The position numbers were made by a program, and so were the translations under genes. Shown here piece after piece: positions 1 to 42,085 of a DNA stretch of 42,085 nt. Source of the DNA: Gracilimonas mengyeensis (GTDB lineage Bacteria > Bacteroidota > Rhodothermia > Balneolales > Balneolaceae); the NCBI RefSeq assembly GCF_900182705.1, contig NZ_FXTP01000023.1:1-42085 (forward strand). The letters run 5' to 3'. Numbering within the stretch: the stretch's first letter is position 1; the number at the start of each line of letters is the position of its first letter. The notes under the pieces are model-generated. The model saw only the letters and a list, made by a program, of their open reading frames with translations, had not been told where the DNA came from and ran no database searches.

Positions 1-266
1 CTCTGTTGGTACTGTTGAGGTTCAACGGCAGAAAAAACCAGCCTGGATATACCTGACGAAGTGCATCTGCCTGCAGGCAGTGCATAGACCAATACTGAAG
101 GTACCAGGCTGGCTCGATTCCAATAAAACAGGCAGAGAGTAAAGATCACAAGCTACTTATACAACCTTTTGCCTGTTGGTAAATAGTTCTCCCTCTAACA
201 TATGAGACCGGTACATGCTTGATCTCTAATTTAGCTCGTGTTTGAGATAAAATATCCATTTACAGT
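1..266. other. Intergenic / possible tail of an upstream gene
   Basis: No convincing gene is seen here. One plus-strand frame stays open from the left edge to a TAA at 140-142, but its 46 residues resemble nothing I recognise. Another plus frame closes at about 54-56. A strong plus-strand terminator follows at 267-303, so the 3' end of a plus-strand gene from outside the window, or its untranslated region, probably lies here. Short inverted words are present, such as CCAGCCTGG near 40 against CCAGGCTGG near 105, and the palindrome TGCCTGCAGGCA near 70. Confidence 0.35.
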
Positions 267-306
267 AATTGCTCCGGCCTGAAGGCCGGAGCAATTGTTT
301 TTTATC
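267..306 (+). terminator. Strong intrinsic terminator
   Basis: A perfect 13-bp stem (AATTGCTCCGGCC at 267-279 against its complement at 284-296) closes on the tetraloop TGAA and is followed by G and a run of seven T on the plus strand. The minus-strand side has no comparable T run. It therefore ends a plus-strand transcript coming from the left of the window. Confidence 0.85.
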
Positions 307-329
307 TCGAATGCTCACGTGACTTACTA

Positions 330-350
330 GCGCAAGCGTCCCGCTTGTGC
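330..350. repeat. Short REP-like palindrome
   Basis: GCGCAAGCG (330-338) faces CGCTTGTGC (342-350) across the loop TCC, with one G-T wobble. No T tract follows, so it does not look like a terminator. The word resembles short extragenic palindromes that recur in many genomes of this group; that family link is from memory and untested here. Confidence 0.4.
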
Positions 351-462
351 GTTGTTGAAATAGGGTAAGGATCATTCAAGCCAACCAAGGCGTTTCCTCT
401 TTTGGGTGAGGGTGGGAAGTCACCAATGAATCTTTAAACTCGCCAACACTTTTTTGCTGGCA

Positions 463-496
463 ATTTCCAGTCACCGCTTCGCTAAAGACTGAAAAT
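463..496 (-). other. RNA hairpin after the kinase gene
   Basis: ATTTCCAGTC (463-472) and GACTGAAAAT (487-496) can pair at 9 of 10 positions around a 14-nt loop, just beyond the kinase stop codon. It lacks a U run on the minus-strand transcript, so it could be a 3'-end stabiliser or a Rho-dependent end rather than an intrinsic terminator. Confidence 0.3.
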
Positions 497-518
497 ATCC
501 CGAAAAGACTATCAGCTC

Positions 519-1844
519 TCAAAACAATATCGAAACCGTAGCACCCTGTCCACTATTATTTTCGGCTTTGGAACGGAATCCGTGAAGCTCGCAGATACTC
601 TGTACAATGGAAAGACCGAGGCCAGGACTAGCAGCAGCATTCCCGGTAAAATTCTCTCCCTTTTTAAAACGATCAAAAACACGGCCAATCATTTCTTTGG
701 AAATACCCGGACCTTCATCCTCTACCGCAAATACCGGTTGACCATCATTATTGCTCCGAACAGAAATTGTAATTTTTCCACCTTCCGGCGAAAATTTAAT
801 GGCATTTTGAACAATGTTATACAAAGCCGAATGCATAAGCTCGCGACTACCGGTTATCTTGATCTTATTCGAAAAATTCTTTTCAAGTTTTAGTCCTTTC
901 AGTTCAATAAAATCTTCAAGCTCGGTCAGCACTTCGCCGACCAGGTCCGTGATTTCAATCTCATCCTCCATCTCGTATTGCCGATTCTCTACCCGGCTGA
1001 TGAGCAACAGGGCATTGCTCAAACGAGTAAGTCGCACAGCTGTTTGTTGTATGCCATTCAGACGTTCAACGGATTCCCGGTTCATTCCTTCGGGTTCGGA
1101 CAACATTTTTTCGGTTTTCTGCCGGATGATAGAAAGTGGAGTCAACAACTCATGCGAAGCATTCTGAATGAATTTCTTTTGATCTTCAAAGGAAGATTTT
1201 ATCTGGCTGAGCATAGTATTAAGCGCCTGATTGAGCACCCGGATTTCATAAGTGTCCGGTTCCGGGAAAGGTTCACCCACTTGTGTTGGAGATGATATCT
1301 TTTCCAGTCGGTCTACCGTTTCATAAAAGGGAGATAACACCCGGCCAAAAACATATTGATTGACCACATACAACAATATCACCCACAAAAACAGAGCTCC
1401 CAGCACACTTAGCAATACCGTCATGCTGATTTTTTCCCAAGCTGCTACTTCTTCATAGATTTCCAGGAAGTAGGGTTCACCAGTAACCGAAAGAGTCGTC
1501 TCAAGCTTGCGGTAGGCCTCTGGCACCGATGATATTTCGGGATAACGGATGGTATCTAAAGTGGCAAAGTAATTAGTATTCTCCACAACCTGTCCGGAAT
1601 AAGACGTGATATCCACCCATTCATAGGAACCCAATCCTCCCAAAAGCCGGATTTCATCCAGAGTAGACGGATCTTCATTTAGCTGCTTTTGGATGTCCTG
1701 TTTGTGCTGCAGCAGGTGATAATCCAATTCATCAAAAATGGTGCTGTTTACCACATAATACATTCCCACCCCTGTTACCATCAACATTATAACGGAAAGC
1801 AGTAAATTGCTAAGCAGTATTTTATTGTTCAGCTTCATAACCAT
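519..1844 (-). CDS. Sensor histidine kinase (HAMP-HisKA-HATPase)
   Basis: This is the membrane sensor of a two-component system. It autophosphorylates on a histidine and passes the phosphate to the response regulator encoded just upstream. There are transmembrane segments at about residues 10-32 and 141-163, with an extracytoplasmic domain of roughly 105 residues between them, then a HAMP linker (about 165-215). The H-box is NASHELLTPLS with His231, the N-box NIVQNAIKFSP has Asn347, G1 is DEGPG (376-380) and G2 is GLGLS (408-412). At 441 residues the length is normal. The ATG start overlaps the end of the regulator gene by 23 bp; an ATG two codons later is also possible. The sensor domain does not reveal the stimulus. 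No T-tract terminator follows the stop, only a hairpin (463-496). Confidence 0.95.
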   Translation of the reverse strand: MVMKLNNKILLSNLLLSVIMLMVTGVGMYYVVNSTIFDELDYHLLQHKQDIQKQLNEDPSTLDEIRLLGGLGSYEWVDITSYSGQVVENTNYFATLDTIRYPEISSVPEAYRKLETTLSVTGEPYFLEIYEEVAAWEKISMTVLLSVLGALFLWVILLYVVNQYVFGRVLSPFYETVDRLEKISSPTQVGEPFPEPDTYEIRVLNQALNTMLSQIKSSFEDQKKFIQNASHELLTPLSIIRQKTEKMLSEPEGMNRESVERLNGIQQTAVRLTRLSNALLLISRVENRQYEMEDEIEITDLVGEVLTELEDFIELKGLKLEKNFSNKIKITGSRELMHSALYNIVQNAIKFSPEGGKITISVRSNNDGQPVFAVEDEGPGISKEMIGRVFDRFKKGENFTGNAAASPGLGLSIVQSICELHGFRSKAENNSGQGATVSILF

Positions 1845-2517
1845 TCAACTTATATCCAACGCCATATACCGTTTCGATCATATCGGGCACACCGGATTCT
1901 CCCAGTTTCTTCCGGATATTTTTCATGTGTGAATTGATAAAATCCAGCGAAAACCGGTCATCAATCTTATTGCCCCAAATATGCTCAGCTAAAGCGATAC
2001 GAGTGATGGTTTTATTCTTATTCAGAAAGAGATAGCGCAGCATCTTGTATTCGGTATCGGTTACTTCCAGCGGACGGCCTTCAAAACTAACATGCAAGTG
2101 ATCAAGATGCACCGAAAGACGCCGGATGGTAATCACATTATCATTGATCTTAAACTTACGCCGCAAAACAGCATGGATACGGGCCCGCAGTTCAGGCATG
2201 GCAAAGGGTTTGGAAAGATAGTCATCGCTGCCCAATTCCAATCCCTGCACACGGTCGTCAATGTCTCCTCGTGCCGTTAAAATAATCACGGCCGTGTCTT
2301 CATTTTCGCGATGAAGTTTAAGCATTTTCAACAGGTCCAACCCATCCCCTCCTGGAAGACTTAAATCCAGAAGCACCAGATCATACAATTCGCCCGTGAT
2401 GAAATCTTCAGCTGTGCTAAAATCCAGGGCGGTATCTACAGTAAACTGTTCCTCCAGCAGCTGTTCCTCCAGCTCCTCATTCAGCAGTGGTTCGTCTTCA
2501 ACTATCAGAGCGCGCAT
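1822..2517 (-). CDS. OmpR/PhoB-family response regulator
   Basis: This is a DNA-binding response regulator that receives phosphate from the overlapping histidine kinase. The receiver domain (1-118) has the acidic pocket E7-D8, the phospho-acceptor Asp51 in VLLDLSLPGGDG, the switch Thr81 and Lys103 in SKPF. The C-terminal winged helix (about 126-226) carries LEVTDTEYKMLRYL and ends with the typical ETVYGVGYKL. The 231-residue length is standard. The gene comes first in a two-gene operon whose reading frames overlap by 23 bp, which suggests translational coupling. The operon is divergent from heme A synthase across about 210 bp. Target genes cannot be read from the sequence. Confidence 0.96.
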   Translation of the reverse strand: MRALIVEDEPLLNEELEEQLLEEQFTVDTALDFSTAEDFITGELYDLVLLDLSLPGGDGLDLLKMLKLHRENEDTAVIILTARGDIDDRVQGLELGSDDYLSKPFAMPELRARIHAVLRRKFKINDNVITIRRLSVHLDHLHVSFEGRPLEVTDTEYKMLRYLFLNKNKTITRIALAEHIWGNKIDDRFSLDFINSHMKNIRKKLGESGVPDMIETVYGVGYKLNGYEAEQ

Positions 2518-2727
2518 ACATTCCCGGTATGTTAGAATCTATGCTATAGTAGAAATTAAAAATGTACAGAATATGAATTCCGAGCCCGGTTTCTTAAACT
2601 ATGATCAACTATCATCCAATAAGACACTTATTTACAGTTATTTATAAGCTTCACATAATCTTTACCTTTATCGGCTATAATAGTTGGTTGTTGAAGAAAC
2701 TATTCAAGCGGCGATAAAATATTTACT
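2518..2727. other. Divergent intergenic region with promoters for both sides
   Basis: These 210 bp separate the regulator/kinase operon (minus) from heme A synthase (plus) and must hold both promoters. The stretch is A+T-rich, but I could not assign -10/-35 or the Bacteroidota -7/-33 boxes with confidence. Confidence 0.4.
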
Positions 2728-3780
2728 ATGAGGAACTCCAATCTGCGGCCTGTTTATCTTTGGTTATGGTCTGGCGTTATACTGGTTAGTCTGATGGTAA
2801 TCATAGGCGGCATCACCCGGCTTACCGACTCCGGCCTGTCCATGAGCGACTGGAATCTTATTATGGGCTCCATCCCACCCACCAGTGAAGTAGAATGGCA
2901 ACAAGCATTTGAGCGCTACCAGGAATTCCCGCAATACCAGCAAATCAATCATCAAATGCAGCTTGATGAGTTTAAACAGATTTATTTTTGGGAATACCTG
3001 CACCGGCTTTTGGGACGTATGATCGGCATCGTTTTCCTGGTCCCTTTTGTGTATTTCTGGGTAAAGGGGTATTTCGATCGCAAGTTGCTCAAACGTATGT
3101 TTATTCTTTTGGGATTAGGCGCCATGCAAGGAGCCATGGGCTGGATTATGGTAAAAAGCGGCCTTGTGGATGTGCCTTATGTAAGCCATTACAGGCTGGC
3201 CCTCCATTTTATGCTGGCCGTCATTTTGATTGGATTCTGTTTGTGGTACGCCCTTGATCTAAAAAAATACTCCCTGCCTCCTGATTCCCCTACCGTGTTA
3301 AACCGGCTGAAGCCTTGGTTTTGGGCAATTACTGTGTTATTCATTATTCAAATGGTATACGGGGCGTTTACTGCCGGACTTGATGCCGGTTACCTCTACA
3401 ATTCTTTCCCAAAAATGGGCGGGCAATGGCTGCCTCCTACTTTTTCCATGCTGGAACCGTATGTGGCCAACCTGGTTGAAAATCCCGGCACGGTACAGTG
3501 GATCCATCGGGTAAACGGCACCCTGCTTGCCTTAGCTGTGATTGGATTTTGGTGGAAAGCCGTTTTCAACAGTAACTCAGCATGGATACAGGCGGTTTCC
3601 GGAATTTTGTTAAGCATTATTTTAGCTCAATATTTGTTGGGTGTACTCACGCTGATTTATAAAGTACCTGTTACACTTGGAGTTCTGCATCAGGCGGTGG
3701 CTATCTTGTTTTGGATTGTTTTATTGTTGATCGCTCACCGGCTGTATAAAAGTAACGGGCAAGTGGTGGCAACGTGGTAG
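2728..3780 (+). CDS. ctaA: Heme A synthase, COX15/CtaA family
   Basis: This integral membrane enzyme oxidises the C8 methyl group of heme O to give heme A, the cofactor of aa3-type cytochrome c oxidases. The signature blocks are GGITRLTDSGLSMSDW (about 27-42), FWEYLHRLLGR (His92), GAMQGAMGWIMVKSGL, VSHYRLALHF (His160), AGLDAGYLYNSFPKMGGQW, VQWIHRVNG (His260) and LGVLHQAVAI (His321). The four conserved heme-ligand histidines are therefore all present. About eight transmembrane helices fit the hydrophobic blocks. It belongs to the mitochondrial/alphaproteobacterial-like type and lacks the disulfide cysteine pair of the Bacillus type. At 350 residues it is complete. No oxidase subunits or ctaB lie beside it, so it stands alone here. 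Confidence 0.95.
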   Translation: MRNSNLRPVYLWLWSGVILVSLMVIIGGITRLTDSGLSMSDWNLIMGSIPPTSEVEWQQAFERYQEFPQYQQINHQMQLDEFKQIYFWEYLHRLLGRMIGIVFLVPFVYFWVKGYFDRKLLKRMFILLGLGAMQGAMGWIMVKSGLVDVPYVSHYRLALHFMLAVILIGFCLWYALDLKKYSLPPDSPTVLNRLKPWFWAITVLFIIQMVYGAFTAGLDAGYLYNSFPKMGGQWLPPTFSMLEPYVANLVENPGTVQWIHRVNGTLLALAVIGFWWKAVFNSNSAWIQAVSGILLSIILAQYLLGVLTLIYKVPVTLGVLHQAVAILFWIVLLLIAHRLYKSNGQVVATW

Positions 3781-3877
3781 TTTTTTAAAATTCTAGCTTA
3801 TAGTATGAGGAATTGTTGAAGCTTAGTGGCGAAGGCTCTTGCGAACTTAATTTACAATAAATGCCTTTTCACCATCT

Positions 3878-4065
3878 CACATCCCCCTGCCCCGATTTCT
3901 CGGGGGCATGCTCATTTTCGGTCCCTCTTCAAAGAGGGGATTCTTGGTAGCAGCCTGAATTATAATTCTACCACTATAGTCGATGTTATCATGATGCATT
4001 ATCGAATAAATCTCCCCTGGAAGGGAGACCGTTTGAAAGCCTGGGCTTTCAAGCAGAGGGATGTG
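3878..4065. repeat. Palindromic intergenic element with 13-bp inverted ends
   Basis: CACATCCCCCTGC (3878-3890) and GCAGAGGGATGTG (4053-4065) are inverted copies matching at 12 of 13 positions. Inside are nested hairpins: GCCCC facing GGGGC near 3890-3910, CCCTCTT facing AGAGGGG near 3925-3943, and CTCCCCT facing AGGGAG near 4012-4027. The nested architecture looks like a non-autonomous, MITE-like or REP-type element. No transposase is present. Confidence 0.55.
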
Positions 4066-4405
4066 CAATGGTGCATCCTCTTCGATGACTCAAGTCTGAA
4101 GACTTGATGTGCTTGTGCTCTTAAGTCATCGCTCGGAAAACTGTTTTCCTTTGGTAAGAATCTTGCCCCGCTCAAGACTTAAGATATCCTTGAAAGCAGG
4201 TTATAGTTTTAAAAGATCAGTTTTTAGTTGGGATCGTATTTCATCATCACAATACATCATACAAATCGCAAACATCACAGTTCAAAACAGATGCCGGACA
4301 TAGCACATTCATCATCGGAATTAGTTACATGAACCCATTTCTATCCTAATCGCTTTCAAAAAATTAAAGACATTGAAGTTCTCACAAGTTAAAAGCCCAA
4401 ATCTT

Positions 4406-4535
4406 CGACCTCACCAAACCTCTCCTTCACAAGGAGAGGCTTTTACGAGCCATGTTGATTATTAGAAACCTTAATAGTGCTTATTATCAACTAAAAGAGT
4501 TCTCCTCCTTGAGAAGGAGGAGACAGTGGAGGTCG
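4406..4535. repeat. Palindromic intergenic element
   Basis: The left half, starting CGACCTCACC at 4406, is an imperfect inverted copy of the right half ending near 4535 (GTGGAGGTCG). Each half contains its own hairpin: CTCTCCTT with AAGGAGAG at 4420-4438, and TCTCCTCCTT with AAGGAGGAGA at 4502-4524. The design parallels the element at 3878-4065 but with different words. It looks like a mobile palindromic repeat and carries no gene. Confidence 0.5.
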
Positions 4536-4614
4536 GGAAGGTGGTAAAAGGTATGATTATAATATTACTTAACCTCCTATACATTGACTAGAGATTGTTC
4601 AGGACACTATTTTC

Positions 4615-4824
4615 ATGAAACAAGCTATTATTGGATTCCACAAAGACGAAGAAGACGACTGGGTAGCCGACTTAGCTTGTGGCCACACCCAACATGTGCG
4701 CCATAATCCGCCCTGGCAATTGCGCCCTTGGGTCATCACGAAAGAAGGGCGTAAAGATCACTTGGGCAGGGAGCTTGATTGCAAAGAATGTGACCGCGAG
4801 CATAATTCTGATGATAGAAACTAA
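4615..4824 (+). CDS. DUF3565 domain small protein
   Basis: A 69-residue protein that matches the conserved pattern of the DUF3565 family as I know it: GFHKDEEDDWVADLACGH, then HVRHNPPW, RPWV and a C-terminal ELDCKECD. Cys22, His24, His27, His30, Cys56 and Cys59 could bind a metal such as zinc; that is inference from their spacing. The function of the family is not known to me. The gene stands alone between a repeat-rich spacer and lipoate ligase, reading the same way as the latter with a gap of about 110 bp. The protein is cytosolic, with no signal or membrane segment. Confidence 0.85.
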   Translation: MKQAIIGFHKDEEDDWVADLACGHTQHVRHNPPWQLRPWVITKEGRKDHLGRELDCKECDREHNSDDRN

Positions 4825-4933
4825 ATATGTAAGTCATCGAAACTTACGAACCGTCTAAAATGCAGAATCATCATAAATGGCATGAATTCTGTTATCATAA
4901 CTACCAAACTTTTTAACTCAACATCGCCGCACT

Positions 4934-5932
4934 ATGATTTTTATTGATAACGAAGGCATCACCAATCCCCAAGTAAATCTCGCACTTGAAGAATACGCAT
5001 TGCGTAACTTTGGGGAACATGAAGACTATCTGCTTTTCTACATCAACGAACCCTCTATTATTATCGGAAGAAACCAGAATACGCTGGAAGAGATTAACGA
5101 TGAATACGTCAGGGACAATGGTATCCATGTGGTGCGGCGGATGTCGGGTGGCGGTGCCGTGTACCATGACTTGGGCAATCTGAACTTCAGCTTTATCACC
5201 AAATACAAAAAAGAGAACCTGAACAATTTTAAGAAGTTTACCCAGCCGGTCATCAAAGTATTGAAGTCGCTGGGCGTGCCGGCCGAGATGAGTGGACGAA
5301 ACGACATCCTGGCAGAGGGGCGTAAAATCTCCGGCAATGCTCAGTTCTCTACCGGCAAAAGGATGTTCAGCCATGGCACTTTATTGTACACCAGCGATCT
5401 GGATGAGGTGACCAACGCCCTGGATGTGAAGATGAGTAAAATCCAATCAAAGGGGCATAAATCAGTCCGCAGCCGGGTGGCTAATATCATTGAGTTTATG
5501 GATACTGATTTGAGTGTTGGCGAGTTCCGGGAACGCCTGCTGGAAGGATTGTATGAGGATCGCGAAACTTTTGAAACCTACAAACTTTCCGAAAGCGAAT
5601 GGGCTGAAGTGCATGCACTGAAAGACGAGAAATATGGCAACTGGGACTGGAACTTCGGCAAATCCCCTAAATTTAATATTCAGCGCACCCGTCGCTTCCC
5701 TATCGGCGAAATTGACTTGCGACTGGATGTGCAAAAGGGACACATCAAAAACTTAAAAGTGTATGGCGATTTCTTTGGTAAAGAACCAGTAGAAGAGCTG
5801 GAAGAGTTACTTAAGGACGTACGCTATCACCCCGAAGATATCACCGCAACCTTGCAACCTATAGACGTGAAAGAGTACTTTGGCGACATTGAAAAAGACG
5901 CCTTTATTGAATTAATCTATGGAGAAGACTGA
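4934..5932 (+). CDS. lplA: Lipoate-protein ligase A
   Basis: Attaches scavenged lipoate, through lipoyl-AMP, to the lysine of lipoyl domains in 2-oxoacid dehydrogenases and glycine cleavage H protein. The catalytic domain (1 to about 245) carries the lipoate-binding signature RRMSGGGAVYHDLGNLNFSF (from Arg68), GRNDI, and the catalytic-lysine motif GRKISGNAQF with Lys131. A smaller C-terminal accessory domain follows (about 250-332), as in the two-domain bacterial enzymes that can activate lipoate themselves. The length of 332 is typical. The ATG fits the conserved N-terminus MIFIDNEGITNPQVNLALEE. It is apparently monocistronic. Octanoyl-transferase activity is less likely with this architecture, but sequence alone does not exclude it. 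Confidence 0.93.
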   Translation: MIFIDNEGITNPQVNLALEEYALRNFGEHEDYLLFYINEPSIIIGRNQNTLEEINDEYVRDNGIHVVRRMSGGGAVYHDLGNLNFSFITKYKKENLNNFKKFTQPVIKVLKSLGVPAEMSGRNDILAEGRKISGNAQFSTGKRMFSHGTLLYTSDLDEVTNALDVKMSKIQSKGHKSVRSRVANIIEFMDTDLSVGEFRERLLEGLYEDRETFETYKLSESEWAEVHALKDEKYGNWDWNFGKSPKFNIQRTRRFPIGEIDLRLDVQKGHIKNLKVYGDFFGKEPVEELEELLKDVRYHPEDITATLQPIDVKEYFGDIEKDAFIELIYGED

Positions 5933-5998
5933 GTGGGTAATTCCAGAAACTAAACGCCTTTGTAAATTTATTTTGAGGATATCCTAAGTGGTATTAAG

Positions 5999-6061
5999 GA
6001 GATTGCCACGTCGATATGCCTTCCAAATTTATTTTTGGCATCATATTCTCCTCGCAATGAC
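5999..6061. repeat. Partial copy of the 'cgcaatgac' palindromic repeat
   Basis: GAGATTGCCACGTCG (5999-6013) followed by TCCTCGCAATGAC (6049-6061) is the right-hand half of the intergenic element seen more completely at 28901-29126. Elements with these words (rate-of-recurrence not testable here) occur in intergenic regions of many bacterial genomes. This copy has lost its left half. Confidence 0.55.
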
Positions 6062-6171
6062 CGTGTTTTAAAATTATAAGAGTGGTTCTCAGAAAATCAT
6101 CTATTGCTTGGTCTGAAGATCGAAGAAGTTTCAATACAGGGTTTATGTACCTAGTCCTGGGCTATCAAAAG

Positions 6172-6222
6172 AAAAAAAGGCCATCCCGTAACCCTAACAA
6201 TAAGTTTGGCGACGGGACGGCC
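6172..6222 (-). terminator. Intrinsic terminator downstream of the PII-like gene
   Basis: GGCCATCCCGT (6179-6189) pairs with ACGGGACGGCC (6212-6222) at 10 of 11 positions around a 22-nt loop. On the minus strand the stem is followed by a run of seven U (complement of 6172-6178). It lies about 110 bp beyond the stop of the PII-like gene. Confidence 0.75.
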
Positions 6223-6330
6223 CAAAGCGCAACAAGAGATAACATCTTTAGCTAATGTGCTGTCATCTAAAAAAGATGTTCGGCTAAAATGTTTTTTTAT
6301 TGTGAACAATTGATGAAGGTTTTGAGCTTT

Positions 6331-6642
6331 TTAAGCAAAGGCTTCAACCGGTATCTGATAGGCGTGTAGCGGATTATCAGCATTATGATCCACCTGCTCA
6401 TTGAATGATTTAACAGCCGCAAGGATATTTTTGACCGTTTCTTCGTTTTGAAAAGAGAAAAACAGGGTGGAATAGATTCCCTGGTCGGCTTGTGAAAACC
6501 AGCTCCTGATGTCGGGTTGATGTTTTTCGGTGCGAAAGCCATACATCTCTGTTTCACTATACACCGGCACATTATGCTTTACCATGAGGGCCCGCACTTC
6601 ATCCTCAAATTCTGCTATGCTAAGTATGATGAGTAATTTCAT
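6331..6642 (-). CDS. Small PII-like protein next to RND efflux genes
   Basis: A 103-residue cytosolic protein. The N-terminus MKLLIILSIAEFEDEVRALM and the following block MYGFRTEK, then TLFFSFQNEETVKNILAAVK, read as the beta-alpha-beta-beta-alpha-beta pattern of PII/GlnB-like folds. Small proteins of this general kind (for example the DUF3240 group) are known beside heavy-metal and RND efflux operons. The assignment rests on pattern and context only and is not firm. The gene lies 117 bp downstream of the permease on the same strand, beyond a terminator hairpin, so it may be expressed by read-through or from its own promoter. It could sense a metal or nucleotide for the pump; that is inference. 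Confidence 0.55.
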   Translation of the reverse strand: MKLLIILSIAEFEDEVRALMVKHNVPVYSETEMYGFRTEKHQPDIRSWFSQADQGIYSTLFFSFQNEETVKNILAAVKSFNEQVDHNADNPLHAYQIPVEAFA

Positions 6643-6671
6643 GATTCTATGATTTAAGTAGTTAAAGCTTT

Positions 6672-6717
6672 AAAAAATTGGGAGAAAGCTTTCAGAATGG
6701 GCTGAAAGCTCCCTCCC
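6672..6717 (-). terminator. Terminator between RND permease and PII-like gene
   Basis: AGCTTTCAG (6687-6695) pairs with CTGAAAGCT (6702-6710) over a 6-nt loop. An outer GGGAG (6680-6684) pairs with CTCCC (6713-6717) across a 2x2 internal loop. On the minus strand the stem is followed by AATTTTTTAAAG. It should end or attenuate the efflux operon transcript just after the permease gene. Confidence 0.7.
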
Positions 6718-6759
6718 GTTTTGTCAGACCGATATACCGACCTTTTTCATGGTGCTGTT

Positions 6760-9700
6760 TTAATCTTTTAGAATTTGTTCTCTGCTAAGCCTCTTTTTAA
6801 CCATAAAGTAGATCAGCGGAACGGTTACCAGCGTGAGGGCGGTAGAGGCAATAGCCCCGCCCATCAACGAAATAGCCAGTCCCTGGAAAATGGGATCAAA
6901 CAGGATTACGATAGCGCCAATTACTACAGTACCCGCCGTGAGCAGGATGGGCATGGTTCGTACCGCACCGGCTTCAACTACCGCATCCTGTAAGGAATTT
7001 CCTTCCCTCAGACTAATCTGAATGAAATCAATTAGGAGCACTGAGTTTCGAACCATAATACCAGCCAGGGCAATCAAGCCAATCATAGAGGTGGCCGTGA
7101 AGAAGGCACCGGTGAGCCAGTGTCCTATCAATATCCCAATCAGCGACAACGGAATGGCGATCATCATGATGATGGGCACGCCGAAATCCTGGAACCAGCC
7201 TACAATCAGGATGTAGATAATCAGCAGCACCACGGCAAAGGCAATGCCCAGATCGCGGAATACTTCCAGGGTAATCTGCCATTCGCCGTCCCATTTCACC
7301 GTCAGGTCCTCGCTGTTGAAAGGCTGACCTGCAAATTGCTGTTCCATGCTGTAACCCGCCGGCACGTTTAGTCCGTCGATCTGATCTCCGGCATCCAGGA
7401 TGGCATAGACCGGGCTTTCAATTTCTCCGGCAACTTCAGCCGTCACATATACCACACGGCGCTGATTTTTGCGGAAAATACTTTTCTCCAAAGTGTCCTC
7501 TTTTTCCTCTACCAAATCAATAACCGGAATCATTGCACCTGTTTGGGATTGCACATGCAACCCTCCGAGCTGTTGGATTCCTGCCCGGTTAGCCTCACTT
7601 AGTTTTAACTTCACAGGCACCGGTGTGGCTTCGTCTTCATCATATAAAGTGCTTATCGGGTGCTGTCCCAAAATCATTCCAAGCGCTTCGGTTACCTGGT
7701 TAGGCATCACGCCGCTTATGGCTGCTTTCTGCCGGTCTACTTCAAAGTGGTATTTGGTTTGATCGGCCTCTACCATCCAGTCGGTATCTACAATACCAGG
7801 GGTTTGCTGGAAAATTTCTTTGATCTGTTGGCCGATATTCCGCTGCATTTCTAAATCCGGGCCATAGACTTCGGCCACTAAAGTAGACATGACGGGAGGT
7901 CCCGGGGGTACTTCCACCACTTTCACGTTGGCGCCGTACTTCTGCCCTACTTTCTGCACCATCGGACGCATCCGTTTGGCAATGTCGTGACTTTGGTCAT
8001 CACGCAGGCTTTTATCTACCAGGTTCACCTGTATATCCGCCACGTTTGCGTTTTGACGGAGATCGTAACTGCGTACCAGTCCATTAAAGTTGATGGGCGC
8101 GTTGGTACCGGAATATACCTGGTAATCGTACACTTCGGGGATATTCAGCATTACCAGCCCTACTTCCTGCGCCACCACTTCGGTGCGTTCCAGGGTGGTT
8201 CCTTCCGGCATATCGATGATGAGCTGAATCTCATTTTTATTATCAAAAGGCAACATCTTCACTTCCACCGAACGGGTATAAAACAACACCAGGGTTCCGA
8301 AAAGTACCACCGTGGTTCCAATCAAGAAGCCCCAGCGTTTGGACGAGCTTTCCATCAGCGGACGCATGGTTTTATCATACACCCGGTAGATAATCGTGTC
8401 TTCCAGTTTGTAGCGTTTGCCTGAACTGTTTATCGCCTGAACCCGGGAAGCTCGAAGCAGCCGGTAACCCAGCCAGGGCGTGGCAATCAAGGAAATGATC
8501 AGGGATAAAATCATGGCCACGGTGGCTCCAATGGCAATGGGACTCATATAAGGCCCCATCAACCCCGAAACAAAAGCCATGGGAATAACGGCTGCAATTA
8601 CCGTGAAGGTCGCCAAAATGGTTGGGTTGCCCACCTCGTTGATGGCATAAATGGCCGCCTGTTTAAAGGGCAGATTCCGCATTTTAAAATGCCTATGCAT
8701 ATTCTCCGCCACAATGATAGAATTGTCCACCACAATCCCCGTCACAAACACGAGGGCAAAAAGCGTGATGCGGTTTAGGGTGTAATCATACATGTAGTAG
8801 AAAAACAGGGTGAGTGCAAAAGTGATAGGCACCGAAATGAACACTACCAAAGCCCCTCTCCATCCCATCGCTAAGAACACTACAAAGGATACCGAAAGCA
8901 CCGCCACTAACAAGTGAATGAGCAAAGTGCTCACCTTTTCCGTTGCGGTTTTGCCGTAATTACGAGTAGTCTCAACATTAATATCGGAAGTAATCACGGA
9001 GCCACTCAGCTGCTCTACCATTCTGTCGATGTCAGTAGCGATGGTCATCGCATCGGCGCCTTGCCGTTTGGCTACCGATATAGTTACTGCTGGATAGGCT
9101 CCACCGGCTACATACTCACTTTCCTTGGCCGATACGGGGCCCGGTGAATAAGACACATAATTGGCCGGCTCACCCGGACCATCCTTAACCCCTGCTACAT
9201 CGCGCAGCAAAATTGGATCGCCTGCCCGCACATCTATCACTAGTTCACCTACCTCGTCGGCTGTTTTCAGGAAGCTCCCGGTTTGAACCAGGAATTGCTC
9301 ATCATTAGCCGCAAAACTTCCGGAAGTAAACTCCCGGTTGGCCACTTTTATGGTCTGAGCTACTCTTAGCGGATCTACAGAAAGAGAAGCCATCTTGGCT
9401 TTATCGAGAATTACCTGCACCGTTCGTGAGCGTCCGCCATGAATTTTGGTCTCGGCTACATCAGTAATCGATTTGATTTCATTATCCAGTTCCTGGGCTA
9501 CGCGCCGCAGTTGATAATCGTCTTGCGTATCACTCCAAAGCGTCAGTGTTACAATGGGCACATCGTTGATGGAACGGGTTTTTACCAGCGGCATAGTCAC
9601 GGCCTCCGGTTTCTTATCCATAAACTTCATCACCTCGTTATAGAGGCGCACCAGGCTTTCTTCCACATCCTGCCCTACGTAAAAGCGGGCGGATACCATG

Positions 9701-9981
9701 GCCATCTCCGGCATGGACGTGGAATACACGTACTCAACGCCCGAAATGTTGGAGAGAATTTTCTCCAGAGGGATGGCCACTTTATTTTCTACCTCCTGCG
9801 GAGAGGCGCCGGGGTAACCGATATAGATATCGGCCATGGGCACGTCAATTTGAGGTTCCTCTTCACTGGGCGTCAGCCACACGCCGTACACTCCAATGGC
9901 TAAAAAGGCGATCATCAAAAGCAGTGTCAGCTTTGAATCAATAAACGCCTGTGCAATTTTACCTGCTAATCCGGTTTTCAT
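6760..9981 (-). CDS. RND-family efflux permease
   Basis: This is the inner-membrane pump of a tripartite efflux system, driven by proton influx. It has 1073 residues, the usual size. The N-terminus carries the first membrane helix (about 18-36) and then the porter region with YPGASPQEVENKVAIPLE. Helix 4 reads TGIVVDNSIIVAEN with a single acidic residue, Asp419, followed by Asn420, where AcrB-type drug pumps have two aspartates. The helix-10/11 region reads LIALAGIMVRNSVLLIDF. The protein falls in the broad AcrB/CzcA superfamily; sequence alone does not decide drug versus metal substrate. It is the last gene of the operon before a terminator, with the adaptor 176 bp upstream. That spacer contains a palindromic repeat. 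Confidence 0.93.
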   Translation of the reverse strand: MKTGLAGKIAQAFIDSKLTLLLMIAFLAIGVYGVWLTPSEEEPQIDVPMADIYIGYPGASPQEVENKVAIPLEKILSNISGVEYVYSTSMPEMAMVSARFYVGQDVEESLVRLYNEVMKFMDKKPEAVTMPLVKTRSINDVPIVTLTLWSDTQDDYQLRRVAQELDNEIKSITDVAETKIHGGRSRTVQVILDKAKMASLSVDPLRVAQTIKVANREFTSGSFAANDEQFLVQTGSFLKTADEVGELVIDVRAGDPILLRDVAGVKDGPGEPANYVSYSPGPVSAKESEYVAGGAYPAVTISVAKRQGADAMTIATDIDRMVEQLSGSVITSDINVETTRNYGKTATEKVSTLLIHLLVAVLSVSFVVFLAMGWRGALVVFISVPITFALTLFFYYMYDYTLNRITLFALVFVTGIVVDNSIIVAENMHRHFKMRNLPFKQAAIYAINEVGNPTILATFTVIAAVIPMAFVSGLMGPYMSPIAIGATVAMILSLIISLIATPWLGYRLLRASRVQAINSSGKRYKLEDTIIYRVYDKTMRPLMESSSKRWGFLIGTTVVLFGTLVLFYTRSVEVKMLPFDNKNEIQLIIDMPEGTTLERTEVVAQEVGLVMLNIPEVYDYQVYSGTNAPINFNGLVRSYDLRQNANVADIQVNLVDKSLRDDQSHDIAKRMRPMVQKVGQKYGANVKVVEVPPGPPVMSTLVAEVYGPDLEMQRNIGQQIKEIFQQTPGIVDTDWMVEADQTKYHFEVDRQKAAISGVMPNQVTEALGMILGQHPISTLYDEDEATPVPVKLKLSEANRAGIQQLGGLHVQSQTGAMIPVIDLVEEKEDTLEKSIFRKNQRRVVYVTAEVAGEIESPVYAILDAGDQIDGLNVPAGYSMEQQFAGQPFNSEDLTVKWDGEWQITLEVFRDLGIAFAVVLLIIYILIVGWFQDFGVPIIMMIAIPLSLIGILIGHWLTGAFFTATSMIGLIALAGIMVRNSVLLIDFIQISLREGNSLQDAVVEAGAVRTMPILLTAGTVVIGAIVILFDPIFQGLAISLMGGAIASTALTLVTVPLIYFMVKKRLSREQILKD

Positions 9982-10047
9982 CGTTCTTCTTTCTTACAAA
10001 TTCTTATTAATGCTTGATCTGATTTACTTACTGTCAAAACTTTTTCC

Positions 10048-10132
10048 GCGAGCATCAGCCCGATCCGTGTAATCCGTGTTCTGTTCCTTTGTTGCAATTG
10101 TATGGAACACGGATGACGCTGATTCTGCGGAT
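10048..10132. repeat. Palindromic repeat between adaptor and permease genes
   Basis: A left arm with ATCCGTGTAATCCGTGTTC (about 10063-10081) is imperfectly inverted in the right arm GGAACACGGATGACGCTGAT (10104-10123). Repeats built from the CACGGAT word are common intergenic elements in many genomes, from general knowledge. Its place inside an operon means it is transcribed and could fold between the adaptor and permease messages. Confidence 0.5.
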
Positions 10133-10157
10133 GGTCACTGGTCTATTATGAGTTATT

Positions 10158-11255
10158 TTATTGGGTCTGTAGTTGTTGCCCTTGCCTTATGGATGTTGTA
10201 GCATCGGCCACGAACTGTTCTCCATCCTTCAAGCCGGATATAACTTCTACACTATCTGCATAGGATTCTCCCGTTCTTACCCAGCGCAGCATAGCTTTGT
10301 CCTCATCATTCAGCGTATAAATTCCGGTTAACTGTCCTCGTTCTACCAGAGCCTTTTTTGGGATGAACAGTGCATTGCTTCCGTCAACCTGAATGGCAAT
10401 TTGAGCAAACATGCCCGTTTTAAGGCCTTCGGTTCCGGCCGACTCATCCAGCTTGGCTTCAATGGCAAACTGACGGCTCATCGGATCACCTGCTTCACTT
10501 ACCGCGGTCAATGTTGCTGGAAGGCTTTCAAGCGAGGCCGACTCTACATTGACCCATACTTTTTCGCCTTCTTTGATGTCTTCTATCCACTGCTCAGGTA
10601 CATTAGCAGTTATTTTCATGGATGAAGGATCCGCTACCGCTACCAGTGGATGTCCGGGAGCTGCCATATCACCCTCCGATACAAACTTGCGGGCCACGAT
10701 GCCATCAAAGGGAGCCCGAATGGTGGTGTAAGCCAGCATCTCGTTGAGCTCATGCAACCGCGCTTCAAGAGCTTCCATATTGGCCTTGGCGATCTCGTAC
10801 ATCGTCGAGATATCGTCCATTTCTTTGGATGTGGCACTTTCCTCAGCATACAAATTCTTGATGCGGTTGTAGTTCTTCTCGGTATTCTCCAGGTTGGCTT
10901 TGGCCTGCACCATATTGGCTTCCAGCTGTGATTTCTGCGCCAGGATCTGATCGTCCTTAATCCGAACCAGCACTTCTCCTTTATTCACTTGTTTGCCAAC
11001 CTTTACCGGCACGCTGGTTACGGTTCCCATCACGATGGTGCTGAGATTGGCCTCGTTATCGCTGGCTACTCTACCTGGAAATTGTTGTACACCGGCCGAC
11101 ATCGAAGTGGAAGCTGTAAGTACTTCTACAAGTATCGCCTCCTGAGACTCAGACTCTTTTCCCTCCGATGTGCAACTTATAGTGAGCGTTGCCATGAGTA
11201 TGAGGGATAAAAGTCCCGCTAAGGGTTTAAACCAATTTTTAAATAGGTAATTCAT
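10158..11255 (-). CDS. RND efflux periplasmic adaptor (membrane fusion) lipoprotein
   Basis: Bridges the RND permease and the TolC-like channel. The N-terminus is a lipoprotein signal: hydrophobic SLILMATLTISC with the probable lipidated Cys28. Then come the barrel-sandwich half motif (VPVKVGKQVNKGEVLVRIKD, about 76-95), a long coiled-coil hairpin (about 97-168, QLEANMVQAKANLENTEKNYNRIKNL), the second lipoyl half (TTIRAPFDGIVARKFVSEGD) and beta-barrel/membrane-proximal domains to residue 365. It lies 19 bp after the TolC-like gene and upstream of the permease in the same operon. The sequence has no His-rich or Met-rich tail of the kind often seen in metal pumps, so drug or small-molecule export is somewhat favoured. 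That is inference. Confidence 0.93.
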   Translation of the reverse strand: MNYLFKNWFKPLAGLLSLILMATLTISCTSEGKESESQEAILVEVLTASTSMSAGVQQFPGRVASDNEANLSTIVMGTVTSVPVKVGKQVNKGEVLVRIKDDQILAQKSQLEANMVQAKANLENTEKNYNRIKNLYAEESATSKEMDDISTMYEIAKANMEALEARLHELNEMLAYTTIRAPFDGIVARKFVSEGDMAAPGHPLVAVADPSSMKITANVPEQWIEDIKEGEKVWVNVESASLESLPATLTAVSEAGDPMSRQFAIEAKLDESAGTEGLKTGMFAQIAIQVDGSNALFIPKKALVERGQLTGIYTLNDEDKAMLRWVRTGESYADSVEVISGLKDGEQFVADATTSIRQGQQLQTQ

Positions 11256-11274
11256 TGTTCGTGTTGTTTAATCG

Positions 11275-12639
11275 TTAATTTTTAAAATGTTCTTCAAGCA
11301 GCAATTCAAGGGCTGCCAAACTCATATTGTATTTAAAGCGGGCCATCACCCGTTTCAGCTTGGCCTCGGCCAGTTTGGTTTCCGCCTCCAGTAAATCGGT
11401 AGTGCGTTCCATCCCCTCTTCGTATCGGTTCGTCCTGATGGTCACGTCTTCGGTGGATTGAGTGATGGCTTCTTCCGTCAATGCCAGTTCTTTTTGGGCA
11501 TGATCGAGGGAGCGCAGGGCCTGTCGCAGTCTGTTTTGCTGTTCCTGTCGGTGGCTTTCCTGCATGCTCTGTGCTTTGTGATAGTCTGCTTTCGCCTCCA
11601 TCACTTTACCGGCTTTACTGAAACCAGAGAATAGATCCCACCGCAGATTAAGCCCTATCATGTAGGAGGAAGCATCAAAGCCTGCAAAATCCTGATCGTT
11701 GTATTCGTAACTTCCAAAGGCGTTAATTTTGGGTAAAAAGCTGAAACCGGCTGATTTGACCATCTTTTGGGCCGCCTCAACCTGTAAATCAATAGCCCGT
11801 GTCTGAGCGTTGTTGATTTCAATTTCTGAGAGGTTATCTGCCAGTTCGGGTTGCGCTTCAACTTGTAATTCATCGGTTGGGGTGATGATCGCGTTGCCTT
11901 CCAAGCCCAAAAGCAGCGCCAATTCCTCTTCTACCTTATCCCGTTCATTTTGCGTGTGCAGCTGGCGGCTTTCCATCTCCAGCTCATATACTTTAGCCGC
12001 CAGAAAATCTTCCTTACTGATCATGCCCTGCTCAAAATAATTTTGTGCCTGCCGGCGATGAGCTTGGGCGGTTTCCAAAGCGGCATCCAGCACCTCCAGC
12101 TGGCGCAGATGCAGAATCAGGTTGTAATATTGTTGCCGCACCTGGAACCGGATGTAGTTTTTAGTTCCAGCCAACTGTTCCCGGCTTGATTGGAGCTTGC
12201 TCTTTACGGCACCCCGCTGCAGGAACATATCCGGGTTTAGCAGGGGCTGGCGCACCTCAAATTTGGCACTGTAGTTCTCATAGGCATCCGGATCGTTTAA
12301 CAGCGCCGGGTTAAAATCCTGCTGCGAAACCACTTCCTGTTTTAGTTTAAAACCAAATACGTTCAGCGGATCGTCTGTAGAAATGGCGTTGTACTCAAAA
12401 GATAATTGAGGCAGAAATACGGCATTGGTTTGCCGAAATTTAGCCTGTGTTTTATCCACCTCGTAGCCCGCCTGTTCAATACTGAAGTTTTGGTCGAGAG
12501 CCAGTTCGGTTGCTTCCTCCAGCGACAGCCGGAGTGTGTGCCCATTACCGGCCGACTGCTGTGCCATGACCGCAAGCGGCGCCATCAAAGCTAGCATAAG
12601 CAGACCGGTTTTCAGGGTATATGAATTATTGGAATTCAT
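11275..12639 (-). CDS. TolC-family outer membrane efflux protein
   Basis: The outer-membrane channel of the tripartite pump. It has a cleavable signal (hydrophobic to about residue 26, ending AVMAQ) and then the two repeated outer-membrane-efflux units made of long alpha-helices, with typical openings RLSLEEATELALDQNFSIEQA (about 37-57) and later AIDLQVEAAQKMVKSAGFSFLPKINAFGSYEY. YMIGLNLRWDLFSG fits the beta-strand region. At 454 residues the length is standard. It precedes the adaptor by 19 bp and follows the DUF2892 gene by about 40 bp, consistent with one transcript. Confidence 0.93.
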   Translation of the reverse strand: MNSNNSYTLKTGLLMLALMAPLAVMAQQSAGNGHTLRLSLEEATELALDQNFSIEQAGYEVDKTQAKFRQTNAVFLPQLSFEYNAISTDDPLNVFGFKLKQEVVSQQDFNPALLNDPDAYENYSAKFEVRQPLLNPDMFLQRGAVKSKLQSSREQLAGTKNYIRFQVRQQYYNLILHLRQLEVLDAALETAQAHRRQAQNYFEQGMISKEDFLAAKVYELEMESRQLHTQNERDKVEEELALLLGLEGNAIITPTDELQVEAQPELADNLSEIEINNAQTRAIDLQVEAAQKMVKSAGFSFLPKINAFGSYEYNDQDFAGFDASSYMIGLNLRWDLFSGFSKAGKVMEAKADYHKAQSMQESHRQEQQNRLRQALRSLDHAQKELALTEEAITQSTEDVTIRTNRYEEGMERTTDLLEAETKLAEAKLKRVMARFKYNMSLAALELLLEEHFKN

Positions 12640-12680
12640 GTTAATGATTGTTTTGTAGTTAGTTTGTTGATTTAAATTCT

Positions 12681-12896
12681 TTACAGCTTGCAGGATTTGC
12701 CCTCCCTAAAACCAAGGTCAAATTTGCGCACTATTTGATCAGCCAGGCACCAGCCCGAAAAGGTAGATTGCATCATATTCAGCCCTACAAAAAGGGTAAG
12801 CAACAGCCAGTAAGGAGAAATGAAATGTGCGAGCAAAACGCTTAGCGTTACCATAAACCCTGCAAACAGCCGGATGGTCCGTGTTACTTTGTCCAT
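12681..12896 (-). CDS. DUF2892 (YgaP-type) small membrane protein
   Basis: A 71-residue inner membrane protein. The pattern DKVTRTIRLFAGFMV, then YWLLLTLFVGLNMMQSTFSGWC, is the two-helix DUF2892 unit found alone or fused to rhodanese (as in YgaP). A single cysteine, Cys50, follows the NMMQSTFSGWC signature; these proteins often sit near sulfur or metal stress genes. Here the gene opens the efflux operon, 2 bp after the stop of a small hypothetical gene. A supporting role in export or stress sensing is inference. Confidence 0.82.
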   Translation of the reverse strand: MDKVTRTIRLFAGFMVTLSVLLAHFISPYWLLLTLFVGLNMMQSTFSGWCLADQIVRKFDLGFREGKSCKL

Positions 12897-12898
12897 GC

Positions 12899-13066
12899 TT
12901 AATTCCTTCCCCGATAGATATACTGTTCAGGATGTTGCCGGTCATTATTTACCGGCACCCTGACGGTGACCCTCTTTTTTTCCAATACTCGGTCATCATC
13001 CCTCAAAAGCCGTTTAATCCTTTCTATGTACTCTTTTAAAACGGAAACCATATGTGTTCTGCTCAT
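12899..13066 (-). CDS. Small basic hypothetical protein at the head of the efflux operon
   Basis: From the ATG at 13066 this gives 55 residues (MSRTHMVSVLKEYIER...). The frame also opens upstream at a TTG (13129), but that start lies inside a 24-bp palindrome, so I prefer the ATG. The protein is strongly charged: basic in its middle (RIKRLLRDDDRVLEKKRVTVRV) and ending in YIYRGRN. No family is recognised and no signal or membrane segment is visible. It is transcribed just ahead of the DUF2892 gene with a 2-bp gap, which argues for a real gene. The Shine-Dalgarno before the ATG is weak. Confidence 0.5.
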   Translation of the reverse strand: MSRTHMVSVLKEYIERIKRLLRDDDRVLEKKRVTVRVPVNNDRQHPEQYIYRGRN

Positions 13067-13084
13067 CTTTGTTGGTTTGTGCTT

Positions 13085-13140
13085 TGAATTTCTGATACAA
13101 AGAATACGCAGTTTGCTAACTTCATTCAATAATTTTATTG
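13085..13140 (-). promoter_or_regulatory. Possible promoter of the efflux operon
   Basis: On the minus strand, reading toward the operon, TATTGAATG (from the palindrome) is followed about 20 bp later by TATTCTTTG. This is close to the Bacteroidota -33 TTG / -7 TAnnTTTG arrangement, with one extra base in the -7 box. The assignment is tentative; no alternative sigma-70 box pair looked better. Confidence 0.3.
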
Positions 13141-13145
13141 AATGA
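13122..13145. promoter_or_regulatory. 24-bp palindromic operator-like site
   Basis: Perfect 10-bp arms, TCATTCAATA (13122-13131) and TATTGAATGA (13136-13145), surround the spacer ATTT. The site is 56 bp upstream of the first likely start codon of the efflux operon and overlaps its probable promoter. Size and symmetry resemble operators of TetR-family repressors of RND pumps, which are often about 24 bp. No regulator gene lies nearby, so a trans-acting repressor is inferred. Confidence 0.55.
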
Positions 13146-13409
13146 TTATTTGTTTGATTGTACGCTTGTTAAGTTAGGTATTTTCAGTAACAAGGCCTGC
13201 TTCATCAAATCTTAACTATCTATAAAACTGTGACTTATATCACAGATCCAAAAAGCCTGTTTGTGCGAGTAGCTGGTAGTAGTTGCAAGGAGTCATAGGA
13301 GAAGCACTGGTTTTTAGATCGCAAACGTAAATGATACACTCCTCAAAAATGTTGGGGCTTGATGAAAAAAGCACTTAAGTTTACTCATCATTAAACAAAA
13401 CCTATTTTG

Positions 13410-14411
13410 ATGCGCCACATCCCCTATTCCGTCTTAGATCTTGCCATTGTAACCGAAGGTAGCACCTTAGCCGAAGCTATAGAGCGCAGCCGCGATTTGG
13501 CTGTTCACGCAGAAGAGTATGGTTATAAACGATTTTGGATGGCGGAGCATCACAATATGGAGAATATTGCCAGTTCAGCAACCTCGGTACTATTGGGGCA
13601 TGTAGCAGAAGCTACCAACAGCATCCGGGTAGGCTCTGGCGGAGTGATGCTCCCCAATCATTCGCCGCTCATCATCGCCGAACAATTTGGCACGCTGGCT
13701 ACTATGTATCCCAATCGAATTGACCTCGGCCTTGGCCGGGCTCCCGGCACCGACCAAACCACCGCCAACGCCATTCGGGAAGACCGGATGCAGGAAGTGC
13801 AGAAATTCCCTCAAAATGTAATCCAGCTGCAAAAGTATTTATCGGCAGAAAACAGAGAGGAACAGGTACAGGCCATTCCGGGAACGGGAACCGAGGTTCC
13901 GCTGTATATCCTGGGTTCCAGCACCGACAGTGCGCATCTTGCAGCAGAATTGGGCTTGCCGTATGTGTTTGCCAGCCATTTTGCGCCCCAACAGTTGATG
14001 GCAGCTGTTGAGATTTACCGCAAACGGTTCAAACCTTCCAAACAATTGAACGAACCGTATGTGATGCCCTGTGTGAACATCATTGCATCTGACACGGATG
14101 AGGAAGCCGAATACCTTTCCACCAGTATGAAACAGATGTTTATGGGCGTGGTTACCGGAAACCGAAAGCCTATGCCGGCTCCGGTGGACGATATGGGACC
14201 CATTTGGAATATGCATCTCAAATACGCCGTACAGCAGATGTTGGCTTGTACCTTCATTGGCAGTAAAGATACTATCAGCAAAGAGCTTAATGATTTTCTG
14301 GAGCGAACCGATGCCGATGAACTGATGGTTGCCTCTTATATTTATGATCACCAACAGCGGCTGAAATCACATCGCATGCTAAGTGAAATTATGACCACTG
14401 TAACTGCCTGA
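13410..14411 (+). CDS. Luciferase-like (LLM-class) flavin oxidoreductase
   Basis: A bacterial-luciferase-family protein that should use reduced flavin to oxygenate or reduce a substrate in a TIM barrel. Diagnostic stretches are [10 protein letters not shown] (about 41-50), [24 protein letters not shown], and [12 protein letters not shown] near residue 105. These match the MsnO8-type subgroup of LLM proteins. The frame opens at a TTG at 13407, but the ATG at 13410 gives [14 protein letters not shown], the conserved start. The length is 333 residues, and the substrate is unknown. It is followed at once by a small membrane-protein gene on the same strand, with a hairpin at the junction. Confidence 0.93.
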
Positions 14412-14423
14412 TTTCAAATCAGG
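14407..14423 (+). other. Perfect hairpin at the LLM stop codon
   Basis: CCTGATTT (14407-14414) and AAATCAGG (14416-14423) flank a single C and overlap the TGA stop (14409-14411). No T tract follows. It could slow ribosomes or process the message between the two genes; its role is inference. Confidence 0.3.
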
Positions 14424-14495
14424 AGTTTGAAAGTCGGCATAAAAACCCTATTTACCGGCATACACAGCCTTTTATATAAATTGAAAACCAATCGT

Positions 14496-14969
14496 ATGAG
14501 TGCTTCTACTTTTTGGCGTACCGTTATTTCGGGATGTATTGCAACCTTTGTGATGACCATGATTGCATTTTTGCAGGGCGGTCTTGGTCTGCCTGTGATT
14601 GATGTGGGGCATATCCTGACCCAGAGCTTCAATCACATTCACACCGGTGAACCGTACAGTTTAATCTGGGGTAATTTAGCCTATAACATCACCGGAGTTT
14701 TACTGGCGCTGATTTGGGTCGCTTTTCTGCAGGAACGCATCCCGGGGAACCGGTTTATACAAGGCGTGCTCTACGGAGTTTTGGTTTCAGTAGTGGCTGG
14801 TGGTGTGATCTCTCCATTTGTTTCAATGGCTGCGGGTGACTCCTTTGGCTTTTTCTACACCAACACCTGGATTCCCGGAAAAGTATTGCTGGCAGGACTA
14901 ACCATGCACCTCGGATACGGACTTACCCTGATGTTATGCATGAAGGTAGCCGGTGTCGGTAAGAAGTAA
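14496..14969 (+). CDS. Four-helix membrane protein of unknown function
   Basis: From the ATG at 14496 the protein has 157 residues. A longer frame begins at a TTG at 14427 with AGGAG only one base before it, so the shorter start is preferred. Four hydrophobic segments are visible: about 8-30 (VISGCIATFVMTMIAFL), 54-78 (LAYNITGVLLALIWVAFL), 88-112 (VLYGVLVSVVAGGVI) and 128-151 (KVLLAGLTMHLGYGLTLM). I do not recognise the family; small proteins with this profile carry several DUF names. The gene reads with LLM and converges on the acyl-CoA synthetase with only 6 bp between stop codons. Confidence 0.7.
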   Translation: MSASTFWRTVISGCIATFVMTMIAFLQGGLGLPVIDVGHILTQSFNHIHTGEPYSLIWGNLAYNITGVLLALIWVAFLQERIPGNRFIQGVLYGVLVSVVAGGVISPFVSMAAGDSFGFFYTNTWIPGKVLLAGLTMHLGYGLTLMLCMKVAGVGKK

Positions 14970-14975
14970 CGGGCT

Positions 14976-17042
14976 CTAATTTTTTGGGGTGATTTTTTCG
15001 CCCCGTATATCCACCGCAATGGCGCCCTGGCCATTTTCCAAGACACACAGCGGGTTTATTTCCAGCTCTTCGATCTCGGGATAATCAACGGCGATACGGC
15101 TTAAGCGGAGTAGCGCCTCCACAACGGCCTCTTCATCCCGGGCCGACATATTTCGCCAGCCTTTCATTTTCTCACCTGCTTTAGTGGCGTTGATGAGATC
15201 TTTCGCACGCATACGATTTAGCGGAGCAATAGCCGTTTGCACATCCTTATATAATTCCACATCGGTGCCGCCACTGCCAAATAATACCATGGGGCCAAAC
15301 TGCTGGTCTCGCACCAAACCTACAATCACTTCCTGCGCACTTTCTACCATTTGCTGAATCAGCACTCCCTGCATGTTTCCGCCGGCTTTTTCTACCGATT
15401 TTCGGATTTCACTCCAGGCTTCCCTTACATCTGCTTCACTTTTTAGGCCCAGCTTCACCCCGCCGATATCGGATTTATGACTGAATTCTTCGGAAACCAA
15501 CTTCATCACCCCCTTGCCTTTGATCTCCGAAGCCATTTTTACTGCCTCATCTTCAGAAGCCGCCGTTTTTTGTTCGGGAAACCGGATGCCATAGCTTTCA
15601 AGCAGGCTTTCCCAATCGTTGTTTTTTACTGCTTCCTGAGCTTCTTTCTGATCCACTTCAAAGTCAGGGATTTCGGCATCCTCCTGTTTTCGCAACCATT
15701 CGCGCCGGTTCTTCATGGCGGATAAAAGCGATGCTGCCCGTTCCGGAAATGCCACGTTCGGGATTCTTCTTTTCTGAAGGATTTTGAGGGCATCGCCAAC
15801 GGATGCTTTCCCCATGATGGAAGTCACCACAGTTTTGTCATGTGCAGCGGCTACTTCTCCCACCACCTCGGCCAAACTTACCGGTAAGAACCAATCCTGC
15901 GGTGCCTGTATAACCAAAACCGCATCCACATTTTCATCGGTGAGCAGGGCTTCTAAAGCCAAGGTGTAAGTGCCCGGCCCAGAACCAGCCAGTACATCCA
16001 CCGGGTTGTTCACACTGGCCGCTTTAGGCAAACGGGAGGTTAAATATTTTTTGGTCTCATCAGAAAGGGAAGCTATTTCCAGCCCTTCTCTTTCCAGGGC
16101 ATCTACAGCCAGTATGGCCGGTCCACCCGCATTGGTAAGCACCGCCACTCGTTTACCTCTAGGCAGTGGCTGCCAGGCCATGGCTCTGGCCCATTCAAAC
16201 ATTTCTTCAATCGTATCGGCTTCCTGAATCCCACAATATCTGAAAGCAGCCCCATATGCTTCCGAGCTTCCGGCCAGAGCTCCCGTATGCGAAGCCACCG
16301 CACGGGCCCCGCTTTCACCCTGTCCTCCTTTCAGCATCAGGAAAGGTTTCTTGAGGGCCATTTTGCGGGAAGTTTCTAAAAATGCTTGTCCGTCAGAAAC
16401 GCCTTCGATATAGGCCGTAATAACTTTTGTTTGAGGGTCTCCGGCAATACCCTCAATCATTTCAATTTCGTTTACGTCAATCTGGTTTCCGAGACTTACA
16501 ATCCGCGAAAACCCAATTCCACTGCCACTGGCCCAATCAATAATTGCTGCTACCATTGCTCCGGAATGAGAAATAAAGCCTATGTCACCAGGCTCCGGCA
16601 TACCCACTACAAAAGTGGTATTTACAGGCGTGTGCGTATCGATTGTGCCAATGCAGTTGGGCCCAATCATACGGATGCCATACTCCTCAGCCACTTCCAT
16701 CAGTTTCTTTTCCATCTCCCGTCCTTCCTCGCCGGTTTCGCTGAATCCGCCGGTCATAATAATGACATGTTGGATACCGCGTTCGCCACATTCCGCCAAA
16801 ACTCCGGCTACTGCTTTAGCGGGAACAATTATCACCGCCAGGTCCACAGGATCCGGAACCTCAGCCACCGATTTAAAGCAGGGTTGCTCCAGTATTTCGT
16901 AAGCCTTCCGGTTTACGGGATAGATACCGCCTTTATAACGATACTTTATCAAATTACGAATGACCCCGTAGCCAAGTTTATGCGTGTCTTGAGAGGCTCC
17001 GATTACTGCAATACCCTTAGGAGAAAAGAACGGACTATCCAT
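14976..17042 (-). CDS. ADP-forming acyl-CoA (acetate-CoA) synthetase, fused subunits
   Basis: Catalyses acetyl- or acyl-CoA + ADP + phosphate to acid + CoA + ATP, working in acid production or activation. The domain order is CoA-binding Rossmann domain (about 5-130, SPKGIAVIGASQDTHKLGYG), succinyl-CoA-ligase-like domains (about 150-450) with the phospho-histidine His252 in VASHTGALAGS, and a C-terminal ATP-grasp domain (about 475-688) with the strand KGVMKLVSEEFSHKSDIGG and NPLCVLENGQGAIAVDIR. This is the single-chain alpha-beta fusion; 688 residues is the expected size. It could prefer acetate, succinate or longer acids, which the sequence cannot settle. It is monocistronic, convergent with the membrane protein gene. 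Confidence 0.92.
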   Translation of the reverse strand: MDSPFFSPKGIAVIGASQDTHKLGYGVIRNLIKYRYKGGIYPVNRKAYEILEQPCFKSVAEVPDPVDLAVIIVPAKAVAGVLAECGERGIQHVIIMTGGFSETGEEGREMEKKLMEVAEEYGIRMIGPNCIGTIDTHTPVNTTFVVGMPEPGDIGFISHSGAMVAAIIDWASGSGIGFSRIVSLGNQIDVNEIEMIEGIAGDPQTKVITAYIEGVSDGQAFLETSRKMALKKPFLMLKGGQGESGARAVASHTGALAGSSEAYGAAFRYCGIQEADTIEEMFEWARAMAWQPLPRGKRVAVLTNAGGPAILAVDALEREGLEIASLSDETKKYLTSRLPKAASVNNPVDVLAGSGPGTYTLALEALLTDENVDAVLVIQAPQDWFLPVSLAEVVGEVAAAHDKTVVTSIMGKASVGDALKILQKRRIPNVAFPERAASLLSAMKNRREWLRKQEDAEIPDFEVDQKEAQEAVKNNDWESLLESYGIRFPEQKTAASEDEAVKMASEIKGKGVMKLVSEEFSHKSDIGGVKLGLKSEADVREAWSEIRKSVEKAGGNMQGVLIQQMVESAQEVIVGLVRDQQFGPMVLFGSGGTDVELYKDVQTAIAPLNRMRAKDLINATKAGEKMKGWRNMSARDEEAVVEALLRLSRIAVDYPEIEELEINPLCVLENGQGAIAVDIRGEKITPKN

Positions 17043-17549
17043 ACGGAATGATCATTTTTGGTTAGCTGAAATGTGGCATACAAGGTAATGAAAAATCACA
17101 TAAACGACGTCTCTGAACTCAGCTATTCTTGATATTCAAGTAACATATTTTCATAACTCTTTTTTTTACTAAGCCCATTAAAATTAATTCAATTACCCAT
17201 TATTCATTATCAAAATAGATTTAAGAAAAACAAAAGACCTACCGATAACACAATAAAGGAGCAGTTCCTTTTATATCCGCTGCTGATTAGACTATTGCAG
17301 AATATAGTTTTGGGTTAGCAACAAGTTGTGGCAGCGATATTGTTCGGTAAAATTCATACAGCGGTTTTGGAGGTTTTCTAATGGGTAAATTATTGTTATG
17401 GCGGGACTATATTCCAGCCTCAAAGCTGCCCTTTTTATGTGACAGCCTTATTTTCACTTACTTATCAGCTCAAAGTAACCTCCTGCCAGTCAAGCTTTTC
17501 CTTTTCCTGTTTATCCCTCTTTTCTATCACACTATCTAAATAACATATT
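17043..17549. other. Divergent intergenic region
   Basis: Five hundred bp between the acyl-CoA synthetase (minus) and the PAS protein (plus). It is A+T-rich, with T runs near 17160, and presumably holds both promoters and 5' leaders. I see no gene, tRNA or repeat in it. Confidence 0.5.
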
Positions 17550-18941
17550 ATGGAAGCAACTAAAAAGATTAAAGACTTCACCATACCTAAACCTCTTAAC
17601 AAAGAGAGGCCTTTTGAATATCACGAGCTGTTCTTTTCTATTACCGATCCGAAGTCTGTAATTACTTATGCCAATGATGTATTTATTCGCATTAGTGCCT
17701 ATCCCGAAGAAGAACTAATTGGGGTACTGCATAAGATCATTCGTCACCCTGATGTACCCAGAGCGGTATTTCGGATATTCTGGGATTTTCTGGAAGCAGG
17801 AAAACCCGTAGCGGCCTATGTGAAGAACCTGGCTAAAGATGGCTGCTATTATTGGGTGATGGCGCTGGCTTTTCCCTGCGAAGGAGGTTATCTCTCCATT
17901 CGCTTAAAACCGGGAACCAAACTGTTTAAAACGGTTGAGAAGCTTTATAAGGAAGCGCTGGAAGTGGAAAAGTCGGCTGAACAGCATACCGACAAGAAAA
18001 CGGCGATGATGCAAGCGGTGGATTTCATCAACAAAAAAATAAATGAACTGGGCTTTGACAGTTATGAGAGTTTTATGTGGCATGCGCTGGAACAGGAAAT
18101 GGCCAACCGGCAAGATCACTTATCTGGCACTAATGATATCACCCATAAAAATGTCGAAAGTGTACCATTTCAGATGAGAGACCTGGAGCATCTTTTATCC
18201 GGTTTATTCAATCATCTGGGTAGGGTTAGGGGATTGCAAACCAACCTTGCTGAAAATTCGGGCTTCATCAATACCCTGTCTTCCTCCATTGCCTTGCTTT
18301 CACTGAATGCCCAAATAGGATCTTCTAAAATAAATCAGCAAGATATTTCCCTGTCGGTAGTAGCCAAAAACATGGGCGATCAGGCTGTTAAAGGAAAATC
18401 TATTCTGACTAATATGAAGTCTAATATCAAACAGCTGGATAAGCTGCTTAGTGCTATGGCTTTCGATGTCATCTCTTCAAAACTTATGGTAGAGATGACC
18501 AACACCTACCTAAAAGGTCTGGGTGAAGAAAGAACAGATTCTACTCATGTTACCGAACTAAGCCCGCACGAAGTTATTAGTATCCTGAAAAATGCTTTTT
18601 CGCCATATTTGAATAGTACTAGTCGGCATCTGGCAAAACTGCCCCATCATATCCACAAACTGAGCAGTAACATCCATGAGGTTGAAAAGCTGCTTAAGAT
18701 GCTTCGTTTCACTCATAACACCGGTAAAATTGAAATATCGAGGATACGTGAAAACAGTCATACTTTTACTACCACCTTTAAAGAACTGCTGCAGGAAATT
18801 GATGCGGCCCAGGAGGTAGTAAGCACTTTATCGGATTTTATAAATGAAAGCAGATCTTATCATCGTTTCTATTATCAAAATAACACAAATCTAAAATCCA
18901 TCACTGACAGGTTAGAAATGAACGCACTTATAACGGCGTAA
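17550..18941 (+). CDS. Soluble PAS protein with degenerate MCP-like signalling hairpin
   Basis: A 463-residue cytosolic protein without membrane segments. Residues about 28-120 form an Aer-type PAS domain, with ISAYPEEELIGVLHKIIRHPDVPRAVFRIFWDFLEAGKPVAAYVKNLAKDGCYYWV, the pattern that binds FAD in Aer; written in pieces, the core is IIRHPDVPRAVF and KDGCYYWVMA. The rest is helical. Residues 238-285 (INTLSSSIALLSLNAQIGSS, then LSVVAKNMGDQA) line up with the MCP signalling tip LALNAAIEAARAGE...FAVVADEVRxLA but have lost its EAAR core. Receptor function through CheA/CheW is therefore doubtful. The gene is alone, with no che genes nearby. It could be an Aer relative that signals by another partner. 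Confidence 0.75.
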   Translation: MEATKKIKDFTIPKPLNKERPFEYHELFFSITDPKSVITYANDVFIRISAYPEEELIGVLHKIIRHPDVPRAVFRIFWDFLEAGKPVAAYVKNLAKDGCYYWVMALAFPCEGGYLSIRLKPGTKLFKTVEKLYKEALEVEKSAEQHTDKKTAMMQAVDFINKKINELGFDSYESFMWHALEQEMANRQDHLSGTNDITHKNVESVPFQMRDLEHLLSGLFNHLGRVRGLQTNLAENSGFINTLSSSIALLSLNAQIGSSKINQQDISLSVVAKNMGDQAVKGKSILTNMKSNIKQLDKLLSAMAFDVISSKLMVEMTNTYLKGLGEERTDSTHVTELSPHEVISILKNAFSPYLNSTSRHLAKLPHHIHKLSSNIHEVEKLLKMLRFTHNTGKIEISRIRENSHTFTTTFKELLQEIDAAQEVVSTLSDFINESRSYHRFYYQNNTNLKSITDRLEMNALITA

Positions 18942-19383
18942 AACGGTCGAGGTTGCTATTTTACATTTTTACTGCAACTTACAATCAATTGATTTACTTT
19001 AGGCGGGCAATTGATTGGGAATACATACGTGTAATTAGTGAATTAAGGAATACAGGTTCATCCCTTTTTGGAAAATGATCAAATATCCTCATCTGCAATA
19101 TCGTATGATTTCTCAGACCTGAAACCAAAAAGGCAATTGCTTTGGAGCGCATTGAGTGGAGCCGGCTACCGGGACTTGGATACAAGCTTTTTAACATCGT
19201 TCAGCAAAAACACAGATGTTCAAAGTGATATTTCTCCAATTATTAGTACCGGTGTAAACAGCCAATTTTCAGTTATTTGTCTTGTTAAATATTGGTTACA
19301 TTTTCTTCATTCGTATTTTAGTCACATTAGATCAAAACATCATTTTCATATAACATATAGCAATTAATACGGTTTGATTTCCG
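18942..19383. other. Intergenic region without a convincing gene
   Basis: A plus-strand frame of 99 codons (19068-19367) opens with ATG but has low-complexity, hydrophobic-mixed content and no family. A minus-strand frame overlaps it. I see no terminator after the PAS gene. This stretch may include a decayed gene fragment, but nothing supports one. Confidence 0.4.
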
Positions 19384-20355
19384 ATGGATGATTTTCTGAA
19401 ACGATTCTTTGTTTTCGTAGTTATACAATTATTTTGCTTCAATCTGCTTATCGCGCAGAATGCTAATCGTGAGGAAGTAGTATTTAAAAGTGGAGATCGG
19501 GTTTTAAGTGGTACCCTGGTTTTACCCGAATCTGCCGAAAATGTACCTGTTTTGATATTTATCGGAGGCATTAATGAATGGGGGGATCCATTTCCACAGA
19601 GACAGCCCTTCATTGAGCAAAACCTGGAACGTACTTTTTTGGATGCCGGAGTAGGTGTTTTTTATTATCAGCCCAGAGGGGTCGGAGATTCCGACGGCAG
19701 GTGGCATCGCACCACTCTTCCGGGTTTTGCTGATGATGCTATAGCAGCAGTTCGGTATTTGAAGCAGCGCCGTGAAGTAAATCCCCAAAAAATAGGCTTG
19801 ATAGGACACGGAGAGGATGGCTGGGTAGCACAAATTGTGGCTGCTGAAGCCCCTTCTGAAATATTATTTGCAGCCTCACTTGCCGGGCCAACCTTTGATG
19901 CCAAACGGCAGCTTATCAACGAGTACCATAGCGAGTATATGTGCGCCGGTGAAGACAGTACCACGGCTTATGACAAAGCCGTCCAAAAAGCGACTTCCCA
20001 TCAAAATTGGGTATCATTATTCCCCTATACCAAACGCTGGCGGCATATGAGCCTGAAATTGGATTTTGAGCCGGCCTCATATATACGAGAAATTAATCTT
20101 CCTTTCCTTTTTGTTTTTGCAGAGAATGATGGCAAGGTTTACGCTGACTGGGCCGAAGAAGAACTCAATAATATTTTTTCAGGTTCAATCCCCTCGAATT
20201 TTACTGTTCAGTCTATTCCCGGAGCCAATCATTTCTTCCACGTAGCAAGCCCTTGTTTTGAGTATGATGAATCAACGCGAGAGTCTCTTGAGCGAGACTT
20301 TTCATTTCGCTTTCGGGAAGTGCTGAGAAACTGGGTATTTGAACAGTTGCAATAG
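19384..20355 (+). CDS. Secreted alpha/beta-hydrolase-fold protein lacking the nucleophile serine
   Basis: A 323-residue protein with an N-terminal signal (hydrophobic to about 24, ending LLIAQ). The fold markers are GTLVLPESAENVPVLIFIGG (from about 43), VFYYQPRGVGDSDG (92-105), the nucleophile elbow IGHGEDGW (140-147), FVFAENDGKV with acid Asp249 and GANHFF with His283. In active relatives the elbow reads GHSxGG; here the serine position is Gly143 (codon GGA), two base changes from a serine codon. Acid and histidine are kept. The protein may bind rather than hydrolyse, or use another residue; this is inference. The codon-level reading frame is intact. Confidence 0.85.
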   Translation: MDDFLKRFFVFVVIQLFCFNLLIAQNANREEVVFKSGDRVLSGTLVLPESAENVPVLIFIGGINEWGDPFPQRQPFIEQNLERTFLDAGVGVFYYQPRGVGDSDGRWHRTTLPGFADDAIAAVRYLKQRREVNPQKIGLIGHGEDGWVAQIVAAEAPSEILFAASLAGPTFDAKRQLINEYHSEYMCAGEDSTTAYDKAVQKATSHQNWVSLFPYTKRWRHMSLKLDFEPASYIREINLPFLFVFAENDGKVYADWAEEELNNIFSGSIPSNFTVQSIPGANHFFHVASPCFEYDESTRESLERDFSFRFREVLRNWVFEQLQ

Positions 20356-20431
20356 TCCTATCCACCTTGGCGACAATTGGATACCATAGCTTGTAAAAAC
20401 CGTTTGTTTTTCAAATTTCCGCAATACTAAT

Positions 20432-20461
20432 TTGGAAATTGGAACTTGTTAGCGCTATACT
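20432..20461 (+). promoter_or_regulatory. Sigma-70-like promoter of the YtxH gene
   Basis: TTGGAA (20432-20437) and TATACT (20456-20461) are 18 bp apart, 31 bp ahead of the start codon. A GGAG Shine-Dalgarno (20481-20484) lies 7 bp before the ATG. It is one of the clearest promoter pairs in the window. Confidence 0.55.
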
Positions 20462-20491
20462 TGTTTTAAGTACTAAAAAAGGAGAAATACT

Positions 20492-20812
20492 ATGAGCAGA
20501 TCATCAGATTATATTTCAGGAATTCTTTCAGGAGCACTTGTAGGTGCCGCAATCGCTTTGCTTTATGCACCGGACACCGGTAAAAATACCCGTGACCGTC
20601 TTTCTTACAAACTAAGTAACTATTATGATGAGCTGAATGAGCTTATTGATCAGTTGCGGGCAGAAAAAGAACTATTGGTTTCGGAGGCCAAAGAAAAAGG
20701 CGACCAAGTGGTACTTGATGCTAAAGAAAAAGCCGAGGGGCTTATCAAGGAAGCCGAAGATTTACTGGAATCTATTGAAACCGCTAAGAAAGCGGCGAAA
20801 GAACAAGGTTAA
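20492..20812 (+). CDS. YtxH domain protein
   Basis: A 106-residue protein of the YtxH family (general stress/gas-vesicle-like small proteins). It begins with a single hydrophobic glycine-alanine helix (about 8-28, GILSGALVGAAIALLYAPDTG) that fixes the diagnostic LLYAPDTGKNTR motif. A long charged coiled-coil follows (about 44-104, rich in Lys, Glu and Ala). It is likely membrane-anchored with the coil in the cytosol. The family function is not established. The gene has its own promoter and terminator, so it is a monocistronic, strongly bounded unit. Confidence 0.9.
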   Translation: MSRSSDYISGILSGALVGAAIALLYAPDTGKNTRDRLSYKLSNYYDELNELIDQLRAEKELLVSEAKEKGDQVVLDAKEKAEGLIKEAEDLLESIETAKKAAKEQG

Positions 20813-20844
20813 TTTTTTAACCACATATTCTTACTTAATTTTCA

Positions 20845-20878
20845 AAAGCCTGCATTAAAAGCGCAGGCTTTTTCTTTT
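20845..20878 (+). terminator. Intrinsic terminator of the YtxH gene
   Basis: AAAGCCTGC (20845-20853) pairs with GCAGGCTTT (20863-20871) around a 9-nt loop and is followed by TTTCTTTT on the plus strand, 33 bp beyond the YtxH stop codon. Confidence 0.85.
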
Positions 20879-20997
20879 CCCAATTTTCAGGCTACTCTTC
20901 TATTTTTTATCTGATTATTAGTGTTTAGTCAATTATATTGATTAAAGAACTTACAGGTAATCCCTGGCATATCGCACACTAACCAATCCGTTGACTT

Positions 20998-23900
20998 ATG
21001 TTTCCCTTCTTACCTAAAAAAATCGCCCCGATATTTCTCCTTTTTTTCGCCTTTATGTTACCGGTAACAGCTTTTGCTCAGCTTTCGGTATCAAAACTTT
21101 TTCAAAGTCGCGTGGTGTTGCAGCGTGATAAACCCGTGAAAGTGTGGGGTAAAGCTAATGTGGATGCAAATGTAAGCATCACTTTTGCACAACAGGAACT
21201 AAGCACACAGGTTGCTGCCAATGGGGAATGGGAAATTACATTTCCAGCAATGGACGCCGGTGGTCCCTATACGATGACCATCACTTCGGGCGACCAAAGC
21301 ATTACCGTAACAGACGTTCTGGTTGGGGATGTGTATTTGATCAGCGGACAGTCGAACATGGAGTGGCCGCTTAGTGCCTCGGACGGAGGCAGTGCGGAAG
21401 CGTCTTCTGCAAATTATCCCGAAATCCGTGAATTTAAAATATCCAAAGCCACCTCTCCGGAAATTTCCGATGAGCTTGGTACTGCAAGCTGGAAGAAAGC
21501 TACTACTGGTTTTTCCACGGGTTCCTTCTCGGCAGTAGGCTATTATTTTGCCAAACATATTCATGCTGAAGAAGGTGTGCCCATCGGTTTGGTGAACAAT
21601 TCGTATGGCGGTGCCCGTATCGAGGCTTTTATGAGCGAACAGATGCTGGGCTATGACGAAGAAGACGTAGAGCTGGCCAATGGAGAAACCGAACGCCAGC
21701 CTACCCTGATCTACAACAAAATGGTTCATCCTATTCTGCCTTTTGCTTACAAAGGCATTCTGTGGTATCAGGCCGAATCAAACGGCGACAGCATGACCGA
21801 TGCCCTTGCCTATGGCGAATTGTTTAGAACCATGATTACCTCCTGGAGAGATAGTTTGAATCAAGGTGACCTGCCTTTTCTTTGGGTGCAACTTCCCAAT
21901 TACGGTCAGCCGGCCGGCGATACTCCCTCCACCTGGGATGCATGGCCTCAGCTTCGTGCACAACAAAGTTCCGCACTCAGCCTACCCAACACCGGAGAAG
22001 CTATTACTATCGACGTGGGTGGAACCGATATCCATCCCACCAATAAAGAACCCGTTGGCGATCGCCTCGCTCTGTTGGCCCGTAAGATGATTTACGGAGA
22101 AGATATTGTAGCTCAGAGTCCCCGATATCAAAGTAATGCATTGACCGACAGCGGTACCGTGGTAATACGCTTCGAAAATACCGGCAGTGGTCTGGTTACC
22201 ATTCCTGAAAGCGAAGATGTACATGCTTTTGCCCTGGCCGGTGAAAACGAACAATTTGTTTGGGCAAATGCTAAAATTGAAGACAATCAGGTTATTGTTT
22301 GGCATGATGATATCCCGGAACCTGAAACCATCCGCTACGCATGGGAATACAATCCTGGTGATGTGAATTTATACAACACCGAAGGTTTGCCCGCTGCGCC
22401 TTTTCAAACCGCAGTAAATCCTGGTTTTAGTATCGGTTCTTTCGAATCAGCACGCAGTGCCATTGAGGTGGGCCAAAGCACGACGCTCAGCTGGCAGGTA
22501 TTTAACGCTGCCTCTATTACGCTCGATGGCGCCTCAGTAGACTCTGTAGGCTCTCAAACCGTCACCCCAACCCAAACCACCACTTATGAGCTGATTGCCG
22601 TTAGCCGCAGCGATGTGTCCTTAACAGATACCGCCCGCGTCACGGTTGAAGTACTATCCCCGGAAAACATCAACCGTACCTATGGCAAGCTGGCCACGGC
22701 TTCCTCACATGAGACCTGCTGCGGTGATCCCCTGCTGCCTGAATTTGCGGTGGATGAAGATATGAGTACGCGATGGAGTAGTGCCTGGAGCGACGGCACT
22801 GGCGACAATCCCGCAGAACCCAATTATGACGGAACGCCTGATGATGAATGGATTACGGTAGATTTGGAAAATGCTATTGATTTGGAACGCGTGATCCTGC
22901 GGTGGGAAGCCGCTTACGGTTCTTCTTATGATATTCAGGTTTCCTACGATGGTTTTCTTTGGAATACCGTATATGAAGAACGTGCCGGTGACGGTGGCGA
23001 AGACAACATTGTTTTTGAAGAGCCCGTTACGGGTCGCTACCTACGAATGCAGGGGATAGACCGCGCTACCGAATTTGGTTATTCATTATTTGAGATAGCA
23101 GCTTATGGTACCGTCTCTTCTGTACAACCTCCGGAAGTTAGCATCTCAACAAGTTTTGGGAATTTTCTTAATAAAAACCAAACAACCGTGACTGTAAATG
23201 CTACAGCCGGCTCTGAAGTAAGTGAGATCACAACTGTTGCTTTTTACGTGAACGGCGAATTAGCAGAAACGATCACTGAAGCCCCCTATTCAGCTGAAAT
23301 AGAAGTACCAGGTGCTGACGAATTCACGGTAACGGCCGTGGCCACCGATGCCAATGGCATACAAGTGCAATCCTCTCCTCTTGTGCTGTATGGTAACCGT
23401 GATAATATGACTTTATTTGAAGCGGAGGCAGATGATGTAACCACTACTGGTGGAGCTTCCGTAGGCAGCCATGTGGGTGCAAGCGGCGGGGAGTTTCTGG
23501 ACTTGCAGGATGCATGGACGGTTACTCTTCCTGATTTATTGTTCTATAATTCCGGTGAAAAACTGGTAGTCATTGGGTACCAACTGCTTTATGAAACCCC
23601 GAAATCCCAATATTTAGTAGTGAACGGAGATACCGTGGAGACCATTGAATTTACCGCTCCTGACACTGAAAGCTGGATGACCTATGCCACTAAAATAAAT
23701 ATCGAAGATCCATTCGGCGATAACCAAATAGCTATTCATGGTTTTTGGAACTGGATGGGTATTGATTACATCAAAATTAGTGATATCAATATTGGTCTCT
23801 CAACCGAAGACGGAGGCGAACTGCCTACCCGATTTGATCTGAAGCAAAACTATCCCAACCCATTCAACCCTACTACACAAATAACCTTTCAGCTGCCCAA

Positions 23901-24090
23901 AACTGAAAAAATAAAGCTACAAGTGTTTGATGTAACAGGCAAACTAGTTGGTACTTTAGTTGATAAAGTGGAACAAGCCGGTACTCATACGATCTCTTTT
24001 GATGCAGGTAATCTTTCCAGCGGCATTTACTTCTACCAGCTTTCCGGTTCTTTTGGAATCAGAACACAGAAAATGACGCTTATTAAATGA
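20998..24090 (+). CDS. Secreted sialate O-acetylesterase-like protein with discoidin and T9SS sorting domains
   Basis: A 1030-residue exported SGNH-type esterase that probably removes acetyl groups from sialic acids or other glycans. The signal peptide is about 1-27 (VTAFAQ). The catalytic domain is about 28-470, with the nucleophile Ser118-119 region LISGQSNMEWPL, LWYQAESNGDS (from 255) and the Asp344-His346 pair in GTDIHP. A small Ig-like segment (about 470-552) and an F5/8-type-C/discoidin domain (about 565-704, VDEDMSTRWSS, YLRMQGIDRATEFGYSLFEIAAYG) follow. Next is a bacterial Ig-like region (about 712-797), then a CBM6/35-like jelly roll (about 806-929). Residues 945-1030, beginning QNYPNPFNPTTQITFQLP, form the type IX secretion C-terminal domain. 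It is the clearest lineage marker here. No polysaccharide utilisation genes adjoin it. Confidence 0.93.
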   Translation: MFPFLPKKIAPIFLLFFAFMLPVTAFAQLSVSKLFQSRVVLQRDKPVKVWGKANVDANVSITFAQQELSTQVAANGEWEITFPAMDAGGPYTMTITSGDQSITVTDVLVGDVYLISGQSNMEWPLSASDGGSAEASSANYPEIREFKISKATSPEISDELGTASWKKATTGFSTGSFSAVGYYFAKHIHAEEGVPIGLVNNSYGGARIEAFMSEQMLGYDEEDVELANGETERQPTLIYNKMVHPILPFAYKGILWYQAESNGDSMTDALAYGELFRTMITSWRDSLNQGDLPFLWVQLPNYGQPAGDTPSTWDAWPQLRAQQSSALSLPNTGEAITIDVGGTDIHPTNKEPVGDRLALLARKMIYGEDIVAQSPRYQSNALTDSGTVVIRFENTGSGLVTIPESEDVHAFALAGENEQFVWANAKIEDNQVIVWHDDIPEPETIRYAWEYNPGDVNLYNTEGLPAAPFQTAVNPGFSIGSFESARSAIEVGQSTTLSWQVFNAASITLDGASVDSVGSQTVTPTQTTTYELIAVSRSDVSLTDTARVTVEVLSPENINRTYGKLATASSHETCCGDPLLPEFAVDEDMSTRWSSAWSDGTGDNPAEPNYDGTPDDEWITVDLENAIDLERVILRWEAAYGSSYDIQVSYDGFLWNTVYEERAGDGGEDNIVFEEPVTGRYLRMQGIDRATEFGYSLFEIAAYGTVSSVQPPEVSISTSFGNFLNKNQTTVTVNATAGSEVSEITTVAFYVNGELAETITEAPYSAEIEVPGADEFTVTAVATDANGIQVQSSPLVLYGNRDNMTLFEAEADDVTTTGGASVGSHVGASGGEFLDLQDAWTVTLPDLLFYNSGEKLVVIGYQLLYETPKSQYLVVNGDTVETIEFTAPDTESWMTYATKINIEDPFGDNQIAIHGFWNWMGIDYIKISDINIGLSTEDGGELPTRFDLKQNYPNPFNPTTQITFQLPKTEKIKLQVFDVTGKLVGTLVDKVEQAGTHTISFDAGNLSSGIYFYQLSGSFGIRTQKMTLIK

Positions 24091-24093
24091 TTT

Positions 24094-24404
24094 AAGATTG
24101 AAAATTCAAGATTAAAGATTATTGCTTCACATCCATCTGACGGCTTATTTCATAGGCAAGTACCTGTATCCTTTAAAAGCCGCCTGATGGATTTTGGGGT
24201 AACTTCTTAAAAAACTTTGAACCTGTTTATTTTCTGACTGAGTTCGATTAATAACGTAAGCCCTGATGTCATTTCGCAGCGCAGGCCCGAAATCTAATTG
24301 CTTTTCAGGTATCAACCGTTGATCTACTGGAAGCTTATCGACTTTTTTTGGATCAATTAACATATTTTTTAATCGAACTCTGGTTTCTACCAATTTTCAA
24401 TCTT
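24094..24404. repeat. 310-bp element with inverted-repeat ends and a small ORF
   Basis: AAGATTGAAAATT (24094-24106) is repeated exactly in inverted form at 24392-24404. A second inverted pair, CCATCTGACGGCT (24133-24145) and AGCCGCCTGATGG (24178-24190), matches at 11 of 13 positions. Between them lies the minus-strand frame 24145-24363. The structure suggests a small non-autonomous element inserted between the esterase and the M20 gene. No target duplication was confirmed. Confidence 0.5.
24145..24363 (-). CDS. Small hypothetical protein inside the inverted-repeat element
   Basis: From the ATG at 24363 the frame gives 72 residues, MLIDPKKVDKLPVDQRLIPEKQLDF..., ending GYRYLPMK. A TTG start ten codons upstream at 24393 is also possible, but its codon lies in the terminal repeat. 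The protein is basic with no membrane segment. I do not recognise it. Whether it is translated is uncertain: the stop codon overlaps one arm of an internal inverted repeat, and the element has no other gene. Confidence 0.35.
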   Translation of the reverse strand: MLIDPKKVDKLPVDQRLIPEKQLDFGPALRNDIRAYVINRTQSENKQVQSFLRSYPKIHQAAFKGYRYLPMK

Positions 24405-24498
24405 TAATTCCCCACCTGTTTGCATTTCACTTTGCCTTTTCGGTATTTAGGAGCCTTCGTCCACCGGCTACGATAAACTAATTCTACCCAGGTTCAGC

Positions 24499-25635
24499 AT
24501 GTTAAACTTAGAGGACATTATTAACCTTCGGCATACCCTGCATCGGTATCCGGAATTATCAAATCAGGAATTTGAAACAAGAAGACGCATCTCTGATTTT
24601 ATGCAACGGTTTGAGCCGGATAAGGAAATTGATGTAGCCGGCACCGGCAAGATGTTTGTATTTGAAGGAGAAGAACCCGGAGAAACTATCTTTTTCAGAT
24701 GTGAATTAGATGCCCTTCCCATTCAGGAAAAATCCCCGAATCTCGCCTACCGGTCTTCCAAAGATGGTGTGGCTCATCTTTGCGGACACGATGGTCACAT
24801 GGCCATTCTCGTGTTGTTGGCTAAACTGATTTCAGAACACCGCCCTAAAAAAGGGAAAGTTGTACTGTTATTTCAGCCTGCCGAAGAGCATGATTTGGGC
24901 GCAAAGCATGTCGTGGAATCCCCGGAGTTTCATCAACTTTCTCCTGATTATCTTTTTGCTCTTCATAACCTGCCGGGCATCCCCAAAAATACAGTGATGG
25001 TAAAAGAAGGAAGTTTTTCTGCTGCCTCTTGTGGTTTCACCGTAAAACTGGAAGGGCGTACCGCACATGCTGCCGAACCGGAAAAAGGTCTGAATCCTTA
25101 TAAAACAGCAACCCGAATTTTTGACCGTATAGAACGGCTTACGGTGAGCGGTAAACATTTTGAGAGCCGTACTATTTCTACACTGATCTATATACACCTC
25201 GGGGAAATTGCCTTTGGAGTCTCCCCTTCTGACCTGGAAATGGGCATAACCTTGCGTGCCTATGAGAATAAAGATTTAGAAAAGCTTTGCGCACTGGCTG
25301 AAGAGATTGTTGAGGAGGAAGCCTTACTGGCCAAACTGCATTACTCTCATAGCTATTGCGAAGAATATCCCGCCACCGACAACGCCCCTGAGTGTGTAGA
25401 AATGATTCAAGAGGCCACTGAAACCCTTGATATGCAAAGTCTCCCAATGGAAGAGCCTAACAAATGGTCAGAGGATTTTGCTTATTACACGGCTACCAAC
25501 AAAGGGGCTCAGTTTGGGATCGGATCGGGTGAAGATCAGCCCAATCTGCATCATCCTGCCTATGATTTTCCTGATGATATTATTGAACCCTCTGCCAGAC
25601 TCTTCTTTGAAATTTATAAGAACCGCTTGACTTAG
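24499..25635 (+). CDS. M20-family amidohydrolase (N-acyl-amino-acid hydrolase-like)
   Basis: A metal-dependent cytosolic hydrolase of the M20 amidohydrolase branch, of the type that deacylates N-acyl amino acids or cleaves indole-3-acetyl/hippurate conjugates. The metal ligands are Cys95 and His97 in HLCGHDGH (His100 also conserved), Glu129/Glu130 in LFQPAEEHDLGA and His156 in FALHNLPG. The lid dimerisation domain (about 170-285) begins GFTVKLEGRTAHAAEPEKG. The opening LRHTLHRYPELSNQEFETR is typical. At 378 residues it is complete, with no signal peptide. The substrate cannot be read from the sequence. The gene is single, reading toward the M28 gene 154 bp away. Confidence 0.93.
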   Translation: MLNLEDIINLRHTLHRYPELSNQEFETRRRISDFMQRFEPDKEIDVAGTGKMFVFEGEEPGETIFFRCELDALPIQEKSPNLAYRSSKDGVAHLCGHDGHMAILVLLAKLISEHRPKKGKVVLLFQPAEEHDLGAKHVVESPEFHQLSPDYLFALHNLPGIPKNTVMVKEGSFSAASCGFTVKLEGRTAHAAEPEKGLNPYKTATRIFDRIERLTVSGKHFESRTISTLIYIHLGEIAFGVSPSDLEMGITLRAYENKDLEKLCALAEEIVEEEALLAKLHYSHSYCEEYPATDNAPECVEMIQEATETLDMQSLPMEEPNKWSEDFAYYTATNKGAQFGIGSGEDQPNLHHPAYDFPDDIIEPSARLFFEIYKNRLT

Positions 25636-25789
25636 CAGCCGCGTATTTATCTCTACTCACTGAACAGTTAACAGGAACCGGCAGATAAATTACAGCTCCC
25701 TAAGAAACGTAAAAAGTAATTACTGCCCGATTCTTTTGTATCTGATACAGATATATTCCCGCCCTTATTCCTAACCATACCCGATTTTT

Positions 25790-27346
25790 ATGCCACGTAT
25801 CCTAGTTTTAGCTTACCTATGTATACTTTTAATGATTCCCGCCCGGTTCGCAGTTGCTCAGGCTCAGCAAGAAACCATCGGTGCTATCATTCAGGAGGCC
25901 AACGAGAATTCTCAGCTGGAATACCTGGCCCATCAGCTCACCGATGTAATAGGTCCGCGGTTGGTTGGAACACCCCAAATGCAAAATGCTCATGACTGGG
26001 CCGTTGAGCAGTTTGGACAATGGGGCATTGAAGCCGAAAATCAACAATTTGGAACATGGAGAGGATGGGAACGAGGCATTACCCATATCGACCTCATCTC
26101 TCCCCGGGTGGTTTCATTGGAAGGACAACAACTGGCCTGGAGCCCGGCTACTCCTGAAGGTGGAGTTGATGGAGAAATAGTTATCATCCCAAAAATAGAA
26201 AACAGAGAACAATTCGAAGAGTGGCTGGCTTCAGTAAAAGGTAAGTTTGTACTGATTTCTCCGCCTCAAATTACCGGTCGCCCTGATTACAATTGGCAGG
26301 AGTTTGCTACCGAGGCCTCTTTCGAGAAGATGAAAGCGGAGCGTGAAGCCATGGAAAAAGCCTGGGATGAAAACCTGGAACGTACCGGCTTCAACTCAAG
26401 GACTTTGCAAACAGCCCTTGAGGGAGCTGGGGCTTTGGGTCTCTTACAATCCAGATGGTCCCGGGGTTTTGGTGTAAATAAGATATTTAGTGCCCGCACC
26501 GATAAAATCCCTGTTATTGATTTGGCCCTTGAAGATTACGGGATGCTGTATCGCATGGCAGAATATGGCGACAAACCTGTGATCCGCGTAAATGCCCAAT
26601 CCAAAGATTTGGGCCGTGTGCCCACTTTTAATACCATCGCCACCATTCCCGGTACCGAAAAGCCCGATGAGTATATTATCCTTTCTGCCCACTACGACTC
26701 CTGGGATGGCGGTACCGGAGCCACCGACAATGCAACCGGTTCCATCACTATGATGGAAACCGCCCGCATTCTGAAAAAGCATTACCCAAACCCAAAACGA
26801 ACGATCATTGTGGGCCTTTGGGGTAGCGAAGAGCAGGGATTAAACGGTTCCTCAGCTTTCGTAGAAGATAACCCGGAAATCGTGGACGGCCTTCAGGCTC
26901 TGTTTAACCAAGACAACGGCACGGGGCGTGTGGTGCGCATCTCAGGTCAGGGATTTTTGCATTCCTATGCATTCATTCAACGCTGGCTAGAACCTGTACC
27001 GGAGGATATTAAAGGAGAGATCGAAACCGATTTTCCGGGTCGGCCAAGTGGCGGTGGTTCGGATTATGCTTCTTTCGTTGCAGCCGGAGCTCCCGGGTTT
27101 TCACTCAGTTCGCTAAGCTGGAGCTATTGGAATTATACCTGGCATACCAACCGCGACACCTACGATAAAATTGTTTTTGATGATGTACGTGGTAATGTGA
27201 TTCTTACGGCTATCCTCACATACATGGCCAGTGAAGATCCAGAGAGCTTTCCACGGGATAAAGCAGAACTACCGGTGAGTCGTCGTACAGGAGTGCAAAT
27301 GGAATGGCCGGAGCCGAGAACGCCAAATCGTGAGGGTGGGAATTAA
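25790..27346 (+). CDS. Secreted M28-family aminopeptidase
   Basis: A zinc peptidase of the M28 family (518 residues) with an N-terminal signal (about 1-24). The zinc and catalytic residues are His301 and Asp303 in SAHYDSWDGG, Asp313 in ATDNATG, Glu347/Glu348 in GLWGSEEQG, Asp375 in FNQDNGTGR and His452 in TWHTNRDTYD, with GSDYASF (from 423) nearby. A protease-associated-like insert lies between about 125 and 275. It should act in the periplasm or outside the cell to trim peptides. The gene stands alone, and the 80-bp gap to the next (convergent) gene has no clear terminator. Confidence 0.92.
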   Translation: MPRILVLAYLCILLMIPARFAVAQAQQETIGAIIQEANENSQLEYLAHQLTDVIGPRLVGTPQMQNAHDWAVEQFGQWGIEAENQQFGTWRGWERGITHIDLISPRVVSLEGQQLAWSPATPEGGVDGEIVIIPKIENREQFEEWLASVKGKFVLISPPQITGRPDYNWQEFATEASFEKMKAEREAMEKAWDENLERTGFNSRTLQTALEGAGALGLLQSRWSRGFGVNKIFSARTDKIPVIDLALEDYGMLYRMAEYGDKPVIRVNAQSKDLGRVPTFNTIATIPGTEKPDEYIILSAHYDSWDGGTGATDNATGSITMMETARILKKHYPNPKRTIIVGLWGSEEQGLNGSSAFVEDNPEIVDGLQALFNQDNGTGRVVRISGQGFLHSYAFIQRWLEPVPEDIKGEIETDFPGRPSGGGSDYASFVAAGAPGFSLSSLSWSYWNYTWHTNRDTYDKIVFDDVRGNVILTAILTYMASEDPESFPRDKAELPVSRRTGVQMEWPEPRTPNREGGN

Positions 27347-27426
27347 TTATTGATCTTAAATATCAATTAAATCTCAAGACACCTTTTGATTTTTGAATGG
27401 CTTTCTAAATTTAGTGAACAAATGAT

Positions 27427-28122
27427 TTAGGCCTTTATAAAGCCCGTTACCTTTGTTACTAATTTATTGAAGTTACCTTTTTTTAGTAAGTATTTTAGTT
27501 GGCCCAATCTAGATTTTAGAATAGTATATTTGCTTTTTTTGACTAAATATGGCTGTTCTGCCCACCACTCTTTTTGATCTACCTCTTTTTCCTTTGTAAA
27601 AAATGCAGTCCGGTTCTGAATATTCTTTCTCAATTTCCAATGAGGATCATTTTTAAGAAAATCATACATAACCTTCCCAGTCCATAGATTGATATCATCA
27701 ACTATTAACCAGCCATTTTTTTCTAACATCAGAGAGAGGTAGTAATAATCTACAAAAGGAGTAGGAAATGAATGCCTGCCATCAATTAAAGCTACATCTA
27801 CCTTTTTCTCTACAATTTTGGGAAGAGCAAATTCAGATCCTTCATTTATAAAGGTAGTTCCTTCGTAATCAATATTATGAGTCTTAAAATAATCTTTCAG
27901 CAATGTGATCTCATTGGCAACTGGAGCTATACAAATATGATTACACCTATTAAGGTTAAATACCAACGTACTAAAACCTATCCCTGTTTCAACTGTTTTT
28001 GCCCCCTCTTTAAGTAAATTATTTAAGGTCAAAATAGTTTCTTCATTAATGTGGTGAACCGTTTGGGTTCCATTACCATGAATTACAGGGGGATTTGACA
28101 AGTGAAATGTTAAATCTACCAT
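27427..28122 (-). CDS. Class I SAM-dependent methyltransferase-like protein (Methyltransf_24 type)
   Basis: A 231-residue protein with the beginning of a Rossmann SAM fold: KTVETGIGFSTLVFN (about 41-55, corresponding to motif I, but with ETGIGFS rather than the usual ExGxGxG), VDVALIDGRHSFPTPFVDY (about 107-125) and GWLIVDDINLWTGKV. These fit the small class I methyltransferases often found in surface-polysaccharide clusters. The C-terminal about 60 residues are lysine-rich. The DNA is visibly more A+T-rich than its neighbours, and no polysaccharide genes adjoin, so recent acquisition is possible. The substrate is unknown. Confidence 0.75.
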   Translation of the reverse strand: MVDLTFHLSNPPVIHGNGTQTVHHINEETILTLNNLLKEGAKTVETGIGFSTLVFNLNRCNHICIAPVANEITLLKDYFKTHNIDYEGTTFINEGSEFALPKIVEKKVDVALIDGRHSFPTPFVDYYYLSLMLEKNGWLIVDDINLWTGKVMYDFLKNDPHWKLRKNIQNRTAFFTKEKEVDQKEWWAEQPYLVKKSKYTILKSRLGQLKYLLKKGNFNKLVTKVTGFIKA

Positions 28123-28487
28123 ACCTTTTCTCTCAGTTTATATTTAAACCCAATAATAAATAAAATTACATATAAGTAATCATTTTCTTTTACTTAATTT
28201 TTGCCTAACAGTGAATACTTCTCTCTATATAATTGCCAAAATAAACCTGTATTTATTGATTAATCAAGCATCATACATATTATGCAATTGAAAGCAGCCT
28301 GTTAATAACCTTCGATATTCTATTGTATAGCTATTGACATCTGCAACTGCCAAAGTCACATTGTCCATATTATTAAACAACACGATACCCGAAACCCAAA
28401 TACTGAATAATAAGGATTGTAACTGAATGTGAGTGTTCTTCAATTTGTTATGAAGGTAGCTATAAGTCGAACTCAAATCTTAGGATT
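28123..28487. other. A+T-rich divergent intergenic region
   Basis: These 365 bp separate the methyltransferase (minus) from rhodanese (plus). They are markedly A+T-rich. A minus-strand frame at 28264-28476 opens only at TTG and resembles nothing, so I do not call it. Promoters of both genes must be here but could not be fixed. Confidence 0.45.
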
Positions 28488-28835
28488 ATGACGACTACAG
28501 CAACACTCCAACATATGAACGCTGAAACACTTCATCGCAAAATGACAGGAGAGCATGCACCTATTATCATCAATGCACTAGACAGGGATTCTTATCTCGC
28601 CCAGCACATTCCAGGTTCCATCAATATCCCTACAGATAATGCTAAAATAGCCAAAGAAATTATTCCTTTTATGGAATCTGAATTAGTGGTGTACTGTGCC
28701 AGTGCTGATTGCCCTGCTTCAGCTAATTTAGCCCAAAAGCTGGAAGAGATGGGCTATACCAACGTTTTCGATTTTGAAGATGGTCTTGAAGGCTGGCGAC
28801 AGAAAGGATACGAACTGATTGGAAACGAAAGTTAG
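28488..28835 (+). CDS. Single-domain rhodanese-like sulfurtransferase
   Basis: A 115-residue cytosolic rhodanese module that moves sulfane sulfur. The CH2A motif NALDRDSYLAQHIPGSINIP (about 29-48) leads to the active-site loop VVYCASADCPAS with Cys70 as the persulfide-bearing cysteine; a second cysteine, Cys75, sits in the loop. It ends FEDGLEGWRQKGYEL, the standard module end. It is bounded by its own terminator. Confidence 0.92.
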   Translation: MTTTATLQHMNAETLHRKMTGEHAPIIINALDRDSYLAQHIPGSINIPTDNAKIAKEIIPFMESELVVYCASADCPASANLAQKLEEMGYTNVFDFEDGLEGWRQKGYELIGNES

Positions 28836-28861
28836 GCAAACAGCTAATTTTTAAATGCTAC

Positions 28862-28897
28862 AAGCCACCTTATTTTGGGTGGCTTTTCTATTTTAAC
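28862..28897 (+). terminator. Intrinsic terminator of the rhodanese gene
   Basis: AAGCCACC (28862-28869) pairs with GGTGGCTT (28878-28885) around an 8-nt loop and is followed by TTCTATTTT, 27 bp after the stop. Confidence 0.8.
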
Positions 28898-28900
28898 GTG

Positions 28901-29126
28901 AGTTCGAGATAAGAATGACAAAAAAACAGGCTGGTCATCGCGAGGAGCCCCCTCTTTTGGAATTAACTCTTTTTTCTTCCGACGAAGCGATCTCCCGAAC
29001 AAAGCTTAGAGGCATTATCCGGGAGATTGCTACCGACACAAGTGTGCGGCACAGGCCCGGTATTTCCTCCCTTTCGGTCACTTCCCGAACCATCGGGACT
29101 CGCAATGACAAGTTTTATATCGAACT
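28901..29126. repeat. 226-bp palindromic intergenic element ('cgcaatgac' family)
   Basis: The ends AGTTCGAGATAA (28901-28912) and the inverted AGTTCGATATAA (complement of 29115-29126) match at 11 of 12. Inside, GTCATCGCGAGGAG (28934-28947) is the near-inverse of GACTCGCAATGAC (29097-29109), and GCGATCTCCCG (28987-28997) of CGGGAGATTGC (29020-29030). A plus-strand open frame runs through it and is not a gene. Elements with this GTCATTGCGAG...GAGATTGC word set are widespread intergenic repeats, from general knowledge. It has no transposase; a partial copy is at 5999-6061. Confidence 0.7.
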
Positions 29127-29209
29127 GAGGTTATTTTACAAAGAATAACCCCACTTTGATTCTAAAATGGTTTTAAGGATATTGCTCGCTATTCACTGAT
29201 ACATTGAGC

Positions 29210-29920
29210 ATGAAATTCTATTTATTGCTATTTGTGGTTTGTCTGGTTTTAGGAGCCTGCAAGAATAAGGGTACAGATCCTAATCCAGATGATTCCAAAA
29301 CATATGCAGCCTGCGATCGATTATTATATGAAGGCTGCCCGAATACCACGGCCGATTACTGCCTGTTTGGATATAAATGGGGAGCAGGAAATCCCTTAAC
29401 CGAAAGCGGAAACAATAGTCAGGGCCCAAGAACTTCTGCAGGAATCGTGACTTACAGTATTCAACCGGCAGGTACTCTTTTTAACACTCATCGAGAAGTA
29501 AATCTCACGAGCAAATCATTTAGCACGCTTCCTGCATGTGCCCTCGCACAAATAAAACGTGCCCTAAACGACTGGCAGCAGGTAGCCAACATTGAGTTTC
29601 AGGAAGAAGCGGAAGGTTCAAACAGCCACATTCGTTTTATTCTTGGGGATGTGAGCCAGTCCGGCATTGGCTTTCCAAATTTCCCGGCACAGCCTTGTTC
29701 AGATATTGGTGGGGATGTGATTCTTTCCACCGGAAATAAATCTATACCCTGCGAGGATGGCATTTATCCTTTGGCTTTGCATGAGATAGGTCACACGCTT
29801 GGGTTGGGGCATGTAAAAGGGCAAGCCATTATGAGCACTACATTTTGGGATGATGAGATTCGGCATATTCAGCGGGGAGACTCTCTGGGGCTAATTGAAC
29901 TTTATGGTATCAGAGAATAA
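29210..29920 (+). CDS. Matrixin-like metalloprotease, lipoprotein
   Basis: A 236-residue lipoprotein; the open frame starts at a TTG (29204), but the ATG at 29210 gives MKFYLLLFVVCLVLGAC with the lipobox LGAC and lipidated Cys17. The mature part is cysteine-rich near its N-terminus (about 35-50). The metzincin zinc motif HEIGHTLGLGH has His191, Glu192, His195 and His201, followed by the Met-turn AIMST (Met208). It is probably a surface or periplasmic protease; the substrate is unknown. A short acidic linker after the cysteine (TDPNPDD) fits a tethered protein. It is alone, convergent with a methyltransferase gene. Confidence 0.9.
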   Translation: MKFYLLLFVVCLVLGACKNKGTDPNPDDSKTYAACDRLLYEGCPNTTADYCLFGYKWGAGNPLTESGNNSQGPRTSAGIVTYSIQPAGTLFNTHREVNLTSKSFSTLPACALAQIKRALNDWQQVANIEFQEEAEGSNSHIRFILGDVSQSGIGFPNFPAQPCSDIGGDVILSTGNKSIPCEDGIYPLALHEIGHTLGLGHVKGQAIMSTTFWDDEIRHIQRGDSLGLIELYGIRE

Positions 29921-29938
29921 TCACAAAAGAAGAATACA

Positions 29939-30457
29939 TTATTGCACCACGCAGGCATACATATTTTTATGCCCGTATTTGGAGGCTCGCTCCCCTATTT
30001 TATTGATGTGATCATACCCTATCTCTTTCAGCAATTCTTTGAGGTCATCAAAGGGAATAGGATGAGGGATCCAGGGATTTCGAAGGGTTGTATCGTATTC
30101 AACAATTATAAGCTTGCCATTCTCTGACGTCTCTTCCTTCAGCTTATGCAAGAATACTTTCTTGTCTTTAACATAATGAAGAGAGTTAGCCATCAAAACC
30201 CCATCAAAGTCCGCTATAGGGAGTTTTTCCTTTAGGAAATCAGCTTTATGGAAAGTAAGCTCTACCTTTTTTATTGATGGTTTAATAGGAACCTGATTCT
30301 TTTTATCCACCGCCAGAATGCTGCTTCCATCGGGTAGATAAGCTGCCAGCGCATAAGAAAACAGACACTTACCACATCCCAGGTCCACCCAGCTCTGTGG
30401 TTCTTCTCCCTCAATATCAACTCCCTCAATAAATGAAATGGCTTCGGCTTCAGTCAC
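29939..30457 (-). CDS. Class I SAM-dependent methyltransferase (small, UbiE/Methyltransf_11-like)
   Basis: A 172-residue protein with motif I WVDLGCGKCLFSYALA (about 23-38), ILAVDKKNQVP as motif II and DFDGVLMANSLHYVKDKKVFL (about 83-103) as motif IV, then NGKLIIVEYDTT. The core is complete, though small. Start codon: GTG at 30457, with AGGAT 7 bp before it. It follows rpoC on the same strand beyond the bidirectional terminator, so it probably has its own promoter. The substrate is unknown. Confidence 0.85.
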   Translation of the reverse strand: MTEAEAISFIEGVDIEGEEPQSWVDLGCGKCLFSYALAAYLPDGSSILAVDKKNQVPIKPSIKKVELTFHKADFLKEKLPIADFDGVLMANSLHYVKDKKVFLHKLKEETSENGKLIIVEYDTTLRNPWIPHPIPFDDLKELLKEIGYDHINKIGERASKYGHKNMYACVVQ

Positions 30458-30491
30458 GATTTATCCTGTATGATCTCTTAAGTGAAAATAG

Positions 30492-30514
30492 ATTTTACAT
30501 GATGTATGTAAAAT
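30492..30514. other. Hairpin next to the rpoC terminator
   Basis: ATTTTACAT (30492-30500) and ATGTAAAAT (30506-30514) are a perfect inverted repeat around 5 nt, just upstream of the methyltransferase gene and downstream of rpoC. It may act with the adjacent terminator or be an operator for the methyltransferase gene. Confidence 0.35.
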
Positions 30515-30517
30515 AAA

Positions 30518-30556
30518 AAAGCCCCGATCTAAAAGAACGGGGCTTTAATTTTTTTA
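30518..30556. terminator. Bidirectional terminator after rpoC
   Basis: AAAGCCCCG (30518-30526) pairs with CGGGGCTTT (30538-30546) around 11 nt. A-rich sequence precedes the left arm (a U run on the minus transcript) and T-rich sequence follows the right arm. It ends the long tuf-to-rpoC transcript and would also stop plus-strand reading toward rpoC. Confidence 0.85.
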
Positions 30557-30577
30557 CTTCAGGCTACGAAGAGTGAT

Positions 30578-33500
30578 TTATTCTCCGGCTTCAGCAGTCT
30601 CGCTTTCGCCGTTTTCACTTCCGCCAAGTTCTTCAAATACTTTGGCAATTTCTTCGTCTCCTTCTTCCATATCGGCTTTAGAACCAACGATGATATCGTT
30701 GTAATCCCGGAGTCCGGTACCAGCAGGTACTTTATGTCCAACCACCACATTCTCTTTGAGTCCGCGGAGGAAGTCTTTCTTAGCTTCGATAGAAGCCTGA
30801 GTGAGTACCTTGGTTGTTTCCTGGAAGGAAGCAGCTGAGAGCCAGCTATCAGTAGAAAGTGCAGCTCTTGTGATACCCAGCAGGATTGGCTTAGAAATAG
30901 CCGGTTCTGCTTCACGGGTTTCGAGCTCGTCTTTACCGTCTTTAATAAGCTGGTTATTAACGTCTCGCACTTCACGACGGTCGAGGATAGAACCTTTCTT
31001 CAAGTCACTTCCTCCCGGATCGGTAACTACAAACTTACCAATCAGCTCGTCATTACGGTCATTTACTTCGAAACGATCTACTTTGTCGCCTTCAAGGAAC
31101 ATGGTATCGCCCGGATCGGTGATTTCTACCTTCTGCATCATGGTGCGTACAATCGTCTCAATGTGCTTGTCATTAATTTTCACACCCTGCAGTCGGTAAA
31201 CCTCCTGAATCTCGTTTACGAGGTACGATTGTACCGCATAAGGACCGAGAATATTCAGAATATCCTGTGCCGGAATGGTACCGTCAGAAAGCGGCTGACC
31301 TGCTTTCACATAGTCATTGGCCTGAACCAGGATATGCTTACTGAGCGAGATCAGATACTTCTTCTCATCTGTACCATCTTTGGATTTAACAAATACCTCT
31401 TGAGAACCACGCTTACGGCCACCCATTTCAACAATACCGTCAATTTCAGAAACAACGGCAGGTTCACTGGGTGATCGGGCTTCAAACAGCTCGGTAATAC
31501 GCGGCAGACCAGCGGTGATATCCTTAGACTTGGATGCCACACGCGGAATCTTGGCGATAACCTGACCGGCTTCCACCTTGTCTCCGTCGTCCACCACAAT
31601 GTGGGTTTCAACGGGTAGTGTATTCTCACGAATCCGGTCGCTGTCACCCTTGATAACCAATGTTGGTACGAGCGTACGGTCTTTGGATTCGGTAATTACT
31701 TTCTCACGGTGACCGGTTTGAGCATCGGTATCTTCAGAGGATGTTACTCCATCAATGATATCCTTGTACTCAATGGTACCGTCAATTTCAGAGAAGATCA
31801 GCGCGTTATATGGATCCCACTTACAGAGCACTGCTCCTTTTGGAACCACATCGCCTTCTTCAACTAACATCTCTGAACCGTAAGGTACGTTGTAGTTGAT
31901 GAGGACTTTTCCTTCATCGTTCACAATCTTGATTTCGCCGGCACGGGAAAGCACTACATTGTGCTCTTCTTCGCCGTCGTCGTAAACCACTACGCGAACG
32001 TTTTCAAACTCAACTTTACCTTCAAATTTAGTTTTGTGCTGAGACTCGGCCTCCAGACGGGAAGCAGTACCTCCCACGTGGAAGGTTCGAAGCGTAAGCT
32101 GTGTACCGGGCTCACCAATAGACTGAGCAGCGATAACACCTACGGCCTCTCCTTTCTCAACCATCGTACCGCGGGCAAGGTCACGTCCGTAACACTTGGC
32201 GCACACTCCGCGTGGAGTTTCGCAAGTAAGTACTGAACGGATTTCCACTTCTTCAATAGAAGTTTCGGCGATCTTGCCGGCTACGGTTTCGTCAATCACC
32301 TGGTTGGCTTCGCAAATCAATTCATCCGAAATCGGATCATAAATATCATGCAGCGAAACGCGACCTACAATACGGTCTTCCAGGCTTTCAATAATATCTT
32401 CATTATCCTTCAGAGCGGTCATCTTAATGCCACGGAGTGTACCGCAATCATTTTCGTTGATGATCACATCCTGAGATACATCTACCAGACGTCGGGTCAG
32501 GTAACCGGCATCGGCCGTTTTCAGAGCCGTATCGGCCAGACCTTTACGCGCACCGTGAGTAGAGATAAAGTATTCCAGTACGGTTAGTCCCTCTTTGAAA
32601 GAAGACAGGATTGGGTTTTCAATAACCTCGTTGCCCTGCTGCATGGAACTCTTCTGTGGCTTAGCCATCAGTCCACGCATACCGCCGAGCTGACGAATCT
32701 GCTCTTTAGAACCACGAGCACCGGAATCCGCCATCATATACACGGGGTTAAATCCGCTGCGATCTTCCTGCAGTGCTTTAAACAGTGTTTCAGAAACACG
32801 GTTTGTGGTACTCGTCCACTTATCAATTACCTGATTATAACGCTCGTTATCGGTAATGAAACCCATTTCATAGCGTCCCTGAATATCGGTAACCTCATCT
32901 TTGGTTCCAGTAATCAGTTCTTCTTTAGCATCAGGGATGATAATGTCATCGAGGCTGAAAGAAAGTCCACCAATGGTGGCTTCTTCGTAACCCATTTTCT
33001 TCATCTCATCCAAGAACTCAGAAGTACGGGCTGTACCTACACGGTTGTGGATCTCTCCAATCAGACTACGCAACTCCTTCTTACCAAGGGTTTTGTTGAT
33101 GAAGCCCATTTCTTTGGGCACAATCTGATTGAACAGTACACGTCCTGTAGAAGTCTTGATTACTTCATGAACGGTTTCGCCTTCCTCATTTTCAACAGGA
33201 ATGCGAACGTTAATTTTTGCGTGAGCATCCAGTTTGCCCTGATCAAATGCAACCAGAACTTCGTCAGCGGATGCAAAAGTCTTGCCTTCACCTTCACGAC
33301 CTTCATCAGGCTTGGTGAGATAATAAAGTCCTAAAATCATATCCTGCGAAGGAACGGCAATAGGTCCGCCGTTGGCCGGAGCAAGAATATTGTGAGAACC
33401 TAACATCAGCACAGATGCTTCAAGAATGGCATCGTGGCTCAATGGAAGGTGAACAGCCATCTGGTCACCGTCAAAGTCAGCATTAAAAGCCGTACATGCC

Positions 33501-34894
33501 AGAGGGTGTAAGCGAATAGCCTTCTCCTCAATCAATACCGGCTGGAATGCCTGGATACCTAAACGGTGCAAGGTTGGTGCACGGTTAAGGAGAACGGGGT
33601 GTCCGTCAATTACATTTTCGAGCACTTCCCAAACAACGGCATCGCGTCGGTCCACTACTTTCTTGGCGCTCTTAACCGTCTTCACGTATCCACGCTCAAT
33701 CAAGCGACGGATAATGAATGGTTTGTAGAGCTCAACCGCCATTTCTTTCGGCAGACCACACTCGTGCATTTTCAGCTCGGGGCCTACTACAATTACGGAA
33801 CGTCCTGAATAGTCAACACGCTTACCGAGAAGGTTTTGACGGAAACGACCGCTCTTACCTTTCAGCATATCTGAAAGTGATTTCAGCGGACGGTTATTGT
33901 TCCGAACAGCGTTAGATTTTCTGGAGTTATCATACAGAGAATCAACCGCTTCCTGCAGCATGCGCTTCTCGTTCCGGAGAATTACATCAGGAGCTTTGAT
34001 ATCAATCAAACGCTTCAGGCGGTTGTTACGGATGATAACACGACGGTAAAGGTCGTTAAGGTCAGAAGTAGCAAAACGGCCACCTTCAAGAGGTACCAGA
34101 GGACGCAGTTCCGGTGGAATTACCGGGATTACGCGCTGTACCATCCACTCGGGACGGTTTTCGGTATGCTTGTTGGCAGCACGGAAAGACTCAATTACCT
34201 GCAGTCGTTTCAGCTTTTTCTTCTTACGCATCTGCGAAGTCTCATGCTTCACTTCATAACGTAATTGATAAGCCAGCTCATCCAGGTCTTGATCGGCCAG
34301 GAGAGCTTCCAGTGCATCGGCACCTTCTTTTACGATGAATTTGTCTTCGTCGTCGTCATCCAGTTCCTGATTGTCTTCAGGCAGCTGCTCCAGGATATCG
34401 TATTTTTCCTCTTCGGAAATCATATCACCCTGTGCATAACCCAGATCACGGGCCACACCCGGATTGATGATTACGAATGTCTCGTAATACACAATCTTCT
34501 CAAGGTTCTTGGACGACATGCCAAGCAGATAGGCAATCTTGTTTGGCAGAGATTTGAAATACCAAATGTGTACTACAGGAACGGTAAGGGTAATGTGTCC
34601 CATTCGCTCGCGTCGTACAGCTTTCCGGGTAACCTCTACACCGCAACGGTCGCAGATGATACCTTTGTAGCGGATACGTTTGTATTTACCGCAATGGCAT
34701 TCGTAATCTTTCACAGGACCAAAGATCTTTTCACAGAAAAGACCGTCCATTTCCGGTTTAAAGGTTCTGTAATTTATTGTCTCAGGAGTCAAGACTTCGC
34801 CGTGAGAACGAGATAAAATCGTTTCCGCGGAAGCAAGGGATACCCCAATGCTGTCAAAATCTTTCGTGACTGTTAATGTCTTAGTTACTGGCAA
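30578..34894 (-). CDS. rpoC: RNA polymerase beta' subunit
   Basis: The catalytic beta' subunit of RNA polymerase, 1438 residues. The N-terminal zinc site is CHCG...CDRC (Cys66, Cys68, Cys81, Cys84). The magnesium-binding NADFDGD is at 471-477 (Asp473, Asp475, Asp477), a second zinc cluster lies in [13 protein letters not shown], and the bridge-helix region is around [17 protein letters not shown]. The C-terminus is an acidic tail ([21 protein letters not shown]...). The start is a TTG: no ATG occurs in frame until well into the protein, and GGAGG lies 7 bp upstream (complement of 34902-34906). It follows rpoB by 30 bp in the same operon. Confidence 0.98.
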
Positions 34895-34924
34895 GGATGT
34901 TCCTCCAAATTATTAACAGTGATA

Positions 34925-37900
34925 TTATTCAATATGCATTTCAAGGCCGAGACCCATAAGCTCTCGTAGAAGTACCTTGAATGATTCGGGCACGTCTCCA
35001 TCGGGCAGGTTCTCTCCCTTAACGATGGCCTCATAAACTTTTGAGCGCCCTTTTACGTCATCACTTTTCACAGTGAGCATTTCTTTGAGAATGCTGGATG
35101 CACCGTAAGCATACAGTGCCCATACCTCCATCTCACCAAGACGCTGACCACCAAACTGAGCTTTACCGCCCAATGGTTGCTGCGTAATGAGAGAGTAAGG
35201 ACCAATAGAACGGGCATGCATCTTATCTTGAATCAAGTGATTCAATTTCAGCATGTAGATATATCCTACGGTTGTTTTCTGTGCGAAAGGCTCACCGGTA
35301 CGTCCATCGTATAATTTCACGCGGCCGTCTTCCGGCAGTCCAGCTTCTTTAAGTTTCTCTCTAACTTCATCCATGGAAGCACCATCGAAAATAGGAGAAG
35401 CAAAATTAACTCCCATCTTCTTAGCAGCCCAGCCAAGAATGGTTTCATAAATCTGTCCGAGGTTCATACGAGATGGTACACCCAGCGGGTTCAGGCAGAT
35501 ATCAACAGGTGATCCGTCTTCCATGTACGGCATATCTTCTACCGGTACAATTTTAGCCACAACACCTTTGTTACCGTGACGTCCGGCCATCTTGTCACCT
35601 ACTTTCAGCTTACGCTTTTTGGCAACATATACTTTGGCTTTCTGGATGATGCCTGGTGGCAGTTCATCTCCTACCTGGATGGCAAACTTACGTCGTTTCG
35701 CCTCGGTATCAATTTCTCTGCGAAGATCCCGGTAGTTGGCAAACAGACGTTTAACCATTTTCACCAGCTCACCGTCGGTTGCCCAGTCAATATTCTCATT
35801 GATATTAACGGGATCCAGTTCTTCAAATACGGATTTCTTGTACTTCTCGCCTTTTGGTATCAGCTCTACGTTACTGTAGTTGTATACCCCAGGGGAAGTC
35901 TTGTCTCGCAACAGGGAATACATCTTATCAGCCCACTGCTGATTCAATTCAGCTACTTTCTGGGAATGACGTTCTTCCTCTTGCTCAACACGTTTTTTCT
36001 CTTCTTTACGTGATACCAACTCATCGCGCTTACGGCTAAAGAGTTTGGTGTCAATCACAGTTCCTGCAACACCTGGTGGTACTTTAAGTGATGCATCTTT
36101 CACATCACCGGCTTTATCACCAAAGATAGCGCGCAGTAATTTCTCTTCCGGAGTAGGATCGGTTTCACCTTTAGGAGTAATCTTACCTACAAGGATATCG
36201 CCATGCTCAATCTTGGCACCTACACGGATAATACCGCGCTCGTCCAGATTACGTGTGGCGTCTTCACTTACGTTAGGAATCTCACGAGTTAGCTCTTCTT
36301 CACCACGTTTGGTGTCTCGAACCTGTTGTTCAAATTCCGTTACGTGGATAGATGTATAAATATCTTCTTGTACAATACGCTCACTTACTACAATGGCATC
36401 CTCAAAGTTATAACCTCTCCAGGGCATGAAAGCCACAAGCAGGTTACGGCCAAGAGCAAGCTCACCATTTTCGGTAGAGCATCCATCGGCCAGGCATTGT
36501 CCTTCCGTCACCTTATCGCCGATCTTAACAACCGGGCGCTGGTTGATGGTAGTATCCTGATTTGTACGGATAAATTTGTTCAGTTCGTATGATTTAATAC
36601 CACCGTCGAAGTAGCAATGTTGCTCATCCTCGGAACGATCGTATTTCACACGAATTTCAGTCGCACTTACATATACTACTTCGCCATCGGCGTCTGCAGT
36701 AATGATAGCGCGGGAGTCACGAGCGGCACGTTGCTCCAGACCGGTTCCTACTACAGGAGCCTCCGGACGCAATAATGGTACCGCCTGACGCTGCATGTTC
36801 GATCCCATCAGGGCTCGGTTAGCATCATCGTGCTCAATAAATGGAATCAGCGCAGCCGCCAACGAGGTAATCTGGTTGGTAGCAACGTCCATGTATTCAA
36901 TAGTATCAGGCTTAACGCGCAAGTAGTTACCTTCTCGTGTTCTTGAGAAGATCGCTTCACTTTCGAACTTACCTTCAGTATCAATCTCGGCGTTGGCCTG
37001 TGCAATAACCGTTTCATCTTCCTGCTCAGCAGCAAGATACTCAACGTCCTTGGTAACTTTACCGTCTTTCACCTTACGATAAGGTGTTTCGATAAATCCA
37101 AAGTCATTTACTTTAGCGTGTACACACAAGGAAGAAATCAAACCAATGTTTGGACCCTCAGGGGTTTCAATCGGGCAAAGTCGTCCGTAATGTGTGTAGT
37201 GAACGTCACGAACCTCGAAACCAGCACGCTCACGAGTCAGACCTCCAGGTCCCAGGGCCGACATACGACGCTTGTGCGTCAGCTCGGCAATCGGGTTGGT
37301 TTGATCCATAAACTGTGACAGCTGGTTCGTTCCAAAGAAGGTGTTAATCACGCTGGAAATAGTACGTGCGTTAACCAAATCCTGCGGGGTCAGCTGCTCG
37401 GCATCGCGAGAGTTCATACGCTCGCGAATAGTACGTGCCATTCGGGCAAGACCAATAGCAAATTGCTGTCCAAGCTGCTCGCCTACGGTACGTACACGTC
37501 GGTTACTCAGGTGATCAATGTCATCCACCTGAGATTTCATATTCTTGAGGCGGATTACCTCTTTTACAATTGCAACAATATCCTCTTTCGTCAGATACTG
37601 CAGATCCTGGTCTTGATCAAGATGCAGACGCTTGTTCAGACGGTAACGTCCTACTTCACCAAGGTCGTACTTCTTATCACTGAAGAACAACCGCTCCAGG
37701 ATAGATCGTGCAGTTTCCGGATCAGGCATCTCGCCAGAACGGATTTGCTGATAGATTTCGCCCAATGCAGAATTCTCATCATAGGTAGGATCCTTACGCA
37801 GTGTATTCATTATAACGGAACGCTCGGATTCCTCAGCGGAAATCTTCTGAACCAGCACTTTTTTCACATCAGCTTCCTGGAACATACCGTAATCATCTTC

Positions 37901-38752
37901 GGTGATCTCGTGATCACGCTCAAATATTACCTTACGGTTCAGGGCTTCAGTAACCTCGCCGGTTTCATCGTCCACCACTTCTTCCATTTCTTCCATAACG
38001 ATGTTTTCAGCCAAGCGGCGTTCAACAAGGTTTTTCTTGAAATGCTCTTTCTTACCGAATTTAATTTCTTCAGAAAGCTCAAAGAGGTTGAGTAGTTCAA
38101 AGTCAGAGGAGTATCCCAAAGCACGCAACAGTGTAGTTGCAGGAACTTTTTTCTTACGATCGATATACGCCCATAATACGTCGCGGATATCAGTTGTAAA
38201 TTCAATCCAGGATCCTTTAAACGGAATAACACGCGCTGAATACAGCTGTGTACCATTGGGGTGAATAGATTGTCCAAAGAATACACCGGGAGAACGGTGA
38301 AGCTGACTTACGATAACGCGCTCAGCACCATTAACTATAAAGGTACCGCGGTTAGTCATCCACGGCAGATCTCCCAGGAATACTTCCTGTTCAATGGTTT
38401 CGCTCGCTTCATCACTCTCATCTACAGATGAAAGCCGCAGCTTTGCCTTCAGCGGAACAGAATAGGTTAACCCTCTGTCCTGGCATTCAGACTCTGTATA
38501 ACGGGGTACATCCACGTTATAATAAAGAAATTCAAGGATATGGGTTTCCCGGCTATCCTGGATGGGAAAATTTTCATTAAAAATACGTTGCAGGCCTTGA
38601 TTTTGTCGCTCATTGGGAGCAATATCAAGCTGTACAAATTTTTCGAATGACTCTAGTTGGATATCCAGAAAATCCGGATAATCGAGTACGTGCTTTGTTT
38701 TACCAAACGACAGGCGGTCTGTGTTCGGAATAGTTTGCATCTTCTTGCTCAA
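34925..38752 (-). CDS. rpoB: RNA polymerase beta subunit
   Basis: The beta subunit of RNA polymerase, 1275 residues. The rifampicin-binding region TNQLSQFMDQTNPIAELTHKRR (written with Asp483, His493 and Ser498) has the residues of rifampicin-sensitive enzymes at those three sites. GDKMAGRHGNKGVV and VPSRMNLGQIYE mark the later lobes. The start appears to be TTG at 38752 with GGAG upstream; a later ATG at 38740 would trim only four residues. A 130-bp spacer with a hairpin separates it from rplL, and rpoC follows in the same transcript. Confidence 0.98.
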   Translation of the reverse strand: MSKKMQTIPNTDRLSFGKTKHVLDYPDFLDIQLESFEKFVQLDIAPNERQNQGLQRIFNENFPIQDSRETHILEFLYYNVDVPRYTESECQDRGLTYSVPLKAKLRLSSVDESDEASETIEQEVFLGDLPWMTNRGTFIVNGAERVIVSQLHRSPGVFFGQSIHPNGTQLYSARVIPFKGSWIEFTTDIRDVLWAYIDRKKKVPATTLLRALGYSSDFELLNLFELSEEIKFGKKEHFKKNLVERRLAENIVMEEMEEVVDDETGEVTEALNRKVIFERDHEITEDDYGMFQEADVKKVLVQKISAEESERSVIMNTLRKDPTYDENSALGEIYQQIRSGEMPDPETARSILERLFFSDKKYDLGEVGRYRLNKRLHLDQDQDLQYLTKEDIVAIVKEVIRLKNMKSQVDDIDHLSNRRVRTVGEQLGQQFAIGLARMARTIRERMNSRDAEQLTPQDLVNARTISSVINTFFGTNQLSQFMDQTNPIAELTHKRRMSALGPGGLTRERAGFEVRDVHYTHYGRLCPIETPEGPNIGLISSLCVHAKVNDFGFIETPYRKVKDGKVTKDVEYLAAEQEDETVIAQANAEIDTEGKFESEAIFSRTREGNYLRVKPDTIEYMDVATNQITSLAAALIPFIEHDDANRALMGSNMQRQAVPLLRPEAPVVGTGLEQRAARDSRAIITADADGEVVYVSATEIRVKYDRSEDEQHCYFDGGIKSYELNKFIRTNQDTTINQRPVVKIGDKVTEGQCLADGCSTENGELALGRNLLVAFMPWRGYNFEDAIVVSERIVQEDIYTSIHVTEFEQQVRDTKRGEEELTREIPNVSEDATRNLDERGIIRVGAKIEHGDILVGKITPKGETDPTPEEKLLRAIFGDKAGDVKDASLKVPPGVAGTVIDTKLFSRKRDELVSRKEEKKRVEQEEERHSQKVAELNQQWADKMYSLLRDKTSPGVYNYSNVELIPKGEKYKKSVFEELDPVNINENIDWATDGELVKMVKRLFANYRDLRREIDTEAKRRKFAIQVGDELPPGIIQKAKVYVAKKRKLKVGDKMAGRHGNKGVVAKIVPVEDMPYMEDGSPVDICLNPLGVPSRMNLGQIYETILGWAAKKMGVNFASPIFDGASMDEVREKLKEAGLPEDGRVKLYDGRTGEPFAQKTTVGYIYMLKLNHLIQDKMHARSIGPYSLITQQPLGGKAQFGGQRLGEMEVWALYAYGASSILKEMLTVKSDDVKGRSKVYEAIVKGENLPDGDVPESFKVLLRELMGLGLEMHIE

Positions 38753-38833
38753 AAGGAACCTCTCCTCTTAGATTGAAGGGTTATAATACGGGCAACCCCC
38801 GTTTAGATGGGGCAATATAGTATAGACGCCAAT

Positions 38834-38861
38834 AGCCAATACCGTTTTCACGGCATTGGCT
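38834..38861 (-). other. RNA hairpin between rplL and rpoB
   Basis: AGCCAATACCG (38834-38844) and CGGCATTGGCT (38851-38861) pair at 10 of 11 positions plus one wobble around 6 nt. It lies in the rplL-rpoB spacer without a U tract. Attenuators and RNase III sites are known at this place in other bacteria; either role here is inference. Confidence 0.5.
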
Positions 38862-38884
38862 ACCAACGAATGTGTAAGTATAAG

Positions 38885-39262
38885 TTACTTAAGCTCTACT
38901 TCAGCACCAGCTTCTTCAAGCTTGGATTTGATATCTTCTGCTTCGTCTTTGGAAACAGCTTCTTTTACGTTGTTGGGAGCTCCGTCAACTAATTCTTTAG
39001 CTTCTTTAAGCCCAAGACCAGTGATTCCGCGTACTTCTTTAATTACGGCAATCTTCTTGGCGCCAGCGCTCTTCAGAACTACGTCAAACTCAGTTTGCTC
39101 TTCGCCACCGCCGGCTTCTCCGCCGCCTGCAGGTCCGGCTACTGCTACAGCAGCCTGAGCTGGTTTGATATCGTATTCTTCTTCAAGAATAGTTGCAAGT
39201 TCGTTTGCTTCTTTAATTGTTAGGTTGACAAGCTGTTCAGCTAAATCTTTAACGTCAGCCAT
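38885..39262 (-). CDS. rplL: Ribosomal protein L7/L12
   Basis: A stalk protein of the 50S subunit that recruits translation factors. The dimerising N-terminal helices (about 1-35) lead to a glycine-alanine-rich hinge ([14 protein letters not shown]) and the globular C-terminal domain (about 57-125, [38 protein letters not shown]). The length of 125 is standard. It follows rplJ by 54 bp. Confidence 0.98.
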
Positions 39263-39316
39263 TGTTTTCTCCAGTTGTTTTTGATATAAAAAATTCTAGT
39301 TGATAAAAATAAGGGG

Positions 39317-39838
39317 TTATTCTTCGCCTTTTTCAGCGATGGTTTTTACTGCACCAACAAGGTTAGAGCCTTGTGATTCAAGCGCACCAACAACATTTGA
39401 CAGTGGCGCCATCAATAGACCAAGGATATCGCCAATAATCTCGTTTTTCGACTTCATCGCCGCTAAAACGTCCAGCTTATCTTCACCGTAGAAATCTCCG
39501 TCTACAATAGCTGCTTTAAATGTTGGCTTGTTGTGCTCCTTGATAAATTCTTTCAAAACCTTCGCAGGGGCGGCTAATTCTTCTTCAACAAAAGCAAAGG
39601 CATTTTGCTCGTTGAGTGACGGAATGATTTCATCATATCCGCCTACCTCTTCCATAGCAAGCTTAACCAATTTGTTTTTGTAAATTTTGAAGCGAATATC
39701 TCCCTTACGAAATGCACCGCGCAGTTCATTCATTTCAGGTACCGACATGCCAGAATAATTTGCGATGTATAATGCGCTCGCATTCTGTAGCTTGTCGTTC
39801 AATTCATCTAAAACTGCTCGCTTTTCTGCAGTAGGCAT
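39317..39838 (-). CDS. rplJ: Ribosomal protein L10
   Basis: The base of the ribosomal stalk, 173 residues. The N-terminus MPTAEKRAVLDELNDKLQNA is typical, with YSGMSVPEMNELRGAFRKG and KNKLVKLAMEE as family signatures, and the C-terminal helix binds L7/L12. The gene starts 16 bp after rplA, so there is no room for the long L10 leader found in some bacteria; autoregulation at this site, if any, must differ. Confidence 0.97.
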   Translation of the reverse strand: MPTAEKRAVLDELNDKLQNASALYIANYSGMSVPEMNELRGAFRKGDIRFKIYKNKLVKLAMEEVGGYDEIIPSLNEQNAFAFVEEELAAPAKVLKEFIKEHNKPTFKAAIVDGDFYGEDKLDVLAAMKSKNEIIGDILGLLMAPLSNVVGALESQGSNLVGAVKTIAEKGEE

Positions 39839-39854
39839 AATTCAATTCCTCCTA

Positions 39855-40553
39855 TTATAGGGATGTTACTGCGGTTCTGCTTATCGGGATGCTAGGTCCC
39901 ATTGTACTGCTCATGAAAACACTTTTCACGTACAGTCCTTTTGCGGAAGCCGGTCTCAGGTTCATAACCGTTCGAAAGAATGCCTCAACATTGTCTTTCA
40001 GGTCACTTGCGCTAAAACTTACTTTACCAACAGATGTATGAAGGATTCCGGTTTTATCAACACGGAAATCAATTTGTCCGGCTTTAACTGTTTTCACAGC
40101 ATCAGCCACATCCATTGTTACTGTTCCACTTTTAGGGTTAGGCATCAACCCGCGGGGCCCTAAAAAGCGCCCAAGCTTACCGAGTTTACCCATTACGTCG
40201 GGTGTGGCGATAATAACGTCAATATCGGACCACCCTTCTTCAATTTTTGTGATGTAATCATCAAGACCAACATGGTCGGCACCAGCTTCTCTGGCTTCAT
40301 CTTGCTTAGCTTCGTTAACGAGAGCTAATACTTTAACTTCTTTACCTGTACCATGAGGCAAGCTCACGGTGCCACGAACCATTTGGTCGGCGTGACGAGG
40401 ATCAACACCCAAGCGGATGTCTACGTCTACAGATTCATCGAAATTAGCGGTAGATGTTTTTTTAACCAGATCGCACGCTTCTTCCAAAGTATATTCTACC
40501 TCGGGATTCACGAGTGCCACAGCTTGTTGGTATTTCTTTCCTTTTTTTGCCAT
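39855..40553 (-). CDS. rplA: Ribosomal protein L1
   Basis: A 232-residue 23S rRNA-binding protein of the L1 stalk; it also represses its own operon in many bacteria. The signature [20 protein letters not shown] is present. The ATG at 40553 gives [13 protein letters not shown]; a GTG two codons earlier (40559) is possible. AAGGA lies about 10 bp before the ATG. The gene follows rplK by 13 bp. Confidence 0.97.
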
Positions 40554-40566
40554 GATCACAATTTCC

Positions 40567-40998
40567 TTACTTTTCGCGATTTACTCTAAGACCCATACTG
40601 CGAGCCGTTCCTGCAATCATTTCAGCACCGGCTTCGACGTCAAACGCATTTAAGTCTTCCATCTTTTCCTCTGCTATATCTTTGCATTGGCTCCAGGTAA
40701 CCGTTCCTACTTTCTTTCGGTTCGGTTCGCCAGATCCGGACTTGATTTTCGCTGCTTTTTTGAGAAGTACAGGTGCGGGTGGGGTCTTTGTTTTAAATGT
40801 AAAAGACTTATCCGCATAAACAGTAATCTCAACAGGAACAACAGTTCCGGCCTTGTCCTGAGTCTTAGCGTTAAAGGCTTTACAAAACTCCATAATGTTG
40901 ATCCCCGCCTGACCGAGTGCCGGCCCAACAGGTGGCGCAGGGTTTGCCTGCCCCCCAACAATCTGGAGCTTCAGGATAGTTTCAACTTTTTTAGCCAT
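40567..40998 (-). CDS. rplK: Ribosomal protein L11
   Basis: A 143-residue component of the GTPase-associated centre. The N-terminal domain has the proline-rich [24 protein letters not shown], and the C-terminal domain has [27 protein letters not shown]. It is the first ribosomal gene of the cluster after nusG, with a 76-nt leader. Confidence 0.98.
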
Positions 40999-41074
40999 GG
41001 ATTCTCAGGATCCTATAATTAATAACTTCAGTTTAATTTGCGTAATAGCTAGTGTGCATCAACTAGGTTCTTTA

Positions 41075-41632
41075 TTAAGTAGCCGATTCAACTTGGTTCA
41101 CATGAACTTCTACAGGGGTCTTACGGCCAAAAATACTGACCAACACTCTCAATTTTAATCGTTCGGTGTTTACTTCCTGTACGGTACCATCAAAATCTTT
41201 AAATGGCCCGGATATTACTTTAACCAAGTCGCCTTCGCTGTACGGAATTTCAATATTCCGCGCTTCTTCTCCACCTTCACGCACTCGTCCAATGATGCGT
41301 TGAACTTCGTGCTTTTTAAGGGGAGTCGGCACCGTCTGGCTTTTACCTACTTTCAAAAAACCAAGGCAGGAAGGTGCCGAATCTACTAAGTTGTTTACTT
41401 CTTCATCATAATGAGCGTTCAAGAGAATATACCCGGGAAAGAAATTCTTCTCCCGCGTACGTTTTTTACCAGAACGAATCTCCACGACAGTCTCCGTAGG
41501 AATCAAGATCTCCTTGACTTTATCCTCCAGCCCCTGTTCTTCGATTTCGCGCTCCAGAAACTCTTTAACTTTTTTTTCATGGCTCGAAAAGCAGCGTACT
41601 ACGTACCAGCCATGTTCCATTTCTTTGCTCAT
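41075..41632 (-). CDS. nusG: Transcription antitermination factor NusG
   Basis: A 185-residue elongation factor that binds RNA polymerase and couples to ribosomes or Rho. The NGN domain (about 8-115) has WYVVRCFSSHEKKVKEFL and FFPGYILL, and the C-terminal KOW domain has EGDLVKVISGPFKDFDGTVQEV. It begins 2 bp after secE, so the two are translationally close. Confidence 0.97.
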   Translation of the reverse strand: MSKEMEHGWYVVRCFSSHEKKVKEFLEREIEEQGLEDKVKEILIPTETVVEIRSGKKRTREKNFFPGYILLNAHYDEEVNNLVDSAPSCLGFLKVGKSQTVPTPLKKHEVQRIIGRVREGGEEARNIEIPYSEGDLVKVISGPFKDFDGTVQEVNTERLKLRVLVSIFGRKTPVEVHVNQVESAT

Positions 41633-41634
41633 TA

Positions 41635-41817
41635 TTAACTATAAATAGCTTCTAATACAGTGCTGTAAATTTGATCTACCCCAAAAATAAAAACCGAAAG
41701 AATGATAGAAAATACCACCACTATAATAGTGTTATCAATCAGCTCTTTTTGGGTTGGCCAGGAAACTTTTTTGAATTCCTTTACAACACCGTCGAAAAAA
41801 TCATTAATCTTGCTCAT
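41635..41817 (-). CDS. secE: Preprotein translocase subunit SecE
   Basis: A 60-residue SecE with the conserved amphipathic helix VKEFKKVSWPTQKELI (about 12-27) and one membrane helix (about 30-50, IIVVVFSIILSVFIFGV), the minimal form. It lies 18 bp downstream of the tRNA-Trp gene and 2 bp before nusG. Confidence 0.96.
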   Translation of the reverse strand: MSKINDFFDGVVKEFKKVSWPTQKELIDNTIIVVVFSIILSVFIFGVDQIYSTVLEAIYS

Positions 41818-41835
41818 ATCGTATATTTATCTGTG

Positions 41836-41908
41836 CACGGGTGGAGAGGCTCGAACTCCCGACACCTGGTTTTGGAGACCAGTGCTCTGCCAACTGAGCT
41901 ACACCCGT
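41836..41908 (-). tRNA. tRNA-Trp (CCA anticodon)
   Basis: On the minus strand the acceptor stem pairs ACGGGTG with CACCCGT. The D arm has GTAGCTCAGTTGGCAGAGC, the anticodon arm CTGGT/ACCAG encloses CTCCAAA (anticodon CCA), and the T arm carries GTTCGAGC. It is 73 nt without an encoded CCA. It lies between tuf and secE, the common bacterial position, and is probably cotranscribed with them. Confidence 0.97.
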
Positions 41909-41988
41909 AAACATGCACAGAAGTAGGCGACCGAAATCACCTACTTCTTACATTGTGCAAAGTTTTACTGATTAGCAGCTTACTGTGC

Positions 41989-42085
41989 TTAGTCTAAGAT
42001 TTTACTTACAACTCCGGCACCAACAGTACGTCCGCCTTCGCGAATCGCAAACCGCAGGCCTTCTTCCATGGCTACCGGCTGAATC
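41989..42085 (-). CDS. tuf: Elongation factor Tu, C-terminal end (partial)
   Basis: The last 31 codons plus stop of EF-Tu, cut by the right edge. The translated end [18 protein letters not shown], followed by [13 protein letters not shown], is the characteristic C-terminus. EF-Tu carries aminoacyl-tRNA to the ribosome. The gene heads the cluster that continues through tRNA-Trp to rpoC. Confidence 0.95.

Follow-up and report, generated by a model that had tools for sequence, protein, structure and literature searches.

What has become of a hydrolase whose nucleophile elbow no longer holds a serine, when the frame is open and the rest of the fold appears to stand? The question is raised by a gene of Gracilimonas mengyeensis in a stretch of 42,085 nucleotides (hereafter the window). 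Its open reading frame starts with an ATG at 19384, stops with a TAG at 20353-20355 and translates into 323 residues (Table 1). The original prediction had described an intact frame, a GHGEDG elbow with Gly at the nucleophile site, and an acid and a histidine, Asp249 and His283, that remain. This description holds: frame and coordinates are correct, the elbow occupies residues 141-146, and Asp249 and His283 align with the acid and the His of Ser-type relatives.

Table 1. Features of the hydrolase-fold gene, in coordinates of the window.
Feature	Coordinates	Strand	Basis
Entire gene; product of 323 aa with the alpha/beta-hydrolase fold, catalytic Ser missing	19384..20355	+	Intact ORF, Pfam, AlphaFold2
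Putative signal peptide, residues 1-24, ahead of Gln25	19384..19455	+	By eye: hydrophobic helix, then A-Q
Oxyanion-loop region, residues 57-76, remodelled: GGxxEWGD...QR vs VGSGxNSSHRT	19552..19611	+	Identity drop
Nucleophile elbow, G141-H-G-E-D-G146	19804..19821	+	Sequence and alignment
Gly143 (GGA), nucleophile position	19810..19812	+	Gapless alignment to Ser rows
Glu144-Asp145, clade-invariant (Ser-type: Gln-Gly)	19813..19818	+	12/12 vs 0/23 rows
Lid region, residues 172-236, clade-specific His206 and His221	19897..20091	+	Alignment; model helices; boundaries estimated
Cys187, possible disulfide partner of Cys291	19942..19944	+	Invariant in 35/35 rows; bond predicted
Asp249, catalytic acid position, retained	20128..20130	+	12/12 clade rows
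His283, catalytic His position, retained	20230..20232	+	11/12 clade rows; Arg in G003
Cys291	20254..20256	+	Invariant in 35/35 rows

The structure model and six Pfam alpha/beta-hydrolase models that pass their cut-offs place the protein in the alpha/beta-hydrolase fold. Of the NCBIfam models, the five listed all fall short of theirs; the UilS lactonase model scores 31.7 bits against a curated cut-off of 400, and the EstD esterase model 26.6 bits against 600. The AlphaFold2 models of the window protein (pLDDT 91.8, pTM 0.87) and of the Ser-type protein L047 (pLDDT 93.0, pTM 0.89) match the same solved esterases and lipases by fold comparison and Foldseek. Among solved folds 7qjm ranks first against either model (window protein: Z 26.1 and rmsd 2.5 across 255 residues; L047: Z 27.0 and rmsd 2.3 across 252), and all 1000 chains compared with the window model score Z 8 or more; by sequence, the nearest solved structure is 9h0z (E 2.6e-12). 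Compared with a Ser-His-acid hydrolase, the protein has the acid after beta7 and the His after beta8, and it lacks the elbow nucleophile after beta5. The helix that follows the elbow begins at residue 145 in the window model, two past Gly143, and one past the Ser in L047. Neither the GHSQG elbow of the Balneolaceae orthologue group nor the Asp nucleophile of the haloalkane dehalogenases and epoxide hydrolases is found at this site, which holds Gly in the window protein and Asp only in one relative, G026. At the N-terminus there is a hydrophobic leader with I-A-Q at its end, and AQ could be read within residues 1-45 in 12/12 members of the Ser-less clade described below; the protein is probably exported.

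In a search of 92 genomes of the family, with E<=1e-30 as the threshold for an orthologue, the gene was found in 34, one copy each, and internal stops were absent from all 34 matches. The elbow could be read in 33 of these (G110 gave a cut match and no locus): the nucleophile Ser is absent in 12 and embedded in GHSQG in the other 21. The Ser-less set comprises all ten genomes searched from the window genus together with G015 and G026, each from a further genus; loci L042-L046 apparently duplicate five of the genomes, with the same elbows, and were counted once. Position 143 is Gly in 11 of the 12, each time followed by E-D, as it also is in the twelfth, G026 (L010/L044), which has Asp at the nucleophile position in a GHDEDA elbow. 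In a 35-row alignment Gly143 falls without gaps on the Ser of 13/13 Ser-type and 10/10 outgroup rows. Another member, G003 (L011/L045), has Arg in place of the catalytic His. The window protein is 39-45% identical to most Balneolaceae Ser-type orthologues, with genus g4 and the two most distant excluded. The 37 loci of a search of named genomes include hits in Gracilimonas amylolytica (Balneolaceae), in the window genus, and Ser-type relatives in Cesiribacter, Pontibacter, Indibacter, Saprospiraceae and Chitinophagaceae. A sample of the phylum yielded matches in 25/394 genomes at E<=1e-40 and added one locus beyond the family, L121 (G158), which is of the Ser type with GHSQGG. No viral homologue was confirmed among 23 candidate stretches. 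Within the 12 clade genomes no Ser-type paralogue was detected at E<=1e-30. The idea that such a paralogue has taken over was dropped, since the weaker matches in some clade genomes are other hydrolases that align in part, at about 22-33% identity.

These comparisons also settle whether the missing serine could be a sequencing error. The original prediction had thought this unlikely because the GGA codon is two changes from a serine codon. The distance is correct, while the argument carries little weight, since the 13 Ser-type relatives read use AGC or AGT and 7/12 clade members have GGC or GGT at position 143, one change away; for the same reason a single A-to-G change explains the loss. That an error is unlikely stands on other grounds: all 12 genomes carry Gly (11) or Asp (1), and the proposed alignment of close homologues finds them without Ser and the replacement fixed in one clade.

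In a protein tree of 42 rows (76 aligned rows less 13 remote matches, identical proteins being counted once), a branch supported at 100/100 sets the 12 Ser-less proteins apart, although long branches meet at the point where they join the rest. The neighbouring genes PPIase and LexA, taken together, yield a tree with the same split, again at 100/100, between 11 Gly/Asp-type and 8 Ser-type genomes, which suggests that the loss of Ser followed the species; this tree covers 19/21 genomes, since both markers were missing from the regions retrieved for G061 and for the clade member G006. Both types share a gene order in which acyl-CoA dehydrogenases come first, followed often by a haem-binding protein and in many genomes by DinB, and then by the hydrolase, PPIase and LexA. 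The Balneolaceae GHSQGG group is identified as orthologous by its sister position in the tree and by the neighbours that the Ser-type genomes compared have in common with the 11 clade genomes other than that of the window.

The window genome is the exception to this order. Its PPIase-LexA pair lies on contig C18 (L100) without the hydrolase, which has gone from the usual locus, and a search of this genome for DinB gave no match. Upstream of the hydrolase (region 17550-20355) lies a PAS-domain gene; of the nine other genomes in the genus, five have a match to it, which in no case shares a contig with the hydrolase. Directly downstream is a small YtxH-family protein (20492-20812, plus strand). 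It is followed by a protein of 1030 residues (20998-24090, plus strand) with sialate O-acetylesterase (SASA), F5/8-type C and C-terminal secretion-sorting domains, which has only partial matches of about 240 residues in the genus at E<=1e-50.

DinB (superfamily PF12867; for example L086:7354-8868) stands directly upstream of the hydrolase in 11/11 non-window clade neighbourhoods and in 2/9 of the Ser-type neighbourhoods fetched. Where a family genome has both genes they adjoin (18/18, with at most 153 bases between the matches), in Ser- and Gly/Asp-type genomes alike, and in four further family genomes DinB has a match while the hydrolase has none at E<=1e-30. We considered whether a functional link with DinB might account for the Ser loss and rejected this: 16/34 hydrolase genomes, the window genome among them, have no DinB match at E<=1e-25, and the pairing thus does not explain the loss.

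dN/dS could be measured in two clade pairs, the only ones out of 55 with dS below 1 (most others are saturated), and both indicate constraint. For G009/G002, dN is 0.032 and dS 0.309 (ratio 0.103; Fisher test on crude counts, p 3.6e-23), and for G007/G001, 0.016 and 0.165 (ratio 0.098; p 1.2e-13). In the same two pairs the neighbouring genes give 0.091 twice for PPIase, 0.088 and 0.175 for DinB, and 0 twice for LexA. Clade pairs with dS of about 2 to 5 have dN/dS of 0.075-0.176, and the remaining pairs gave no value. Purifying selection on the Ser-less gene is supported by these two pairs and their crude counts.

What else changed with the serine was read from the alignment of 12 Gly/Asp-type, 13 Ser-type and 10 outgroup rows, with the Ser-type rows of genus g4 left out. 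If a switch is defined as a residue present in at least 11/12 of the Ser-less clade and a different one in at least 12/13 of the Ser-type rows, there are 19 of them: G61, W66, G67 and R73 in the oxyanion loop, P97 in the loop after beta4, F115, G143, E144 and D145 in the elbow, Q201, H206, Q207, H221 and M222 in the lid, and E30, V33, V40, I77 and Y95 elsewhere. With L012 excluded, the two types are on average 42% identical along the mature protein and 41% identical in the lid, but the figure drops to 23% for the oxyanion loop. The elbow has altered together with that loop and the lid, and E144, D145, H206 and H221 are invariant in 12/12 and new to the clade. Residue 142, which is His in all 23 Ser-type and outgroup rows, is H, Q, L or M in the clade; this variation and the Arg at position 283 of G003 are what one would expect of a triad that has fallen out of use. 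None of the 19 switches introduces a Ser, Thr or Cys. As replacement nucleophiles the clade-conserved S103, S165, S183, S205, S211, S307, C187 and C291 were set aside because they are present in all or many Ser-type rows as well; T216 is Lys in 9/13 Ser-type rows.

How these observations are to be read depends on whether the rebuilt pocket still does chemistry. Decay of the gene, or an error of sequencing or assembly, has a negligible chance of being the answer. The window copy does lie off the ancestral locus, in a genome where the usual DinB neighbour was not found, yet a serine missing from 12/12 genomes, the absence of stops in 34 matches and a dN/dS of 0.10 are at odds with both, which are refuted by the selection on the gene and by a replacement that the whole clade shares. 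It is very improbable that the protein is an Asp-nucleophile hydrolase of the dehalogenase or epoxide-hydrolase kind, or that the nucleophile has shifted to E144 or D145. Such a mechanism could appeal to the Asp of G026 and to the invariant E144-D145, but 11/12 members, the window protein included, have Gly at 143. A shifted nucleophile was moreover rejected on the register of the alignment, which W147, A149 and Q150 hold without gaps: were residue 145 the nucleophile, Trp would fall at +2, a position that is normally small, and with residue 144 in that role H142 would fall at -2.

The main rival to a binding function is a new enzyme, with the pocket rebuilt for Ser-free chemistry in which the Asp249-His283 dyad would serve as general base and/or E144 and D145 would act with His206 and His221, perhaps around a metal. 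Alpha/beta-hydrolase-fold enzymes that do not use the Ser acyl route exist. The conservation of Asp249 (12/12) and His283 (11/12) and the invariance of E144 and D145, which also suit a new active site and so count against a pseudoenzyme, are the best arguments for it; the clade-new and equally invariant H206 and H221 also speak in its favour. However, G003 has lost the His to Arg, G026 differs at position 143, and E144, D145, H206 and H221 may not meet in space; we regard a new enzyme as unlikely, though worth keeping in mind. A broader variant, to which we give a little less credence still, is that an exported hydrolase present in one copy acquired in place, no active copy being retained, a new Ser-free site for catalysis or sensing, made up of E144, D145, His206, His221 and the old Asp249-His283 dyad. 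If true, the clade would have a chemistry or a kind of ligand sensing so far undescribed for the alpha/beta-hydrolase fold.

The nucleophile has been lost in one clade, at the same locus, with the fold kept and under selection. We infer that the Ser-less protein is catalytically inactive, and the pseudoenzyme proposed in the original prediction gains support, as far as sequence comparison goes, from fixation in the clade, purifying selection and the lack of a visible replacement nucleophile. The explanation that we consider probable, with some reserve, is an exported pseudoenzyme of the alpha/beta-hydrolase fold in which Ser-based hydrolysis was lost once and in place, the fold being kept for a binding or scaffold role; that there was one loss in place is indicated by the single clade, the locus shared with the Ser type and the lack of a close second copy. 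The ancestor would have been a single-copy Ser-His-Asp hydrolase of the Balneolaceae with a GHSQGG elbow, and the nucleophile would have been lost at the original locus in the common ancestor of the window genus and the two further genera, for which a change from AGY to GGY would suffice. On the same branch the lid, the elbow (Q144E, G145D) and both the oxyanion and the DKRG loops would have been remodelled, and purifying selection would then have maintained the product. Without Ser143 an acyl-enzyme cannot form by the standard mechanism. The protein would most likely act by binding, either to a small molecule in what was once the active-site pocket or to another protein or a glycan as partner; it would do so in the periplasm or on the cell surface.

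The closest known systems are the GHSQGG hydrolases of Balneolaceae and other Bacteroidota (L047, L065, L013), which share with the window protein the locus, the gene order, the predicted fold, Cys187/Cys291 and the Asp and His, and which differ in their nucleophilic Ser, the GSGxNSS loop and the Q-G that follows the Ser. The nearest solved structures are the thermophilic lipase TTL (7q4h/9h0z), feruloyl esterases (7wwh, 2wtm) and the hydrolase 7qjm, at about 15-22% identity over the fold; deliberate Ser mutants aside, these are Ser enzymes. That six Pfam hydrolase models accept a Ser-less protein calls for caution in annotation. PcrP is a bacterial protein with a non-catalytic function, in a different fold. 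A partial literature search, covering titles and the openings of abstracts, returned no bacterial alpha/beta-hydrolase pseudoenzyme; FrsA was considered as an analogue and dropped, its triad being described as conserved (PMC6450606).

The non-catalytic alpha/beta-hydrolases found in that search are animal proteins, whereas the gene studied here is bacterial. In DPP10 (Gly651) and DPP6 (Asp712) the nucleophile Ser is replaced, His and Asp are kept and the proteins are inactive, and activity is reported not to have returned when the Ser was reinstated (PMC4350108). They share with the Ser-less clade the alpha/beta-hydrolase fold and the same two replacements, Gly and Asp, and in DPP10 the residue before the Ser has changed as well; they differ as animal membrane proteins with a beta-propeller that modulate Kv4 channels and are not orthologous (PMC4350108). 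The window protein lacks their S9B architecture of propeller and hydrolase domain, consisting of a single domain after a leader. Among animal proteins of other subfamilies, neuroligins, gliotactin, neurotactin and the C-terminal domain of thyroglobulin are described as using the fold without a working triad for binding or regulation (PMC5943944); the same is described for NDRG2/3, with the whole triad lost (PMC7022630), and for ABHD5, with Asn at the Ser position (PMC9694394). By likeness to DPP6/10, the neuroligins and NDRG, the suggested role as a receptor or binding protein is plausible, and we think that the fold may be kept for binding, as in DPP10 with its Gly and DPP6 with its Asp. One paper names gene duplication as what drives the evolution of pseudoenzymes (PMC6549527). 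In contrast to that route, the nucleophile was here lost at its own locus, with no close second copy in the same genomes, and the Ser-type orthologue at the same place in related genera offers a clean pair for testing what a fold does after its chemistry is gone.
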